The notes beneath the pieces were generated by a model. That model was given only the letters and a program-made list of their open reading frames with translations, had not been told where the DNA came from and made no database searches. Made by a program: the position numbers and the translations under genes. This document shows, one piece after another, positions 1 through 64,000 of a stretch of DNA of 64,000 bases. This DNA comes from Caldilineales bacterium (GTDB lineage: Bacteria; Chloroflexota; Anaerolineae; J102): assembly GCA_019695115.1 (NCBI GenBank), contig JAIBAP010000004.1:62001-126000 (forward strand). The letters run 5' to 3'. Within the stretch, counting starts at the first letter, position 1; each line of letters begins with the position of its first letter.

Positions 1-1358
1 GCGAGGGCGGCCGCTTCGGCATCATCATGCAGGGCGGGCAGTACAACACCGTGCTGCGCGGGCTGCGCTTGTTGGGCCAGGCCGACGCCTTCGGCCACAC
101 CGGCATCCCCCTGCTGGTGCTCAACGTCATCCACCCGCTGATCCCGGAGCAGATCGAGACCTTTCTGGCCGGCAAAGAGCAGGTGCTGATCGTGGAGGAG
201 GGGAACCCGGCCTTCATCGAGCAGCAGGTGGCCGCCATCGCCCAGCGGGCGGGGTGGCGGGGCCGGGTGTGGGGCAAGGATGACCCGCCCGGCGGCGGCG
301 TGCTGCCCATGGCCGGCGAATACACCGCCGATGTGGTGCGGGCCGGGCTGGCCGCCTGGCTGGGCGAGATGGGCAACCGCCAGGCCGAGCAGCGGCAGGC
401 CGCCATCCGCCAGCAGACGGAGCACGCCCGCAGCCTAGCAGCCCGGCCCATGCCCCCGCGCCCGCCCGGTTTCTGCACCGGCTGCCCAGAGCGCCCCCTG
501 TTTGCCGCTCTGAAGCTGATCCAGCAGGAGCGGGGGCCGCTGCACATTGCCATGGACATCGGCTGCAACACCTTCGCCACCCTGCCGCCCTTCGATCTGG
601 GCAGCACCGTGTTGGGCTATGGCCTCAGCCTGGCCAGCGGCGGGGCCGTGGGGCCGGCCCTGGGCCAACCGACGGTGGTGGTGATGGGCGATGGCGGCTT
701 CTGGCACAATGGCTTGATCACGGGCGCGGCCAACGCCCAGTGGAACGGCCACGACGCCGTGCTGATCCTGATCGAAAATGGCTACGCCTCGGCCACCGGC
801 CAGCAGCACATCCCCTCCACCGGCTCCACGCCCTGGGGGACGCCAGTGCAGGTGTCGATCGAGGAGACGCTGCGCGGGATGGGTGTGCGCTGGATCAAGC
901 GGGTGAATGCCTATGATGTGGCCGCGGCCCGCGCCCTGCTGGAGGAGGCCCTGGATGCCCGCGGCCCGCACCTGCGCGTGGTGATCAGCGACCAGGAGTG
1001 CATGTTGGCCCGCCAGCGCCGCGAGCGCGCGGCCCGCGCCGCGGACGAAAAGCCGGGCAGGCCCGTACCGCAGGCCCGTTTCGGCGTGGATGAGGAGGTC
1101 TGCACCGGCGACCACGCCTGCATGCGGCTGAGCGGCTGCCCCTCGCTGACCCTGCGCCGCGGCGCCGACCCGCTCAAAGACGGCCCCACTGCCTTTGTGG
1201 ATGCCAATTGCCTGGATTGCGGCCTCTGCGGGTCGGTGGCGATGGCGAACCGGCTGTGCCCCTCCTTCTACCGCGCCGAAGTCGTACGCAACCCCTCTCC
1301 CTGGCGGCGGCTGCGGGCCAATGTGGGCCAACGCTTGCTGGGGTGGATGGGCGGATAG
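1..1358 (+). CDS. iorA: Indolepyruvate:ferredoxin oxidoreductase alpha subunit (5' truncated)
   Basis: IorA is the catalytic subunit that oxidatively decarboxylates arylpyruvates to arylacyl-CoA and reduces ferredoxin in the cytoplasm. The frame (first full codon at 3) is open to the left edge, so the N-terminal domain lies outside the window and the ATG at 27 is internal. Visible are a CTGCPERP motif (about residue 150 from that ATG), a thiamine-diphosphate site (MGDGGFWHNG with IENGY further on) and a Cys-rich ferredoxin-like tail (CTGDHAC, LSGC, CLDCGLC, LCPSF). I count seven cysteines in the tail, one short of two full [4Fe-4S] ligand sets. The partner iorB lies 1.05 kb downstream beyond two repeat arrays and another gene, an unusual separation for two subunits of one enzyme. 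The stop codon directly abuts a heptad array. Confidence 0.92.
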   Translation, partial: EGGRFGIIMQGGQYNTVLRGLRLLGQADAFGHTGIPLLVLNVIHPLIPEQIETFLAGKEQVLIVEEGNPAFIEQQVAAIAQRAGWRGRVWGKDDPPGGGVLPMAGEYTADVVRAGLAAWLGEMGNRQAEQRQAAIRQQTEHARSLAARPMPPRPPGFCTGCPERPLFAALKLIQQERGPLHIAMDIGCNTFATLPPFDLGSTVLGYGLSLASGGAVGPALGQPTVVVMGDGGFWHNGLITGAANAQWNGHDAVLILIENGYASATGQQHIPSTGSTPWGTPVQVSIEETLRGMGVRWIKRVNAYDVAAARALLEEALDARGPHLRVVISDQECMLARQRRERAARAADEKPGRPVPQARFGVDEEVCTGDHACMRLSGCPSLTLRRGADPLKDGPTAFVDANCLDCGLCGSVAMANRLCPSFYRAEVVRNPSPWRRLRANVGQRLLGWMGG

Positions 1359-1482
1359 GTCAGTATTCAGTGTTCAGTGTTCAGTGTTCAGTATTCAGTG
1401 TTCAGTGTTCAGTGTTCAGTGTTCAGTATTCAGTGTTCAGTGTTTAGTGCTCAGTGTTCAGTGTTCAGTATTCAGTTTTCAG
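1359..1482. repeat. Heptad tandem array, core CAGT+NTT
   Basis: About 17 head-to-tail copies of a 7-bp unit, mostly TTCAGTG or TTCAGTA, start one base after the iorA stop and end just before the ribosome-binding site of the next gene. Four positions (CAGT) stay constant and the other three drift. Read forward the array has no stop codon in any frame, which creates spurious open frames. Confidence 0.95.
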
Positions 1483-1497
1483 CGGTAGGAGGATGTT

Positions 1498-1938
1498 ATG
1501 GGCCAGTTGCCGTATGTTGAGAGTTATCGAGATTTGCAGGCATATCGGAAGGCCCAGGAGCTTGCACGCGAGATATTTCGCTTGACCAAGACGTTTCCAA
1601 AGGAAGAAACCTATTCGTTGACCAGTCAAATTCGTCGTTCATCCCGCTCGATTGGCGCACAGATTGCCGAAGCATGGGCAAAACGATCCTATGAACGACA
1701 TTTCACGGCAAAACTCAGCGATGCCGACGGCGAACAACAAGAGACACAGCACTGGATCGAGACAGCATTTGATTGCGAATATATCACCAACACCGAAAAG
1801 GCTATGTTACTCAACCGTTGCGAAGAAATCGGACGAATCCTCGGCGGCATGATCGCCAAATCCCACCTCTTCTGCTCCCCCAACCAATCCCTGCGCGAAG
1901 AACAAGCCATCTACTTTGTCGAGGGAGAGGTTGATTGA
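1498..1938 (+). CDS. Four-helix-bundle (S23/IVS-type) protein
   Basis: A 146-residue, almost wholly helical protein of the family first named from intervening sequences in 23S rRNA genes (TIGR02436-like); it is distantly related to the Avd accessory protein of diversity-generating retroelements. Family signatures include SYRDLQAYRKAQELA near the N-terminus, TSQIRRSSRSIGAQIAEA around residues 41-58, and a C-terminal ILGGMIAKS helix. The biochemical function of stand-alone members is not established. A clear TAGGAGG sits 5 nt before the ATG. The gene is enclosed by heptad arrays on both sides and separates iorA from iorB, so it looks like an insertion into that operon. Its composition is visibly AT-richer than its neighbours. 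Confidence 0.85.
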   Translation: MGQLPYVESYRDLQAYRKAQELAREIFRLTKTFPKEETYSLTSQIRRSSRSIGAQIAEAWAKRSYERHFTAKLSDADGEQQETQHWIETAFDCEYITNTEKAMLLNRCEEIGRILGGMIAKSHLFCSPNQSLREEQAIYFVEGEVD

Positions 1939-2043
1939 GTATTCAGTATTCAGTATTCAGTATTCAGTATTCAGTTTTCAGTATTCAGTGTTCAGTTTTC
2001 AGTGTTCAGTATTCAGTGTTCAGTTTTCAGTGTTCAGTTTTCA
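1939..2043. repeat. Heptad tandem array, core CAGT+NTT
   Basis: About 15 copies of TTCAGTA/TTCAGTG/TTCAGTT in 7-bp register follow directly on the four-helix-bundle stop codon. The unit and orientation match those of the array at 1359-1482. Confidence 0.95.
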
Positions 2044-2151
2044 CGCAAGTTTTCGTAAATGGGTAGAAAAAATTCATAATCACAATCTAATAATACCGTT
2101 TTCTGACCAAAGAAATACAAATCTTGAACCATTAATTACCCATCATCTATC
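2044..2151. other. AT-rich unique spacer between two heptad arrays
   Basis: About 108 bp of unique, AT-rich sequence in an otherwise GC-rich region, lying between arrays of opposite orientation. No gene or RNA fold is evident. It is the only unique stretch in the 471-bp gap before iorB, so any iorB promoter would most plausibly lie here, but I see no convincing -35/-10 pair. Confidence 0.5.
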
Positions 2152-2408
2152 ACTGACCACTGACCACTGACCACTGACCACTGATTACTGACCACTGATT
2201 ACTGACCACTGATTACTGACCACTGATTACTGACCACTGATTACTGACCACTGATTACTGACCACTGATTACTGACCACTGATTACTGACCACTGATTAC
2301 TGACCACTGATTACTGACCACTGACCACTGACCACTGATTACTGACCACTGATTACTGACCACTGACCACTGATTACTGACCACTGATTACTGACCACTG
2401 ACCACTGC
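2152..2408. repeat. Heptad tandem array, core ACTG+ACC/ATT (inverse orientation)
   Basis: Roughly 36 copies of ACTGACC and ACTGATT, often alternating to give a 14-bp super-period. ACTG-NNN is the reverse complement of the CAGT-NNN units upstream, so this array is inverted relative to those at 1359 and 1939. It runs to within 2 bp of the iorB start codon, leaving no room for a normal Shine-Dalgarno sequence. Confidence 0.95.
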
Positions 2409-2409
2409 C

Positions 2410-3882
2410 ATGGACCGTCCCATCTCACTCCTCCTCGCCGCACTCGGCGGCCAGGGCGGGGGCGTACTCACCGCCTGGCTGATGGAAGCCGCGCGGCTGG
2501 CGGGCTATCCGGCGCAGTCCACCTCCATTCCTGGCGTGGCCCAGCGCACCGGCGCCACCACCTACTATTTCGAGCTTTTCCCCGACCCCAACCCGCCGGG
2601 CCGGCCCATCTTCAGCCTCTTCCCCAGCGCCAGCGAGGTGGATGTGGTGGCGGCGCTGGAGCCAACCGAGGCGGGACGCGCCCTGCAAGAGGGCTATGTC
2701 ACCGCCGCCACCACCGTGGTGACCAGCACGCAGCGGGTGTACAGCGTGGCCGAAAAAGTGGTGGCGGGGGATGGCCGCCTGCCGGCGGCGCCGGTGGTGC
2801 AGGCATTGGCGCAGGCCGCGGGCCGGCTGGTGCAGGTGCAGTTGCCGCCGAATGGTCAGGCCAACGCCTACTTCTTCGGCGCCCTGATCGGCAGCCGCGC
2901 CCTGCCTTTCTCACCCGCGGATGGCCGCGGGGCCATCGAGAACCTGGGCCTGGCCGTGGCTGTGAACCTGGCCGGGTTCGAGGCGGGAGTGGCCGCGGCC
3001 AGCCACCAGGCAGCGCCGGCAGCGCCGGAGCTCCCGCCCGCTGGCCAGGTCTCGCCCATCTTCCTGACCGAGGAGACGGCGCCGGTCGAGATGCCCGCGC
3101 CCCCCGGCTTCGAGCCGGAACTGGCGGCCCTGCCCGCGGCCCTGCGCGGTCTGGTTGGCCACGGCCTGGCCCGGCTGGTGGATTACCAGGACGCGGCCTA
3201 CGCCCGCCGCTTTCTTGCCCGCCTCGGCCCCATCCTCGCCGCGGACGAGGCGCACCCCGGCCATCGCCTCAGCGCCGAGGTCGCCCGCCGGCTGGCAGCC
3301 TGGATGAGCCACGAAGACATCGCCCGCGTGGCGCAACTAAAGACGCGCCGCGAGCGGCTGGCCCGCATCCGCCAGGAGGTGGGCGCGCGGGCGGGCGAGC
3401 CGGTGCAGGTGACCGATTTCCTCAGCCCCGGCTGGGAGGAGGTGGGGGGCGTGCTGCCGGCCGGGCTGTACACCTTCCTGGGCCGGCTGCTGGGTCAGAA
3501 GGGTCGGGCCGCGTTCGACGGTCATCTGCGCTGGCCCACCTCCTCGCCCTGGGGCTTCGCCGCCATGAAAGGCCTGGCCGGGCTGCGACGGCTGCGCCCG
3601 CGCACCCTGGCCTTTGCCCAGGAGCAGGCCGCCATCGAGACCTGGCTGCAGGCAGTGGCGGCAGCGGCGGCGGTGGATTACGACCTCGCCTGCCAGACGG
3701 CGGAGTTGGCCGTCTGGGCGCGCGGCTATGGCGACGTGCGGGCGCGTGGCCGCGACTGCCTGGCCCGCGTCTTCGCCGACTGGCCGCAGAAACTGCACAC
3801 CGATCCCCAGGCCGCTGCCGCCGCCGTCCGCGCCTCTCTCCACGCCGCCCGGCACGAGCCGGATCGGGCGTGTGGCCAGTAG
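2410..3882 (+). CDS. iorB: Indolepyruvate:ferredoxin oxidoreductase beta-type subunit, long form
   Basis: A 490-residue protein. Residues 1-200 are the gamma-type 2-oxoacid oxidoreductase domain typical of IorB, with GGQGG at 13-17 and PGVAQRTGATTYYFE. A long C-terminal extension (about 250-490) resembles the DUF6537 region found in extended IorB proteins. It should pair with IorA to make arylacyl-CoA. The ATG sits directly behind a repeat array without a recognisable Shine-Dalgarno, which suggests leaderless or weak initiation. The TAG stop (3880-3882) is itself part of the following CAGTAGT repeat, so the array appears to have supplied the present C-terminus. Confidence 0.85.
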   Translation: MDRPISLLLAALGGQGGGVLTAWLMEAARLAGYPAQSTSIPGVAQRTGATTYYFELFPDPNPPGRPIFSLFPSASEVDVVAALEPTEAGRALQEGYVTAATTVVTSTQRVYSVAEKVVAGDGRLPAAPVVQALAQAAGRLVQVQLPPNGQANAYFFGALIGSRALPFSPADGRGAIENLGLAVAVNLAGFEAGVAAASHQAAPAAPELPPAGQVSPIFLTEETAPVEMPAPPGFEPELAALPAALRGLVGHGLARLVDYQDAAYARRFLARLGPILAADEAHPGHRLSAEVARRLAAWMSHEDIARVAQLKTRRERLARIRQEVGARAGEPVQVTDFLSPGWEEVGGVLPAGLYTFLGRLLGQKGRAAFDGHLRWPTSSPWGFAAMKGLAGLRRLRPRTLAFAQEQAAIETWLQAVAAAAAVDYDLACQTAELAVWARGYGDVRARGRDCLARVFADWPQKLHTDPQAAAAAVRASLHAARHEPDRACGQ

Positions 3883-3933
3883 TCAGTGGTCAGTGGTCAG
3901 TGTTCAGTAGTCAGTGGTCAGTAGTCAGTAGTC
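3877..3933. repeat. Heptad tandem array, core CAGT+NGT
   Basis: About eight copies of CAGTAGT/CAGTGGT/CAGTGTT begin inside the last codons of iorB and continue into the intergenic region. Confidence 0.92.
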
Positions 3934-3973
3934 TACGGTAAGCACTCGTTCGTATGTTTGCAGCAAAAAGATT

Positions 3974-4002
3974 TTGCTCATAAATAATTCGATTATTAAT
4001 CA
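3974..4002 (+). promoter_or_regulatory. Possible sigma70-like promoter upstream of paaK
   Basis: TTGCTC (3974-3979), a 17-bp spacer and TAATCA (3997-4002) lie in a short AT-rich island. The same island holds a GATTATT-AATC-AATAATC inverted repeat. The match is modest and no other support is available. Confidence 0.3.
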
Positions 4003-4057
4003 ATAATCAACGATCATCTTCCAATTATCAACTCCCACACTCCAACATCTGTCATAC

Positions 4058-4122
4058 ACTGAACACTGATAACTAATTACTAATTGCTAATTACTAATTA
4101 CTAATTACTGACCACTAATCAC
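4058..4122. repeat. Heptad tandem array, ACTAATT/GCTAATT
   Basis: About eight 7-bp units of ACTAATT and GCTAATT type, ending about 10 bp before the paaK ribosome-binding site. Between the iorB array and this one (3934-4057) there is AT-rich unique sequence with no gene. Confidence 0.88.
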
Positions 4123-4146
4123 CACACACCCAAGGAGGCCCCGCAC

Positions 4147-5469
4147 ATGCCGATGTGGAACCCAGAGGCGGAGAGTATGCCCCGCCCGCAACTGCAACAA
4201 CTGCAAAGCGAACGGCTGGTCAAGATCGTGGCCTACGCCTACGCCCGCCAGCCCTACTACCGGCGGAAGATGGACGAAGCCGGCCTCAAACCGGAGGACA
4301 TCCGCGGGCTGGAAGACCTGCCCAAACTGCCCTTCACCACCAAGCAAGACCTGCGCGATGTCTACCCCTTCGGCAATTTCTGCATCCCCATCGACGACGT
4401 CGTGCGCGTCCACGCCTCCAGCGGCACCACCGGCAAGCCCACCGTCGGCGGCTACTCGGAGAACGACCTGGACCTGTGGACCGAAGTCATGGCCCGCACC
4501 GTCGTCTCCTGCGGGGTGACGCACAAGGATGTGGCCCACAACGCCTATGGCTACGGCCTCTTCACCGGCGGGCTGGGCTTTCATCAAGGCTTCCGCCGCG
4601 TCGGCGCCACCGTCATCCCCGTTTCCAGCGGCATGACCCGGCGACAGATCATGCTGATGGAGGATTTCGGGGCCACCGTGCTGGCCTGCACCCCCTCCTA
4701 TGCCCTGGCCATCGCCGAGGAAGCCGCGAGCATCGGCGTCGATTTCAAGACGCGGATGCAGGTGCGGGTCGGCATCTTCGGGGCCGAACCGTGGACCGAG
4801 GAGATGCGCCGCCAGATCGAGGAACGGATGGGGCTGAAAGCCTACGACATCTACGGCCTGACCGAGATCATCGGGCCGGGCGTGTCGGTGGAGTGCGAAC
4901 ATCAGCGCGGCATGCACATCAACGAAGATCACTTCCTGCCGGAGATCATCGACCCGCAGAGCGGCGAACTGCTGCCCTACGACAGCGAAGGCGAACTGGT
5001 CTTCACCACCCTGACCAAAGAAGCCATGCCGGTGATCCGCTACCGCACCCGCGACCGCACCGAACTGCACGCCGATGTCTGCGCCTGCGGCCGCACCCTG
5101 GCGCGGATGGACAAGATCCGGGGCCGCACCGACGACATGCTGATCGTGCGCGGGGTCAACGTCTTCCCCTCGCTGATCGAAAAGACCCTGCTCAGCATCG
5201 AGGGGCTGGAACCGCACTACCAGATCGTCATCGACCGGCCCAAAGACCAATTGGACGCGCTGGAAGTGTGGGTGGAGGCCAATCACACCCTGTTCGAGCC
5301 GGTGGAGACGCACCGCCTGGAGCAGATTCGCGATCTGGCGGAGGCGGAACTGGCGCAGACCCTGGGCGTGCGGGCCACGGTCAGGCTGATGGGTCCCAAT
5401 TCGATCGAACGTTCCGTCGGCAAGGCCGTGCGCGTGGTGGACAAACGCTCGCTGTACAAGGATTCGTAG
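4147..5469 (+). CDS. paaK: Phenylacetate-CoA ligase family (AMP-forming)
   Basis: A 440-residue cytosolic acyl-adenylate-forming enzyme that converts arylacetates such as phenylacetate to their CoA thioesters with ATP. The P-loop SSGTTGKPT lies at 91-99, the adenylate-contact region YGLTEIIGPG near 236, and the C-terminal AMP-binding domain is complete, so length and architecture match PaaK. The start has an AAGGAGG about 8 nt upstream. Next to IOR and the aldehyde oxidoreductase it would activate arylacetates formed from aromatic amino acids, or run in reverse to conserve ATP from arylacetyl-CoA. The exact aryl substrate cannot be read from the sequence. Confidence 0.92.
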   Translation: MPMWNPEAESMPRPQLQQLQSERLVKIVAYAYARQPYYRRKMDEAGLKPEDIRGLEDLPKLPFTTKQDLRDVYPFGNFCIPIDDVVRVHASSGTTGKPTVGGYSENDLDLWTEVMARTVVSCGVTHKDVAHNAYGYGLFTGGLGFHQGFRRVGATVIPVSSGMTRRQIMLMEDFGATVLACTPSYALAIAEEAASIGVDFKTRMQVRVGIFGAEPWTEEMRRQIEERMGLKAYDIYGLTEIIGPGVSVECEHQRGMHINEDHFLPEIIDPQSGELLPYDSEGELVFTTLTKEAMPVIRYRTRDRTELHADVCACGRTLARMDKIRGRTDDMLIVRGVNVFPSLIEKTLLSIEGLEPHYQIVIDRPKDQLDALEVWVEANHTLFEPVETHRLEQIRDLAEAELAQTLGVRATVRLMGPNSIERSVGKAVRVVDKRSLYKDS

Positions 5470-5473
5470 CCTC

Positions 5474-5743
5474 ATGCAGATCACCATTCGCCTGGGCGAA
5501 CCTTTTTGGCGCACGGTGGGCCGGCGCAACCTGGAATGGACACTGGCCCCCGGCGCCACCCTCGCCGACCTGCTGGATCAGCTCTGCCGGGCATTCCCTG
5601 GCCTGACGCAGGAACTCCAGGACGCGCCCCCGCACCTGTTCGTCGGCGAGGACGAAGCCGCCCCGGCCACCCCCCTCGCCGACGGCAACCGCGTCTCCCT
5701 CCTCTGGGCCGTGGCGGGGGGAGGGGATGGGGGAGATTGGTGA
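5474..5743 (+). CDS. MoaD/ThiS-like sulfur-carrier protein with C-terminal extension
   Basis: An 89-residue ubiquitin-like protein placed 4 bp after paaK and before aor, a position typical of MoaD-like proteins that serve tungsten/molybdenum cofactor synthesis for aldehyde:ferredoxin oxidoreductases. The beta-grasp pattern is visible (ITIRLGEPF, LADLLDQLC, DGNRVSLLWAVAGG). Family members normally end in a free Gly-Gly for adenylation and thiocarboxylation. Here GGG is followed by DGGDW before the stop, and this tail is encoded where a G-run meets an ATTGG repeat array. It may need proteolytic trimming, may be inactive, or may reflect a base-count error in the G-run. Confidence 0.75.
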   Translation: MQITIRLGEPFWRTVGRRNLEWTLAPGATLADLLDQLCRAFPGLTQELQDAPPHLFVGEDEAAPATPLADGNRVSLLWAVAGGGDGGDW

Positions 5744-5880
5744 TTGGAGATTGGTTATTGGTAAGTGCACTTCACGCATCACGCATCACGCATCACGCAT
5801 CACGCATCACGCATCACGCATCACGCAACACGCATCACGCATCACGCACCACGCACCACGCACCACGCACCACGCAACAC
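5735..5880. repeat. Heptad arrays ATTGG+NN and CACG+CAT/CAC
   Basis: A short ATTGG-NN array (5735-5760) overlaps the end of the MoaD-like gene. It is followed by about 15 copies of CACGCAT, CACGCAA and CACGCAC at 7-bp period. The forward strand is free of stop codons in all frames, so the AOR frame runs open through the array. Confidence 0.93.
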
Positions 5881-5890
5881 GAGCAACCCC

Positions 5891-7750
5891 ATGCCATACA
5901 GCGTAAAAACCGCCATTATCGATCTTTCCAGCCGCGAAACGCGCTTGACGGAGACGCCGGAGGCGCTGGTGCGGGCCTATCTGGGCGGGCGCGGGCTGAA
6001 CATGGCCTATCTGCATCATTACCTGCAAGCCGTCGGCGACCCGGTCGCCGTGGATCCGCTGGGGCCGCAGAACCCCCTCATCTTCGGCGCCGGCATGCTC
6101 ACCGGCACGATCACGCCCAACGCCGCCCGCTTCAACATCAGCGCCCGCTCGCCCGAAAGCGGCATCCTCGGCGACGCCAACTGCGGCGGCTTCTTCGCCG
6201 CGGCCATGCGCAAGGCCGGCTGCGACCGCCTGGTGATCCTGGGCCGGGCCGAGTCGCCGGTCTACCTGCTGCTGGAAGATGGCAAAATCTCGATCCAGTC
6301 GGCCGGCGACCTGTGGGGGACGAACGCCATCGTCGCCCAGGAGCGGCTGCGGGCCAACCATGGCAGCGGCACGGTCTCGGCCGTGATCGGCCCGCCCGGC
6401 GAGAAGCTGGTGCGCATGGCCGCGGTCATGACCGGGCAGAAGAACGCGGCCGGGCGCGGGGGCATGGGCGCGGTCATGGGCAGCAAGAACCTCAAGGCCG
6501 TGGTCGCCCGCGGGGGCCAGGCCATCGAAGTGGCGCAAAAAGAGACCCTGCGGGCGCTGCGCCTGGAACAGCAGGCCTATCTCAAAGACTCCAAGATCGT
6601 GCAGGTGCTGGGGCGCGCCGGCACGCCCCTGCTCTACGAGGTCAGCAACCGCCTGGGCGCCATCCGCACCCGCAACAGCCAGGAGAACTTCTTCGCCGAC
6701 ACCCTCAATGCCGAGGAGATCGAGAAATACTCCGACAAGATGCTGGCCTGCACCTCCTGCGTCGTGCACTGCCGGCATCGCAACACCCTGGGCGGCGAAG
6801 GCCCGGAATACTCCACCATCGGGCTGCTGGGCGCCAATGTCGGCCTTGCCCCCACCGACCAGGTGATCCAACTCAACAACCTGGTCAACGAACTGGGGCT
6901 GGATGCCTCGTCCGTGGGCACGATCATCGCCTGGGCCTTGGAACTGTACCAGCGCGGGCTGATCGACGACGCCCTCACCGGCGGGCCGCTGGCCTGGGGC
7001 GACTACGAGACCCTCTACGAACTGATCGAGGACATCGCCTACCGCCGCGGCTTCGGCGATGTCCTGGCCGAAAGCACGCAGGCCCTGCGCTTTTTCCCGC
7101 CGCAGGCCGCGGACTATCTGATCGCGGTCAAGGGCCTGCCGCAATCGGACCCGCACGACGTGCGCTACTTCAAGGGCTTTGCCCTGGGCATTGCCGTGGC
7201 CAGTCGCGGGGCCGATCACCTGCGCAATCGCCCCACCCTGGAGGTGTTCAAACTGCCGGAGGAGGTGCGGACCGATATCTACGGCCGCGCCAACGACCCC
7301 GATCCCGCCGGCTACAAGGACAAGGGCCTGGTCGTGGCCTGGAGCGATGACATCTACGCCGTCACCGACAGCCTGGGCGTGTGCAAATTCGTCACCCACG
7401 GCTTCAACAGCCCGCACCTGCTGGGCTACGAGCACTTCTGCCAGGACATCGCCGCCGTCACCGGCCTGAGCTACACGCCGGAGAGCCTGCGCGCGGCCGG
7501 GCGACGGGTGCTGGACACCGAGCGACTGATCAACGCCAGCTTCGGCCTCACCCGCGCCGACGACACCCTGCCCAAACGCTATTTCGACGACCCCATGCCC
7601 GGCCGCAAAGCCGCCGGGCACCATGTCGACCGCGCCCAATTCCAGGAGATGCTGGACGACTACTACCGCGAGCGCGGTTGGGAGGCCGATGGCCGCGTGC
7701 CTGCCGCCAGAGAGCAGGAGATCACAGCGTTGGCGGCGCTGCTGGCATGA
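5891..7750 (+). CDS. aor: Tungsten-type aldehyde:ferredoxin oxidoreductase
   Basis: A 619-residue cytosolic enzyme that oxidises aldehydes to carboxylic acids with ferredoxin, using a bis-pterin tungsten (or molybdenum) cofactor and one [4Fe-4S] cluster. Cluster ligands are C287, C290 and C294 (CTSCVVHC) plus C498 in DSLGVCKF, the AOR spacing. The N-terminal pterin-binding domain includes LGGRGLNM and GAGMLTGT. The start is MPYSVKT at 5891; the upstream open frame is repeat-encoded and was excluded. Within this cluster the likely substrates are arylacetaldehydes from non-oxidative decarboxylation of arylpyruvates. The stop overlaps the MFS start (ATGA), so the two are translationally coupled. 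Confidence 0.92.
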   Translation: MPYSVKTAIIDLSSRETRLTETPEALVRAYLGGRGLNMAYLHHYLQAVGDPVAVDPLGPQNPLIFGAGMLTGTITPNAARFNISARSPESGILGDANCGGFFAAAMRKAGCDRLVILGRAESPVYLLLEDGKISIQSAGDLWGTNAIVAQERLRANHGSGTVSAVIGPPGEKLVRMAAVMTGQKNAAGRGGMGAVMGSKNLKAVVARGGQAIEVAQKETLRALRLEQQAYLKDSKIVQVLGRAGTPLLYEVSNRLGAIRTRNSQENFFADTLNAEEIEKYSDKMLACTSCVVHCRHRNTLGGEGPEYSTIGLLGANVGLAPTDQVIQLNNLVNELGLDASSVGTIIAWALELYQRGLIDDALTGGPLAWGDYETLYELIEDIAYRRGFGDVLAESTQALRFFPPQAADYLIAVKGLPQSDPHDVRYFKGFALGIAVASRGADHLRNRPTLEVFKLPEEVRTDIYGRANDPDPAGYKDKGLVVAWSDDIYAVTDSLGVCKFVTHGFNSPHLLGYEHFCQDIAAVTGLSYTPESLRAAGRRVLDTERLINASFGLTRADDTLPKRYFDDPMPGRKAAGHHVDRAQFQEMLDDYYRERGWEADGRVPAAREQEITALAALLA

Positions 7751-8985
7751 GCACCTCCCCGCCGCGGCTGCACTATGGTTGGGTCATCGTCGCCCTGGCG
7801 GCGCTGGTGGTGGCCGCGGCCCTGGGGCTGGCGCGCTTCAGCTATTCGCTGCTGCTGCCGCCGATGCAGGCCGGCCTGGGCATGGCCAACACGCAGGCGG
7901 GCGCCCTGGCCACGGTGGAGATGGTGGGCTATCTGGCCACCTCTCTGGCCGCGGGCCTGCTGGCCGCCCGCGCCAGCCCGCGGCGGCTGGTGACCGCCGG
8001 CCTGATCCTGGCCGGGGCCGGCATGTTGCTGACCGCGGCGGCGCGGGATGTGTGGATGGCGGGGCTGGGCCGGGTCATCGTCGGCATGGGCAGCGGGGCC
8101 AGCAACGTGCCGGTGATGGGCTTGATGCTGGCCTGGTTTGCGCCGCAGCGCCGGGGCATCGCCTCCGGCCTGGCCGTTTCCGGCTCCTCGGTGGCGATCA
8201 TCATCGTCAGCCCCCTGGTGCCGCGGCTGATCGCGGCGTATCCGGTGGATGGCTGGCGCCTGTGCTGGCTGTTGTTCGGCGGGATCACCCTGGGGGTGGC
8301 GCTGCTGGCCGGGCTGCGGCTGCGCGACCGCCCGGAGGAGATGGGCCTGGCGCCGGTGGGGGCCGCGTCCACTGGCGGCGGCGCGGCGCGCGGGCGCGGG
8401 GCCTTGGCCTGGGGCGAGGTCTATCGCTCGCGGCTGGTGTGGCATCTGGGCGCAGTGTACGCGACCTTCGGTTTCTCCTACATCATCTATCTGACCTTTT
8501 TCAACAAGCGGCTGCTGGCCGAGGGCGGCTACACGCCGGTGGCGGCGGGGAGCCTGTTCATGGTCTTTGGCTGGTTCAGTCTGGGTTGCGGGCTGCTGTG
8601 GGGCGCCATTTCCGACGCCATCGGCCGCCGCCCGGCCCTGGCCCTGGTGCTGGCCATTCACGCTCTGGCCTTTGCCCTCTTTGGCCTGGCCACGGCCCCC
8701 GCCGGCTTCCTGGTCTCCACCATCCTCTTCGGTCTGACCGCCTGGAGCGTGCCGGCGATCATGGCTGCCTTTTGCGGCGATACGCTCAGCCCGCGCATGG
8801 TCCCGGCGGCGCTGGGCTTCATCACCCTCTTCTTCGGCGCCGGCCAGGCATTGGGGCCGGGCGTGGCCGGGGCGCTGGCCGACGCCCGCGGCTCCTTTGT
8901 ACCCGCCTATCTCCTCGCCGCCGCCATCGCCGCTGCCGGCGCCGCCGGCGCCCTCCTCCTCCGCCCCTCTCCGCACAAACGCTAA
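7747..8985 (+). CDS. MFS transporter (YbfB/YjiJ-like)
   Basis: A 412-residue inner-membrane protein with about 12 hydrophobic helices in two halves split by a hydrophilic loop near residues 195-220. The opening YGWVIVALAALVVAAALGLARFSY segment and the first-half loop ASPRRLVTAG fit the major facilitator superfamily, with YbfB/YjiJ-like uptake or export carriers closest in feel. The start codon overlaps the aor stop by four bases. Given the operon it may move an aromatic acid in or out, but the substrate is inferred from context only. Confidence 0.82.
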   Translation: MSTSPPRLHYGWVIVALAALVVAAALGLARFSYSLLLPPMQAGLGMANTQAGALATVEMVGYLATSLAAGLLAARASPRRLVTAGLILAGAGMLLTAAARDVWMAGLGRVIVGMGSGASNVPVMGLMLAWFAPQRRGIASGLAVSGSSVAIIIVSPLVPRLIAAYPVDGWRLCWLLFGGITLGVALLAGLRLRDRPEEMGLAPVGAASTGGGAARGRGALAWGEVYRSRLVWHLGAVYATFGFSYIIYLTFFNKRLLAEGGYTPVAAGSLFMVFGWFSLGCGLLWGAISDAIGRRPALALVLAIHALAFALFGLATAPAGFLVSTILFGLTAWSVPAIMAAFCGDTLSPRMVPAALGFITLFFGAGQALGPGVAGALADARGSFVPAYLLAAAIAAAGAAGALLLRPSPHKR

Positions 8986-8989
8986 CCGC

Positions 8990-9074
8990 CCCCTCCCTGC
9001 GTCCCTGCGTCCCTCCCTCTCCCCCTCTCCCTCCCTCTCTGCGTCCCTGCGTCCCTCCCTCTCCCCCTCTCCCC
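8990..9074. repeat. Pyrimidine-rich imperfect repeats (CCCTGCGT)
   Basis: The gap between the MFS gene and the thioesterase is almost pure C/T on this strand, with repeated CCCTGCGT and CCCTCTCC words in two duplicated blocks. Its reverse complement, GACGCAGGGACGC, recurs at 16.74-16.86 kb. Confidence 0.8.
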
Positions 9075-9506
9075 ATGCCCTCACCCGACCCCACCGCCCT
9101 TGCCGTTGCCCGCTTCATGCAGGAGCACGATGCCTTTGGCCGGCTGGTGGGCATCGAATTGCTCGAGATCAGGCCCGGTTTCAGCCGGGTGCGCCTGCAA
9201 CTGGGGCCGCAATTGTTGAACGGGCTGGGCATGCCGCACGGCGGCGCCATCTTCACCCTGGCCGATTTCGCCTTCGCCGCCGCCGGCAACTCGCACGGGC
9301 AGGTGGCGGTGGCGCTGAGCATGGACATCCACTTCCTGCGCTCGCCGCGGCCCGACGCCCTCCTGCTGGCCGAGGCGGTGGAGGTGCGCAAAGGCCGCCG
9401 CACCGCCCTCTATCGCATCACCGTGGCCGACGAAAGCGGCGAGCCGGTGGCCGAGTTGCACGGGATGGCCTACCGGCGGGAGGAGCGCTTGCAGGTGGGG
9501 TCGTAG
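9075..9506 (+). CDS. PaaI-family hotdog thioesterase
   Basis: A 143-residue single hotdog-fold protein of the PaaI type, which hydrolyses aryl-acyl-CoA thioesters. The diagnostic active-site stretch NGLGMPHGGAIFTLADFAFA spans about residues 55-74, with the conserved Asn, His-Gly-Gly and Asp. The start at 9075 removes an N-terminal extension translated from the pyrimidine-rich repeat. Closing the cluster, it could release CoA from phenylacetyl-CoA-like intermediates made by IOR or PaaK. Confidence 0.85.
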   Translation: MPSPDPTALAVARFMQEHDAFGRLVGIELLEIRPGFSRVRLQLGPQLLNGLGMPHGGAIFTLADFAFAAAGNSHGQVAVALSMDIHFLRSPRPDALLLAEAVEVRKGRRTALYRITVADESGEPVAELHGMAYRREERLQVGS

Positions 9507-9548
9507 GCGCAGCCGCCTGTCTGGGGGAGCCGCTGGCCGGGGTCTCAC

Positions 9549-9578
9549 TTGCCTGTTCGGATCAAGCTGTGCTATAGT
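9549..9578 (+). promoter_or_regulatory. Sigma70-like extended -10 promoter for the FAD/folate dehydrogenase gene
   Basis: TTGCCT (9549-9554), an 18-bp spacer and TGC-TATAGT (hexamer 9573-9578) make a good extended -10 promoter. Two copies of TATATCAG (9591-9598 and 9602-9609), one helical turn apart, lie just downstream of the expected start site and could be an operator. Confidence 0.6.
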
Positions 9579-9606
9579 CCTGGCCCTAAATATATCAGAG
9601 ATATAT

Positions 9607-9631
9607 CAGGAGATGATGTGGTCATCTCCTG
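9607..9631 (+). promoter_or_regulatory. Leader hairpin upstream of the FAD/folate dehydrogenase
   Basis: CAGGAGATGA and TCATCTCCTG form a perfect 10-bp stem around the loop TGTGG, between the predicted promoter and the gene. No long U-tract follows, so an attenuator, mRNA-stability element or protein-binding site is more likely than a simple terminator. Confidence 0.6.
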
Positions 9632-9703
9632 TCGTTTCGTCACCCTGGGCGCACAACCACAGCCCACCCGCCTGCTTTCCACCCACGAAGGAGAAGACGT
9701 CCC

Positions 9704-12220
9704 ATGACCGCATTTCCCACCCAAGCCAAAGTCGTCGTCATCGGCGCCGGCATCGTCGGCAACAGCATGGTCTATCACCTGGCCCGGCTGGGCTGGCGCG
9801 ATATCGTGCAGATCGACAAAGGCCCGCTGCCCAACCCCGGTGGCTCCACCGGCCACGCCTCCAACTTCATCTTCCTGGTTGATCATTCCAAAGAGATGGC
9901 GCTGCTCACCCTGGACAGCACCCGGCAGTATCAGGAGATGGGCGTCTTCACCCGCAGCGGCGGCATCGAGGTGGCCCGCACCGAAGCGCGCATGCAGGAA
10001 TTGACCCGCCGCATGGCTTCGTCCAAGGCCTGGGGCGTCGAATCCCATCTGCTCACCCCGGCCGAGGTGAAGAAACTGGTGCCCTACATCGACGAGAGCG
10101 TGATCCTGGGCGGGTTCTACACGCCCGGCGTGGGCGTGGTCGATTCGCTGCGCGCCGGCACGATCATGCGCGAGCGGGCGATGGCATTGGGCGCGCTGCA
10201 AACCTTCGCCAACACCGAGACGCTCGATCTCTTTGTCGAGGATGGCCGGGTGACCGGCGTCCGCACCAGCCGCGGGGACATCGCCGCCGAGTATGTGGTC
10301 ATCGCCTGCGGCATCTGGGGGCCGCGGATCGCCCGCATGGCCGGCGCCACCATCCCCCTCACCCCCGCCGTCCACCAGATGATCAGCGTCGGCCCGGTGC
10401 CGCTCTTCGCCACCACCGTGGGCGAGATCGAATACCCCATCGTGCGCGACATGGACACCAACATGTACGAGCGCCAACACGGCGGCGATATGGAGGTCGG
10501 CTCCTACGCCCACCGCGCCATCCTCTACGATGCGGACGAGATCCCCTCCATCGAGGAATCCAAGCTCTCGCCCACCGAACTGCCCTTCACCGAGGAGGAT
10601 TTCGAGTTGCAGATGGAGCAGGCGCTGGAACTGATGCCTGCCATCCTCGGCGATGAGCGGGTGGGCGTGCGCTACGCCATCAACGGCCTGCTCTCGCTCA
10701 CGGCCGACGGCTACCCGGTGTTGGGCGAGACGGTCGAGGTCAAGAACCTGTGGTCGGCGTCGGCGGTGTGGATCAAAGAAGGGCCGGCCGTGGGCCGGGC
10801 CGTGGCCGAGTGGATGACCCACGGCTGGTCGGAGATCGACCTGCACTCCTCCGACATCGCCCGCTTCTACGACCATGCGCGCACCCGCACCCATATCCGC
10901 GCCCGCACCGACGAGGGCTTCAACAAGACCTACGGCATCGTCCACCCGGCCGAGCAGTGGGAATCCAACCGGGGTGTGCGGCTCAGCCCCTTCCACGTGC
11001 GCGAGAAGGAGTTGGGCGCGTTCTTCTTCGAGACGGCCGGGTGGGAACGGCCCTGGTGGTACGAATCGAACCGCAAGCTGTTGGACGAGTTCGGCGACCG
11101 GGTGCAGAGGCGCGAGGCCGAGTGGGAGGCGCGCTGGTGGTCGCCGATCATCACCGCCGAGCACCTGGCCATGCGCCAGCGCGTGGGCATGGTCGATCTC
11201 AGCGCCTTCGCCATTTTCGATCTCACCGGCCCCGGCGCCCTGGATGTGGTGCAAAAGGTGGCGGTGAACCAGATGGATGTACCGGTGGGCCGGGCGGTGT
11301 ACACGCCTTTGCTCAACCCGCACGGCGGCTTCCGCACCGACCTGACCATGGTGCGCACCGGCCAGCACAGTTTCCGGGTGATCACCGGCGGCGCCGACGG
11401 CGGGCGCGACAAGAAGTGGCTGCGCGACCACATGCCGGCGGATGGCTCGGTGCATCTCACCGACATGACCGCGGCCCTGTGTACGGTGGGGCTGTGGGGG
11501 CCGCAGGCTCGCGCCGTCTTGCAGAGCCTGACCGCCGACGATGTCTCCAACGCCGGCTTCCCCTATGGCACGGCCCGGCCCATCACCCTCGGCACGATCA
11601 AAGCCTGGGCGCTGCGCATCTCGTATGTGGGCGAACTGGGCTGGGAGGTCTACGCCAGCATGGAGCAGGGACTGAAGCTGTGGGACATGCTGTGGGAGGC
11701 GGGCCAGGCGCACGGCATCGCGCCCTTCGGCATCGGCGTCTACGGCGGCACCGGCCGGCTGGAAAAGGGCTACCGGCTGTTCGGGGCGGAGCTGGAATCG
11801 GAGTACAACCCGGTGGAGGCGGGATTGGCGCGGCCCAAGGTCAAGCAGGCGGATTTCATCGGCAAGGAAGCCTATCTCCAGGCTCGATCCGAACCGCCAG
11901 CGGCGATGCTCTGCACCCTGACCGTGGACGATCACCGCTCCTCCGCCGGCGTGAAGCGCTACATGCTAGGCCGCGAACCGATCCTGACCCCGGCCGGCGA
12001 GCGCATCATCGACAGCAAGGGCCGCGGCTCGTATGTGACCAGCGCCGGGGCCGGCCCTTCGTTGGGCAAGCACCTGCTGCTGGCCTATCTGCCGCCCGCC
12101 TACGCGGTGGCCGGGACGAAGCTGGCCGTGGAATATATGGGCGAGCGCTACCCCGTCACCGTGGCCGTGGCCGGCAACACACCGTTGTTCGACCCGGAAG
12201 ACGCGCGCATGAAAGCATGA
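9704..12220 (+). CDS. Dimethylglycine/sarcosine dehydrogenase-like FAD and folate enzyme
   Basis: An 838-residue fusion. The N-terminal DAO-type FAD domain has VVVIGAGIVGN with G14, G16 and G19, followed by GGSTGHASN, where H51 sits at the position used for covalent flavin attachment in dimethylglycine dehydrogenase. The C-terminal half (about 420-830) has GcvT aminomethyltransferase-type tetrahydrofolate-binding domains. The family N-demethylates dimethylglycine, sarcosine or related amines, passes one-carbon units to folate and delivers electrons to electron-transfer flavoprotein. etfBA lies 0.7 kb downstream, which fits. AAGGAG lies about 12 nt before the ATG. The true amine substrate is uncertain. 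Confidence 0.85.
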   Translation: MTAFPTQAKVVVIGAGIVGNSMVYHLARLGWRDIVQIDKGPLPNPGGSTGHASNFIFLVDHSKEMALLTLDSTRQYQEMGVFTRSGGIEVARTEARMQELTRRMASSKAWGVESHLLTPAEVKKLVPYIDESVILGGFYTPGVGVVDSLRAGTIMRERAMALGALQTFANTETLDLFVEDGRVTGVRTSRGDIAAEYVVIACGIWGPRIARMAGATIPLTPAVHQMISVGPVPLFATTVGEIEYPIVRDMDTNMYERQHGGDMEVGSYAHRAILYDADEIPSIEESKLSPTELPFTEEDFELQMEQALELMPAILGDERVGVRYAINGLLSLTADGYPVLGETVEVKNLWSASAVWIKEGPAVGRAVAEWMTHGWSEIDLHSSDIARFYDHARTRTHIRARTDEGFNKTYGIVHPAEQWESNRGVRLSPFHVREKELGAFFFETAGWERPWWYESNRKLLDEFGDRVQRREAEWEARWWSPIITAEHLAMRQRVGMVDLSAFAIFDLTGPGALDVVQKVAVNQMDVPVGRAVYTPLLNPHGGFRTDLTMVRTGQHSFRVITGGADGGRDKKWLRDHMPADGSVHLTDMTAALCTVGLWGPQARAVLQSLTADDVSNAGFPYGTARPITLGTIKAWALRISYVGELGWEVYASMEQGLKLWDMLWEAGQAHGIAPFGIGVYGGTGRLEKGYRLFGAELESEYNPVEAGLARPKVKQADFIGKEAYLQARSEPPAAMLCTLTVDDHRSSAGVKRYMLGREPILTPAGERIIDSKGRGSYVTSAGAGPSLGKHLLLAYLPPAYAVAGTKLAVEYMGERYPVTVAVAGNTPLFDPEDARMKA

Positions 12221-12249
12221 GGCGCTTCAAATCAAGCGCGCAGCAAGAT

Positions 12250-12483
12250 CTACAGGCGATGAAGTGCCTCGATGAACTCGTCAGGAGACAACTGGATTTC
12301 ACGAAGTATTTCCCGAATCAGTGGCCGCGCCAAGTCACGGCCTGCATGGTTGGGCACAGTGGTCGTGCGACCGTCGGGATGGCGGTAGAAAACATGACTG
12401 CCCCTCTGCCGCACGGCCACAAAGCCCAGATCGCGAAGAACCTCTTCCATCGTTCTGAAATCGACGATCGGAAGGTGGCTCAC
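12250..12483 (-). CDS. hicA: HicA-family toxin (mRNA interferase)
   Basis: A 77-residue protein with the small dsRBD-like HicA fold. The catalytic histidine region is RQRGSHVFYRHPDGR (residues 25-39), followed by TVPNHAGRDLARPLIREILR. HicA toxins cleave mRNA and are neutralised by HicB. The start is a GTG that overlaps the hicB stop (GTGA), so antitoxin is made first and toxin is translationally coupled. The pair is convergent with the FAD/folate dehydrogenase and interrupts the link between that gene and etfBA. Confidence 0.88.
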   Translation of the reverse strand: MSHLPIVDFRTMEEVLRDLGFVAVRQRGSHVFYRHPDGRTTTVPNHAGRDLARPLIREILREIQLSPDEFIEALHRL

Positions 12484-12698
12484 TGCGCCATCTCAAGTTG
12501 TTGCAGCCCCACGAAACGAGGCAACTTGTCGAACGACTCGTCCAACTCCTCCAGACACAACTCCAGGACTTCCCGCAGGTTGGCGTTCAACTCGTCCAGC
12601 GTGGCGCCCTGGCTGTGGGCGCCTGAGATGCCAGGAATGACCCCGACGTACAGACTGGTTTCAGGGTCGAATTCGATGTAGGCAGTGAATGTGCGCAT
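12480..12698 (-). CDS. hicB: HicB-family antitoxin
   Basis: A 72-residue partial RNase-H-fold antitoxin with the signature YIEFDPETSLYVGVIPGISGAHSQGATLDELNANLREVLEL. It has no visible C-terminal DNA-binding domain, so it is of the short HicB type and autoregulation may be weak or indirect. GGAGG lies about 9 nt before the ATG. It overlaps hicA by four bases. Confidence 0.88.
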   Translation of the reverse strand: MRTFTAYIEFDPETSLYVGVIPGISGAHSQGATLDELNANLREVLELCLEELDESFDKLPRFVGLQQLEMAQ

Positions 12699-12725
12699 GT
12701 TTCTCGTGTCCTCCAGTCGTTCGGA

Positions 12726-12803
12726 TCAATCTGGCAGCTTACCGGCTGACTCCAGCGCGTCGATCGACTGATCGAAGTCTGCCTGGTAGAGGCGAAAGAC
12801 CAT
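12726..12803 (-). CDS. Possible 25-residue small ORF upstream of hicB
   Basis: ATG at 12803 with a GGAAG motif 5 nt upstream encodes a 25-residue peptide starting MVFRLYQADFDQSIDAL and ending SAGKLPD. It lies between the predicted minus-strand promoter and hicB, so it could be a leader peptide or a remnant of a degraded gene. The evidence is positional only. Confidence 0.22.
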   Translation of the reverse strand: MVFRLYQADFDQSIDALESAGKLPD

Positions 12804-12862
12804 TGTCTTCCAACCGGTTTAGAAGCGTTTGCCAGATTTGCTCATCTGTCTCCGTGCAGGGC

Positions 12863-12891
12863 ATTCTACCGTAGGTCGTCGTCCAACACAA
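12863..12891 (-). promoter_or_regulatory. Sigma70-like promoter for hicBA
   Basis: On the minus strand, TTGTGT (12886-12891), a 17-bp spacer and TAGAAT (12863-12868) point toward hicB, leaving a leader of about 155 nt. Confidence 0.45.
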
Positions 12892-12916
12892 CCGTTCAAT
12901 CGACAGGAAAGCAACG

Positions 12917-13666
12917 ATGAACATACTCGTCTGCGTCAAACGCATCCCGGCGCCGGGGTCGCGCATCCTCCTCACCCCCGACGAGCAGGAGATCGACACC
13001 CGGCTGCTGGGTTTCGATGTCAGCCCGCACGAAGAGTGCGCGGTGGAGGAGGCTGTGCGGCTGGTGGAGAAGCACGGCGGCGAAGCCACCGTCCTCACCC
13101 TCGGCCCAGAGGCGGCGACCGAACAGCTGCGCTACGCCCTGGCTCAGGGCATCGACCACGCCATCCTGCTGCAAACCGACGGCGGCGACTGGGACGCCCA
13201 GGCTACGGCGCGGGCCATCGCCGCCGCCATCGCCGGGCGGCCCTTCGACCTGCTCATCTTCGGCAACGAATCGGCCGATGCAGCCGGCTACCAGGTGGGG
13301 ATTCGTGTGGCCCATGCCCTGGGCCTGCCCTGCATCAGCGGCGTCAAGGAGATCAGCATCGCCGACGGCGTGCTCACGGCCAAGCGCCCCCTGGCCAACG
13401 GCTCCGAGGTCTATCAGACGCCCTTGCCGGCCGTGGTCACGGTCAAAGAGGGCATCAACTATCCCCGCTATCCCTCGCTGCCGGGCAAGCTGCGGGCCAA
13501 GAAAAAGCCAATCGAAGTGGTGGAACCGGCGCGGCAGCCCGGTAGTCTGCGCAAAGCTCGCCTGGTCGTGCCCAAAGAGCAAGAGAGTACGGTGCAGATC
13601 CTGGGCGAAGGCCCGGCAGCCGCGGCCAACGTGGTGGCGCTGCTCAAAGAATTGAGGATGGTGTGA
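12917..13666 (+). CDS. etfB: Electron transfer flavoprotein beta subunit
   Basis: A 249-residue protein beginning MNILVCVKRIPAPG, with the adenine-nucleotide-binding ETF beta fold and the late recognition-loop region LPGKLRAKKKPIEV. With EtfA it shuttles electrons from flavin dehydrogenases to the respiratory chain. AGGAAAG precedes the ATG. Its stop overlaps the possible GTG start of etfA. The dimethylglycine-dehydrogenase-like enzyme upstream is a plausible electron donor. Confidence 0.93.
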   Translation: MNILVCVKRIPAPGSRILLTPDEQEIDTRLLGFDVSPHEECAVEEAVRLVEKHGGEATVLTLGPEAATEQLRYALAQGIDHAILLQTDGGDWDAQATARAIAAAIAGRPFDLLIFGNESADAAGYQVGIRVAHALGLPCISGVKEISIADGVLTAKRPLANGSEVYQTPLPAVVTVKEGINYPRYPSLPGKLRAKKKPIEVVEPARQPGSLRKARLVVPKEQESTVQILGEGPAAAANVVALLKELRMV

Positions 13667-14631
13667 TCATGGTCCTGACATTCGTCGAACACGAAGATGG
13701 CAAACTGAGCAAACTCTCGTTGCAGATGCTGACCTTCTGCCGCGGCCTGACCGGGCCGCTGGAGGCCGTGCTGGTGGGCGAGGAAGCGCGCCCGTTGGCG
13801 GCGGAACTGGCCGCCTATGGCGTCAGCCGGGCGCATCTGGTTGAACACGAGCGGCTGGCGAGCTACGCGCCCGCGGCCTGGGCGGCCAGCATCGCCCAAA
13901 TCGCCGCCGCGCACGGCGCCCAGGCCATCGTCGCCGCCGGCAGCGAGCATGGCAACGAGGTCATGGCCCATCTGGCCGCCGCCGCCGACCTGCCCCTGGC
14001 CGCCAACTGCATCGCCGTCCAGCCCGGCGACGAGTATCTGGTCACACGCTTGCGTTGGGGCGGCAGCCTGCTGGAAGAAGCCCGGCTGTCCGGCTCGCCC
14101 AAGCTGTTTACCATCGCCCCCCATGCCCACGAATCCGTCCCGCTGGACGCGCCCGTGGCCCTGACCATCGCCACCTTCACCCCGGCGGTGGCCGAGCGCG
14201 ACCTGCGCGTGCAGGTGGCCCGCGGCGAGAAAACCGGCGGCGACAAGCTCTCGCTCACCGACGCCCGGCTGGTGATCGGCGGTGGCCGGGGCGTGGGCAG
14301 CAGCGAGGGCTTCGCCGTGCTGGAGGAGCTGGCGGCGCTGCTGGGCGGCGTGGTGGGCTGCTCGCGGGCCGTCACCAGCGCCGGCTGGCGCCCGCACAGC
14401 GACCAGATCGGCCAGACCGGGACGCGCATCGCCCCCGACCTCTACATCGCCTGCGGCGTCAGCGGGGCCATCCAGCACATGGTGGGGGCCAAAGGGGCCA
14501 AGCACATCCTGGCCATCAACACCGACCGCCAGGCCCAGATCGTGGCCCTGGCCGATTACGCCGTCATCGGCGACCTGCACCAGGTGCTGCCGGCGATCAG
14601 CGCCGCGGTGCGCAAGGCGCGCGCGGCCTAG
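13663..14631 (+). CDS. etfA: Electron transfer flavoprotein alpha subunit
   Basis: A 322-residue protein (320 if the ATG at 13669 is used instead of the overlapping GTG at 13663). The C-terminal FAD domain is complete: VIGGGRGVGS, AVTSAGWRPHSDQIGQTG, YIACGVSGAIQHMVG and LAINTD are characteristic of EtfA. It forms the FAD-containing heterodimer with EtfB in the cytoplasm. Confidence 0.93.
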   Translation: MIMVLTFVEHEDGKLSKLSLQMLTFCRGLTGPLEAVLVGEEARPLAAELAAYGVSRAHLVEHERLASYAPAAWAASIAQIAAAHGAQAIVAAGSEHGNEVMAHLAAAADLPLAANCIAVQPGDEYLVTRLRWGGSLLEEARLSGSPKLFTIAPHAHESVPLDAPVALTIATFTPAVAERDLRVQVARGEKTGGDKLSLTDARLVIGGGRGVGSSEGFAVLEELAALLGGVVGCSRAVTSAGWRPHSDQIGQTGTRIAPDLYIACGVSGAIQHMVGAKGAKHILAINTDRQAQIVALADYAVIGDLHQVLPAISAAVRKARAA

Positions 14632-14679
14632 CCCAATGGCGGGTGCGGTCTCGTTGGCCGCCGAAACAGAACGACTGCG

Positions 14680-15465
14680 ATGGCCCTGACATCCGACCTC
14701 GACCTCCCCTGGCTGATCGACCTGGCCCGTGCGGCCGGCGACATCGCCCTCGGCTTCTATCGGCGAACCGTGGCCCAATGGAAGCCCGACGCCACCCTCG
14801 TCACCGAGGCCGACCGGGCCGTGGAACGCTTCCTGACCGACGAACTGCACCGCCGCTATGCCGATGACGGCATCCTGGGCGAGGAGGGCGCTGGGAAACA
14901 GACAGCCTCCGGGCGCACGTGGGTGCTCGACCCCATCGACGGCACAGCCGTCTTCGCCGCCGGTTTGCCGATCTGGGCTGTCTGTATCGGGCTGATGGTG
15001 GGCGAGAGAGCTACGGCGGGGGTCGTCTACCTGCCGGCCACGCGCGATTGCTTCGCCGCCGGTCTCGCTGGCCCCGCCACCCTGAACGGCGTCCCCATCC
15101 AGGTGCTGACGCCCGGCCCGCTGCACATCGACAGCATGATCTTCGGCGCCGCCGACGCCCACCGCCGCTGGCAGATCGACTTTCCCGGCAAGGTGCGCGG
15201 CTTTGGCTCCTGCGCAGCCAACATCTGCTTCGTCGCCGGCGGCAGCGGCGTCGGCGCGGTCAACACCGGCACGGCCCTCTGGGACGTGGCCGCGGCCCTG
15301 CCCATCCTCGAGCGGGCCGGCGGCTGGGCGGTGCTGCTCGACGGCTCGCCCCTGCCCCTGGCGCAGATGTTCGACGGCGCCAAACTGACCGCCCCCGTCC
15401 TGGCCGCCCCGCCCCACTATCTGGACGACCTGCGCACCCGCCTGCGCTTCGTCGGCCGGCCCTGA
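14680..15465 (+). CDS. Inositol-monophosphatase-family phosphatase
   Basis: A 261-residue Mg-dependent sugar-phosphate or inositol-phosphate phosphatase. Motif 1 (WVLDPIDGT, D84 and D87), the upstream acidic GEEGA near 67-71 and the second Asp motif (LWDVAAALPI near 203-212) supply the metal ligands. Substrates in the family include inositol-1-phosphate, fructose-1,6-bisphosphate and histidinol phosphate, and the sequence does not decide between them. It lies 48 bp after etfA and 13 bp before a glycosyltransferase gene, so a role in sugar metabolism is reasonable. Confidence 0.85.
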   Translation: MALTSDLDLPWLIDLARAAGDIALGFYRRTVAQWKPDATLVTEADRAVERFLTDELHRRYADDGILGEEGAGKQTASGRTWVLDPIDGTAVFAAGLPIWAVCIGLMVGERATAGVVYLPATRDCFAAGLAGPATLNGVPIQVLTPGPLHIDSMIFGAADAHRRWQIDFPGKVRGFGSCAANICFVAGGSGVGAVNTGTALWDVAAALPILERAGGWAVLLDGSPLPLAQMFDGAKLTAPVLAAPPHYLDDLRTRLRFVGRP

Positions 15466-15478
15466 ACCGGGCCAGGTC

Positions 15479-16723
15479 GTGATCCCTGTGCCTCCGCCGC
15501 CTGCCTTGCTCTTCCTCACCCCGCAGCTTCCCTATCCGCCCCACCAGGGAGCCAGTCAGCGCAACTTCAATCTGTTGGCCGGCCTGGCCGCGCGCCACAC
15601 CATCGATCTCTTCAGCCTCACCTCCCCCGGCGAAGAACCCGACCCCGGCCCCCTGCGCGCCCTCGTCCGCCATCTCCTGCTGGCGCCCCAACCTCGCCGG
15701 CTCCCCTCCCGCCGCCTGCGCGACACCCTCCTCAGCCCCCTGCCCGACATGGCCTTGCGGCTGTGGGCGCCCGCAGCCTTCGCCCGCCTCCGCACCCATA
15801 TCCTCGCCCACCCACCCGACCTGATCCAGGTCGAGGGCATCGAGATGGCCCCCTATCTCTACGCCCTGCGCCAGGCCGGCGTCCCCCTCCCGCCCGTCGT
15901 CTACGACGCCCACAACGCCGAAAGCCTGCTCCAGCGCCGCGCCTTCCTGTCCGATCTGCGACAGCCCCGACGCTGGCCCGCCGCCGCCTACTCCGCCATC
16001 CAGACCGCCAAACTGGGCCGCTACGAGCGCCGGCTGCTGCAAGCCGTGGATGGCGTCGCCGCCGTGAGCGACGCCGATGCCGGCGTCCTGGCCCGGTTGG
16101 CCCCTGGCCTCCAGCCTGTGGTTGCGCCCAACGGCGTCGATCTGACCTACTACGACCCCGGCCATCCTGCTCCCACCCCCTTCCCTCACCCCGGCCCGCA
16201 TCTCGTCTTTACCGGCAAGATGGACTTCCGCCCCAACATCGACGCCGCCCTTTGGTTCGCCCAGCGCGTCCTGCCAGCCCTGGCCGACTGCCATCCGCAC
16301 TTCTGGATCGTCGGGCGCGACCCTCATCCCCGGCTGGCCCCCCTCCGCCTGCTCCCCGCCATCACCATCACCGGCGCCGTGGATGACATCCGCCCCTACC
16401 TTGCCCACGCCGACCTGGTCGTTGCCCCCCTCCTCGCCGGCGGCGGCACGCGTCTGAAGCTCCTCGAAGCCATGGCCCTGGCCCGGCCGGTCGTCTCCAC
16501 CCGCCTGGGCGCCGAAGGCTACCCGGTGACGGAGGGCGTCCAATTGGCGTTGGCCGATTCACCCGCCGATTTTGCCGCCGCCTGCCGCCGACTGTTGGCC
16601 GACCCGGCCGCTGCTGCTGCCCTGGGCTGGCGCGGGCGGGCCTTCGTCGAGCAGAACTACGGCTGGGAACAGATCGTCCCGCGCCTGGAACGACTCTACG
16701 AGATCGTGAAGCATGAGTCGTAA
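15479..16723 (+). CDS. Glycosyltransferase, GT4-like (GT-B fold)
   Basis: A 414-residue cytosolic glycosyltransferase. The N-terminal half begins LLFLTPQLPYPPHQGASQRN, a hallmark of bacterial GT4-like polysaccharide transferases. The C-terminal half has the donor-binding features PHLVFTGKMDF and APLLAGGGTRLKLLEAMALARPVVSTRLGAEG. It starts with GTG 13 bp after the phosphatase gene. It probably contributes to the surface polysaccharide encoded in this region. Confidence 0.85.
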   Translation: MIPVPPPPALLFLTPQLPYPPHQGASQRNFNLLAGLAARHTIDLFSLTSPGEEPDPGPLRALVRHLLLAPQPRRLPSRRLRDTLLSPLPDMALRLWAPAAFARLRTHILAHPPDLIQVEGIEMAPYLYALRQAGVPLPPVVYDAHNAESLLQRRAFLSDLRQPRRWPAAAYSAIQTAKLGRYERRLLQAVDGVAAVSDADAGVLARLAPGLQPVVAPNGVDLTYYDPGHPAPTPFPHPGPHLVFTGKMDFRPNIDAALWFAQRVLPALADCHPHFWIVGRDPHPRLAPLRLLPAITITGAVDDIRPYLAHADLVVAPLLAGGGTRLKLLEAMALARPVVSTRLGAEGYPVTEGVQLALADSPADFAAACRRLLADPAAAAALGWRGRAFVEQNYGWEQIVPRLERLYEIVKHES

Positions 16724-16735
16724 AGCCTGAGTCGC

Positions 16736-16860
16736 TTGCATCCCACGCCGCGAGGGGGGAGACGCAGGGACGCAGAGACGGAGAGAGTTGCATCCCACGG
16801 AACACGCCGAGAGGGGAGACGCAGAGACGCAGAGACGGAGAGAGTTGCATCCCACGCCCC
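16736..16860. repeat. 52/57-bp imperfect tandem repeat (TTGCATCCCACG ... GACGCAGAGACGGAGAGAG)
   Basis: Units start with TTGCATCCCACG at 16736, 16788 and 16845. Each contains GACGCAGGGACGCAGAGACG-type words, the reverse complement of the repeat at 8990-9074. Confidence 0.85.
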
Positions 16861-16905
16861 ACGCCCCACCCCCACGCCCCACGCCCCACGTTTCACGCCG
16901 CCCGT

Positions 16906-16931
16906 TCGCACGTAGGCGTGCTCACTCCGCC
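16906..16931. repeat. Dispersed short hairpin element, copy 1
   Basis: TCGCACGTAGGCGTGC followed by TCACTCCGCC closely matches 35911-35937. Its core GCACG-TAGG-CGTGC is a small inverted repeat. Confidence 0.6.
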
Positions 16932-16935
16932 AGAT

Positions 16936-16985
16936 CATTCACGCCTCACGCCTCACGTTTCACGTTTCACGGAACACGGAACACC
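16936..16985. repeat. Heptad tandem array, core CACG+CCT/TTT/GAA
   Basis: Seven-bp units CACGCCT, CACGTTT and CACGGAA in that order lie just before corA. The same unit types in the same order recur at 59155-59231. Confidence 0.88.
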
Positions 16986-17003
16986 CACCTCACCTGTGTC
17001 AAC

Positions 17004-18089
17004 ATGAACACACTTCGCACCCGTTTGCCATATCGCCGCCGTCGCCGGACGCCGCCCGGCTCGCCGCCCGGCACCCTGGTGCCCGACCCGAACGCAAGCC
17101 CGCCGCGCATCAGCGTCATCGCCTACGGGCCGGATGGCCTGATCGAAACCGATGTGGCGCGCGTGGCGGATCTGCCCCCCTACCTCAGCGCCTGGCCCGT
17201 CACCTGGGTCAATGTCGACGGCCTGGGCGATGTGGGCGTCGTCCAGGAGCTGGGCGCCCTTTTTGGGCTGCATCGCCTGGCCCTGGAGGACGTGATCAAC
17301 CTGCATCAGCGGGCCAAAGTCGATAATTACAGCGAGCGGCTTTTCCTCGTCACCCACATGGTGTCGTTGGCGAACATGGAACTTCAGATCGAACAGATGA
17401 GCATGTTCGTCGGCCCGGCCTTTCTCCTGACCTTCCAACACCTGCCCGGCGACTGCCTGGACCCTGTGCGCTTACGACTGCGCGGCGGCAACGGCAACCT
17501 CCGTCGCTCCGGCCCCGACTATCTGGCCTACGCCCTCATCGACGCCGCCCTCGACGGCTTCTTTCCTGTCCTCGAAGTCCTCGGCGAACGCCTGGAAGAG
17601 CTGGAGGTGGGCATCCTCGACAACCCCACCCCCGCCACACGACAACAAGTCCATCAGATCCGGCATGGGCTGCTGAGCCTGCGGCGGACGATTTGGCCCC
17701 AGCGCGAGGCGCTCAACGAGCTGGTGCGCGACCCCATCCCGCTGGTCGCGCCCGAGACGCGCATCTATTTGCGCGATGCCTATGACCACGTCATCCAGCT
17801 CATCGACCTGGTGGAAGCCTACCGCGAGTTCGCCTCTGACCTGACCGATCTCTACCTCTCCAGTGTCAGCACCCGCATGAACGAAATCGTCAAGGTGCTG
17901 ACCATCATCTCCACCATCTTCATCCCGCTCAGTTTCGTTGCTGGCGTCTACGGCATGAACTTCGACACCGCCTGGCCGTGGAACATGCCGGAATTGGGCT
18001 GGCGCTTCGGCTATCTCTTTGCCCTGGGAGTGATGGCGGCCGTGGCCGCGGTCTTGCTGGCCTACTTCCGCCGTCGCGACTGGCTGTGA
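17004..18089 (+). CDS. corA: CorA-family Mg2+/divalent cation channel
   Basis: A 361-residue protein with a large cytosolic N-terminal domain, a long helical stalk and two C-terminal membrane helices. The signature YGMNF, containing the GMN selectivity motif, lies at the end of the first helix (FIPLSFVAGVYGMNF). The start at ATG 17004 excludes an upstream open frame made of repeats. It imports Mg2+ or exports other divalent cations as a homopentamer. It is flanked by unrelated genes. Confidence 0.92.
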   Translation: MNTLRTRLPYRRRRRTPPGSPPGTLVPDPNASPPRISVIAYGPDGLIETDVARVADLPPYLSAWPVTWVNVDGLGDVGVVQELGALFGLHRLALEDVINLHQRAKVDNYSERLFLVTHMVSLANMELQIEQMSMFVGPAFLLTFQHLPGDCLDPVRLRLRGGNGNLRRSGPDYLAYALIDAALDGFFPVLEVLGERLEELEVGILDNPTPATRQQVHQIRHGLLSLRRTIWPQREALNELVRDPIPLVAPETRIYLRDAYDHVIQLIDLVEAYREFASDLTDLYLSSVSTRMNEIVKVLTIISTIFIPLSFVAGVYGMNFDTAWPWNMPELGWRFGYLFALGVMAAVAAVLLAYFRRRDWL

Positions 18090-18126
18090 ACCGAGGGGTT
18101 GGGCAAGGCGACGCCGGGACCTGGGC

Positions 18127-19026
18127 CTAGAACAACGCCAGCTGTTCGCCAAACGGCGATGAGGCTTCAGCCGCCGCCCGCTCCTGCCCGACCTGCTCGC
18201 CCGGCCAGGCAACCATCTCCTCCACCGCCACGCGCACGCTCAGCAGCCGGTGGAAGGCGCGGGCCAGGCGGGGGGCCAGCACATCGTAGGGGCTGTGCAT
18301 GAACACATAGGGCGTGCGGCCCTCCTCGATCCAGGCCGCTACCACTGCGGCCAATTCCTCCAGACGGCCCAGGTTCGCCTCTACCAGGGGATGGGCGACG
18401 AAGCGATAGAGGGGGCGAGGGCCGGTGGCGGCGATGTGCACCGGCAGGTCGGGCTTGCGCTGTTGGGCGGCGCGCACGGCCGGGTCGGATGGATCGGCCG
18501 TGCGCAGGGCGCGGGTGTCGAAGATGGCGCGATCGATGCCGCGCTCGGCCAGCAGGCTATTCAGATTCGCTTCATCCCTGCCCAGGCCGAAGAAAGCGCG
18601 ATGCCGCACCTCGACCGCAAGGCGATGGCCCGACGGCAGATGGTCGAGATAGGCGACCAGGGTGGGCAGAGCGTCCGGGCCAAACGAGGGCGGCAGTTGC
18701 AGCAGGAACGGCCCCAGGCGCTCGCCCAGCGGCGCCATCCGGGCCAGAAACTCGACCGTCTCCGGCTCAGCCTGGCGCAAACCCTTCTCGTGCGTGATCC
18801 AGCGCGGGAATTTGAAGCAGAACTCGAAACCGGCCGGCGTATCCTGACGCCAGCGGGCCACCGTCTCGGCCGGCGGCAGGGCATAGAAGGTGGTGTTGCC
18901 CTCGACCGTATCGAAGACGCTCGCATACTGCCGCAGATAGTCGCCCGGCCGGGCGTCGGCCCGAAACAGGTTGCCCACCCAACCCTTGAAGCTCCAGATC
19001 GGACAGCCAAGAAAGTAGCGTTCCAT
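18127..19026 (-). CDS. DUF72-family protein (YecE-like)
   Basis: A 299-residue TIM-barrel-like DUF72 protein with typical features: GCPIWSFKGWVGNLF at the N-terminus, YASVFDTVEGNTTFYALP, FEFCFKFPRWITHEK and a late YVFMHSPYD. The biochemical function of the family is unknown. It is convergent with corA and separated from it by 37 bp. Confidence 0.85.
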   Translation of the reverse strand: MERYFLGCPIWSFKGWVGNLFRADARPGDYLRQYASVFDTVEGNTTFYALPPAETVARWRQDTPAGFEFCFKFPRWITHEKGLRQAEPETVEFLARMAPLGERLGPFLLQLPPSFGPDALPTLVAYLDHLPSGHRLAVEVRHRAFFGLGRDEANLNSLLAERGIDRAIFDTRALRTADPSDPAVRAAQQRKPDLPVHIAATGPRPLYRFVAHPLVEANLGRLEELAAVVAAWIEEGRTPYVFMHSPYDVLAPRLARAFHRLLSVRVAVEEMVAWPGEQVGQERAAAEASSPFGEQLALF

Positions 19027-19043
19027 AGCGGCCCCTCTCGTTT

Positions 19044-19105
19044 GGGTTGGTTATTGGTCATTGGTTATTGGTTATTGACAATAACCAATAACTAATAACC
19101 AATTA
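19044..19105. repeat. Heptad array TTGGTTA with self-inverted half
   Basis: Copies of TTGGTTA/TTGGTCA are followed at 19079 by the same unit inverted. GTTATTGGTTATTG (19064-19077) and CAATAACCAATAAC (19079-19092) are perfect reverse complements around a single base. The structure could act as a transcript hairpin downstream of rmlB on the minus strand. Confidence 0.85.
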
Positions 19106-20140
19106 CTACTTACCACCAACCTCGATAACCTTACGATTTCCATACATCCGCTCATAATAGTGGCGGAATTCGCCGGACTTGATCGGTCGCCACCACCATG
19201 CGTTGTCGCGATACCAGCGCACGGTGCGGCGGATGGCGGCCTCGCAATCGTGTTGCGGCTCCCAGCCCAGGGCGCGCATCTTTTCGATATCGATCGAGTA
19301 GCGGCGGTCGTGGCCGGGCCGATCCTCGACATGCTGGATCAGGCTGGCGGGCGCGCCCAATTCATCCAGCAGGATTTCGACCATGTTCAGGTTCTCCATC
19401 TCTTTGCCGGTGCCGATGTTGTAGACCTCGCCCAAGCGCCCGCGGTGCAGGACGACATCGATGGCTTCGCAGTGGTCGCCCACCCACTGATAATCGCGCA
19501 TCTGGCGGCCATCGCCATAGACCGGCAAGGGCTTGCCCTCGATGGCGTTGCTGACGAACAAGGGCACGACCTTTTCGGGATATTGATAGGGGCCGATGTT
19601 GTTGGAACCGCGCGTGATCGTGACCGGCAGGCCGTAGGTGACGAAATAGGCCAGGGTCATCAGATCGCCGCTGGTCTTGCTGGCGGCATAGGGGCTGCGC
19701 GGGGCCACCGGGTCGGTCTCTAGCGAAGAATGGCCGGGCGGGATATGGCCGTAGACTTCGTCGGTTGAAATCTGGTGGTATCGCTCCAGCCCGAACTTGC
19801 GCGCCGCCTCCAGCAGCACATACGTCCCCACCACATCGGTCTGGATGAAGGCATCCGGGTTCATGATCGAACGATCGACATGCGTTTCGGCGGCGAAATT
19901 GACGATCGTATCGATGTCGTTATCCTCGATCACCCGCTCGACCGCGACCGGGTCGCAGATATCGCCGCGCACGAAAACATAGCGCGGGTCGTCACTGACA
20001 TCGGCCAGGTTGCTCAGATTGCCGGCATAGGTCAGCTTGTCGTAGACGACAAGGCGATAGTCCGGGTGTTTATCCAGCAGATAATGGACGAAATTAGCGC
20101 CGATGAATCCAGCGCCGCCGGTGATGAGGAAGTTGTGCAT
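19106..20140 (-). CDS. rfbB: dTDP-glucose 4,6-dehydratase
   Basis: A 344-residue extended short-chain dehydrogenase that makes dTDP-4-keto-6-deoxyglucose, the second step of dTDP-deoxysugar synthesis. GGAGFIG at 8-14 binds NAD, YDKLTYAGN and STDEVYGH are RmlB signatures, and YAASK is the catalytic Tyr/Lys pair. The start is MHNFLITGG at 20140; the upstream open frame is repeat-derived. The thymidylyltransferase that makes its substrate is encoded 0.87 kb upstream on the same strand. No RmlC or RmlD is present in the window. Confidence 0.93.
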   Translation of the reverse strand: MHNFLITGGAGFIGANFVHYLLDKHPDYRLVVYDKLTYAGNLSNLADVSDDPRYVFVRGDICDPVAVERVIEDNDIDTIVNFAAETHVDRSIMNPDAFIQTDVVGTYVLLEAARKFGLERYHQISTDEVYGHIPPGHSSLETDPVAPRSPYAASKTSGDLMTLAYFVTYGLPVTITRGSNNIGPYQYPEKVVPLFVSNAIEGKPLPVYGDGRQMRDYQWVGDHCEAIDVVLHRGRLGEVYNIGTGKEMENLNMVEILLDELGAPASLIQHVEDRPGHDRRYSIDIEKMRALGWEPQHDCEAAIRRTVRWYRDNAWWWRPIKSGEFRHYYERMYGNRKVIEVGGK

Positions 20141-20145
20141 GGTGG

Positions 20146-20340
20146 GAGTTGTTGGAGATTGGAGATTGGAGATTGGAGATTGGAGATTGGTTATTACTAC
20201 AACCGCACTTGTCATTTGGCTGGCATGATTAGCCACCCAACTACTTTTCTACCTGTCTACTTGCCTACTTGTCTACCTATCTACCTGCCTACCTGTCTAC
20301 TTGTCTACCTGTCTACCTGTCTACTTGTCTACCTTCTTCC
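20146..20340. repeat. Tandem arrays GATTGGA (7 bp) and CTACCTGT-type (8 bp)
   Basis: A GATTGGA heptad array (about 20152-20196) lies upstream of rfbB. After a short unique piece comes an 8-bp array of CTACCTGT/CTACTTGT/CTACCTGC (about 20245-20340), which runs into the coding end of the next minus-strand gene and provides its stop codon. Confidence 0.92.
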
Positions 20341-21005
20341 AACAAATCGAAGCTGCGGCTGAGGGTGAGGGTGGGGAGGTCGAGAAAGAGCAGGGCCAGG
20401 TCTTCGTCGCCGGGCGGGAGGGTGAGCAGGTGGCGCTGGCGCTCATCGGGCGCGGCGGCCGAGAGGAGAAAGGTCACATCCCCCCGCTCGAACAACAGCC
20501 GCCCAGCCGCGCTCAGTTCTTCGCGCGCCGCCTCCAACCGCCGCTGCATGGCTGGCAGCGTCTGCTGGCGGAAGTGGCGGCCAAAGGCGTCATCGCCGTG
20601 GCGCTGGCCGGCGTGCCAGGCCGGGCAGAATTGCTCGGCCCAGAAACGCTCGGCCTCGCGAAAGGCGGGCGAAAGCAGGTCGGCATGGAGGGTGAGGTCG
20701 AGCGTTGCGCCCAGGGTCTCCAGCCGCAGCAGCGCCTGCACCTGGCGCGGGCGCAGATCGAAAAAAGCGCCGGCGTCGAACACCGACCAATGGCCGTAGG
20801 CGCCGGCGCAGCGGTCAAGGCGTTCGGCCAGCAGCCCCACGGCATCGGCCAGACGGCGGCGGCGCTCGTCGCTGCGGCGGTGCGGCGGGACGCGATAGGC
20901 CGGGGCCAATGGCTGGCTGAGCAAGGCGCGGGCGTCGCTCAGGCACGACCACACGGCCTGCGGTGCGGCCAGGGCAGCGGCAAGAGCCGGCAACGACGTA
21001 GGCAC
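20313..21005 (-). CDS. Unrecognised 230-residue protein in the polysaccharide operon
   Basis: I do not recognise this protein. It starts with GTG 4 bp after rmlA on the same strand, so it is probably cotranscribed and translationally close. It looks soluble and helical, without a signal peptide or membrane helix, and is rich in Arg and Leu (RRSDERRRRLADAVGLLAERL, LRPRQVQALLRLETLGATL). Its last residues, GRQVDR and the stop, are encoded by the CTACCTGT repeat, so the natural C-terminus may have been lost. A role in dTDP-sugar or polysaccharide handling is suggested by position only. Confidence 0.6.
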   Translation of the reverse strand: MPTSLPALAAALAAPQAVWSCLSDARALLSQPLAPAYRVPPHRRSDERRRRLADAVGLLAERLDRCAGAYGHWSVFDAGAFFDLRPRQVQALLRLETLGATLDLTLHADLLSPAFREAERFWAEQFCPAWHAGQRHGDDAFGRHFRQQTLPAMQRRLEAAREELSAAGRLLFERGDVTFLLSAAAPDERQRHLLTLPPGDEDLALLFLDLPTLTLSRSFDLLEEGRQVDR

Positions 21006-21009
21006 CGCT

Positions 21010-22086
21010 TCAGACCAGACCCAGCCGCGAGTTGTCGCCCAGGGTGAGTTTGAGCGAACGCGGCTTCAACTCGGAATGACAGAGCACCACCTGGCGGCCG
21101 ATCAGACTATCGGTGATGCGCGTGGGCACATTCACGATCTGGCTGTGTTCGAGCACCAGGCTGTGCTCGATCTCCGCTCCCTCCACCAGGCAATCGTGAT
21201 AGATGGACGTAAACGGCCCCACATAGCTGTTGACGATGCGCGTATTCTCGCCGATGATGGCCGGCCCGCGCACCACACTGTTGATCACCTCGGCCCCGGC
21301 CTCGACCGTCACCCGCGCATCCACCTGCGAATCTTTGTCCACAAAGCCATCGAGTCGAGGGGTCAACTCTTCCAACACCTTGCTATTGGCCGCCAACATG
21401 TCGATCGGTTTGCCGGTGTCGATCCACCAGCCGCGATGGATGTACGGATGGACGCGCAGACCCTGCTCGACCAACCATTGGATGGCGTCGGTGATCTCCA
21501 GCTCGCCCCGCCACGAGGGAGCGATCTGGCGCACAGCCTCGTGCACATGGGTGTCGAACATGTAGATCCCCACCAGGGCGAGATTGCTCTGCGGCTGGCG
21601 CGGCTTCTCCACCAATTGCTTGATGCTGCCATCGGGCCGCAACTCGGCCACGCCGTAGTGCTGCGGCTCTTCGACCGGCGTCAGCACGATCTGGCAATGG
21701 TATGAAGAGCTTTCGAACTCGCGGATCAGGCCGCTGATCCCGCCCTCGATCACATTGTCGCCCAGGAACATGACGAAACGGTCGTCGCCGAGGAAATCGC
21801 GGGCGATGAGCACACAGTGGGCCAGGCCCAACGGCGCTTCTTGGGGCAGATAGGTGATGGCCACACCCCAGCGCTCGCCCGTCCCCACCGCCTCCTGCAC
21901 CCGCTTGCCGTTTTCGTCCCTGCCGATGATGATGCCGATGTCGGTGATGCCGGCGTCGCGCACGGCCTCGATCACACGAAAGAGCACGGGCTTGTTGGCC
22001 ACCGGGATGAGCTGTTTGGCGTTGGTGTAGGTGAGCGGATACAGGCGCGAGCCTTTGCCGCCGCTGAGGATCAATGCTTTCATCAT
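21010..22086 (-). CDS. rfbA: Glucose-1-phosphate thymidylyltransferase, long RmlA type
   Basis: A 358-residue nucleotidyltransferase that makes dTDP-glucose from dTTP and glucose-1-phosphate. GGKGSRLYPLT (9-19) is the nucleotide-binding signature, with FLGDNVIEGG and EKPRQPQSN further on. A C-terminal left-handed beta-helix (about 245-358, VRGPAIIGENTRIVNSYVG) marks the long RmlA subtype. It sits 3 bp after the kinase gene and supplies RfbB. Confidence 0.92.
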   Translation of the reverse strand: MMKALILSGGKGSRLYPLTYTNAKQLIPVANKPVLFRVIEAVRDAGITDIGIIIGRDENGKRVQEAVGTGERWGVAITYLPQEAPLGLAHCVLIARDFLGDDRFVMFLGDNVIEGGISGLIREFESSSYHCQIVLTPVEEPQHYGVAELRPDGSIKQLVEKPRQPQSNLALVGIYMFDTHVHEAVRQIAPSWRGELEITDAIQWLVEQGLRVHPYIHRGWWIDTGKPIDMLAANSKVLEELTPRLDGFVDKDSQVDARVTVEAGAEVINSVVRGPAIIGENTRIVNSYVGPFTSIYHDCLVEGAEIEHSLVLEHSQIVNVPTRITDSLIGRQVVLCHSELKPRSLKLTLGDNSRLGLV

Positions 22087-22089
22087 CGC

Positions 22090-22749
22090 CTAGCCTTGCC
22101 CATACACACCGTAGGCGCTGGCATCGACGGCGGCGTTGTTGAGCACGGCCCCCACCAGGCGGGCGTTGACCTTGGCCAGCAGGTCGCGGGCGCGCTCGGC
22201 GTGTTCGCGTTTGGTCTGCCCGGCGTGGATGACCAACAAGACGCCATCGGCCTTCGTCGCCAACAGCACGGCGTCGGTGACGGCGATCACCGGCGGGGCG
22301 TCGAGCAACACCAGATCGGCCTCGGCGGTCAGCTGCCGCAACAGGGCGTCCATCCGGGCCGAAGCCAGCACATCGGCCGGGTTTGGCGGCATGGGGCCGC
22401 TGGTCAGCAGTTGCAGGTTGGCGATGCCGGTGGGCTGGAGGGGAAGTCGCGCCTCGCCGCCGAGGATGGCGCTGGTGACGCCCAGGCTGTTGTCCACTCC
22501 GAACAGCTTGTGCAGGGCCGGGCGGCGCAGGTCGCAATCGACAAGGATGACCCGTTTGCCGGCCTGGGCGTTGATCACGCCCAGGTTGGCCAGGGTGGTG
22601 GATTTGCCTTCGTCAGGGGCGGCGCTCGTCACCAGCAGCGTGTGCAGGGGGTGATCCAGGCTGGAGAATTCCAGGTTGGTGCGCAGGCTGCGATAGGCTT
22701 CGGCCTGGGTCGAGCGAGCGTCGGTGAGGGTGATCAGGTCGGGGGTCAT
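22090..22749 (-). CDS. CpsD/CapB-type bacterial tyrosine kinase ATPase
   Basis: A 219-residue P-loop kinase domain that partners with a Wzz-like membrane protein to control polysaccharide chain length and export. Walker A is APDEGKST (K49), Walker A' is VILVDCDLRRP and Walker B is LVLLDAPP. The usual C-terminal tyrosine cluster is reduced to YGVYGQG with two tyrosines. The start at 22749 overlaps the stop of the upstream Wzz-like gene (ATGA), matching the split activator/kinase arrangement of Gram-positive-type systems. Confidence 0.9.
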   Translation of the reverse strand: MTPDLITLTDARSTQAEAYRSLRTNLEFSSLDHPLHTLLVTSAAPDEGKSTTLANLGVINAQAGKRVILVDCDLRRPALHKLFGVDNSLGVTSAILGGEARLPLQPTGIANLQLLTSGPMPPNPADVLASARMDALLRQLTAEADLVLLDAPPVIAVTDAVLLATKADGVLLVIHAGQTKREHAERARDLLAKVNARLVGAVLNNAAVDASAYGVYGQG

Positions 22750-23462
22750 GTTTGGGGCAAGGGGCGCTGTTCGCGGGCGGGGCGGCGGCTGGCGCCGGCT
22801 CGTTGGGCGCCGGCGGGCGGGATGGCGCCGAGGACGTTGAGTCCGAGCACGTGCTCGACATCTTCTGGCGTGCGCAGAATGCCCGATTCCAGCCATTCGA
22901 GCAGGAAGACGATGGCCGCGCCCACCAACAGGCCCAACAGAAGGCCCACCACCAGGTTCATGCGCGGGTTGGGCCGCCATTGCGGGGCGTCGCGAGCATT
23001 GTCGACGATGATGACATCGATGCGGTCGCGCTTGTCTTGCTCCTGGTTCCAGGCTTCGCGCTCATCGACGAAAACCTGCGCCATCGTCTGCACGATCTCG
23101 ATCGCCGTCTGCGGGTCGGCATCCTTGGCCACGATCTCGATCAGGAAACGGTCGGGTTCGGGGTTGGCCTCGACCTCGGCCAGCAACTCATACGAATTCA
23201 TGTCGAGCTGCGCCCGGTCGATCACCTTCTGGGCCATACGATGCGTGACCAGGTTGGTCTGGAAGTTGCGGAGCAGGTCTTTGGTCGAATTGCTCAGGCC
23301 CCAATCGGCCCGCGCCGGCAGCACACTGACGAGAATCTGGGCGCGGTAGATCGGCTGTTGCAGCCGGCTGAAGCCAAAGGCCGCCGCGCCGGCGATGAGC
23401 GCCGTCAGCAGGATGATCCAGCCGCGCTGGCGAAGGATGTTGAGATAGGTCTTGATCTCCAT
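22746..23462 (-). CDS. Wzz-like polysaccharide chain-length/co-polymerase protein
   Basis: A 238-residue inner-membrane protein with a cytosolic start (MEIKTYLNILRQRGW), a first helix (residues 15-35), an extracytoplasmic coiled domain, and a second helix (about 180-205, MNLVVGLLLGLLVGAAIVFLLEWL) followed by a short cytosolic tail, the standard Wzz layout. The start at 23462 is chosen because the upstream extension is Pro-rich and lies within the promoter leader. It should activate the kinase encoded immediately downstream. Confidence 0.88.
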   Translation of the reverse strand: MEIKTYLNILRQRGWIILLTALIAGAAAFGFSRLQQPIYRAQILVSVLPARADWGLSNSTKDLLRNFQTNLVTHRMAQKVIDRAQLDMNSYELLAEVEANPEPDRFLIEIVAKDADPQTAIEIVQTMAQVFVDEREAWNQEQDKRDRIDVIIVDNARDAPQWRPNPRMNLVVGLLLGLLVGAAIVFLLEWLESGILRTPEDVEHVLGLNVLGAIPPAGAQRAGASRRPAREQRPLPQT

Positions 23463-23524
23463 GCGGTCACTCCCCCGAACGCTGGCAGGGTCGGGTAAAG
23501 GGTGTGGGGTAGGTGGGGCAGGAC

Positions 23525-23535
23525 ATTGTAGCACA
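23525..23535 (-). promoter_or_regulatory. Extended -10 promoter within the polysaccharide operon
   Basis: On the minus strand TGTGC-TACAAT (hexamer at 23525-23530) is an extended -10 without a good -35, about 60 bp before the wzz-like start at 23462. It would allow the kinase and sugar genes to be expressed apart from the first Wzz-like gene. Confidence 0.45.
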
Positions 23536-23563
23536 AGAACGATGCCGCGTCGGAAATGGTTCC

Positions 23564-24250
23564 TCAGCGCCGCGGTATTTCGCCCACCACCGGGATGCCC
23601 AAGGCCTCCAGTTGCCGGCGGTCGCGCAGACGGTCGTCCAGGTATTCGAGCAAGAAGATGGCAAGGAGGCCGGCGACCAGGGCCAGGGCCAGGCGGAGGG
23701 GCAGATCGAGCCGCTGGCGCAGGCTGGGACCGATGGCGGCGGGCTGCCCGCGGTTGACCAGGTAGACCGCGCCCTGGTCGGCCAACAGCCGGGGCATGAA
23801 CAGGTGGGCGGCCTCGGTCATGGCCCCACTGACGGCGTCGGCGATGGCGTTCAGTTGGGCGGGGTCGCCGCCATAGAGGGTGATGGTGAGGATGCGGTGC
23901 AGCTTCCCGGCCTGGGTGCTGCCCTGGATGCTGCCAGGGGCGACCGTGATCCCCTGGTCGGCCAGCCGGCGCGAGACTTCGGCGGCAAAGGCCGAGCCTT
24001 TGACGATCTCGCTGAAATCGTCGATCAGATACTCTGATGCCAGGGCGCTGTAGTAACCATCGTAGTTGTACTCGCCCGCCTCGGCCTGGGGCTGCACACC
24101 CACGCTAAACGACAAGCCCAGGGCGTAGGCCGGGGGCCGGGGTTGCCACGGGCGCTGGTCGAGCAACGTCAGCGCCAGGGTGAGGCCCACCAGGAGGACC
24201 GGCAGCCACCAGCGACGACGAAGAACGGCGACATAGGCGCGAAGTTCCAT
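23564..24250 (-). CDS. Second Wzz-like membrane protein
   Basis: A 228-residue protein of the same layout: MELRAYVAVLRRRWW, a first helix, an extracytoplasmic part, and a second helix near 180-200 (LRLALALVAGLLAIFLLEYLDD) with the tail LEALGIPVVGEIPRR. It is clearly divergent from the downstream paralogue. Two Wzz-like proteins may form a mixed complex or serve two glycans. Transcription starts at the shared bidirectional promoter. Confidence 0.8.
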   Translation of the reverse strand: MELRAYVAVLRRRWWLPVLLVGLTLALTLLDQRPWQPRPPAYALGLSFSVGVQPQAEAGEYNYDGYYSALASEYLIDDFSEIVKGSAFAAEVSRRLADQGITVAPGSIQGSTQAGKLHRILTITLYGGDPAQLNAIADAVSGAMTEAAHLFMPRLLADQGAVYLVNRGQPAAIGPSLRQRLDLPLRLALALVAGLLAIFLLEYLDDRLRDRRQLEALGIPVVGEIPRR

Positions 24251-24258
24251 ACGGGCCT

Positions 24259-24287
24259 ACTTTAGCACAAGCGGGGCGGTGTGCTAA
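24259..24287 (-). promoter_or_regulatory. Minus-strand half of a symmetrical bidirectional promoter
   Basis: TTAGCA (complement of 24282-24287), a 17-bp spacer and TGC-TAAAGT (hexamer, complement of 24259-24264) drive the Wzz/kinase/sugar operon. Each element lies inside one arm of the 9-bp inverted repeat TTTAGCACA-N10-TGTGCTAAA (24261-24288). Confidence 0.6.
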
Positions 24288-24290
24288 ACT
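24262..24290 (+). promoter_or_regulatory. Plus-strand half of the symmetrical bidirectional promoter
   Basis: TTAGCA (24262-24267), a 17-bp spacer and TGC-TAAACT (24285-24290) drive the protease/sulfotransferase operon. The two promoters are superimposed face to face, so the -35 of one is the complement of the -10 region of the other. Confidence 0.6.
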
Positions 24291-24362
24291 TTTGGCTGAC
24301 GCATTTCGGATCGCGCAGGACGCGCCATCCGCGCCCACAACCCTAACCAGAGGAGGCAGGCC

Positions 24363-26237
24363 GTGCCAAGTGTCATGCCAAGTGCAGAACCCCCCAAACC
24401 AATGAAGAATGCCGCCCCGCTCGACAGGATCGCCGGCATGAGCGCCGACCAGATCAAGGCCCTGGCCGCCTACTGGATCATCAGCATCCAGGAATTCCTG
24501 GCCGTGAACGAATTGCCCGGCGGCCGCGGCCAGCTGCGCACCATCCTAGCCGTAGACGAGACCGAAATCGACCGCCTCTTGGAGCGCGGGGTGAAGATCG
24601 TCGGCCAGCGCGGGAGCGACAAGGACGAAGACCAACTGATGGCCGCCGACCTGGGCATCGGCGCCGTGGAGCCGCCTGGCCCCATGCGCGGCGAAAGCTA
24701 CGACACCATCGCCTTTGCCGGGCAACTCCCGGCCGTCGTCAGTTATGTCGATCACATGCCGCCGATCCGCAACCAGGGCGGGCGCGGCACCTGTGTGGCC
24801 CATGCCACCGCCGCCGTGCGCGAATTCATGGAGATCCAGGCCGGGATGGCGGGCGCCGACATCAACCTCTCGGAGCAGTTCATCTACTGGTGGTGCAAAG
24901 AGCAAGACAACATGCCCAATGTCGGCGGCACCTACCCTCACCTGGGCATCGAATGCCTGGCGAAGCTGGGGACTGTGACCGAGACGCAATGGCCCTACAC
25001 CATCCTCCCCAAACCGGGCGACGAGGGCCAGGGGCCGCCCCCGCCCGGCGCGCTGGACGAGGCCGGCCGTTGGCGGCTCAAGCGCGCCATCCGGCTCGAC
25101 CCCAAGGATGTCAACAGCATCAAGACGGCCCTGGCCGATGGCAAGGCCGTCGTCTTCGCCATCCCCGTCTTCCCCTCCTGGTTCAACCTGCGCACCACCC
25201 GGCGCAGCGGCAAGATCAACCTGCCCTTGCCCGGCGAAAAGCAGAACGGCGCCCATGCCATGGCCCTCGTCGGCTATGTCGATGACCCCTCGGCCCCCGG
25301 CGGCGGCTTCTTCCTCCTGCGCAATTCGTGGGCGCCGAACGGCGTGCCCTGGGGTTTCGACAATCCCTGGGCGGGCGGCTATGGTGCCATCCCCTACGCC
25401 TTCATCGCCCAATACAACATGGCCGCCGTCACCGGCGACCGCGCCGCCCTGGCCGATGTCTACCTCCGCGACAACGAGCAAGACCAGGGCCAGGTTCCCA
25501 GCCCCGGCATCCGCTGCAACAGCCCCGACCTCTGGCTGCGTCAAAGCGCCGACGGGCTGGAAGGCCACCAGGCGGCCAGGCCGGGCGCGGCCAATCACCT
25601 CTATGTGCGGGCCTGGAACCTGGGGCCGGGCGTGGCCCGCAAGGCATCGGCGACGCTGTACTATGCCCCGGCCTCGCCCTCGATCTGGCCGCAGAACTGG
25701 CAGCAGATCGGCCAGGTAGCCCTGCCCGACATCCCCGCCCGCGGCTCGGCCACGGCCTCGCTGGCGTGGACGCCGCCCGACGCCGGCCCCTTCTGCTTCC
25801 TCGCCCGCCTGGCCTCGCCCGAAGACCCGGTGCAGCACGAGTGGTCGGTGCGCGACGACAACAACATCGCCCAGAAGAACCTGGTGGTGTTGCAGGCCAA
25901 AGCGGGGGCCAAGACCGAATTCACCTTCAGGATGCACGGCCTGCCCAACCAGGTGACGATGATGGACCTGAACATCGATCGGGCCGGGTTCCCGCGCGGG
26001 CGCATCGAACTCAGGCTGGCCCCGCGCACGGGCTTTCGTGGCTCCGGCCGGCTGGAGGAGGACGAAGCCCGGCTGGCCAATCTGCAGGTCCAGGCCACAG
26101 ACGCAGAAGCAGTGGGCGTGTTCATCACCACCGACGCCGCCGCCAAAGCAGGCGAGGTGGGCGAGATCATCTTCACCCAACACTACGGCAACCTGCTGGT
26201 GGGGCGGATGACGGTTCGGGTGGAGGTGACAGCCTGA
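24363..26237 (+). CDS. Papain-like (C1) cysteine protease with C-terminal beta domains
   Basis: A 624-residue protein. After a small helical N-terminal domain (residues 20-80, resembling helix-hairpin-helix DUF4332-type regions) comes a papain fold with Q138 and C144 (RNQGGRGTCVAHA), H298 (NGAHAMALVGY) and N321 (LRNSWAP), so the catalytic residues are intact. A CARDB-like domain (about 395-510) and a further beta domain follow. There is no signal peptide, which suggests a cytosolic enzyme or non-classical export. AGGAGG lies 6 nt before the GTG start. It is the first gene of the glycan operon and overlaps the next gene at TGATG. The substrate is unknown. Confidence 0.82.
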   Translation: MPSVMPSAEPPKPMKNAAPLDRIAGMSADQIKALAAYWIISIQEFLAVNELPGGRGQLRTILAVDETEIDRLLERGVKIVGQRGSDKDEDQLMAADLGIGAVEPPGPMRGESYDTIAFAGQLPAVVSYVDHMPPIRNQGGRGTCVAHATAAVREFMEIQAGMAGADINLSEQFIYWWCKEQDNMPNVGGTYPHLGIECLAKLGTVTETQWPYTILPKPGDEGQGPPPPGALDEAGRWRLKRAIRLDPKDVNSIKTALADGKAVVFAIPVFPSWFNLRTTRRSGKINLPLPGEKQNGAHAMALVGYVDDPSAPGGGFFLLRNSWAPNGVPWGFDNPWAGGYGAIPYAFIAQYNMAAVTGDRAALADVYLRDNEQDQGQVPSPGIRCNSPDLWLRQSADGLEGHQAARPGAANHLYVRAWNLGPGVARKASATLYYAPASPSIWPQNWQQIGQVALPDIPARGSATASLAWTPPDAGPFCFLARLASPEDPVQHEWSVRDDNNIAQKNLVVLQAKAGAKTEFTFRMHGLPNQVTMMDLNIDRAGFPRGRIELRLAPRTGFRGSGRLEEDEARLANLQVQATDAEAVGVFITTDAAAKAGEVGEIIFTQHYGNLLVGRMTVRVEVTA

Positions 26238-27199
26238 TGACAGCAGCTGTCCCTCCCGCCCTGTCTGCCATTCTCATCACCCCCAACGCCTTCGACCGCT
26301 TGCAGCGCACCATCGCCGCCTTACAGACTCAAACGGTGAGCGACCAGATCGAACTTGTGCTGGTGGCGCCCGAGCTCCCCGCGCGACCGCTCGCTGAAGG
26401 GACGCTGGCCTGTTTCCACGGTCATCAGGTCGTCCTGATGCCCAACACCGACTTCACCAGCGCTGCTGCCTGGGCGGCCGGTGTGCGGGCGGCGCAGGCC
26501 CCGATCGTGGTCTTCTGCGAAGACCATTCCTATCCCGAACCAAGTTGGGCCGAGCATCTCCTGGCGGCCCACCAGGGGCCGTGGGCGGTGGTTGGGCCCG
26601 CCGTGCGCAATGGCAACCCCACCAGCCTGGCCAGTTGGACCGATTTCTTCATCGGCTATGGCGAATGGGCCTACCCAAGCCACTCCGCTGAACGCCAACA
26701 CCTGCCGGGACACAACAGCAGCTACAAGCGCGACATCCTGCTGGCTTACGGCGACCAACTGGCCCACATACTAGAAGCTGAGACCCTCCTCCACTGGGAT
26801 CTGCATCGCCAGGGACATCGGCTCTATCTTCAGGCCGAGGCCGTCACCCGGCACATCAACTTCACCAACCCGCGGACGCTGCTGCGGCTGCGCTGGTGGC
26901 AGGGCTACCATTTTGGCGCCATGCGAACCGTCTCCTGGCCGTGGCGACGGCGTCTGCCCTGGCTTTTCGGCAGCCTGCTGATCCCGGCCATTCGCCTGCG
27001 CCGGATCTACCGCGAGATCAGGAAACCGGGGCGGTTCCAGGGCTCGGTGCTGGGCCTGCTGGCCGTGATTGGCCTGATGATGCTGTGCGATGGCATCGGA
27101 CAGATGGCCGGCTGTGCTTTCGGGCCTGGCAATATCTACCCATATCTTTCCTCTTTCGAATTATCCGCCGAAATACGGGCCAACCAACCAGCAGTTTGA
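26237..27199 (+). CDS. Glycosyltransferase family 2 protein, membrane-anchored
   Basis: A 320-residue GT-A-like protein: SAILITPNAFDRLQRTIAALQTQT at the N-terminus, an acidic donor-site region IVVFCEDHSYPE (about 91-102), and HLPGHNSSYKRDILL typical of GT2 acceptor loops. A C-terminal hydrophobic stretch (about 275-300) suggests membrane attachment. It is translationally coupled to the protease gene and precedes the oxidoreductase by 6 bp. Confidence 0.8.
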   Translation: MTAAVPPALSAILITPNAFDRLQRTIAALQTQTVSDQIELVLVAPELPARPLAEGTLACFHGHQVVLMPNTDFTSAAAWAAGVRAAQAPIVVFCEDHSYPEPSWAEHLLAAHQGPWAVVGPAVRNGNPTSLASWTDFFIGYGEWAYPSHSAERQHLPGHNSSYKRDILLAYGDQLAHILEAETLLHWDLHRQGHRLYLQAEAVTRHINFTNPRTLLRLRWWQGYHFGAMRTVSWPWRRRLPWLFGSLLIPAIRLRRIYREIRKPGRFQGSVLGLLAVIGLMMLCDGIGQMAGCAFGPGNIYPYLSSFELSAEIRANQPAV

Positions 27200-27205
27200 C
27201 TGAAT

Positions 27206-28357
27206 ATGAAACAGCCCAAGCCAGCACCGCCGACGACCAGACGGGGAGCCGCTTCCGGGCGCGGCCCTCAAGCCGCCCTCAGGTTGGGGATCATCGGCGC
27301 CGGCCGGGTGACAAGCGACCACCATCTCCCGGCCCTGCGCCGGTTGCCCCAGATCGAGGTGGCGGCCCTGGCCGATGTCGACGCCGCCCGGCTGGAGCAG
27401 ATTGCCGATCGCTTCGGCATCCCCAGCCGTTACGCCGACCCGCAGGCCCTGCTGGCCGACCCCACCCTCCAGGCGGTGGCCATCTGCACGCCCCCGCCCA
27501 CCCACGCCGATCTGGCCCTGGCGGCGCTGGCAGCCGGAAAACATGTATTGGTCGAGAAGCCTCTGGCGCTGAGCCTGCGCGAGTGCGCCGAGCTGCAAGC
27601 CAGGGCAAGTTCGCTGCCGGGCCAACAGACGACGGTGGGGTTCAATCTGCGCTGGCATCGGCTGATGAGCGCAGCTGGCGAGCTGGTTCGAGCGGGCGCA
27701 GTCGGTCATCTGCAAACCGTGCGCCTGACCCTCACCAGCGGCTATCGGCGCCGCCTGACTTCTCCACAATGGCGCAACCAGCGGCAGACAGGCGGCAGCG
27801 TTCTGCTCGAACTGGGTTCGCATGTTTTCGACCTGGCGCGCTTCCTCACCGGGGATGAGTTTGCCGAGGTCTATGCTGTGGCTCAGAGCAAAGCTGGTCT
27901 GGAAACGATGGCGGTCGTAAGCGGGCGCATGGCCAACGGCAGCCAGGTCTCGCTGGTGATGGGCGACCACACCGCCGATGCCCTGGAGGTGGATGTCTTT
28001 GGCGATGCCGGCCGGCTGCATGTCTCTGGCTATCGCTTCGATGGCCTGGAACTGTGGCCGCTTTCGGTCTATCCTGGCAGCCTGAAGGTGAGAGCCCAAC
28101 GAGCATTCGAGCTGGTGCGCGCCCTGCCTGCCGCCTGGTCCAGCCTGCGTCGCGGCGGGGACTTTGCCGCCACCTACCGCAAGCAGTGGGAAGGCTTCGC
28201 TGCCTGCATCCAGGATGGCGAAGCGGCGACGCCCACGCTTGACGATGGCCGGCAGTCGTTGCGGGCGGTGCTGGCGGGGCTGGTCTCGCTCCGCACGGCG
28301 CAGCCGGTAGCGCTGGCGGCGATCAGCGATGAAAGCCTGGAGACAGGGCTGATTTGA
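27206..28357 (+). CDS. Gfo/Idh/MocA-family sugar oxidoreductase
   Basis: A 383-residue NAD(P)-dependent oxidoreductase. The Rossmann motif is LGIIGAGRVTSDHHLPAL (about 27-44), the family EKP motif is LVEKPLALS, and the C-terminal substrate domain contains GGSVLLELGSHVFDLARFL with the expected His and Asp. Such enzymes oxidise or epimerise sugars or nucleotide sugars. Here it probably modifies a sugar for the surface glycan. Confidence 0.87.
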   Translation: MKQPKPAPPTTRRGAASGRGPQAALRLGIIGAGRVTSDHHLPALRRLPQIEVAALADVDAARLEQIADRFGIPSRYADPQALLADPTLQAVAICTPPPTHADLALAALAAGKHVLVEKPLALSLRECAELQARASSLPGQQTTVGFNLRWHRLMSAAGELVRAGAVGHLQTVRLTLTSGYRRRLTSPQWRNQRQTGGSVLLELGSHVFDLARFLTGDEFAEVYAVAQSKAGLETMAVVSGRMANGSQVSLVMGDHTADALEVDVFGDAGRLHVSGYRFDGLELWPLSVYPGSLKVRAQRAFELVRALPAAWSSLRRGGDFAATYRKQWEGFAACIQDGEAATPTLDDGRQSLRAVLAGLVSLRTAQPVALAAISDESLETGLI

Positions 28358-28358
28358 G

Positions 28359-29228
28359 ATGCAGCGATCCCACACCCTGCAACGCCTGGGCACCATGGGG
28401 ATGGTCCTCCCCCAGATGGCGGCGTTAGCGAGGGATGTCCCGCGTGCGCTCATCGGCGGCTGGCGGCAGGGCGCTCGTTTCGATGATGTGCGCAGCTTTT
28501 GTCTGTTCATCGGCTATCCTCGCAGCGGTCACAGTCTGGTGGGCGCCTTGCTCGACGCTCACCCCCACATCCTGCTGGCCCACGAGCAGCACGTACTGCG
28601 CTATGTCCGGGCCGGCTTCAGCCGCGGCCAGATCTTCTTCCTGCTTGCCGACAATTCGCGTCGTTTCGCCGCGGCATCGGCTGCCGACCCACGCTATTCC
28701 TATCACGTGCCCGGCCAATGGCAAGGCGCCAGCGATGGCAAGCTGTCCGTCATCGGCGACAAAGGCGCCTGGGGCGCCACCCTGGCGTTGGCCCGCCGTC
28801 CCGACTTGCTCGACCATCTCCGCCGGCTGAGCCGGGCTGCCGTCAAGTTCATTCACATCGTGCGCAATCCCTACGATACGATTGCGCGCATGGTCGAACG
28901 CGAGGAGGTCGATCTCGACCGGGCCATCGACCATTATTTCCGCCTGGCCGCCACAGTGGCGACCATGAAAGGGCGGATCCCCGAGGCCGATCTCCTTGAA
29001 CTTCGGCACGAGGAGTTCGTCGCTGCCCCCCAGGTCAGGCTGGCCGAGATCTGTGGCTTCCTGGGTGTGGAGGCCGCCCCCGCTTATCTCGCCGCCTGCG
29101 CCGGCATCGTCTTTCCCTCGCCCCGCCACAGCCGTCACGAAGCGGACTGGAGTGACGAACTGATCGGGCGCGTGCAGCAGCGATGCGCCGAAGCCCCTTT
29201 CCTGACCGGTTATGCCTTTGCCGAGTGA
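28359..29228 (+). CDS. Sulfotransferase family protein 1
   Basis: A 289-residue PAPS-dependent sulfotransferase-like protein. The 5'-phosphosulfate loop is GYPRSGHSLVGALLDAHP (about 52-69) and the 3'-phosphate motif is HIVRNPYDTIAR. It starts 1 bp after the oxidoreductase stop and lies 10 bp before a second sulfotransferase. It would transfer sulfate to a carbohydrate or lipid hydroxyl in the cytosol before export. Confidence 0.82.
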   Translation: MQRSHTLQRLGTMGMVLPQMAALARDVPRALIGGWRQGARFDDVRSFCLFIGYPRSGHSLVGALLDAHPHILLAHEQHVLRYVRAGFSRGQIFFLLADNSRRFAAASAADPRYSYHVPGQWQGASDGKLSVIGDKGAWGATLALARRPDLLDHLRRLSRAAVKFIHIVRNPYDTIARMVEREEVDLDRAIDHYFRLAATVATMKGRIPEADLLELRHEEFVAAPQVRLAEICGFLGVEAAPAYLAACAGIVFPSPRHSRHEADWSDELIGRVQQRCAEAPFLTGYAFAE

Positions 29229-29238
29229 CCAGGCCACG

Positions 29239-30087
29239 ATGAGCAACGGCCGTCTTCTCCCCAACCTGATCGTCATCGGCGCCCAAAAGTGCGGCACCAC
29301 CAGCCTGCACTACTATCTGAGCCTGCACCCTCAGATCAGCATGGCCGGCGCCAAAGAACTGAATTTCTTCATCGCCGACCGCAACTGGCCACGCGGGGTC
29401 GCGTGGTACCAATCGCATTTCACCCGCCCGGCCCCTGTGCGCGGGGAATCCTCGCCCGGCTACTCCAACTATCCGTGGCACCCTGGCGTCGCCCAACGCA
29501 TGGCCGACCTCCTGCCCGACGCCCGTCTCATCTATCTGGTGCGCGACCCCATCCAGCGGGTCGTCTCGCACTACCTCCACCGCCATTCGCTTGGGTTGGA
29601 GCATCGTCCACTGGCCGAGGCGCTGGCCGACCCCGGCCCAGACAACCCCCTGGTCACGCGCAGCCGCTATCACTGGCAGTTACAGCAATTCCTGCCCTTC
29701 TATCCCCTGGAACGAATCCTCATCATTGCAGCCGAAGACCTATACTACCACCGGCTTGAAACCCTGCGACGCATCTTCGCCTTCCTCGGCGTCGATCCTG
29801 ATTTCAGCAGCAGCGGCTTCGCACGGGTCAAATATCGCAGCCAGGAACTGCGGCGCCTCGGCCCCTGGGGGCTAAAGCTACGGAAGTATTCCTACGAACA
29901 CATGAATCGCACCGCGCCGGCGCTGCAGCGATTTCTCACCTACTGGGCCTGCTATCCTCTATCGGCGCGCATAGAACGGCCCGCCTTGTCGGAAGGCCAA
30001 CGTCACGCCCTTAGCGCCTGGCTCTGGCCTGATGTCCAACAACTGCGGGCGCTCACCGGGCAAGCCTTTGCGCAATGGTCGCTCTGA
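29239..30087 (+). CDS. Sulfotransferase domain protein 2
   Basis: A 282-residue protein with the classical PAPS-binding loop VIGAQKCGTTSLHYYLSLHP (13-32) and the 3'-phosphate motif LIYLVRDPIQRVVSHYLH, closer to heparan-sulfate-type NDST/HS sulfotransferases than its neighbour. The start at 29239 is preferred over an ATG at 29212 that would overlap the previous gene. Two unlike sulfotransferases in one operon suggest two sulfation positions. Confidence 0.87.
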   Translation: MSNGRLLPNLIVIGAQKCGTTSLHYYLSLHPQISMAGAKELNFFIADRNWPRGVAWYQSHFTRPAPVRGESSPGYSNYPWHPGVAQRMADLLPDARLIYLVRDPIQRVVSHYLHRHSLGLEHRPLAEALADPGPDNPLVTRSRYHWQLQQFLPFYPLERILIIAAEDLYYHRLETLRRIFAFLGVDPDFSSSGFARVKYRSQELRRLGPWGLKLRKYSYEHMNRTAPALQRFLTYWACYPLSARIERPALSEGQRHALSAWLWPDVQQLRALTGQAFAQWSL

Positions 30088-30094
30088 ACCAGAC

Positions 30095-31024
30095 ATGACG
30101 GCGCCCCTGTTCTCAGTCATCATCCCCACCTACAACCGGCCCCAACCGCTGGCCGCCTGCCTGAACGCGCTTGCTGATTCGACTCTGCCGGCTTCTGCCT
30201 ACGAAGTCATTGTCGTGGATGATGGCGGCGCCAACGACCTGGCGCCTATCGTGGCCGGCGCCTCCAGACGCCTGGCGATCACGCTCCTCAGCCGGGCGCA
30301 CGGTGGGCCGGCCGCAGCCCGGAACACGGGCGCAGCCGCGGCGAAGGGCCGTTTCCTGGCCTTCACCGATGACGACTGCCGGCCTGCCAACGACTGGCTG
30401 GAGCATCTGGCGGCGCGTTTTGGCCGCCAGGCCGAGGCCGCCGTGGGTGGGGCCACGCTCAACGCCTTGCCCGACAACCCCTTCGCCGCCGCCAGCCAGA
30501 CGCTCACCCACTATCTGTACGAATACTATCTGGGGGGGCGGCGTGAGGGCGGCTTTTTTACCACCAACAACCTGGCCGTGCCCAGGGCCGGCTTTCTGTC
30601 CCTGGGCGGCTTCGATACCAGGTTCGCAACCCCGGCAGCTGAGGATCGCGAGTTCTGCAATCGCTGGCGCAACCAGGGTCTTGAGCTCGTCTATGCCCCA
30701 GAAGTGATCGTTCATCATGCCGCCAACCTCACCCTACCGGCCTTCATGCGCCAGCACTTTGCCTATGGCCGTGGCGCCCATCACTTCCACCAGGCCCGCG
30801 CCGCCCACGGCCAAAAGCCCCTCATGCTGGAGCCACTGGCGTTCTATCGCGACCTGCTCAGCTATCCCTTTCGGCGCCATCCGCCCAGCAAGGCCCCTCT
30901 CCTCTCGGCCCTGCTGGTCTTGGCGCAAGGGGTCTATGGCCTGGGCTATTTTGCCGAGAAGCTGATTCTGACCAGACGACCGGGCCGCAGCGACAACGCC
31001 CATCGTCTGGAACCGGTCTGCTGA
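30095..31024 (+). CDS. Glycosyltransferase family 2 protein
   Basis: A 309-residue GT2 enzyme: SVIIPTYNRPQPLAACLNAL at 7-26, VIVVDDGG at about 38-45, the TDDDC donor and metal motif near 92-96, and AEDREFCNRW as the acceptor/ED motif. It is probably cytosolic, facing the membrane, and adds a sugar to the growing glycan. It lies 7 bp after the second sulfotransferase. Confidence 0.9.
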   Translation: MTAPLFSVIIPTYNRPQPLAACLNALADSTLPASAYEVIVVDDGGANDLAPIVAGASRRLAITLLSRAHGGPAAARNTGAAAAKGRFLAFTDDDCRPANDWLEHLAARFGRQAEAAVGGATLNALPDNPFAAASQTLTHYLYEYYLGGRREGGFFTTNNLAVPRAGFLSLGGFDTRFATPAAEDREFCNRWRNQGLELVYAPEVIVHHAANLTLPAFMRQHFAYGRGAHHFHQARAAHGQKPLMLEPLAFYRDLLSYPFRRHPPSKAPLLSALLVLAQGVYGLGYFAEKLILTRRPGRSDNAHRLEPVC

Positions 31025-31055
31025 TCGCCTCCCCGCCGCCAGGGACAAAACCTGG

Positions 31056-32714
31056 ATGACCGCTTCCACCCTCGCACCGTCCCTTCGACCCACCCGCCTC
31101 CAGATCGGGTTATGGGCGGTTCTGGTTGTGGCCATGCTGATCATCGTCGCCGCCGATTTTGGCGCCTCGGTCGCCATCAGCATGGACGGCAGCCATTACA
31201 TCGTCCTGGCCGAGTCATTGAGCAACGGCCCGGCCTACGGTCTGATCAGCCGGGCGCCGACCCCGCCCGACGCCAACCATTCCCCGTCGCCGTTTCCCTG
31301 GGGCTACCCTCTGCTGTTATCGCCGTTGGTCGCGGCCTTACCCGGCCGTCTGGACCTCCTGGGCCTGCCCTCGCTCGTGGCCACGCTGGTCAATATATGT
31401 CTGATCTTCTGGGGCTGGCGGTGGCTCGGACGCGGGTCCACCTGGTGGGGACTGGCCGTGGCCGGGCTTTATGGCCTCTCCCCGCTCACCATCGATCTTG
31501 CTAACCGCGTCTTCTCCGAGGCCGTTTTCACCACCTTCCTGCTGGCCGGCATCATCGCCATCGAAGGGGGCGTCCGCCGCCTGCCCGGTCGGCTTCCGGT
31601 CTGGTGGCAAGCGCTCACCGCCGCCCTGCTGGTGATGATGGTGTTCACGCGCACGGCCGGGTGGGCGATGCTGGCCGGTTTGTTTGGCTACGTGCTGATC
31701 CGACGCCGGCGCGGCGGCCTGCGCCCCCTGGCCATTCTCTCTATGTGGATGGCCATCTGGACGGCGTGTGTCGTCTACCTGACGCCCGTCTCCGCCCGCG
31801 ACCTGCTGCCCACGTCCTATGCCCAGCAACTGCAAGGCATCGTCGAAGGCGACCATCGCGGTGACAACGACCGCGGTCTGTCCTATCCCCAGACCTTGCT
31901 CAACCTGGCCAACCGGCGGCTGTACCGCGACATTCCCTCGGCCGTCGCTCCCGGTCTGGCCAGCGGTCTCGCCCGCGTCCTCGCCGCCCGCTGGGGCCTG
32001 GAGGCCGGGCTGCCGTGGTTGGGCCGGGCGATCAGCCTCCTCCTCCTCCTGGGCTTTGTACGCTGGGCGCGCAACGGAGGCGCCTCGGCCTCCCTTCTGG
32101 CGGCGGCGCCTTATCTGTTCGTGCTGATGGGATGGCGGGTGTTGGGGCCGCGTCTGCTCTATCCGCTGCAGCCGCAGCTCTTCTATGCCCTTTTGTGCGG
32201 TCTCGAGGCCCTGCTGCTGGCCCTTCCGCCCCTTCGTCGCCCAGCCCTGCGGCGACGAATGATCGTGCTTGCCGGCGGCATACTCATCTGTCTCTATGCA
32301 GCAATCGCCGTCCTCAGCCCCGCGGACGCCGACTATGCCCACGACCTGGAAGAGCGCGGGCGATGGCTGCGGGCCAACACACCGCCCACCGCCACCCTCA
32401 TGTCCCGCCTGCCCGAAATCGACTTCGTCTTCAGTCGCCGTCGCGGGTTACCCTACCCCCGCGACATCGACGCCTTCTCGCCCGAACAGCTTGCCGCCTT
32501 TCTCTGGGCGGCCGATGTCGATTTCCTGATCGTCGAAAAACAGACCGGCGGCTGGAGCCTGGCTGGCGACGATGCCACGCCGCAGCGAAGCTACCGACCA
32601 GACGCCACGCTCGATCATATCGGCGAACTGGCGCAGACGCTGCACGCTCAGGGCCGATTGCAGCTTCGCTACCGCGCCGCCAATGAATTCGTCGCTGTGT
32701 ACGAGGTGAAATAG
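31056..32714 (+). CDS. GT-C-type (GT39/ArnT-like) membrane glycosyltransferase
   Basis: A 552-residue protein with about 10-11 membrane helices and a soluble C-terminal domain. After the first helix the loop contains ISMDGSHYIVLAES, resembling the acidic catalytic loop of polyprenyl-phosphate-sugar-dependent GT-C enzymes, although the usual DE pair is not clear. It is the last gene of the operon (31-bp gap) and may transfer a sugar on the outer face of the membrane. Acceptor and donor are unknown. Confidence 0.7.
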   Translation: MTASTLAPSLRPTRLQIGLWAVLVVAMLIIVAADFGASVAISMDGSHYIVLAESLSNGPAYGLISRAPTPPDANHSPSPFPWGYPLLLSPLVAALPGRLDLLGLPSLVATLVNICLIFWGWRWLGRGSTWWGLAVAGLYGLSPLTIDLANRVFSEAVFTTFLLAGIIAIEGGVRRLPGRLPVWWQALTAALLVMMVFTRTAGWAMLAGLFGYVLIRRRRGGLRPLAILSMWMAIWTACVVYLTPVSARDLLPTSYAQQLQGIVEGDHRGDNDRGLSYPQTLLNLANRRLYRDIPSAVAPGLASGLARVLAARWGLEAGLPWLGRAISLLLLLGFVRWARNGGASASLLAAAPYLFVLMGWRVLGPRLLYPLQPQLFYALLCGLEALLLALPPLRRPALRRRMIVLAGGILICLYAAIAVLSPADADYAHDLEERGRWLRANTPPTATLMSRLPEIDFVFSRRRGLPYPRDIDAFSPEQLAAFLWAADVDFLIVEKQTGGWSLAGDDATPQRSYRPDATLDHIGELAQTLHAQGRLQLRYRAANEFVAVYEVK

Positions 32715-32726
32715 TTGTGCGACCGC

Positions 32727-32754
32727 ACGCAACACGCACTACGCAACACGCACC
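32727..32754. repeat. Short heptad array, core ACGC
   Basis: Four 7-bp units (ACGCAAC, ACGCACT, ACGCAAC, ACGCACC) fill the gap between the convergent GT-C and ATPase genes. Confidence 0.85.
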
Positions 32755-32755
32755 C

Positions 32756-35095
32756 CTATCTCGTGCGCAACAGCCGCAACCCATTCAAAACCACAACCAG
32801 CGTGCTGCCTTCGTGCCCCACCACGCCCAACGGCAAGGGGATGCCCACCGTCAGCGTCGTCGCCGCCAGCAACACCATCATCCCCACAGCAAAAACCATA
32901 TTCTGGGCGACGATGCGCCGCGAACGACGCGAGAGGCGGAGCGCAAACGCCAGCTTGGCCAGATCGTCCGACATCAGCACCACATCTGCCGTCTCCAGCG
33001 CCACATCCGTGCCCGCCGCGCCCATGGCAATCCCCACCGTCGCCACGGCCAAGGCCGGCGCGTCGTTGACGCCGTCGCCCACCATGGCCGTGCGTGCACC
33101 CCTGGCCTGATAGTCCTTCACCACCTGCACCTTGCCCGCCGGCAACAACTCGGCGTGCACCTGGTCGATGCCCAGCTCGCCGGCAATGCGGTCGGCCACC
33201 AGTTTGTGATCCCCCGTCAACATCACAATCGTCTTCACACCGTTGGCGTGCAGGTCGGCCACCGCCCTGGCCGCGATCGGCCGCACCAGATCGGCAATAG
33301 CCAACACACCCAGAAGCCGCCCTGAGCGGTGATCCTCACTGACGAAAATCACCGTCTTGCCTTCCGCCTGCAAATCCTTCACCTGGGGCGGCAAAGCGTC
33401 GCCGCTGTGACCATTCTGGCCAAAAAGCAGGCGTTCGTTCCCCACCACCAGGCTGCGCCCGCCCACCGTCGCCCGCACCCCCTGCCCCGGCGCCGACACG
33501 AAATGCTCCGGCTCGGCCAATACCAGGCCGCGAGCCTGGGCCGCCCGCACGATGGCCCTGGCGATCGGGTGCTCGGAGCGGCGCTCGGCGCTGGCCACCA
33601 GACGCAGAAACTCCGCCTCGGCCAGGGCATCGAAGACGACGACATCGGTCAGTTCCGGCCGGCCGCTAGTGAGGGTGCCGGTCTTGTCGAAGGCGACGGT
33701 ATCGATGGCGGCGGCGTTCTCCAGATGGACGCCGCCCTTGAACAGAACGCCGTTGCGGGCGCCGGCGGCGATGGCCGAAAGGATCGAAGCCGGGGTGCTG
33801 ATCACCAAAGCGCAGGGCGAAGCCACCACCAGCAGCGTGATAGCGCGATAGAACACATCCATGAACGGCCGCTGCAAGACGAAAACGCCCGCCAGCAACA
33901 CCAGCGTCACCGTCGCCAACACACCCACGGCATAGGGATGGGCAAAGCGGTCGATCAGCCGTTGGGTGGGGGCGCGCTCGCTTTGCGCCTCGGCCACCAG
34001 GTCGATGACCTTGGCCAGGGTCGAATCCTTGGCCTCCTTACTGCAGCGGACATCCAGCGCCCCCTCCTGGTTCATCGTCCCGGCAAAGACCTCATCTCCC
34101 AGCCCCTTGCTCACCGGGATCGATTCGCCGGTGATGGCTGCCTGGTCGACCGACGTCTGCCCGCGCACCACCACGCCATCCACCGTCACCTGCTCGCCGG
34201 GGCGGATGACGACGATATCGCCCGGACGCACGGCTTCCACCGGCACCCGCCGCTCGTGCTCGCCCAGCCGCACCGTCGCCTCCGTCGGACGCAGCGCCGT
34301 CAGCGATTCGATAGCGTTGCGCGTCCGGTCCATGGCATATTCCTCCAGCGCACCCGACAAACTGAACAAGAACAGCAGTGTGGCGCCCTCGGCCCATTCA
34401 CCGATGGCCGCCGCCCCAACGGCAGAGGCGATCATCAAAAAATCGACATTGAGCACCCCGTGCCGGAGGTCGCGGGCGGCCTCGCGGGCGCCATCATGCC
34501 CGCCAGCCAGATAGGCCAGGACAAAGAAAACGATGGTGATCTGGGGAAAGGCCGGGATCGGAGCCAACCGCTCGGCCACAATACCCAACACCAGAAACAG
34601 CAACGTCAGCCCGGCCCAGATCAGCCCGATGTTGCGCTGCCAGAACGGCGGCCGAGGCTTGACACTGCGCTCGGCCACCTCGTAGCCTAACTCGGCAATG
34701 CGCCGCTCGACGCTGGCCAGCGCCTCAGCGGCTTGATAGTGCACACCCACCACCCGCGCCGCCGGATTGGCCGAAACCTTGTGAATGCCGGGGATGGCGT
34801 ACAGCTCGCGCTCCAGGTTGAGGGCGCAATTGCGGCAACTGACGCCGCCCAGTTCCAGGGTGCAGCGGCGCATCCGGCTGCCCAGGCGGATGCCCAGGTC
34901 GTCGGCGATGCCCTCGACTTCATCCGGGTCGAGCTGGTTGGGGTCGTAATGCAGATGCAGCACACCGCCGTCGAAATCGATCTGGGCGCCATGAACACCG
35001 CGATGCTGGTGCAGCACCTCCAGCAACAACCGGGCGCACTCGACTCCGTCGTCCTCCGGCAGGACGATGGGCACATCCATCTCACGTTCGAGCAT
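32756..35095 (-). CDS. P1B-4-type metal-transporting ATPase
   Basis: A 779-residue efflux ATPase. Residues 1-75 are a degenerate HMA domain without cysteines, and a second HMA has CRNC (C87, C90). The TGES actuator is at 322-325, the membrane metal site is SPC (426-428), the phosphorylation site is DKTGT (D470), the nucleotide-domain SEHP and GDGVND motifs follow, and HEGST lies near 761-765. SPC together with HEGG/ST marks the P1B-4 class, known to export Fe(II), Co(II) and in some cases Zn/Cd. The ATG at 35095 has GGAGG 7 nt upstream and overlaps the regulator gene by 14 bp. Control by a Fur/PerR-like protein favours iron or cobalt over copper. Confidence 0.88.
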   Translation of the reverse strand: MLEREMDVPIVLPEDDGVECARLLLEVLHQHRGVHGAQIDFDGGVLHLHYDPNQLDPDEVEGIADDLGIRLGSRMRRCTLELGGVSCRNCALNLERELYAIPGIHKVSANPAARVVGVHYQAAEALASVERRIAELGYEVAERSVKPRPPFWQRNIGLIWAGLTLLFLVLGIVAERLAPIPAFPQITIVFFVLAYLAGGHDGAREAARDLRHGVLNVDFLMIASAVGAAAIGEWAEGATLLFLFSLSGALEEYAMDRTRNAIESLTALRPTEATVRLGEHERRVPVEAVRPGDIVVIRPGEQVTVDGVVVRGQTSVDQAAITGESIPVSKGLGDEVFAGTMNQEGALDVRCSKEAKDSTLAKVIDLVAEAQSERAPTQRLIDRFAHPYAVGVLATVTLVLLAGVFVLQRPFMDVFYRAITLLVVASPCALVISTPASILSAIAAGARNGVLFKGGVHLENAAAIDTVAFDKTGTLTSGRPELTDVVVFDALAEAEFLRLVASAERRSEHPIARAIVRAAQARGLVLAEPEHFVSAPGQGVRATVGGRSLVVGNERLLFGQNGHSGDALPPQVKDLQAEGKTVIFVSEDHRSGRLLGVLAIADLVRPIAARAVADLHANGVKTIVMLTGDHKLVADRIAGELGIDQVHAELLPAGKVQVVKDYQARGARTAMVGDGVNDAPALAVATVGIAMGAAGTDVALETADVVLMSDDLAKLAFALRLSRRSRRIVAQNMVFAVGMMVLLAATTLTVGIPLPLGVVGHEGSTLVVVLNGLRLLRTR

Positions 35096-35570
35096 GGCGA
35101 TCCTCCTCACCAGCCGATGTCGGGGCTTCCTGCGACTTGCAGCCGGCGCACAGACCAAAACCATCCACGCGCAACCGGCGCAGATCGAAGTCCGAGACGG
35201 CGCGGATGGCGGCATCGGCCACCTCCAGGCAGTCCAGCGGCAAATCGACAATGCGACCGCAGCCCACGCAGATCAGATTGGCGTGCGGGCTGAGATCGGT
35301 CTCGTAGCGCACCCCCTCGGCGCCGCTCGGAATCTCGATGATCTCGCCCAAGTCGCGCAGCACCTCCAGCGTGTTGTAGACCGTGGCCAGGCTGATGGCC
35401 GGCTGCTCCCGCCGCACCTGTTCGTAGACCTGGCCGGGCGAGGGGTGCGCGCGGCTGGCGGCCAGGTGGCGGCAGATGGCCAGACGCTGGGGCGTCAGGC
35501 GATGGCCGCCCGCTTGCAGGGCGGCAGTCAGCATCTGGTAGCGGTCGGGTTGGGTCTGGGGTGCGTCCAT
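35082..35570 (-). CDS. Fur/PerR-family metalloregulator
   Basis: A 162-residue repressor with a winged helix (SPGQVYEQVRREQPAISLATVYNTLEVLRDLGEI) and a dimerisation domain with YETDLSPHANLICVGCGR. Two CxxC pairs (CVGC and CAGC) would form the structural zinc site. At the PerR regulatory site the first histidine is kept but the second is Asn and the Asp is Glu by my alignment, so peroxide sensing cannot be assumed. It is the first gene of a two-gene operon and probably represses itself and the ATPase through the box at 35757. Confidence 0.88.
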   Translation of the reverse strand: MDAPQTQPDRYQMLTAALQAGGHRLTPQRLAICRHLAASRAHPSPGQVYEQVRREQPAISLATVYNTLEVLRDLGEIIEIPSGAEGVRYETDLSPHANLICVGCGRIVDLPLDCLEVADAAIRAVSDFDLRRLRVDGFGLCAGCKSQEAPTSAGEEDRHART

Positions 35571-35599
35571 ACGGCTTGAGGCGACGATTTGGTGGGCGG

Positions 35600-35756
35600 T
35601 GGTTACTGGTTATTGGTTATTGGTTACTGGTTACTGGTTACTGGTTACTGGTTATTGGTTACTGGTTACTGGTTACTGGTTATTGGTTACTGGTTACTGG
35701 TTACTGCCTACTGATTACTGACCACTGACTACTGACCACTGACCACTGACTACTGA
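35600..35756. repeat. Heptad arrays GGTTACT/GGTTATT then ACTG+NNN
   Basis: About 14 units of GGTTACT/GGTTATT change abruptly at about 35707 to ACTGATT/ACTGACC/ACTGACT units. The array lies inside the predicted 5' leader of the regulator transcript. Confidence 0.92.
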
Positions 35757-35771
35757 TTAGAATTGTTCTAA
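35757..35771 (-). promoter_or_regulatory. PerR/Fur-box-like operator
   Basis: TTAGAA-TTG-TTCTAA is a 15-bp palindrome with the spacing of a PerR box (7-1-7). It lies immediately downstream of the predicted -10, where bound repressor would block initiation. Confidence 0.7.
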
Positions 35772-35800
35772 ATAATAGCATGGCTGGCGCTTCGTGACAA
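35772..35800 (-). promoter_or_regulatory. Sigma70-like promoter of the regulator-ATPase operon
   Basis: TTGTCA (complement of 35795-35800), a 17-bp spacer and TGC-TATTAT (hexamer, complement of 35772-35777) give a near-consensus extended -10 promoter reading toward the regulator gene. Confidence 0.7.
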
Positions 35801-35910
35801 ATCGCACAAGGCCCCAACCGGTCACGCGGAAGAACCTGGGTCAAGCGACCGCTCGGCAACAGATTGAAAGCGGAGTCAGCACCCCCTGGTGCGGCTTGTG
35901 CGCCTATAAG

Positions 35911-35937
35911 TCGCACGTGGGCGTGCTCCACTCCGCC
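35911..35937. repeat. Dispersed short hairpin element, copy 2
   Basis: TCGCACGTGGGCGTGC followed by TCCACTCCGCC matches 16906-16931 with one loop substitution and one inserted C. The GCACG/CGTGC stem is kept. Confidence 0.6.
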
Positions 35938-35954
35938 GAAATTCGTGTTCTCCC

Positions 35955-36287
35955 AAAAAAGCCCAATCAACCACCCACACCAAAACAAACCCCAAAAATA
36001 TCCGTGTTCATCCGTGCCCATCCGTGTCCCCCCCCCCAAAAAAAGCCCAATCAACCACCCACACCAAGACAAACGAACCCAAAAAATCCGTGTTCATCCG
36101 TGCCCATCCGTGTCCCCCCCCCAAAAAAGCCCAATCAACCACCCACACCAAGACAAACGAACCCAAAAAATCCGTGTTCATCCGTGCCCATCCGTGTCCC
36201 CCCCCCCAAAAAAAGCCCAGTCAACCACCCACACCAACAAACGAAAAAATCCGTGTTCATCCGTGCCCATCCGTGTCCCAAAACGAT
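35955..36287. repeat. 84-bp minisatellite, about 3.8 copies
   Basis: Copies can be counted from GCCCAATCAACCACCC at 35961, 36045, 36129 and 36215 (periods 84, 84, 86). Each holds CCGTGTTCATCCGTGCCC and a poly-C/poly-A tract of variable length. The block ends at the stop codon of the phosphoesterase gene. Together with the heptads and promoter this accounts for the 717-bp gap; I see no gene in it. Confidence 0.92.
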
Positions 36288-38585
36288 TTACGGCGGCAAA
36301 TAGCGGATGGTGAGGCGCGGGCGGCTGCTGGGCGTGGTGGATTCACTGCTGGCAAAGTCGAGGCCGTCGGTGTCGCTGGCGTTGGCGAAGATCAAGCCCT
36401 GATTGCGGGCGGGGGTATCGAGCCAGGCTTGAACCAGGGCCACGCCTTCGGGTTTGAGGACGATGGTGTAGCTGCCGGTCTGGGCGGCGCTGACGCTGCC
36501 GAGGACGGTGGCCCCGCGATCCAGACCCCCGCGGGCGCCGGCCGTCTGCCAATACTTGCCGATGGCGTAGATCTTCCAGGTGGCCTGACTCTCGACCCAC
36601 GGCCGCTTCAGCTCATAGATCGAGTAACGAGCAGCGGAGGGGTCGAGGACGGCGACCGTGATCCGGACGTCCTGCACCCTGCTGCCGGCGGGGATGAAGC
36701 CGGCGATGTCCCAGCGGACGAGAGTCGAGAGGTCCTTGCCCGTGCCGGGTGGGTCGTCGCCATCGACCAGCAGTTGGCTGACGCCGCCAAAGACGAGCGT
36801 GTTCCGGCTTTGCGAGAGATAGGTGTCGTCGGTTTTCTGGTAAGTGGTGTTCGGCGCCAGGCCATTCTGGAACGAGATGGTGCGCAAGAGGGAGGGAGTG
36901 GGCGTGATCGTCGGCGTGGCGGTGGGTGCGGCCGTCGCCGTCGGCGTGGCGGTTGGCGTCGCTGTGGCCGTCGCGGTTGGCGTCGGCGTCACTGTCTCGG
37001 TCGGCGTCGGCGTGGCCGCGGGCGGGGGCAAGAAGGAAAGGGTCAGTTTGGGCCGGCTGGCGGCAGCGGCCGCCTGGCTGCTGTAGAAGTCGGCGCCATC
37101 GGTGATCGTGCTGGCGGCCAGGATGAGGCCGTGGTTGCTGCCGGGGTCATCGATCCAGCCCTGGAGGACGGCCAGGCCATCAGGGTTGAAACTGAAGGAG
37201 CGGGCGCCGAGAGCATTGGGGGTGAAGCTGAGCAGCGAGAGCGATGCGCGGTCGGCGGTGCCCTGTGCGCCCGCCATTTGCCAGGGGACGCCGTCTGCCG
37301 CCTGGGTCCAGGTGGCTTCGGCTTCGTTCCAGGGCCTGGCCACAGCAAAGGCGGCGTAGGCCCCGGCCGTGACATTGAAGACATCGACGCTGAGTGTGGC
37401 GGCCGTCAGCTGGCTGCCGGGGGGGAGGGCGCTGAGGTCCCAGCGCAGCAGGCAGGCCAGGTCGTTGCCAGACAGGGGCGGGTCGTCGCCATCCACCAGA
37501 CAAGCCGAATCAGCGCCAAGGTTCTTTTGCGGTTCGGCCTCCGACAGGGTGGCGTCGGCGGCCCCAGCGTAGTCGGCAGCGGGCAGAAGGCCCTGCTGGA
37601 AGGAGATGGTTTGAGGAGGAGGGGGCGGTGGCAGATGGTAGGCGTCCTGCACCTGGCCATCGAGTGAGATGAACTCGAAATCGAGCGTCGTCGCGGTGGC
37701 GGTCACGCGCATAGCGCCCCAATCGGCGTTGTAGCGGGCCTGGCTGCCCTGCACCGGGGCGCCGAAGCCATAGCGCGAGGCTCCGCCCAGACCGTTGACA
37801 AAGTAGACGATGCCATCGCCGGTGATGCGCTCGTAGGTGTGGTCGTGGCCGCTGAGGACCGCATCTGCGCCCCAGGCGGCAAACGGCCACTGCATCCAGG
37901 CGCTGTTGCCGTGGCCGCCGGACGAGAAGGGCGGGTGATGGAAGGCGACCAGGTTCCAGGGCGAGGTGGAGGCGGCGAGTTGGGTCTGGAGCCAGACGGC
38001 CTGGACAGAGTCGGCGGCGGCGCCATCCGGTTCGCTGCTGTTGCTGTTGAGGATGAAGAAGTGCAGCGGCCCCCAGATAAAGTCGTAGTAGCGCTCGTTG
38101 CCGGATGTGGCGGCGAAACCGGCCCCAGGCAGGGCGAAGTAGTCGAGATAGGTGTCGGGGCCGGGGGTGGCGTCGGAGTAGTCGTGGTTGCCCAGCGAGG
38201 GGAAGAAGCGGTTGGTGGCCGCCTGGCCGGTGGGGCAGCGGCTGCCGGTGGTGGTGATGTCTTTGAGGAAGGTGCAGTAGTAGGCGCCGGTGGATTCGTC
38301 GTATTTGGCTGTGCCCACGCCGCCGGCGGTGTTGTAGTAGTCATCGCCGGTGGTGACGATGAAGGCCGGGTTCCACCCTGCCACCAGGTTGGCGACGGCC
38401 GCCTCGGCGCTGTTGTCCATGCCGTAGTCGCCGATGACGGCGAAAGTGACCGGGGTCGTCTGGCTGCGCGGGGCAGCGGGCGGGGCAGCGGGCGCGGCGG
38501 TGGGCGCGGCGCCATCGGCGCGGGCCAGGCCAAGGGCCAGCAGGGGCGCGAGCAGCAAGAGAGAAAGCAAACGCTGTTTGTTCAT
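36288..38585 (-). CDS. Secreted metallophosphoesterase with two DNRLRE-type domains
   Basis: A 765-residue exported protein with a signal peptide (residues 1-23, cut near ARA-DG). The calcineurin/purple-acid-phosphatase-like domain (about 45-320) has D53 (GDYG), GDD at 80-82, GNHD at 132-135, H216-H217, and GHDHTYER at 246-253, a full dimetal set. Two beta-sandwich DNRLRE-type modules (about 335-525 and 570-765) flank a Thr/Pro-rich linker. It may release phosphate outside the cell. It opens the minus-strand secretome island and has its own promoter. Confidence 0.87.
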   Translation of the reverse strand: MNKQRLLSLLLLAPLLALGLARADGAAPTAAPAAPPAAPRSQTTPVTFAVIGDYGMDNSAEAAVANLVAGWNPAFIVTTGDDYYNTAGGVGTAKYDESTGAYYCTFLKDITTTGSRCPTGQAATNRFFPSLGNHDYSDATPGPDTYLDYFALPGAGFAATSGNERYYDFIWGPLHFFILNSNSSEPDGAAADSVQAVWLQTQLAASTSPWNLVAFHHPPFSSGGHGNSAWMQWPFAAWGADAVLSGHDHTYERITGDGIVYFVNGLGGASRYGFGAPVQGSQARYNADWGAMRVTATATTLDFEFISLDGQVQDAYHLPPPPPPQTISFQQGLLPAADYAGAADATLSEAEPQKNLGADSACLVDGDDPPLSGNDLACLLRWDLSALPPGSQLTAATLSVDVFNVTAGAYAAFAVARPWNEAEATWTQAADGVPWQMAGAQGTADRASLSLLSFTPNALGARSFSFNPDGLAVLQGWIDDPGSNHGLILAASTITDGADFYSSQAAAAASRPKLTLSFLPPPAATPTPTETVTPTPTATATATPTATPTATAAPTATPTITPTPSLLRTISFQNGLAPNTTYQKTDDTYLSQSRNTLVFGGVSQLLVDGDDPPGTGKDLSTLVRWDIAGFIPAGSRVQDVRITVAVLDPSAARYSIYELKRPWVESQATWKIYAIGKYWQTAGARGGLDRGATVLGSVSAAQTGSYTIVLKPEGVALVQAWLDTPARNQGLIFANASDTDGLDFASSESTTPSSRPRLTIRYLPP

Positions 38586-38638
38586 GGCGGCATCCCTGTC
38601 ATCGAGCTGGGGTTGGCTCCGTCCTGGAGGTAGACTGA

Positions 38639-38667
38639 AGCTTAGCCATAAGAAGCCGCAAAGTCAA
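38639..38667 (-). promoter_or_regulatory. Sigma70-like promoter of the metallophosphoesterase
   Basis: TTGACT (complement of 38662-38667), a 17-bp spacer and TAAGCT (complement of 38639-38644) lie about 50 bp upstream of the start codon. Confidence 0.65.
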
Positions 38668-38698
38668 TCCGACCGGAGAAGGAGAGAGGCAAAGACAA

Positions 38699-38724
38699 GC
38701 CCCCTGGCGTGTGGGCCAGGGGGC
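38699..38724 (-). terminator. Rho-independent terminator after the 462-residue SdrD_B gene
   Basis: GCCCCCTGGC and GCCAGGGGGC form a perfect 10-bp stem with a 6-nt loop. On the minus strand it is followed by TTGTCTTTG, a moderate U-tract. It lies 39 bp after the gene. Confidence 0.75.
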
Positions 38725-38762
38725 AGGAGGGCAACGAGGCAGGCGGCTGGGGCCGGATGGCG

Positions 38763-40151
38763 TCAGGGCGCCACGATTCCCCAGATCTGGAACCAGGCGT
38801 CTTTGAGGCTATCCGTCTGGTTCTTGAAATAGGCGCCATTGGGGTAGGTGTTGGAACCGCTGAAGCGCGTGAAGTAGGACCGCCCATTGCTGGCGGTGGT
38901 GACAAGGTTGAGGTAATAGGTGGTTCCGGCGGTCAGGGGGCCAATCGGCGAGGCGAAAACCACGGTAGAGGTCTGGAACGATTTGCCGCTCGATGTATTG
39001 GTGATCTGGCTGGATGAGATGTTGATCTGTGACCCGGCCAGCGCCGGGCCATAGCGGCTGGCGCTGAGGGTGAGCATCAGATCGGCGTTGGGCGCGGTGA
39101 TCTCGCGCGAGAGTTGCAGGACGATGTGCGTGAGGCGGTAGCTGCCGCCGCCCACGGCGCCGTAGCGGAAGGATTGCGACCCGCTCTGGCCCTTTTTGAC
39201 CGCCATCTTGTCGCTGCCGCTGGTGTTTTGTTGCAGGAGAGACGGGGCAGGCGAGGTGGTCGGTGTGGCGGTGGCAGGCCGCGTGGGCGTGGCGGTGGGC
39301 GCTGGTGTGGATGTGGGGGTGGCGGTCGGCGCCGGCGTGGCCGTGGCGGTTGGCGTCAGTGTCGGCGTGGCCGTGGGGGGAGGCGCCGTCGTGGTCGTGG
39401 CAGAGGGGGTGGCCGTTGGCGCCACAACCGGCATGGCGATGTCGAGCAGCCAGGTGTTGCCGCTCGCCTGGCTGCTGACCAGCGTCTGTGGGATCACCAA
39501 CGGGTCGGCGGCGCCGGGCCGTTGTGCGCGCACCAGGCGCGGCCCCGGCAACAGCCAGCCAATGCGATAGGCGCCCTGGTCGTCGGTTACCGAAGACCCG
39601 ATCACAGGCTCACCGGGGTCGAACAGGCCATTGCCATTGCTATCGACCAACACCTCCACCAGGGCCTCGGTGACGCCCGGTTCCCCCAGCCCTTGCTCGC
39701 CATCGCCGTTCAGGTCGTCGAAGACGATGCCCGCCAATGTGATCGGCAGGCAGTCGCCGAAGTCGATGCCGGTCACGGGGCCGCCGGCCACATCGACCGT
39801 GCGACCCACCGCCGTTGTGCTGACATAGCCAGCCAAATCGACCTCGATCACCCTGTAGCTGCCGGCGGTGAGAGCGTCAAAGCTATAGCTGCCGTCGGCG
39901 CCGGTCATGACGCCGCTGCTATAGGTTGTGCCCCATGTTGGCGCATCGAGCGCATAGACCATCACACCGGCCAAACCCGATTCGCGCGCGCCACGGATGC
40001 CATTGCCGTCGGCGTCGAAAAAGACGACGCCAGAGATGCTCCCCGTCCCGGCGGCGTGTGTGGGGGCAAGGGAGAAGACAAACAACAAGCTCAGGATCAG
40101 GCTGCTGGCCGCCGCCAGGCTACGCCCGCGGGGGCGATGATGACTTTCCAT
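38763..40151 (-). CDS. Exported SdrD_B-domain protein with Thr/Pro linker and C-terminal beta domain
   Basis: A 462-residue protein with a signal peptide (about 1-34, ending APTHA-AG). Two SdrD_B-like modules follow (about 36-130 and 135-240) with Ca-loop motifs FFDADGNGIRGARESG and FDDLNGDGEQGLGEPG, then a Thr/Pro/Ala linker (about 250-315) and a 145-residue beta-rich C-terminal domain of unknown family. It is probably a surface structural or adhesive protein. The start is MESHHRPRG with GAGGA upstream. The gene has its own promoter, a leader palindrome and a terminator. Confidence 0.8.
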   Translation of the reverse strand: MESHHRPRGRSLAAASSLILSLLFVFSLAPTHAAGTGSISGVVFFDADGNGIRGARESGLAGVMVYALDAPTWGTTYSSGVMTGADGSYSFDALTAGSYRVIEVDLAGYVSTTAVGRTVDVAGGPVTGIDFGDCLPITLAGIVFDDLNGDGEQGLGEPGVTEALVEVLVDSNGNGLFDPGEPVIGSSVTDDQGAYRIGWLLPGPRLVRAQRPGAADPLVIPQTLVSSQASGNTWLLDIAMPVVAPTATPSATTTTAPPPTATPTLTPTATATPAPTATPTSTPAPTATPTRPATATPTTSPAPSLLQQNTSGSDKMAVKKGQSGSQSFRYGAVGGGSYRLTHIVLQLSREITAPNADLMLTLSASRYGPALAGSQINISSSQITNTSSGKSFQTSTVVFASPIGPLTAGTTYYLNLVTTASNGRSYFTRFSGSNTYPNGAYFKNQTDSLKDAWFQIWGIVAP

Positions 40152-40169
40152 GACATGTTCCTCGGGTTT

Positions 40170-40204
40170 CAGGTGCGACGCACTTTGAAAGTGCGTCGCA
40201 CCTG
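40170..40204 (-). promoter_or_regulatory. 35-bp leader palindrome
   Basis: CAGGTGCGACGCACTTT (40170-40186) and its exact reverse complement (40188-40204) surround one base. It lies between the predicted transcription start and the start codon at 40151, so the mRNA would begin with a very stable hairpin. Confidence 0.85.
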
Positions 40205-40220
40205 GTCTAATCGGAAGCAT

Positions 40221-40250
40221 AGCATAGCCTTACAGCATCAAACCTGACAA
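40221..40250 (-). promoter_or_regulatory. Sigma70-like promoter with upstream TGTAAGC box
   Basis: TTGTCA (complement of 40245-40250), an 18-bp spacer and TATGCT (complement of 40221-40226). A TGTAAGC box (complement of 40254-40260) ends 3 nt upstream of the -35. Confidence 0.6.
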
Positions 40251-40277
40251 AATGCTTACAACCTGTCGGCAAAAAAC

Positions 40278-40315
40278 AACAAGGCCCCCTGGCGGAGAAG
40301 CCAGGGGGTCTTGTT
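40278..40315 (-). terminator. Rho-independent terminator after the 3126-residue gene
   Basis: A stem of up to 16 bp (core CCCCCTGGC/GCCAGGGGG, loop GGAGAA on the plus strand) is followed on the minus strand by GTTGTTTTTTG. The core is identical to that of the terminator at 38699. Confidence 0.85.
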
Positions 40316-40368
40316 GGTGAAGGGTCGTGCGCTCGTCCGGTCAGGAGACCGGGACGAAGGGAAAGCGA

Positions 40369-43300
40369 TCAGCGGCTGCGCAGGATCATCGGCGCGAATA
40401 GCTTCTTGAAGCCGCCTTCGGGCTGGTTGAAGATGGGGCCGAAGAACTGGCCGTTGGGCTGGCTCTGCAGCTTGTACCAGTAGGTGTGGCCGGCCCCGGC
40501 TTCGGCATCCAACCACCCGTAGCTGGCGCCCGATTCACCCCGGCTGGGGATCAGGGCGGAGACGGACTGGTACGAACCCTCGCTCTCAGAGGCCCGCCAG
40601 ACCACGAAACCGGTGATGTCTTCTTCGCTGAAGGTCGTCCAGCGCACCATCACGCCATCGTTGCTGTTCATGGCGGTGAAGCTGGAGAGGGCGACGCCGG
40701 TGGGGGCGATGTAGCCGAAGTCGGCCAGGGTGTAGTTCTGTCCGCCCACCACCGTCACCACATGCGGTGAGGGGGTGGTGCGCACCAGGCCGGGCTGGCT
40801 GGACGGGACCGAAACCTGGTAGGTGCCGGGCGGCAGGTTCGAGAACAGGTAGGCGCCGTTGACCGTAACCGTGTTCCACGTCTGGCCGCTGCCCAGGTTG
40901 AGGAGTGAAACGGGCACACCGTTGATGCCGGTCGTCTCGCCGCCATCCTGGACGCCGTTGCCGTTGCTATCGAAGTAGACGAAGTCACCGATCGAGGCCG
41001 GGGCGACGATGGCGAGGGCGTAATCCTCCACCTCGCCGTCGTTGGCCAGCCCGGTGAAGCTGAGATTGCCGGTGCTGCTGAAGCGGAAGCGGGCGAAGGT
41101 TTGGGGGGTGAGGGTGGCGTTGGCAGGGACGGGAACGGAGAGGACGTTGACGCCCGCGTTCAGCGGCTGATTGGTGAAGATATGGTCGCCGGCCTGGCTC
41201 CAGGAGCCGTCATCGGCGAAGTCGATCCAGGCATCGAGCCGGCCCGAAGCCGAGGCCGTGACCGTAACCGTGGTGCTGGAGCCGGGGAAGAACGGCCCGA
41301 AGCTGACGCCGTCTTCGTCGTCGCTCACGGCCAGGTCGTCGCCAGTGGCGGCGGCGTCGGGCTGGCCGTCTGGCTCGCTGTCCACGCTGGCGCCCAGGTA
41401 GAAGCCCGGCACGATGACATGGCGGGCGCCGTTCTGGTCGAGTTTGGTGGGATAGGTGGGCTGCGGCGCATCGCCGAAGTCCGCCTCGACGCAGATGAAG
41501 TTGACGGTGTCGCCTTGATCCGGTACGTTGTTGCTGTTCACATCCGCTGCGCCTTCGACCAGGGCGGTGTTGTAGCCGCTCAGGCTGGTTCCCACCACGT
41601 CGAAGGGGATGTTGACGGTGAAGGCATCGTTCGGGTCAAGGTACTGGGCGTTGATCACCGTCAGGTTGTTCCAGTCGATGATGCCGTTGAGGTTATCGAA
41701 CGAGCTTTCTTCCGGCGAGGCAGCCTTGGTCGAGTACTGCAGACAGGCGTTGTCGAACAGATCGATCAGCGGCAGCAGCGAGATGGTGCTTTCGCCGGTG
41801 TTGGTGATCTTGATGCTGAAGGTGACTTGCTCGCCGACATAGAAGACGGTGCGGTTGCTGGGCGTCTGCTGGCTCTTGTCCACCGCCAGATCGACCTGGT
41901 AGAGACCGGCGTCCCAGGTGGTCACGTTGGCGCCGGAGGCCAGGGTGAAGTTGGCTGTGCGGCCGGTGACGATGTTGGGGTCGCTGTCGCGCTCGTCGGG
42001 GTTGGGGTTGCCGTCATCCACGTCCGGCGGGCTGAGCACATAGCCCACGGGCGGGATGAAGTCGATGAAGTAGTCGCCGGCCGGGGCCGTGAAGCTGTAG
42101 TAGCCGCTGGCGTTGGTGGTGGTCGTCAGGAAAGGCACCACTCCGCCCACCTGCCATAGCTCGACCGTCACACCCTGCACGCCCAGCTCGCCCCCATCCT
42201 GGATGCCATCGGCGTCGAGGTCGCGCCAGACGAAGTCGCCGACCACGCTATCCTGGGCTGCGTCCTCGAAGTCACGGTCGACGGCGTTCTCGCCCAGGCC
42301 GAGGACGAAGGAACTGCTGCTCATCTGGCTGATGTTGTCGGGGTTGCCGCCGTCGGCGTCGGCCAGGCTGGCGTAGCCGGTGGGGTTGGTCTCGACGATC
42401 TGGTAGAGGCCGGGCTGCAGGTTGGTGAAGCTGTAGTTGCCGAAGCCGTTGGTGGCGGTATTCGTCACCACATCATCGGCGGTGTTGAGGATGCCATCGG
42501 GACCGGCCCAGCGCAGGCTGACGGCCACCAGCACCAGGGGGCTGTCGCCGGGGTCGTCGCAGAAGCCATCACCGGTGCCATCGCAGACCGTACCGCTGAT
42601 GCTGCCGGGCTGCTGGTTGTAGCCGAAGTCCAGGCCGCTGGTGTTGCCGGTGACGGTGATGGGGGTGGAAGGCGTCTCGGTGGCGGCGTAGTCGGTGCGG
42701 GGCAGGTCGGTCTCGTCGGCGTCCAGCACGGTGCAGGTGTCGCCATTGGGCACGCCGGCCACACTCCAGGCGCCGGTGGCATCGGTCTGCGCCGTCACTG
42801 TGCCCAGGATGGTGCAGACGACGGTCACAGTCACGTTGCTAAAGCCGGTCTCGCTTTCGTCGTTGCCGCTGTTGTTGGCGTCGTCGTAGACGCGACCGCT
42901 GAGCGTGAAGAGCGAAGCGCCGCCCAGCGTGTATTTGAAGCCAAAGTCGACGAGCAGGTTGGTGTTGCCGCCGCTGATGTCGGCCTGGCCCACCCGATCC
43001 AGCCCACCGACGTTGTCGTAGGTCTGGGTGTAGCCGACCAGGCTGGCGGGATCGACCTGGACGATGTAGTTGCCGTCGGCCAGGCCGGTGAACTGATAGA
43101 GGCCGCTGACGTCGGTGGTCATCGCCGCCAGGAAGGTGTCGCCGCCGTCGAAGGTGTTGCTGTTGTTGTTGTCGCGGTAGAGGTTGACGGTGACGCCGGA
43201 CAGACCCGGTTCGCCGCCATCCTGCACGCCGTCGGCGTCGGGGTCGCTCCACACCCGGTCGCCGATGACGCCGCTGTTGTCGCGGCCAAAGTCGAGGCCG

Positions 43301-46300
43301 ATCCGCTCCTGGCCGGCGATCTGGGTGACGGTGAAGGAGACCGGCGTGGTGGCCTGGGTCAGGCTGGCAGGGATGTCGGGGTCGCCGGTGTTGTAGGTGA
43401 CGGTGTAGGTTCCGGGCGGGACGATAAAGCCCCACTCGCCATCGCCGTCGGTCGTGGTCGAGACCGGGTTGCCCGGCCCGGCGCCCAGGTCCACCCCGGC
43501 CGGCGGGGTGATGGTGACGGTGACGTTGGGCAACACCGTTTCGCCGGCGTCGAGGATGCCATTGCCGTTGACATCATAGAAGACGTGCCCCTCCATCTCG
43601 CTGGCTTCGATGAAGCCGAAGTCGGCCTGGGTGTAGTCCTGGCTGGCGGCCAGGCTGACGGCGTGGGTCGAACCGGTGGTGGCCACCATGACGCCGATCT
43701 GCCCGGCGTTGGGGCTGCTGGGCGGGGCCGGCACCTGCTGCTCTTCGGCCTTGACCACATAGTTGCCGGGGGGCAGGTTGTCGAAGAGGTAGGAACCGAC
43801 GCCATCGGAGAGGGCCACGGCCACGATCGGTTCGCCGGGGTCGACGTCGCCGTTGGCATTGGTGTCGTAGTAGAGGCTAAGGACGCCGCCGACCGCCACA
43901 TAGGGTTCGCCGGCATCGCCGCCGCCGGGTGTGCCGGCCGGGCCGATCTCGTCGCCGTCGTTGTCATACCACAGCCGGTCGCCGATGGAGCCACCCCAGT
44001 TGTAGCCGAAGTCGGCGGTATCGACCACCTGGCCGGCGGTGGTGATGGTGACATCGCGCGGGTTGGTGGTGCCAAAGGTGGGATCCATGGCAGCGCCAAT
44101 GGTGGTAACGACGCCATAGGGCGTGGTGGTGCTGCTGGTGGTCAGGACCTGCACCAGATAGTCATCGGGGTGCAGGCCGGTGAACTGATAGAGGCCGTTG
44201 GCGTCGGTGGTCGTCGTCTGCAGCAGGGTGTCGCCGCCGTCGATGACGCCATCGTTGTTCTGGTCGATGTAGAGCCGGACGGTGATGTTGGGCAGGCCGC
44301 TTTCGTCCGCATCTTTGACGCCATCCTCGTCCTTGTCCAGCCAGACGGTGTCGCCGATGCTGGCCGTGCCGGGTGGGCGCAGGCCGAAGTCGGTGTTGCT
44401 CTCACCGGCGGTGGTGGCCGTGCGCGGCTGCGTGGGGCTGAAGGTGGCGGTGTAGCCGGCCGGGATGGTGCCGGGCGTCAGGGCCACGTTGTAGGTGCCG
44501 CCGTTGGTCAGCCCGTAGATGCGGTAGGCTCCGTTGGCATCGGTTGTGTCGCACTTGGCCGCGCCGCCGCCCGTGGGGGTGGCGCAGACCTCGACGCCAG
44601 CCAGACCCGGCTCACCGGCATCCTGGATGCCATCGCCGTCCAGGTCGGACCAGACGCGGTCGCCGAGGCTGGCGGTGAGGGCGGTGGTGGCGGGGGCGCT
44701 GCTCACGGTCAGGGCCGAGGTGTCCAACGTGGCCTGATTCTCCACCACATCGACGCCGGCGGGGTTGTTGACCGTGGCCTGGAAGGTGAGCTGCGGCGAG
44801 ACGACCACGCTGTTGGAGGTAGCCGAAGACCAGGTCTGCGTGCCATTGCTGGCGCTGGCGGCAAACGTCACTTCGCCCGGCGTCGTCCCAATCGAGGCCG
44901 TGCAGGTCCAGGTGAAGGTGGCCGAGCCGCCATTGGGGACGTTCTGGACGCCGGGCGAAGCGCCGCCGCACGAGGCATTGGCGCCGCTGACGCCGGTGAC
45001 GGCCAGGGTGCTGGGCGAGACATTGTTGATAGCGGCGCCGGAATCGTTGGTCAGGGTCATGCGCACGGTGATCGTGTCGCTGCCCTGCACCAGGCTGGGG
45101 CCGGCGCTGATGCTGCTGCCGCCGACGGGATTGCCGGGCGGGATTGCCCAGTTGATCGTCAGGGAGGGACGCCGGCTGGTCGTGCCATCCTCGCTGGAGG
45201 CATAGGCGGCGTCAGCGGTGCTCGTCCCGCTGGAGAGGAGGACGACGCCATTGTTGGTATAGGTGCCGTTGTACCACTGCTGCACGAGTGTGGTCAGGTT
45301 GAGCGACTTGTTGCCGGTGGTGCTGGGGGTGAAGGTCCCCTGGCTAGCGGCGTCGTAGTCGCTGGCGCTAAAGGCGCCGCTGGCCCAGGTGCCGGCCGTG
45401 CCGGTGCCGTTGGGGTCGTTCCACTGCACGCCGTTGGTGGCGCTGGTGCCTTCGACCCAGGCCGTGAGCAGCCGATGCACGTTCTGCACCTGGTTGGTCT
45501 TGGCCGTGCGCACGTTCAACGTCATCGTGGCCGAGCTGATGCTGGCCCCGGCGGGGATGCCGCTGAGGTTGAACTTGACCAGGGCATGCTTACGCTTGGT
45601 GGCTTCGGGCCGCACCTTCATCGTATTGTCGGTGCCATAGTTGTCGTTGCCGCCGGAATCCTCCTGGATGTAGGAGTCGGGGACTTCGCCGGCGCCGGCC
45701 TCGCGGATGATTGTCTGGCCGCTGCAGCCGTTGGGCGTGTAGGTGATGATGATCTGCGGGCGGAAGGTCGTGGTGCCATTGGTGCGCGTGCCCCAACTGA
45801 CCGTGTTGGTGGCGCTGCCGACCGGGACCATGGCCAGGCCGCGGTTCGTGCCGCCGCTCAGCCAGCCGCTCACGGTCGAGGTCAGGTCGGCGGTGAGGGT
45901 GGTATTGTTGCTGGTCGGGTTGAAGGTGCCCAGATTGCTGGCGCTGTAGTCGCTGCTGCCAAAGTTGCCGCCAGCGCTGAGCCAGTCGTCGGTGCAATTG
46001 GGGCCTTGCCAGGCGGCGCCAACCGAACAAGTATTATTTGTGAATGTACCTTCGGTGAAGCTGGTGAGCAGACTGTGGATCTCGATCTGGCGGTTGGCGC
46101 CGGCGCCAGCGGTGGGGGTCAGGTTCAGCGAGGCGCTGTTGTAGAGGGCGCCGGCCGGCAGCGTCGTCGTGCCAATAGCGAAACGCAGCAGGCCCACCTT
46201 CAGTGCGCCGCTGGCAGACGAGGTATCGATGGTCGTGTCGCCGCCATTGTTCTTACCCACGTCAGCCTGGTTGATCCAGGTATCGGCGCTGGCGTCGATC

Positions 46301-49300
46301 GTCGTCGTGGTCTGGCAGGCGGCCGGTGGGGTGCCGCCGGTGTAGCCGGGTGTGCCGGGGTCGTTATGGCCCAGGTCCCAGGTCACAGTGTCGATGATGC
46401 CATCAGCGGGGTCGTCGGTGTCCAGGGCTTCGCCGCCGGCGTTGGGGCTGATGCCGCTGGCAAGGAAGGTGGTCCCGGCCGGCACGGTGTCGTTGACGAC
46501 GATGCTCGAGAGCAGGTCATCGCCGGGGTAGCGCGGGATGATGGTGTAGGTCAGCGTCTGGCCAGGGGTGGCAGTGGCCAGGTTGACCGATTTGGTGATG
46601 GCCTGGATGAAGGGGAAGTCGGCGGTGGTGATGTTCTGGCCCGAGGTCAGGCTGAGGGCGAGCAACTCGATGGGCGGGAAGTAGCCGCCGGGGAGGTCGG
46701 GGTCGGTGCGATCCACCACCACCAGGTAGCCATCGGGGCCGAGGTCGGCGAAGAGATAGTTGCCGGCCGGGTCGGTCACGGCGGTGTCGATCAGTTCGCC
46801 GGGGTCAGCGACGCCGTCGTCATCGAGGTCGCGGTAGAGCCAGACGGTGATGTTGGGGATGGGGGTTTCGCCCACATCGCAGAGGCCATTGCCGTTGCCA
46901 TCGATGCAGACCGTATCGCCGATGGAGCCAGGCGTCTGGCCGAAGTAGCCGAAATCGGCGTCGGTGACGGCGTTGCTCTGGGCGGTGAAGTCGGCGGGGC
47001 TGACCGAGTTCGGGTTGGCCGTGGTGGCCACATAGGGGTTGACAAAGTAGGTATCGACGACGCTGCCGGCCCCATCCACCGGGTCGACGATGTAGGAACG
47101 CGTCGGGTCGAGGTTGGTGAAGCTGTAGTTGCCGCCGCCGGCGGTGGTGGTCGTGGCAATCAGTACGTCCTGGCCGGCGTCGATGACGCCATTGCCATTG
47201 GTGTCTTCGTAAAGGTTGACGGTGACGCCATTAATGCCCACGTCGCTGCCATCGAAGACGCCGTCGCTGGCTACGTCCTCGAAGACCTTGTCGCCGATGC
47301 TGCCGGCGCCGCCGGGGCGATAGCCGAAGTCGACGTTCAGCCGCTGTTCGTCGGTGGCGAGGGTGACGGTGGTGGGGTCGTTGCCGGTGGTAAGGGTATA
47401 GGCCGCCGGCACGCCGCCGGAACCGGGCGCGGGCGCATCCACACAGTAGTTGCCCGCAGTCAGCCCGGAGAAGAAGTAGTTGCCGTTGGCGTCGGTGACT
47501 TTAGTCTGGATGGGGCCGCCGGAAGGCGGGCAGGAGCCGGCGTAGAGGTTGACGGTGACGCCGGCGATGCCTTCTTCGCCAGAATCCTGAGCGCCGTTGT
47601 TGTTCCAGTCACGGAAGACGGTGTCGCCGATGCCGCCGCCGCCCACCTGCACACAGCCCAACGAGCCGGTGGTGAGGGGCACGCCGGACTGAGTGAGGGT
47701 GTAGTAGTTACAGTACGAGCCAGGGCTGGCGTTGGCCGCCACCTGGGCGGTGAAGACCAACACCAGACTCTGCCCGGCGTTGATGGCCGAAGGGATGCTG
47801 AAGAAGGGTTGGTTGGTGCTATAGGGCAAGCTGGTATTGACGGTCGTGGTGGCGGTGACGTTGGCGCCATTGACGGTGACGCTGTCTTTGCTGACGAAGG
47901 TGAAACCGGCCGGCAGATATTCCTGGATGGTGACGGGGCTGCCGCTGGGGCCGGTGCCCAGGTTCTGCACGAGAACGGTGTATTGCACCGTGCCGCCCGG
48001 CGCCACGCTGGTGGGCGAAACGCTCTTGCTGGGGTTCAGCAGCGCCAGGCCGCCGGAGTAGACGGTTTCGGTCGAGGTCTGTGGCGGCAATTGGCTGGAG
48101 GTGACGGTGACGGTGTTATCGAGCAGGCCGCTGCCGGTGGCCTTGACCGTGACCAGGGATTCGAATTTCTGGCCGGGCTGCAGCGTGCCCACGTTCCACA
48201 CCAGCGGGTTGGGGCCGCTGTTCTGGGCAGGGACGGCGCTGAGGAAGGTCACACCGCTGGGCAGCGCGTCGCTGACGACGACGTTGGTCAGGGTCAAAGT
48301 GCCCAGGTTGTAGAACTTGATTTTGTATTGGAAGGTGTCGCCGCTCTTGACGGCGGCGCGGTCGCTGGGTTTGCCGATGCCCAGACAGCCGTTCCAACTC
48401 ACGACCGAAGGCTCGTAGTAGCGCCAGAGGTGGTCTTTGCCGTTATCCGAGCCGCCGGCGTCGCCGCCGAAGGTGTCGCCGCGGAAGACCGGGCAACCGC
48501 TGGCGTCCAAGATGGCTGCGGTGTTGTTGACCTTGATCTTGACCCAGGCGTATTCGGGCCGCGAATCGGTCAGCTGGCCCACAGCCCAACGGATGGCCTT
48601 GGGGCTGGTGTTGTCGGTCTGCGAGGTGGTGGCGGGCAGGGGCAGGGCCGCGCCCACGGTGCTGCCATCCACGCTGGCAAAGCCCAGCGTGGTGCTGACG
48701 GTGCCGGGCTGGTCTTTGGAGATGCGGCTGCCGGGATACTGGATGCGGTTCCAGGGGCCGACCTCGTCGTTGCCCATGGCGCTGCGCATGTCGGCGGCCG
48801 TTTTGGCGCTGGCCTGCCATTCGTCCCAGTCGAAGTTCCAGGCGTAGCCGCTCTGCGGGCCGCCCGTGGCGGCGGCAAAACCCCAGGGGCTGTTGCCGCG
48901 GCCATCGCCGTAGTCGACGATGGGCACGCTGCCGGCGGCGCCGTAGGTGGTAGCTTTGGCGCCCCAGGCAAAAGCCTGTTCGGCGTCCCACTTGTTGCAG
49001 GGGACATAGACATCGCCGCTGTTGTTGGTGATGCTCTTGGCGCCGCCCAGGGTGAAGGTCCCCACCACGCCGCAGCGGTTCACTTCCGATGGATTAGCGG
49101 CGTTGCTGAAGCTCTGCCAGGAGCCCCAGGCCGTGTCCGGGTCGGTGGAGTAGAAGATGCCGGTGTCGCCGTAGACGCCGGCCAGGGTGCCGCGGTGCAG
49201 GCCGCTGGCCGATACCACCGGGTTCTCGGTCACGCCCAGGACGTTGGGGCCGACGGCGGACAGGCCGATGAGCTGGCTGGTCAACTTGGCGCCGATGGGG

Positions 49301-49749
49301 CCGTCGCCGATGGCGATGGGCGACTGGCCCTTCATGGGCACGGTGACATAGCCGCCGCTGCCGTTGGGCAAGAGATAGCCCACATCGACCACCGTGACGC
49401 CGTTGGGAACATAGAAATCGACATGCCCGCCGACGCCGGTGGTGGTGCCATCGCGCGGCACGACCTTGATGATCAAGCCGAGCTCATCGTTGACCTGAAG
49501 CAAGGGCGTGCCCGGAACCCAACCGCCGCTGATGCGGTTGTCGAGCAGGGTCTGCGTGGCCGGGTCCAGGAACATGTAGACGAATTTGGTCTGCAGGTTG
49601 TGGGCGCTGGCAGTCTGTGGTCCCAGGTCGGGCAGGCGGCCGGGGAGGTCGATGCCGAAGGGGAACAGGCTGAGCAGCAGGGCCAGGACGGTGGCCAGGC
49701 TCAGGATGGCGTTGAAACGTCGAGTGCGAAGGGAAAGGCGGTGGTACAT
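40369..49749 (-). CDS. Giant exported SdrD_B/DUF11/DNRLRE/GEVED surface protein
   Basis: A 3126-residue protein with an N-terminal signal or anchor (about 15-50). An unrecognised N-terminal region (50-480) is followed by two DUF11-type modules (about 490-720). Twelve SdrD_B-like modules then occur, each with a DxDxDG-type Ca loop such as GDRVWSDLDGDGIQDAGEPG. They are interrupted by another DUF11 (about 1080-1150), two DNRLRE-type domains (about 1175-1490) and, near 2550-2840, a DUF11 and a GEVED domain (NDGEVEDYALAI). It ends with an FnIII-like segment and FKKLFAPMILRSR. GGAGG precedes the ATG. It is probably a long Ca-stabilised cell-surface fibre or adhesin. It has no LPxTG sortase motif. 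Confidence 0.85.
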   Translation of the reverse strand: MYHRLSLRTRRFNAILSLATVLALLLSLFPFGIDLPGRLPDLGPQTASAHNLQTKFVYMFLDPATQTLLDNRISGGWVPGTPLLQVNDELGLIIKVVPRDGTTTGVGGHVDFYVPNGVTVVDVGYLLPNGSGGYVTVPMKGQSPIAIGDGPIGAKLTSQLIGLSAVGPNVLGVTENPVVSASGLHRGTLAGVYGDTGIFYSTDPDTAWGSWQSFSNAANPSEVNRCGVVGTFTLGGAKSITNNSGDVYVPCNKWDAEQAFAWGAKATTYGAAGSVPIVDYGDGRGNSPWGFAAATGGPQSGYAWNFDWDEWQASAKTAADMRSAMGNDEVGPWNRIQYPGSRISKDQPGTVSTTLGFASVDGSTVGAALPLPATTSQTDNTSPKAIRWAVGQLTDSRPEYAWVKIKVNNTAAILDASGCPVFRGDTFGGDAGGSDNGKDHLWRYYEPSVVSWNGCLGIGKPSDRAAVKSGDTFQYKIKFYNLGTLTLTNVVVSDALPSGVTFLSAVPAQNSGPNPLVWNVGTLQPGQKFESLVTVKATGSGLLDNTVTVTSSQLPPQTSTETVYSGGLALLNPSKSVSPTSVAPGGTVQYTVLVQNLGTGPSGSPVTIQEYLPAGFTFVSKDSVTVNGANVTATTTVNTSLPYSTNQPFFSIPSAINAGQSLVLVFTAQVAANASPGSYCNYYTLTQSGVPLTTGSLGCVQVGGGGIGDTVFRDWNNNGAQDSGEEGIAGVTVNLYAGSCPPSGGPIQTKVTDANGNYFFSGLTAGNYCVDAPAPGSGGVPAAYTLTTGNDPTTVTLATDEQRLNVDFGYRPGGAGSIGDKVFEDVASDGVFDGSDVGINGVTVNLYEDTNGNGVIDAGQDVLIATTTTAGGGNYSFTNLDPTRSYIVDPVDGAGSVVDTYFVNPYVATTANPNSVSPADFTAQSNAVTDADFGYFGQTPGSIGDTVCIDGNGNGLCDVGETPIPNITVWLYRDLDDDGVADPGELIDTAVTDPAGNYLFADLGPDGYLVVVDRTDPDLPGGYFPPIELLALSLTSGQNITTADFPFIQAITKSVNLATATPGQTLTYTIIPRYPGDDLLSSIVVNDTVPAGTTFLASGISPNAGGEALDTDDPADGIIDTVTWDLGHNDPGTPGYTGGTPPAACQTTTTIDASADTWINQADVGKNNGGDTTIDTSSASGALKVGLLRFAIGTTTLPAGALYNSASLNLTPTAGAGANRQIEIHSLLTSFTEGTFTNNTCSVGAAWQGPNCTDDWLSAGGNFGSSDYSASNLGTFNPTSNNTTLTADLTSTVSGWLSGGTNRGLAMVPVGSATNTVSWGTRTNGTTTFRPQIIITYTPNGCSGQTIIREAGAGEVPDSYIQEDSGGNDNYGTDNTMKVRPEATKRKHALVKFNLSGIPAGASISSATMTLNVRTAKTNQVQNVHRLLTAWVEGTSATNGVQWNDPNGTGTAGTWASGAFSASDYDAASQGTFTPSTTGNKSLNLTTLVQQWYNGTYTNNGVVLLSSGTSTADAAYASSEDGTTSRRPSLTINWAIPPGNPVGGSSISAGPSLVQGSDTITVRMTLTNDSGAAINNVSPSTLAVTGVSGANASCGGASPGVQNVPNGGSATFTWTCTASIGTTPGEVTFAASASNGTQTWSSATSNSVVVSPQLTFQATVNNPAGVDVVENQATLDTSALTVSSAPATTALTASLGDRVWSDLDGDGIQDAGEPGLAGVEVCATPTGGGAAKCDTTDANGAYRIYGLTNGGTYNVALTPGTIPAGYTATFSPTQPRTATTAGESNTDFGLRPPGTASIGDTVWLDKDEDGVKDADESGLPNITVRLYIDQNNDGVIDGGDTLLQTTTTDANGLYQFTGLHPDDYLVQVLTTSSTTTPYGVVTTIGAAMDPTFGTTNPRDVTITTAGQVVDTADFGYNWGGSIGDRLWYDNDGDEIGPAGTPGGGDAGEPYVAVGGVLSLYYDTNANGDVDPGEPIVAVALSDGVGSYLFDNLPPGNYVVKAEEQQVPAPPSSPNAGQIGVMVATTGSTHAVSLAASQDYTQADFGFIEASEMEGHVFYDVNGNGILDAGETVLPNVTVTITPPAGVDLGAGPGNPVSTTTDGDGEWGFIVPPGTYTVTYNTGDPDIPASLTQATTPVSFTVTQIAGQERIGLDFGRDNSGVIGDRVWSDPDADGVQDGGEPGLSGVTVNLYRDNNNSNTFDGGDTFLAAMTTDVSGLYQFTGLADGNYIVQVDPASLVGYTQTYDNVGGLDRVGQADISGGNTNLLVDFGFKYTLGGASLFTLSGRVYDDANNSGNDESETGFSNVTVTVVCTILGTVTAQTDATGAWSVAGVPNGDTCTVLDADETDLPRTDYAATETPSTPITVTGNTSGLDFGYNQQPGSISGTVCDGTGDGFCDDPGDSPLVLVAVSLRWAGPDGILNTADDVVTNTATNGFGNYSFTNLQPGLYQIVETNPTGYASLADADGGNPDNISQMSSSSFVLGLGENAVDRDFEDAAQDSVVGDFVWRDLDADGIQDGGELGVQGVTVELWQVGGVVPFLTTTTNASGYYSFTAPAGDYFIDFIPPVGYVLSPPDVDDGNPNPDERDSDPNIVTGRTANFTLASGANVTTWDAGLYQVDLAVDKSQQTPSNRTVFYVGEQVTFSIKITNTGESTISLLPLIDLFDNACLQYSTKAASPEESSFDNLNGIIDWNNLTVINAQYLDPNDAFTVNIPFDVVGTSLSGYNTALVEGAADVNSNNVPDQGDTVNFICVEADFGDAPQPTYPTKLDQNGARHVIVPGFYLGASVDSEPDGQPDAAATGDDLAVSDDEDGVSFGPFFPGSSTTVTVTASASGRLDAWIDFADDGSWSQAGDHIFTNQPLNAGVNVLSVPVPANATLTPQTFARFRFSSTGNLSFTGLANDGEVEDYALAIVAPASIGDFVYFDSNGNGVQDGGETTGINGVPVSLLNLGSGQTWNTVTVNGAYLFSNLPPGTYQVSVPSSQPGLVRTTPSPHVVTVVGGQNYTLADFGYIAPTGVALSSFTAMNSNDGVMVRWTTFSEEDITGFVVWRASESEGSYQSVSALIPSRGESGASYGWLDAEAGAGHTYWYKLQSQPNGQFFGPIFNQPEGGFKKLFAPMILRSR

Positions 49750-49926
49750 GGGTCCTCCAGGAGGGCAGGCGCCGGCGCGCCAGAAGAGTGTGCAGACGTC
49801 AGGAGGGACGTGCTGGTGCGTTCAAAGGGTCAAGACGGTGAAGCCTGCCGCAAGTAACGACGAGCGAAGGCCGATCGATCACTGAAACGCCGCTTCCATC
49901 CTAACGGATTTCCTGGCGAAATTTCC

Positions 49927-49942
49927 TTCCAATTCGCTTACA
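49927..49942 (-). promoter_or_regulatory. TGTAAGC-N3-TTGGAA box upstream of the giant gene
   Basis: The complement of 49936-49942 is TGTAAGC, and 3 nt on is TTGGAA (complement of 49927-49932), the same geometry as at 40.25 and 58.93 kb. No well-spaced -10 is visible; TAGGAT lies at 23-bp spacing. Confidence 0.45.
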
Positions 49943-49957
49943 ATCTGGCGCCGCGTC

Positions 49958-52174
49958 TTACCGGCGCTGCCGCAGCCACAGGGGGACGAAGACCTGCACC
50001 GCCGCCGCGCCTTCGGCCAGATAGCGCAGGTCGCCGTTGGTGACATCGTAGAAGGCTACGTGGCCGCGACCGTTGCCATCGACGGCAAGCGACACGTAGC
50101 CGCCGGCGTCGGCGCTGCCTTCGAGGGTCTCCACCTGCCATTGGCCGCCCTGCCGTCGCGCCAGCTTGAGCGTGGCGCTCGTGTCGTCGTAGTAGGCGAT
50201 CCGAGGCTGGTCGGACGCCAACGCCAGCGAAATGGCGCCGGACAGCCCGACCTCAGCCACGTCCTGCATCTGCCAGATGAAGCCATTCCAGGCGGCATAG
50301 ACCAGCCGGAAGCGCGTCCAGTCGAAGAAAGCGATGGCCGGCCGGCCCTGGCTGTCCAGCGCCAGCGAAGCATAGCCGCCCACATCGCCGTCGCTGGCCA
50401 CGGTGGCATAGTCCCAGTTCCCGCCCTGGCCGCGGGCATAGATCAGGTCGCCATCCACGGCGTGATAGTAGGCGATGTGGACGACATTGGCGGCGTCCAC
50501 CGCCACCGAGGCATAGGTGACAGGCCCGACGCTGTCGATGACCTGGGTCGTCCAGCCCTGGCCGTCCCAGGTGGCCAGTTTCAGGGCGTCGGTGGTGGCA
50601 TCGAAATAGGTGATGTACGGCCGGCCCAGGGCATCCAGGGCGATATCGCTGCCGACGCCCACCTCACCTTCACTCTCCACCGTCTGCACCGTCCAGCCGT
50701 TGGCGCTCTGCCGGGCGTATTTCAGGTCGAGTTGGGTCAGGTCCTGGTAGCTGATGTGGGCGAAGCCGCTGCCATCGATGGCGATGGCGGCATCGCTGCC
50801 CACCTCGCCGGCGGCGTCGACGGTCTCCGTCTCCCAGCCGCTGCCGCTCCAGTAGGCGTGGCGGAGGTCGCCGCGGGTGGCGTCGAAATAGCCGATGTGG
50901 GGCCGGCCGGCGGGGTCGAGGGCCAGCGAGGCGTACTCGCCCACATTGCCGGAAATATCCACCACATTGCTGATCCAGGCGCCATCGCTGAAAGCGACGA
51001 CATCGAGGGCGTTGTTGCCGGCGTCCATATAGGCGATCTGCGTCTGGTCGTTGTGCAGTGCCAGGGCGGTGTAGGCGCCGACATCGCCGAAATCGGCCGC
51101 CGTCTCGATCACCCAGCCGTTGCCGTCGTGATGGGCGAGTTTGAGGTCGGCGTTCTGCCAGTCGCGGTAGCTGATGTACGGCCGGCCGGCGCTGTCGATG
51201 GCAATCGAGGTGAAACCGCCCACATCGCCGGCCTCATCGACGATCTCGATCTCCCACCCGGCCCCCGGCCCGCCCAGCTGACGGGCGTATTTGAGGTCGC
51301 CGTTGTCGGCGTCGTAGTAGCTGATATGGGCCAGGCCCATGCCATCCAGGGCCATGGCGGCGTCGTTGCCCACATTGTCACCGCTATCCACCACTTCATC
51401 GTGCCAGCCGCCGCCATCCCGCCAGGCGAAGTGCAGGTCGGTGCTGCCCAGGTCATAGTAGGCGATGACGGGATGGCCCTGCCCGTCGAGCGCCAACGAA
51501 ATCTCGCGCGCCACCCAGCTGGTGCTCACGGCGGTCTCGATGTTCCAGACCGAACCGCTCCAGCTGGCCAGTTTGATGGCGGTGTGGCTGTCATCGTAAT
51601 AGGCGATCGACGGCCGGTTGGCGGCATCCAGGGTTAGCATGGCGGCGGCGCCCACCTCGCCCTGGCTGTCCACCGTCTGCGTGTGCCAGGTCGAGCCATC
51701 GAAGCGGGCGTATTTCAGGTCGCTGGCCTTGCGGTCGTAATAGGCGATGTGCGGGCGTTGGTTGCTGTCCAAAGCCAGCGAGGCGAACAGGCCGACGCCG
51801 GGCGCAGCATCGACGGTCGTGATCTGCCAGGCCGCGCCGGGGCCGGGGGGTCCGGCGCGAAAAGCATAGTAGAGGTGGTCGCCGCCATAGGCCAGATGGG
51901 CGCGGCCGGCGCTATCCAGACGAAAATAACGATGGCTCATTTCGTCGATGATGCGCGGGCAATCGACGCACTGGCTGGCCCAGGCCGACGGCTGGGCGGC
52001 CCAGGCCGACGGCTGGGCGGCCCAGACCGACGGCTGGGCGGCCCAGACCGACGACTGGCCGGCTGCGGTCAGGGTTGGGATCAGCAGCAGGCAGAGGGCG
52101 CACAACCAGGCCAGTCGCATCGGTCGGCGGCGGGGGGGAAGGGGGAAGGGAAACAAGGGGGACATAGGCTCCAT
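49958..52174 (-). CDS. Exported repeat-sheet (beta-propeller-like) protein
   Basis: A 738-residue protein with a signal peptide (PMRLAWLCALCLLLIPTLTAAG), then four copies of a 7-residue unit (WAAQPSV-like), then about 13 repeats of about 50 residues. The repeat pattern is a W, E-x-VD, VG, SLALD, GRPHIAYYD, LKYA, which suggests one or two beta-propellers or a related beta-sheet array. It ends VQVFVPLWLRQRR, a hydrophobic-basic C-terminus like that of the giant protein. ATG 52174 is preferred to a TTG at 52186; ATG 52165 is also possible. The function is unknown but probably extracellular binding. Confidence 0.72.
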   Translation of the reverse strand: MEPMSPLFPFPLPPRRRPMRLAWLCALCLLLIPTLTAAGQSSVWAAQPSVWAAQPSAWAAQPSAWASQCVDCPRIIDEMSHRYFRLDSAGRAHLAYGGDHLYYAFRAGPPGPGAAWQITTVDAAPGVGLFASLALDSNQRPHIAYYDRKASDLKYARFDGSTWHTQTVDSQGEVGAAAMLTLDAANRPSIAYYDDSHTAIKLASWSGSVWNIETAVSTSWVAREISLALDGQGHPVIAYYDLGSTDLHFAWRDGGGWHDEVVDSGDNVGNDAAMALDGMGLAHISYYDADNGDLKYARQLGGPGAGWEIEIVDEAGDVGGFTSIAIDSAGRPYISYRDWQNADLKLAHHDGNGWVIETAADFGDVGAYTALALHNDQTQIAYMDAGNNALDVVAFSDGAWISNVVDISGNVGEYASLALDPAGRPHIGYFDATRGDLRHAYWSGSGWETETVDAAGEVGSDAAIAIDGSGFAHISYQDLTQLDLKYARQSANGWTVQTVESEGEVGVGSDIALDALGRPYITYFDATTDALKLATWDGQGWTTQVIDSVGPVTYASVAVDAANVVHIAYYHAVDGDLIYARGQGGNWDYATVASDGDVGGYASLALDSQGRPAIAFFDWTRFRLVYAAWNGFIWQMQDVAEVGLSGAISLALASDQPRIAYYDDTSATLKLARRQGGQWQVETLEGSADAGGYVSLAVDGNGRGHVAFYDVTNGDLRYLAEGAAAVQVFVPLWLRQRR
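51968..52062 (-). repeat. 21-bp in-frame tandem repeat (4 copies)
   Basis: Four near-identical 21-bp units encode S(V/A)WAAQP heptapeptides directly after the signal peptide of the propeller-like protein. Confidence 0.85.
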
Positions 52175-52186
52175 CCATTCGCGCAA

Positions 52187-52225
52187 GCGCCCACCACTGG
52201 CCGCGAGAGGCCGGTGTGTGGGCGC
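52187..52225 (-). promoter_or_regulatory. Leader hairpin of the propeller-like gene
   Basis: GCGCCCACCACTGGCC (52187-52202) pairs with 52209-52225 with one bulge and a G-U pair, around the 6-nt loop 52203-52208. It lies between the predicted start site and the start codon. Confidence 0.65.
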
Positions 52226-52243
52226 GGCTGATTAGCGAAGGAT

Positions 52244-52272
52244 AGGATAGCATCGACCCGAAGCCAGTGCAA
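52244..52272 (-). promoter_or_regulatory. Sigma70-like promoter of the propeller-like gene
   Basis: TTGCAC (complement of 52267-52272), a 17-bp spacer and TGC-TATCCT (hexamer, complement of 52244-52249). Confidence 0.6.
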
Positions 52273-52290
52273 GGCGAAAAAGTGAATGCA

Positions 52291-55200
52291 CTACTGCGCC
52301 TGGACGGAGATCGCCGAGACCTGCGGCTCCTTTTTGCTCCCGCCCGTCTTGGCGAAGACGATGGTCAGTTCGCCATCGCTGACGACCGCCGTATAGACTC
52401 TGTCCAGAGCCGTTGCCCTGCCGGCGACGGCATAGATGTCCAGCGCGCTCTCCACCTCGACGCCTTCGATCGTGATCTTCATCAGGCGATCGGTGGCTTT
52501 GCTGACCTCGAACTCGGCGAACTTCAACGTCACCTGATAGACGCCGTTGGGCACAACGAAGCGATAGGAGCCGGGCTTGTCGCGCCGCTTCTGATAGAGC
52601 AGATCGTCGTCGGCGCCGGCCACGGCCGAGCTGCTGGACTTGGATGTGCCGCCAGCGTAGCCCCAAACGTTGTTCCAGCGCTGGTCGGCGTCCCAGATGT
52701 GGCCAGTGACATCGGTGTAGGCGGCGCCGCCGCAGTTGACGCGCTGCCCCGGATAGGGCGTGGCCGTGGGGGTGGGCGTGAGGGTGGGGGTGGGGGTGTC
52801 GGTGGGGCAGCTGAGGCAGAGGGTGGGGGTGGGGGTGGGCGCTGGCGTTTCCAGCACCTCGATGGCGGCGATCATCGGGGGGTAGCTGCCGCTGACTGGA
52901 TCGAACTGGATGACAAGATAGCCGTCGCTGACGGCGATGGCCGTGTAGGTTTTGTCCCAGGCCAGATAACGCCCCCCCGCCACGGCATAGATGTCGAGGT
53001 TGTCGTCGACGACCGTCTCTTCGATGCTGACGCGCATCACGCGTTGGCCCGGGGCATTGGCGGCCATCTCGGCCCAGCGCAGGCGCACGCTGTAGACGCC
53101 GGCGGGGACGGCGAAAATGTACTGGCCTGCCCCCTCGCGGTATTTCTGATAGAGGGGGTCGTCGGTGGTGTTATTCAACGCCTTCGTCGACGACCTGGCT
53201 GTGCTGCTGGCGTAGGCAAAGCCCCAGCTATCCACCCACACCTGGTCGGCAGCCCAGGCCGCGCCCTGGTCGTCGGTGTAGAGGGGGCCGGCGCTGTTGA
53301 CTCGCTGCACGTACAAGGGTCGCGGGGTGGGGGTGGCGGTGGGGGTGAGGGTGGGGGTGGGAGTTTCGGTTGGGGTGGGCGTGGGGGTGAGGGTGGGGGT
53401 CGGTGTGGGGGTGGGGGTGACATAGCTCTGAGCCAGCAAGAGCGCCGCCCCGGCATCCACCCGACCCCAGGCATACTCGACGTCGAAACCGGGGTCGCCC
53501 TTATCTACGGCTGTCTGCTCGATGATCGCCCGCACATTCCACAGATCCAGGTCGGGTCGCGCCGCCCGCACCAGCGCCGCCAGCCCCGCCACATGCGGGA
53601 CCGCCATCGAGGTGCCGTTCTTGTTGCCATAGGTGTTGGGGTCGGCCGGCGTCCACAGGGTGCTGTACACCGTGGCGCCGGGGGCCACCACGTCCATGTG
53701 GCTGCCGTAGTTCGAAAGCGACCAGCGCACATCCGCCGAAGTGGTGGCGCCCACGGCGAAGGTCTCGTTGTAGTAGGCGGGATACACAGGCGTGGGGCTG
53801 CCCGTGTTGCCCATCGCCGCCACCACCAGGACATCGTGCGCCACCGCATATTGCAGCGCCGGCAGCAGATCGGGGTTGTCCACCGGGCCGCTGATCGAGA
53901 GATTGATCACGTCGGCCCCCTGATCCACCGCCCAGGTGATGCCGGCAGTGATGTCGGACCAATAGCCGGTGTTGACCGAGTTCAGGACCTTCACCGGCAG
54001 GATCGAAGCCGCGCCCGCCATGCCGGCGATGCCGGCGCCGTTATCGATGGCGGCCAGGGCGATGCCGGCCACATGGGTGCCGTGGCCGTTATCGTCCTGG
54101 ACGTTGTTGTTTTCGGGGTCGGCCACGAAGTTCCAGCCGGGCAGGATGCGGTTGGTGGGAGAGATGAACTCGGTGTGGGTCATGGCGATGCCGGTGTCCA
54201 CCACCGCCACCACCACCCCGGCGCCAAAGCCATAATCCCAGGCGGCAGGGGCATCGATGATCTGGGGGCCGTAGACCTTGCTGGGGTCGTTGTAGTCGGG
54301 GTCGTTGGGGACGAAGGCGGGGATGCTGTCGCCCGCAACCAGACAATCCAGCGTCGCGTGTTCGACCTCGGGCAAACGATTCAGGTCGGCGACGGCGGCG
54401 CCCGCCCGGCCGGGGGCCGAGGTCATGACGAAGGAGCGCAGGGCGGCGTTGTAGCGCCGGAGTGTCAGGTGTTGGCGGGCGAAGATGCTGTCGATGACGC
54501 CTGGCGCCGTTTCTGGCCGGAAACGAACGGTCAGACGGTCGTCGGCGCAGTTCGGGGCCTGTTCGGCCTGCGGTCGCGGCCCGCCAGCCACAGAGCCTGC
54601 CGCCCAACCGAAATCAACCGTGTCATCGCCGCCAGCCTGGGCGCTGACGATGAGCAGCGGTTTCTCGTCGATGGCGACGCCGCCGCTGATTGTATTCACA
54701 GTCAGGATGCGTTGGCCGGGGTAGAGGTCGGCCAGGACATAGGCGCCCTGGTCGTCGCTCACCGCCTGTTGCAGCACCGGTTCGCCGCCGTCGACGACGC
54801 CGTTGCCGTTGAGGTCATCGATCACCTTGATCTCGGCGCTGGACAGACCAGGCTCGGTCAAGTCCTGTTCGCCGTTGTGGTTGAAATCGCTGTATACCAC
54901 GCCGGTGAGGGTGCGCAGGATGAGATTGCCGAAATCGGCCACAGAGGGGTGGCCGGCCGAAACTGACACGCTCTGGCTGCTGTCGGTCGTCAACTCATAC
55001 CCGGCCAGTGGTGTCTGGCTGACCTGATAATCGCCATACTCCAGCTGGTCGAAGAGGTAGCTGCCATCGGCCAGGGTGAAGGTCGAAGCCAGCAGGACCG
55101 CACCGCCGCCGGAATCGCGTAGTTCGATGGCAACGCCGCCCAGCCCGGCCTCGCCGGCGTCGCGCAGGCCGTCGCCATCGGCATCGAAAAAGACCAGGCC

Positions 55201-55332
55201 CGAAAGTTGCCCATCGGCCTGGCTCTGCCCCAGGATGGGCGCGGCGACGACGAGGGCGCCGATCAGGATCAGCAACACGATCTGCCCGGGACGGCGCCAG
55301 GAAACAGGGAAGTGGGAGAGGATGTCTTTCAT
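52291..55332 (-). CDS. Exported subtilase with SdrD_B and malectin-like domains (paralogue A)
   Basis: A 1013-residue preproprotein. In order: signal peptide (about 1-36), two SdrD_B-like modules (41-136 and 138-245), a propeptide-like domain (about 262-345), an S8 peptidase (about 352-635) with D379, H417, N509 and S575, a Thr/Pro linker, a malectin-like domain (673-828), a second linker with CLSC, and a final malectin-like domain (862-1013). All catalytic residues are present. Malectin-like domains usually bind carbohydrate, so the enzyme may be held on cell-surface or external polysaccharide. It lies 81 bp after paralogue B on the same strand and could be cotranscribed, apart from a hairpin in the gap. 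Confidence 0.9.
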   Translation of the reverse strand: MKDILSHFPVSWRRPGQIVLLILIGALVVAAPILGQSQADGQLSGLVFFDADGDGLRDAGEAGLGGVAIELRDSGGGAVLLASTFTLADGSYLFDQLEYGDYQVSQTPLAGYELTTDSSQSVSVSAGHPSVADFGNLILRTLTGVVYSDFNHNGEQDLTEPGLSSAEIKVIDDLNGNGVVDGGEPVLQQAVSDDQGAYVLADLYPGQRILTVNTISGGVAIDEKPLLIVSAQAGGDDTVDFGWAAGSVAGGPRPQAEQAPNCADDRLTVRFRPETAPGVIDSIFARQHLTLRRYNAALRSFVMTSAPGRAGAAVADLNRLPEVEHATLDCLVAGDSIPAFVPNDPDYNDPSKVYGPQIIDAPAAWDYGFGAGVVVAVVDTGIAMTHTEFISPTNRILPGWNFVADPENNNVQDDNGHGTHVAGIALAAIDNGAGIAGMAGAASILPVKVLNSVNTGYWSDITAGITWAVDQGADVINLSISGPVDNPDLLPALQYAVAHDVLVVAAMGNTGSPTPVYPAYYNETFAVGATTSADVRWSLSNYGSHMDVVAPGATVYSTLWTPADPNTYGNKNGTSMAVPHVAGLAALVRAARPDLDLWNVRAIIEQTAVDKGDPGFDVEYAWGRVDAGAALLLAQSYVTPTPTPTPTLTPTPTPTETPTPTLTPTATPTPRPLYVQRVNSAGPLYTDDQGAAWAADQVWVDSWGFAYASSTARSSTKALNNTTDDPLYQKYREGAGQYIFAVPAGVYSVRLRWAEMAANAPGQRVMRVSIEETVVDDNLDIYAVAGGRYLAWDKTYTAIAVSDGYLVIQFDPVSGSYPPMIAAIEVLETPAPTPTPTLCLSCPTDTPTPTLTPTPTATPYPGQRVNCGGAAYTDVTGHIWDADQRWNNVWGYAGGTSKSSSSAVAGADDDLLYQKRRDKPGSYRFVVPNGVYQVTLKFAEFEVSKATDRLMKITIEGVEVESALDIYAVAGRATALDRVYTAVVSDGELTIVFAKTGGSKKEPQVSAISVQAQ

Positions 55333-55352
55333 GGCTGGAACCCTGAATGATG

Positions 55353-55387
55353 CCGGCGTCGCCCCGAAGCGCCAGGCGCGACGCCGG
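55353..55387 (-). terminator. Hairpin between subtilase genes, possible weak terminator
   Basis: CCGGCGTCGC and GCGACGCCGG form a perfect 10-bp stem with a 15-nt loop in the 81-bp gap. No U-tract follows on the minus strand, so it may be a processing or attenuation site. Confidence 0.4.
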
Positions 55388-55413
55388 GAGTGTTGGCGAC
55401 GATGAGCGGTGGC

Positions 55414-58400
55414 TTACTGAGGTGCGATTCGGATCGCTGAAACCACCGGCGGTTTGCGGCTGCCGCTGGCCGTGGCAAAGGTGAGGTTGAGAATGCCATC
55501 GCTGACGGTGGTCGTGTAGGTCTTGTCCAGGGCCACGCCTTTGCCGACCTGACCGTAGATGCTGAGCGCGCTCTCGACCTGCACACCTTCGATCATGACC
55601 CGCATCACGCGGTCGCTGGCTTTGCTGACCTCGAACTCGGCGAACTTGAGCGTGACCTGATAGGTCCCATTGGGGACGGCGAAGCGGTACTCGCCGGGAT
55701 TCTCGCGCCAGCGCTGGTACAGCAGGTCCTCGTCCGTGCCGGCCACGGCTGCATTCGAAGATTTGGCGTTGCCGCCAGTGTAGCCCCAGACGCCGTCCCA
55801 CGACTGATCGGCGGACCAGGGGGCGCCGGCGGCATCGCTATAGCCCTGACCGCCGCTGTTGGCGCGCTGACCGGCGAAAGGCGTGGGCGTGGGCGTCGAG
55901 CAAGGCGTGTTGGCGGGGGCGGCCCCCAGCACCTCGATAGCGGCAATCATGGGGTCGCGGCTACCGCTGACCTTGTCGAACTGGATGTTGAGCTGGCAGT
56001 CACTGACGGCAATGGTGGCGTAGGTGTTGTCCCAGGCCAGATAGCGACCCCCGGCCCGCACATACACATCCAGGTTGTTCTCCACCACCGCGCCCTCGAT
56101 CGTGACCCGCATCACGCGTTCGCCGGCCGAGTTAGCCGCCATCTCGGCCCAACGCAGCCGCACGCTGTAGCTGCCGTTGGGGACGACAAAGACATATTGA
56201 CCGTTACCCTCGCGATATTTCTGATAGAGGGCGGCATCGACGGTGTTGGCCAGCGAGTGGCTCGACGATTTGGCCGAACTGTTGCCATAGGCATAGCCCC
56301 AGGTCGATGTCCAGATCTGGTCGGCGTCCCAGGTCTGGTTCTGGTCGTCGCTGTAGGCGAGGCCGCCGCTGTTGGCCCGCATGGCCAACGGCGGCAGGGG
56401 GGTGGGCGAAGGGGTGGCGGTGGGCGTGTTCGTGGCCGCAGCCGTGGGTGTGTTGGTGGGGGGCAGGGGCGTGGGAGTGCGCGTGGGGGTGGCCGTGGGC
56501 GTATTCGTGGGCGCAGCCGTGGGTGTGTTGGTGGGCGGCAGGGGCGTGGGGGTGCGCGTGGGGGTGGTCGTGGGCGTGCTCGTGGGCGCAGCCGTGGGTG
56601 TGTTGGTGGGGGGCAGGGGCGTGGGGGTGCGCGTGGGGGTGGCCGTGGGCGTACTCGTTGCCGCAGCCGTGGGTGTGTTGGTGGGCGGCAGGGGCGTGGG
56701 AGTGCGCGTGGGGGTGGCCGTAGCCGCAGATGTCGGTGTGTTGGTGGGCGGTAGGGGCGTGGGGGTGCGCGTGGGGGTGCTGGTGGGCGGCGGGGGTGTA
56801 GCCGTGGGCGTATTCGTGGCCGCAGCCGTGGGTGTGTTGGTGGGGGGCAGGGATGTGGGGGTGTTCGTGGCCGACGGTGGCGTGGGCGTAGCGTTGGTAT
56901 AGGTCTGAGCCAGCGCCAGGGCCGCCCCGGCGTTCACCCGCCCCCAGGCGTACTCGATGTCGAAGCCAGGGTCGCCTTTGTCCACCGCCGTCTGCTCGAT
57001 GATCGCCCGCACATCCCACAACGTCAAGTCCGGCCGCGACGCCCGGATCAGCGCCGCCAACCCCGCCACATGCGGCGTCGCCATCGACGTCCCCGACTTG
57101 AAACCGTAGGTGTTCGGGTTCGATGCCGACCACAAGGTGCTGTACACCGTCGCCCCCGGCGCCACCACGTCCATGTGGTTGCCGTAGTTCGATAACGACC
57201 AGCGCACATCGGCCGAGGTCGTGGCGCCCACGGCGAAGGTCTCGTTGTAGTAGGAGGGATACTCAGGCGTCGTGCCGGCCGAGTTGCCCATCGCCGCCAC
57301 GATCAGGACATCGTGCGCCACCGCATATTGCAGCGCCGCCGGCAGACCGGGGTCGCCCACCGTCCCGCTCAACGACATGTTGATCACATCCGCCCCTTGA
57401 TCCACCGCCCAGATGATGCCGGAAATGACATCCGACCAGTAGCCGTTGTTGGTCGAGTCCAGCACCTTGACCGGGAGGATGGAAGCCTGGCCAGCCATGC
57501 CGGCAATGCCGACGCCGTTGTTGATCGCAGCCAGGGCGATGCCGGTCACATGCGTGCCGTGGCCGTGGTCGTCTTGGGGGTTGTTGTTATCGGGGTTGGC
57601 CACGAAGTTCCAGCCCGGCAGGATGCGGCCGCTGAACTCCGGGTGCGTCATGCTGATGCCGCTATCCAGCACTGCCACCACCACGCCCGACCCGAAGCCG
57701 TAGTCCCAGGCGGCGGCGGCGTTGATCATCTGCGGGCCGTAGACCTTGGTGGGGTCGTTGTAGTAGGGGTCGTTGGGGACGAAGCCGCCGCTGACCTTGC
57801 AGTCCGGGGCGGCATAGTCGATTTCGTCGAGCCGGTTCAGTTCAGCCGCCAGGGCCTTTGCCTGGCCGGGCAGCGAGCGCAACACATGGATGCGCAGCGG
57901 TGCGATCGTGCGACTGAGCGCCAGATGGCGGCGGGCAAGGAGGGCGTCGAGGGCGCCGGGACTGACCCCCGGCCGCAAGCGCACGGTCAGGCGGTCGTCG
58001 GCGCAGGCCGGCGCCGGCTGGTTGTGGGGCGCTGGCCAGGGCGAGGAGGCGGCCGGCGTCAGGCCGAAAGCGAGCGTCTCGCCGCCGCCCAACTGCCCGC
58101 CGAAGACGGGCAGCGCCTGTTCCTGCGTTTCGCTGCCGCCCGGGCCGCCCGGCGGCGGGATCACCTGCAACACGCGCCGGCCCGGCATCAGACCGGCAAG
58201 CACGTAATTGCCCTGGTCATCGCTAAACGCTTGCTGCAACACCGGTTCGCCGGCGTCGGCCGCGCCGTTACCGTTGTAATCATCGATCACCTGGGCGAGA
58301 CCGCCAGCGAGACCGGGTTCGCTCAGACCCTGCTCGCCATCCTGGTCGAGATCGGCGTAGATGACCCCGGTCAGCGTGCGTGGGATGACATTGCCGAAAT

Positions 58401-58776
58401 CGACCCTGGCCGGGCGGCCGGGCGTGACCGTCACACTGGCGCTTTCGGCGGTGGTGTACTCATAGCCTGCCAGCGGCGGCTGGCTGACGACAAAGTCGCC
58501 GGGCTTGAGGCCGTCGAAGCCATAGCTGCCATCGGCCAGGGTCACGGTAGCGGTTTCCGACACCTGGCCGTGCTTGTCCATCTCTTGCAGCACGACTTTG
58601 ACGTCGCCAAGACCACCCTCGCCCGCATCCTGGGCGCCGTTGCCGTTGGCGTCGAAGAAGACGACGCCGCCGATCTGTCCATCCGGTTTGGCCAGGCCCG
58701 GACGAGACGCCGGCCAGAGGATCAGCAGCGCCGGCGCCAACAGAACCATGATTAGAAAAGAACGCGTTCGTTTCAT
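55414..58776 (-). CDS. Exported subtilase with SdrD_B and malectin-like domains (paralogue B)
   Basis: A 1120-residue protein with the same architecture: signal peptide (1-29), SdrD_B x2, propeptide, S8 domain with D371, H406, N498 and S564, and two malectin-like domains. The linker between the protease and the first malectin domain is expanded to about 170 residues of a 25-residue repeat ([16 protein letters not shown] plus a variable part). The start [10 protein letters not shown] at 58776 has GAGG at suitable spacing and begins a normal signal peptide. Part of its catalytic core is almost identical in DNA to paralogue C. Confidence 0.9.
56390..56900 (-). repeat. 75-bp in-frame tandem repeat encoding the Thr/Pro linker
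   Basis: The word TGTTGGTGGG on the plus strand recurs at 56451, 56526, 56601 and 56676 (period 75) and then at 56739 (period 63). The unit encodes 25 residues of the linker. Confidence 0.9.
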
Positions 58777-58847
58777 CGGGGCTACCTCGCGGGGGAAGGA
58801 AAATGGAACCGACAGGAGACGTGCATCGGGCCAGAGCACGTGCGCCT

Positions 58848-58871
58848 GGTTGCCGATAGGGATCGGCGACC
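58848..58871 (-). promoter_or_regulatory. Leader hairpin of subtilase B
   Basis: GGTTGCCGAT and ATCGGCGACC form a 10-bp stem with one G-U pair and a 4-nt loop, about 20 bp downstream of the predicted start site. Confidence 0.6.
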
Positions 58872-58898
58872 CAAACGCACCCCGCCCCGGCGCCCATC

Positions 58899-58928
58899 AT
58901 TCTACATGATTCATCCTCAACCTTACAA
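58899..58928 (-). promoter_or_regulatory. Promoter of subtilase B with TGTAAG direct repeat
   Basis: TTGTAA (complement of 58923-58928), an 18-bp spacer and TAGAAT (complement of 58899-58904). The -35 overlaps the second half of a TGTAAG-N5-TGTAAG direct repeat whose first half is the complement of 58933-58938. Confidence 0.55.
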
Positions 58929-59036
58929 ATTGCTTACAGTTCCATCACGACCCCGTTGCACCAGGAGACAAAAAGAGGCTCGGGCAGCCGTCGGAAGCAC
59001 AGATCATTTCAATTTTGTCCAATTTTTGCCGTGTTA

Positions 59037-59054
59037 GCTTACAGGCCTGTAAGC
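59037..59054. promoter_or_regulatory. 18-bp perfect palindrome containing TGTAAGC half-sites
   Basis: GCTTACAGG-CCTGTAAGC lies about 110 bp upstream of the subtilase B -35. It holds two inverted copies of the same TGTAAGC word found at the three TTG hexamers in the island. The rest of the 454-bp gap (58777-59230) holds the leader hairpin, the promoter, the terminator at 59113 and a heptad array. Confidence 0.55.
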
Positions 59055-59112
59055 CAACGGTCAGCATGCGCGGTTGCGGTCGCACTGCCCCCTACGCACA
59101 CCCAAAAACAAA

Positions 59113-59152
59113 CAGGGGCGGGCGACCCCAACCGGCGTCGCCCGCCCCCCTG
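59113..59152 (-). terminator. Rho-independent terminator after the 637-residue SdrD_B gene
   Basis: GGGGCGGGCGAC (59115-59126) and GTCGCCCGCCCC (59137-59148) form a perfect 12-bp stem. On the minus strand TTTGTTTTTGGG follows. Confidence 0.8.
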
Positions 59153-59154
59153 CT

Positions 59155-59231
59155 CACGCTTCACGCCTCACGTTTCCCGTCTCACGCCTCACGCCTCACG
59201 GAACACGGAACACGCAACACGCAACACGCCT
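59155..59231. repeat. Heptad tandem array, core CACG+NNN (11 units)
   Basis: Eleven exact 7-bp steps (CACGCTT, CACGCCT, CACGTTT, CCCGTCT, CACGCCT x2, CACGGAA x2, CACGCAA x2, CACGCCT). The last base touches the stop codon of the neighbouring gene. Confidence 0.93.
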
Positions 59232-61144
59232 CAATAGCCAAAGACCACCTCAGCCGAATCGACCTTGACATGCTCCCGTGGACCATTGTCATCATCAGGG
59301 TCGCGCACATACAGGCGGATCTCGGTCGCAGCCAGCTCGTTCAGGCCGGCGACGCGCCAGAGTTCGAGCACATAGGTAGCTTTGACGTCTTTGTTCCACA
59401 GCGTGGGAACCATCAGGCCCAGGCCCACCTCGCTGCCATCGGACAGGCGCTGCCTGGCTTCCAGGACACCGCCGTTGTAGAAGGCGTTGACCTTGACTCG
59501 CAATTGCGGGTGGAAGACGGTCATCGATCTGGGGAGGTTGCCGGGGCTCCACTTCTGCAGATACACGGGCGCGTCCTGATAGAAATCCACCGTGGCGCCG
59601 CCGGGCTGCAAGGCGGTGACGACCGAATTGCCATTGTGGGCGCCCTGCGACAATCGGGCGATGCTCGTCAGCCCGTAGCCCAGACCGCGGCCATTGTTCA
59701 GCGAGTCAGCGAGCACTTCGGCGCGGCGATACTCGCTCTTGGGTTGGGCGGCGGGCGGATAGAGGAGTGCGTCCAACTCAGCTTCGACCTGTTCCACCGT
59801 GGTCGACTGGGTCAGGGTGGGCAGGTTGACGGGTGTCTTGGGCAGCAGGCGGGCGCTGGCCAGATTCATCTCCAGGGCCGCCAGTTGCTTGCGCGCCTTC
59901 TGCTCATCCGTCTTGGCCCGGCCGCTGATGGCTTCGGCTACGTCCACCAATTCCGGGAACACCGGGCTGTTCTGCTCGGCCGCCGCCACGAACACTGCCA
60001 GTTGGGCGGGCGTGTAGCGCGGTGTGCGGCGTTGCTGGAATTCTTCCTTCCACTCGGCCACACCCAGCGGCGCCACATGGAGCGGGTCGTAATAACCGAT
60101 GTCGACCGTGGCCAGTTGCCCGCCCACCAGGCTGAGGCTGAGAGCTTCGGGGTCGCCGCTGGCCACCCAACCCGCCGGCAAGGTGGCGCTATCGACGATG
60201 ACCTGGTAATTCCCTGCCGACAGGCCGCTGAAGCCATACTCGCCCTGGGCGCCGGTTCTGACTTCGCCGACGATCTCGACCCCGCCGGTGGCATCCGGGA
60301 TCCAATTCAGATAGACCAGGACATCAGGCAGGCGGGCCTCACCGACGTCGATGATCTCATCGCCATCGGCGTCGTTCCAGACCACGCCCGTCACGCTGGC
60401 CGGGTCGGATGTTGCCGTCAGCAGGCCGATATCGACATAGCGGGTGTTGCCGCCGACCTGGCTGCTGATCAGCGTCACCGGCATCGTCTGTGAGCCGCTC
60501 TGCCCGCCCAGCGGTTGCACGCGCAGCTGCCGCTCGCCGGGCAAGATGCCGGGGATGATGTAGGCGCCCTGGCCATCGCTGGCGTCGGAAGCAAGCACGG
60601 CCAGCGTCGCCGCATCCAACACCTCCACCAGGGCGTCGGGCGCGCCCGCCTCAGTCAGGTCCTGTTCGCCGTTGGCGTTGAGATCATCGTAGACGATGCC
60701 GGTCACGGTCAGCGGCAGGGTGTCGCCGAAATCCTGGCCCCCCACCACGGCGCCATTTACGGGCACGGTGCGCGTGGCGGCGGTGGTGCTGACAAAGCCG
60801 GGCGCATCGGTCTCGCTGACGGTGTAATCACCGTCGTCCAGACCGCCGAAGTAGAAAGCGCCATCGCCGCTGGTGACGAAGGCTTGCTGGTAGACGCCGC
60901 CATTGGTGGCGGCATCGCGCACGGTCACGGTCGCGCCGGCCACCCCGGCCTCGCCGAGATCGCGAGCGCCGTTGCCATTGCTGTCGAAGTAGACGAAGCC
61001 GCCGATCACACCGGCGCCGGCGGGCGCGGCGGCAAGATTGGCGCTAACCACTGTCAGGGCCAGGACCAACGTCAACATGGTCAGGAATGTGGCTCGAACA
61101 GAGAAACCGAGCTTACGACTTCGTTGTCGCCATAGCTGTCTCAT
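59231..61144 (-). CDS. Exported SdrD_B-domain protein with unknown C-terminal domain
   Basis: A 637-residue protein with a long signal peptide (about 1-44, with the basic start MRQLWRQRSRKLGF). Three SdrD_B-like modules follow (about 47-140, 145-240 and 250-355), with motifs such as FDSNGNGARDLGEAG and WNDADGDEIIDVGEA. A helical segment (about 375-460) and a beta-rich C-terminal region (about 470-637) match no family I recognise. GGAG lies about 9 nt before the ATG. It sits between two subtilase genes and may be a structural partner of them. Confidence 0.8.
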   Translation of the reverse strand: MRQLWRQRSRKLGFSVRATFLTMLTLVLALTVVSANLAAAPAGAGVIGGFVYFDSNGNGARDLGEAGVAGATVTVRDAATNGGVYQQAFVTSGDGAFYFGGLDDGDYTVSETDAPGFVSTTAATRTVPVNGAVVGGQDFGDTLPLTVTGIVYDDLNANGEQDLTEAGAPDALVEVLDAATLAVLASDASDGQGAYIIPGILPGERQLRVQPLGGQSGSQTMPVTLISSQVGGNTRYVDIGLLTATSDPASVTGVVWNDADGDEIIDVGEARLPDVLVYLNWIPDATGGVEIVGEVRTGAQGEYGFSGLSAGNYQVIVDSATLPAGWVASGDPEALSLSLVGGQLATVDIGYYDPLHVAPLGVAEWKEEFQQRRTPRYTPAQLAVFVAAAEQNSPVFPELVDVAEAISGRAKTDEQKARKQLAALEMNLASARLLPKTPVNLPTLTQSTTVEQVEAELDALLYPPAAQPKSEYRRAEVLADSLNNGRGLGYGLTSIARLSQGAHNGNSVVTALQPGGATVDFYQDAPVYLQKWSPGNLPRSMTVFHPQLRVKVNAFYNGGVLEARQRLSDGSEVGLGLMVPTLWNKDVKATYVLELWRVAGLNELAATEIRLYVRDPDDDNGPREHVKVDSAEVVFGY

Positions 61145-61277
61145 AGAAACACTCCACGGGGAAGGGAAAGACGGGGGGAGGGGAGAGAAACAAGGGGAGA
61201 GCTGTCAATTGGCAAGATCGCGGCGCAGGAAGCTGCACCGCGCCCCTGGCGCTGAAAGGGTAGGCGAGAAAGAAGCG

Positions 61278-61330
61278 GTGGCACGACTGCGACCGTTGCC
61301 ATCCCACGGCGCTGGCCGAAGTCGTGCCAC
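61278..61330 (-). terminator. Probable terminator after subtilase C
   Basis: GTGGCACGACT and AGTCGTGCCAC form a perfect 11-bp stem with a 31-nt loop. CTTCTTTCTC follows on the minus strand. It lies 15 bp after the gene. The rest of the 200-bp gap shows no clear promoter. Confidence 0.6.
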
Positions 61331-61344
61331 GAACCCGGATTCGG

Positions 61345-64000
61345 TTAGGGGGCGACGCGGACCGCCGAGACCACCGGTGGTTTGCGGCTGCCGCTGGCCG
61401 CGGCGAAGGCGATGTTGAGGATGCCATCGCTGACGGTGGTCGTGTAGACCTTGTCCAGGGCCACCGCCTTGCCCACCAAACCGTAGATGCTGAGCGAGCT
61501 TTCCACCACCACGCCCTCGATCGTGATCTGCATCAAGCGGTCGGTCGATTTTGTGACCTCGAATTCGGCGAACTTGAGCGTCACCTGATAGTTGCCATTG
61601 GGCACGGCGAAACGATACTCGCCCGGACTCTCACGCCACTTCTGGTAGAGCGGGTCGTCGTTGGTGCCGGCCACGGCCGTGGTGGTGGATTTGGCCGTGC
61701 CGCCGGTGTAACCCCAGACGTTGTTCCAGGCCTGATCCGCCGACCAGGTGTAACCGCTGGTGTCGGTGTAGGCCAGGCCGCCGCTGTTGACCCGCTGGCC
61801 GCTGTAGGGAAGAGGAGTGGGTGTGAGGGTGGGGGTCGGCGTCTTGGTGGGGGTGGGCGTCGGCGTGTCGGTGGGGCAGAGGGGGCAGGGGGTGTTGGTG
61901 GGGGTCGGCGTCGGCGTCGGCGTCGGCGGGACGGTTTCCAGCACTTCCAGGGCGGCGATCATGGGGTTGTAGCTGCCGCTGACCTTGTCGAACTGGATGT
62001 TGAGCTGCCCGTCCGTGACCGTGACGCCGGTGTAGGTCTTGTCCCAGGCCAGATAGCGGCCCCCGGCCTTCACGTAGATGTCCAGGCTGCTTTCGACGAT
62101 GACGCCTTCGATCGTGACTTTCATCACGCGGGCGCCGGCAGCGCTGGCGGCCATCTCGGCCCAGCGCAGGCGCACGTTGTAGTTGCCGTTGGGCACGGCG
62201 AAGATGTACTGGCCGATGCCCTCGCGATATTTCTGGTAGAGCGCATCATCGACGGTGTTGTTGAGCGTCTTGGTCGATGACTTGGCCGAGCTGCTGGCGT
62301 ACGAATAGCCCCAGGTGTTGACCCAGACCTGGTCGGTGGCCCACTGCTTGCCCAGAGAATCAGTGTACAACGTCCCAGCGCTGTTGACCCGCTGTTCATA
62401 CAGAGGCCGCGGGGTGGCGGTAGGGGTGTTGGTGGCCGTCGGTGTGGGCGTCGGCGTCCTGGTGGGGGTGGCCGTCGGTGTGGGCGTGTTGGTGGAGGTA
62501 GGAGTGTTGGTAGGGGTGGCCGTGGGCGTGGGGGTGGCGCTGACATAGGTTTGGGCCAGCACCAGGGCCGCCCCGGCATCCACCCGCCCCCAGGCGTACT
62601 CGATGTCGAAGCCAGGGTCGCCTTTGTCCACCGCCGTCTGCTCGATGATCGCCCGCACATCCCACAACGTCAGGTCCGGCCGCGACGCCCGGATCAGCGC
62701 CGCCAACCCCGCCACATGCGGCGTCGCCATCGACGTCCCCGACTTGAAACCGTAGGTGTTCGGGTTCGATGCCGACCACAAGGTGCTGTACACCGTCGCC
62801 CCCGGCGCCACCACGTCCATGTGGTTGCCGTAGTTCGACAACGACCAGCGCACATCGGCCGAGGTCGTGGCGCCCACGGCAAAGGTCTCGTTGTACCACG
62901 ACGGGTATTCGGGCGTCGTCCCGCCCGAATTGCCCATCGCCGCCACGATCAGGACATCGTGCGCCACCGCATATTGCAGCGCCGCCGGCAGCCCAGGGTC
63001 GCCCACCGTCCCGCTCAACGACATGTTGATCACATCCGCCCCGTGATCCACTGCCCAGGTGATGCCGGAAATGACATCCGACCAGTAGCCAAAGTTGGTC
63101 GAGTCCAGCACCTTGACCGGGAGGATCGAGGCCTGGCCCGCCATGCCGACGATGCCAATGCCGTTGTTGATCGCCGCCAGGGCGATGCCGGTCACATGCG
63201 TGCCGTGACCGTTGTCATCCTGAGGGGTGTTGTTGTCGGGGTTGGCCGCAAAGTTCCAACCCGGTAGGATGCGACCGCTGAACTCGGTGTGCGTCATGGC
63301 GATGCCCGTGTCCAGCACCGCCACCACCGCCCCCGACCCGAAGCCGTAGTCCCAGGCGACCGGGGCGTTGATCATCTGCGGGCCGTAGACCTTGTTGGGG
63401 TCGTTGTAGTAGGGGTCGTTGGGGACGAAGGCCGGGAGGGCGCCGCCGCTGACTTTGCAGTCCAGCGCCGCGTACTCGACCTCGGCCAGCCTGTTCAGGT
63501 CGGCCACGATCGCCTTGGCCTTGCCCGCCGCTGAGTCCATGACATAGATGCGCAGGGCTTCGTTGTAACGCCGGAGCGTGAGGCCATAGCGGGCGAAAAT
63601 GGCGTCGATGTCGGCCTGGGTTGCTTCCGGCTGGAAACGGACGCTCAGGCGGTCGTTGGCGCAGCGGGAGGCCGTGGATGGTTGCAGGGCCGGCTGGCTG
63701 AGAGTCGCGCCGGTCGAGAGACCGAAATCGTGCGTCTCACCACCGCCTAACTGCCCGCCGACGATGGGCAAGCCCTCTTGTTCGGCCACGCTGCTGCCGC
63801 CGGGCGGCTGGACGCGCAGCACACGCAGACCCGGCATCAAACCGGGGATGACGTAGTTGCCCTGCTCGTCGCTCAGCGCCTGCGCCAGAACCGGCTCGCC
63901 CGGATCGGCCACGCCGTTGCCGTTGAGATCGTCGATGATCTCGGCCAGACCCTCGGCCAGGCCGGGTTCGTTCAGCCCTTGTTCGCCATCGCTATCCAGG
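61345..64000 (-). CDS. Exported subtilase with SdrD_B and malectin-like domains (paralogue C, 5' truncated)
   Basis: 884 residues are visible; the frame stays open to the right edge with SdrD_B sequence (DSDGEQGLNEPG), so the signal peptide and first module lie outside and the ATG at 63912 is internal. The propeptide, the S8 domain ([36 protein letters not shown]) and two malectin-like domains are intact. The linkers are shorter than in paralogue B, and the second contains CPLC like the CLSC of paralogue A. Confidence 0.9.
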   Translation of the reverse strand, partial: LDSDGEQGLNEPGLAEGLAEIIDDLNGNGVADPGEPVLAQALSDEQGNYVIPGLMPGLRVLRVQPPGGSSVAEQEGLPIVGGQLGGGETHDFGLSTGATLSQPALQPSTASRCANDRLSVRFQPEATQADIDAIFARYGLTLRRYNEALRIYVMDSAAGKAKAIVADLNRLAEVEYAALDCKVSGGALPAFVPNDPYYNDPNKVYGPQMINAPVAWDYGFGSGAVVAVLDTGIAMTHTEFSGRILPGWNFAANPDNNTPQDDNGHGTHVTGIALAAINNGIGIVGMAGQASILPVKVLDSTNFGYWSDVISGITWAVDHGADVINMSLSGTVGDPGLPAALQYAVAHDVLIVAAMGNSGGTTPEYPSWYNETFAVGATTSADVRWSLSNYGNHMDVVAPGATVYSTLWSASNPNTYGFKSGTSMATPHVAGLAALIRASRPDLTLWDVRAIIEQTAVDKGDPGFDIEYAWGRVDAGAALVLAQTYVSATPTPTATPTNTPTSTNTPTPTATPTRTPTPTPTATNTPTATPRPLYEQRVNSAGTLYTDSLGKQWATDQVWVNTWGYSYASSSAKSSTKTLNNTVDDALYQKYREGIGQYIFAVPNGNYNVRLRWAEMAASAAGARVMKVTIEGVIVESSLDIYVKAGGRYLAWDKTYTGVTVTDGQLNIQFDKVSGSYNPMIAALEVLETVPPTPTPTPTPTNTPCPLCPTDTPTPTPTKTPTPTLTPTPLPYSGQRVNSGGLAYTDTSGYTWSADQAWNNVWGYTGGTAKSTTTAVAGTNDDPLYQKWRESPGEYRFAVPNGNYQVTLKFAEFEVTKSTDRLMQITIEGVVVESSLSIYGLVGKAVALDKVYTTTVSDGILNIAFAAASGSRKPPVVSAVRVAP

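Follow-up and report, generated by a model that had tools for sequence, protein, structure and literature searches.

As PMC10268837 and PMC12825309 describe them, bacterial bidirectional promoters of the Warman type have divergent start sites, 7-25 bp apart and mostly 18 bp apart, placed around one shared -10 element. In E. coli, all five of the bidirectional promoters tested were too weak at the basal level for polymerases to compete, and repression of one side was seen only when the other was strongly activated (PMC12825309). PsoxS/soxR provides a further case, in which divergent initiation overlaps inside one polymerase footprint and one of the two genes encodes the regulator of the site (PMC12825309). 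TA-led (leaderless) genes, which carry a -10-like TANNNT close before the start codon, are present in some Chloroflexi according to a survey of bacterial genomes (PMC3160421).

The site described here lies in a 64,000-nucleotide stretch of a Caldilineales genome (the window), in a gap of 112 bp between two divergent surface-sugar (glycan) operons. The leftward operon begins with a Wzz-like gene, followed by genes for Wzz, a ParA/CbiA-type ATPase (tyrosine-kinase-like), a nucleotidyl transferase and a sugar dehydratase. The rightward operon begins with a peptidase gene, followed by GT2, Gfo/Idh/MocA, two sulfotransferase genes and a further GT2. The features discussed below are as follows, with the evidence for each in brackets.

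23564-24250, minus strand: first gene of the leftward operon, Wzz-like membrane protein of 228 aa (no Pfam match; orthologs throughout the family)
24259-24267, minus strand: putative extended -10 TGCTAAAGT of the wzz-like-operon promoter (sequence, candidate ranking, wzz-like orthologs)
24261-24288, no strand: perfect inverted repeat TTTAGCACA-N10-TGTGCTAAA (sequence, shuffles, genome search)
24262-24267, plus strand: -35 position TTAGCA, 4/6, 17-bp spacing (-35 match analysis, candidate ranking)
24282-24287, minus strand: -35 position TTAGCA, 4/6, 17-bp spacing (-35 match analysis, candidate ranking)
24282-24290, plus strand: putative extended -10 TGCTAAACT of the peptidase-operon promoter, longer form TGTGCTAAACT (sequence, candidate ranking, peptidase orthologs)
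24340-24345, minus strand: -10 position of the runner-up promoter candidate TTGGCA-N18-TAGGGT, without TG (candidate ranking)
24363-26237, plus strand: first gene of the rightward operon, papain-family (Peptidase_C1) protein (good Shine-Dalgarno GAGGAGG)

Like the promoters of Warman et al. (2021), as these two papers describe them, the site is a short pseudo-symmetric sequence between divergent genes, at which polymerase could bind in two orientations, one excluding the other. Unlike them, it has two separate outward-facing extended -10 elements, each overlapping the -35 position of its partner; the hexamers occupy 24259-24264 and 24285-24290, and the predicted start sites are about 45 bp apart rather than 7-25 bp around one -10. 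With PsoxS/soxR it shares overlapping divergent initiation within one polymerase footprint, but no regulator of the site is visible beside it, and none was found among the family-annotated neighbours. The literature on overlapping or back-to-back promoters that share -35 and -10 elements yielded nothing nearer than these bidirectional-promoter papers; Warman et al. (2021) may describe other geometries as well.

The inverted repeat read as two promoters

TTTAGCACA (24261-24269), a 10-bp loop and TGTGCTAAA (24280-24288) form a perfect 9-bp inverted repeat, exactly as the preliminary description had it. Together with its promoter flanks, the element is ACTTTAGCACAAGCGGGGCGGTGTGCTAAACT, 32 bp in length (24259-24290). 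A bare repeat of this kind is commonplace, since 31 maximal 9-bp perfect inverted repeats with a gap of 0-30 occur in the window. Many inverted-repeat matches come from TTGGTTATTGGTTATT-like repeats at 19047-19090, in the intergenic region after 19026. The exact dyad appeared in none of 100 shuffled sequences, and a search of the whole 6-Mb genome at up to two mismatches found no further copy, so that the dyad is single-copy. An operator of a genome-wide regulon was considered and rejected, because the dyad has no second copy and the other TAGCA-N14-TGCTA in the genome falls within a coding frame.

On the plus strand the dyad reads TTAGCA-N17-TAAACT and on the minus strand TTAGCA-N17-TAAAGT, with TGC ahead of the -10 in both cases. 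TGCTAAAGT (minus) and TGCTAAACT (plus) read as a back-to-back pair of extended -10 elements at a distance of 14 bp, and both have the TGn and the hexamer with T and A in its first two positions and T in its last that characterize the extended -10 of sigma70/sigmaA. The elements of the pattern proposed earlier, TTAGCA-N17-TGCTAAA(C/G)T, are present on both strands, but its spacing has to be corrected: 17 bp separate TTAGCA from the hexamer TAAA(C/G)T, and 14 bp separate it from TGCTAAA(C/G)T. When -10 candidates with A2 and T6 between 24200 and 24400 were ranked on both strands, TG being counted in the points, the two readings of the dyad came out on top (10 points each vs 8 for the next). A plain 9-of-12 consensus scan reported no promoter at the dyad, because its -35 and -10 hexamers match at only 4/6 each; the case for the putative promoters is carried by the TG extension and by the comparative evidence. 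Upstream of genes in the same genome, further extended -10s of the form TGCTANNNT are found, for example TTGACAATCGTAGGGCGCCTTGCTATAAT. A de novo EM promoter model built from upstream regions drifted into a degenerate TTG...T motif and was set aside, and when the positions after TTGAC were profiled in upstream regions, no clear -10 peak emerged in this high-GC sample.

The -35 match has to be valued with care. TTAGCA stands at 17 bp, within the usual 16-18 bp, and matches TTGACA at 4/6 on both strands, and the opposite -10 accounts for most of this. Complementing TGnTAN gives NTAnCA, a hexamer that in every case agrees with TTGACA at no fewer than three positions (3-5/6), compared with 15% of random hexamers, and at a 14-bp gap it lands exactly 17 bp from the -10 of the partner. 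Once two extended -10s stand 14 bp apart, a -35 in each arm partly follows and is not separate evidence; the -35 match of the arms is mostly a by-product of the opposite extended -10 and largely automatic. The earlier proposal that each arm is both a -35 and a -10 keeps its positional part, in that each extended -10 sits at the -35 position of its partner, and loses most of its weight as a statement about sequence match.

The divergent extended -10 pair A...TA.CA-N14-TG.TA...T occurs three times in the 6-Mb genome vs none for the reversed control, and when 464 kb of sequence was sampled for divergent TG.TA...T pairs with gaps anywhere from 0 to 60, the window dyad was the sole case. Our own estimate from the counts gives a chance expectation of about 0.4 N14 pairs for the intergenic DNA of the genome. 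The two intergenic N14 cases are only mildly surprising when the conservation of the second of them, at the FTCD_C locus described below, is left aside.

Orthologous promoters and the history of the dyad

Most orthologs of the peptidase gene carry TGCTATACT or TGTTATACT roughly 50-95 nt ahead of the start codon, in several cases with TTGACG at N18 before that -10 (TTGAC-N18-TGCTATACT); in the window, TGCTAAACT lies 72 nt before the peptidase GTG. Upstream of the wzz-like orthologs in the family stands TTGAC(A/C/G)-N17/18-(C/G)A(C/A)ACT, and in five of them (L110, L112, L116, L119 and L121) 6-8 nt separate the -10 from the ATG; in the window, 8 nt separate TAAAGT from it. Each direction of the dyad is thus supported by its own series of orthologs.

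The leftward side also resembles the TA-led genes (PMC3160421), in which TANNNT lies about 12 bp before the start with no Shine-Dalgarno sequence. TAAAGT begins 14 bp before the wzz-like ATG (12-14 bp in orthologs), with no Shine-Dalgarno sequence visible, and the wzz-like mRNA would apparently be leaderless. The likeness is confined to this side; a normal Shine-Dalgarno leader precedes the rightward gene. Called starts in the 464-kb sample have TA...T 5-10 nt ahead of them in 16 cases vs about 8.6 expected from neighbouring positions, a moderate excess. The wzz-like gene appears to be leaderless in several genera (L006, L009, L011, L015, L017), where the -10 ends 6-8 nt before the ATG. Close relatives of such leaderless loci have leaders of about 40-55 nt, which suggests that a leader was repeatedly gained or lost at one promoter.

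The dyad itself is not conserved among relatives. In the other two genomes of the genus, the promoter ahead of the wzz-like gene is of the ordinary TTGACA kind, and a different contig carries the peptidase gene. Among 20 genomes of the order, the same divergent pair was found only in G004, where the gap is longer and the promoters are separate: TTGACG-N18-TATACT, with TGT before the -10, for the peptidase gene and TTGACC-N17-CACACT for the wzz-like gene. The symmetric dyad is not ancestral, and it probably took shape within this lineage, through a shortening of the gap or a fusion of the two boxes.

This lack of conservation is one of the points in favor of another reading, in which the dyad works in a single direction, a promoter elsewhere drives the second gene (for the wzz-like gene, for example, TTGGCA-N18-TAGGGT at about 24340-24345) and the compact gap has given rise to the symmetry by coincidence. 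The second minus-strand candidate trails by only two points, 8 vs 10, and the complement of any TGnTAN resembles TTGACA automatically. Such a division of labor is nevertheless unlikely: the distance from the wzz-like -10 to the ATG fits the leaderless layout of the relatives, the peptidase -10 agrees with those of the orthologs in both sequence and distance, and both arms have the full TG.TA...T, with no other such divergent pair at a gap of 0-60 in 464 kb.

A conserved site of the same geometry

The geometry search of the genome also found ATTATACCATCCGGCCCCCAGCCTGCTATAAT (G000 contig 3, 83386-83417; L225:2387-2418), with a rightward FTCD_C gene on one side and, on the other, a leftward gene for an SH3_3 domain that scores just under the Pfam cut-off. 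The site has the form ATTATACCA-N14-TGCTATAAT, that is, ATTATAnCAT-N12-CTGnTATAAT. A class-wide search in which the gap could range from 4 to 24 placed the FTCD_C locus of four more family members among the matches listed, all with N14, and a search based on FTCD_C found the element in 14 family genomes, all with exactly N14 (orthologs including L227-L230 and L239-L255). In pairwise comparisons, identity amounts to 99% over the 16 TGnTATAAT positions, 62% over the two n's and 37% over the 12 bp inside; restricting the comparison to one genome per genus gives 100, 86 and 34%. The flanks differ in length (58-99 nt and more from the -10 to the FTCD_C start) and the 32-bp length of the element is constant. 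These comparisons show that the family maintains, at the FTCD_C locus, putative symmetric back-to-back extended -10 promoters at a fixed spacing, and a fixed N14 is what a functional shared -35 predicts. Because variation in TGnTATAAT falls on the n and spares the bases around it, the arms would be read as a sigma-factor target, and this variation points to a sigma extended -10 rather than to a protein operator. This element is not CIRCE, whose copies stand at hrcA-grpE and groESL.

A gap of 14 bp is not the sole workable one, as ATTATACCA-N17-TGGTATAAT is kept in four genomes of family f21 (L234:1483-1517, L235, L236, L237), where it separates a gene with hexapeptide repeats (acetyltransferase-like) from a divergent gene whose product of about 165 aa has no Pfam match. 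Among the matches listed, there was no class-wide preference for the 14-bp gap beyond the FTCD_C locus. A class-wide search for TTAGCA-N8..22-TGCTAA gave, among the matches listed, mostly CIRCE and no visible excess at 14, and the gap distribution in viral contigs was flat (4 at gap 14 vs a mean of 4.3). The preliminary description had proposed looking for the same 28-bp pattern at other divergent pairs: its sequence does not recur, whereas its geometry does, at FTCD_C/SH3_3. Its central idea of a symmetric bidirectional promoter has gained from the comparison, being backed by the ortholog promoters of both genes and by the N14 site in 14 family genomes.

It seems to us improbable that a dimeric repressor uses the dyad as its operator, the most plausible form of which would be a CIRCE-like HrcA site overlapping ordinary promoters. 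The resemblance is real: the dyad has TTAGCAC/GTGCTAA in common with CIRCE, 7/9 bases of each CIRCE arm, the genome encodes HrcA and has two perfect CIRCE copies, at hrcA-grpE and groESL, and in G175, a genome of the same class, one CIRCE spans 26 bp because its spacer is shorter. However, the CIRCE arm itself includes TGCTAA, so that the likeness partly follows from the -10. Measured against TTAGCACTC-N9-GAGTGCTAA, the dyad lacks the inner TC/GA pair and spans 26 instead of 27 bp. The genes beside it do not encode chaperones, the dyad has no second copy in the genome, the upstream regions of the orthologs of both genes are free of CIRCE-like sites, and the family-annotated neighbours include no regulator gene. 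The CIRCE variant of G175 (contig 148, 1184-1209) is TTAGCACTC-N8-GAGTGCTAA, 26 bp where 27 is usual, and a second, degenerate CIRCE lies about 75 bp away from it. An RNA hairpin acting as terminator or attenuator, for which the CTTTTGG directly after the perfect 9-bp stem might speak, can practically be dismissed, as no transcript is expected across a dyad between divergent genes, the predicted start sites fall outside it, and a terminator scan (covering loops of 3-8 only) did not list it.

Possible competition between the two directions and wider meaning

Taken together, the sequence comparisons make it probable that the 32-bp element at 24259-24290 is a symmetric back-to-back promoter for the housekeeping sigma factor and serves both operons. 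Two TGnTANNNT extended -10s would face outward with 14 bp between them, the opposite strand of each giving a weak -35, TTAGCA, and RNA polymerase would bind in one of two orientations. In the rightward orientation, transcription would start near 24297 and give a peptidase/sulfotransferase mRNA whose leader measures about 66 nt; in the leftward orientation, it would start near 24252-24250 and give an essentially leaderless wzz-like/kinase mRNA. We infer the activity in either direction, the start sites and the competition at the dyad from this arrangement.

Two polymerase complexes would be unable to coexist on the element, and a strongly activated side should therefore repress its partner. As long as activity stays basal, the two directions would probably be nearly independent. 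Such steric exclusion is inevitable for any promoters so close together, and symmetry is not needed for it. It is possible but unsupported that the wzz-like and peptidase operons are mutually exclusive or evenly split, as had been suggested at the outset.

The dyad is thus a probable bidirectional promoter with a geometry unlike the described shared -10 type and with a conserved relative in the same genome, and its layout is probably genuine, if only a modest departure from the two-way promoters already known. A bolder view, which we hold tentatively and with more doubt than conviction, is that there is a distinct class of bidirectional promoter, in which outward extended -10s stand at a fixed 14-bp gap and the complement of each, NTAnCA, is the -35 of the other at 17 bp. 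This class would have been selected as a unit at FTCD_C/SH3 (14 genomes) and would have arisen again in the gap between the wzz-like and peptidase genes, coupling the operons through the orientation of the polymerase.

In the bacterial bidirectional promoters described so far, one symmetric -10 is shared; here, two extended -10s would supply each other with the -35 position. Two extended -10s 14 bp apart may offer a simple means of driving two divergent operons from a single short palindrome, and the FTCD_C/SH3 series of the family, with its fixed gap and free spacer, provides natural material on the selection of the gap and on competition between the two directions.
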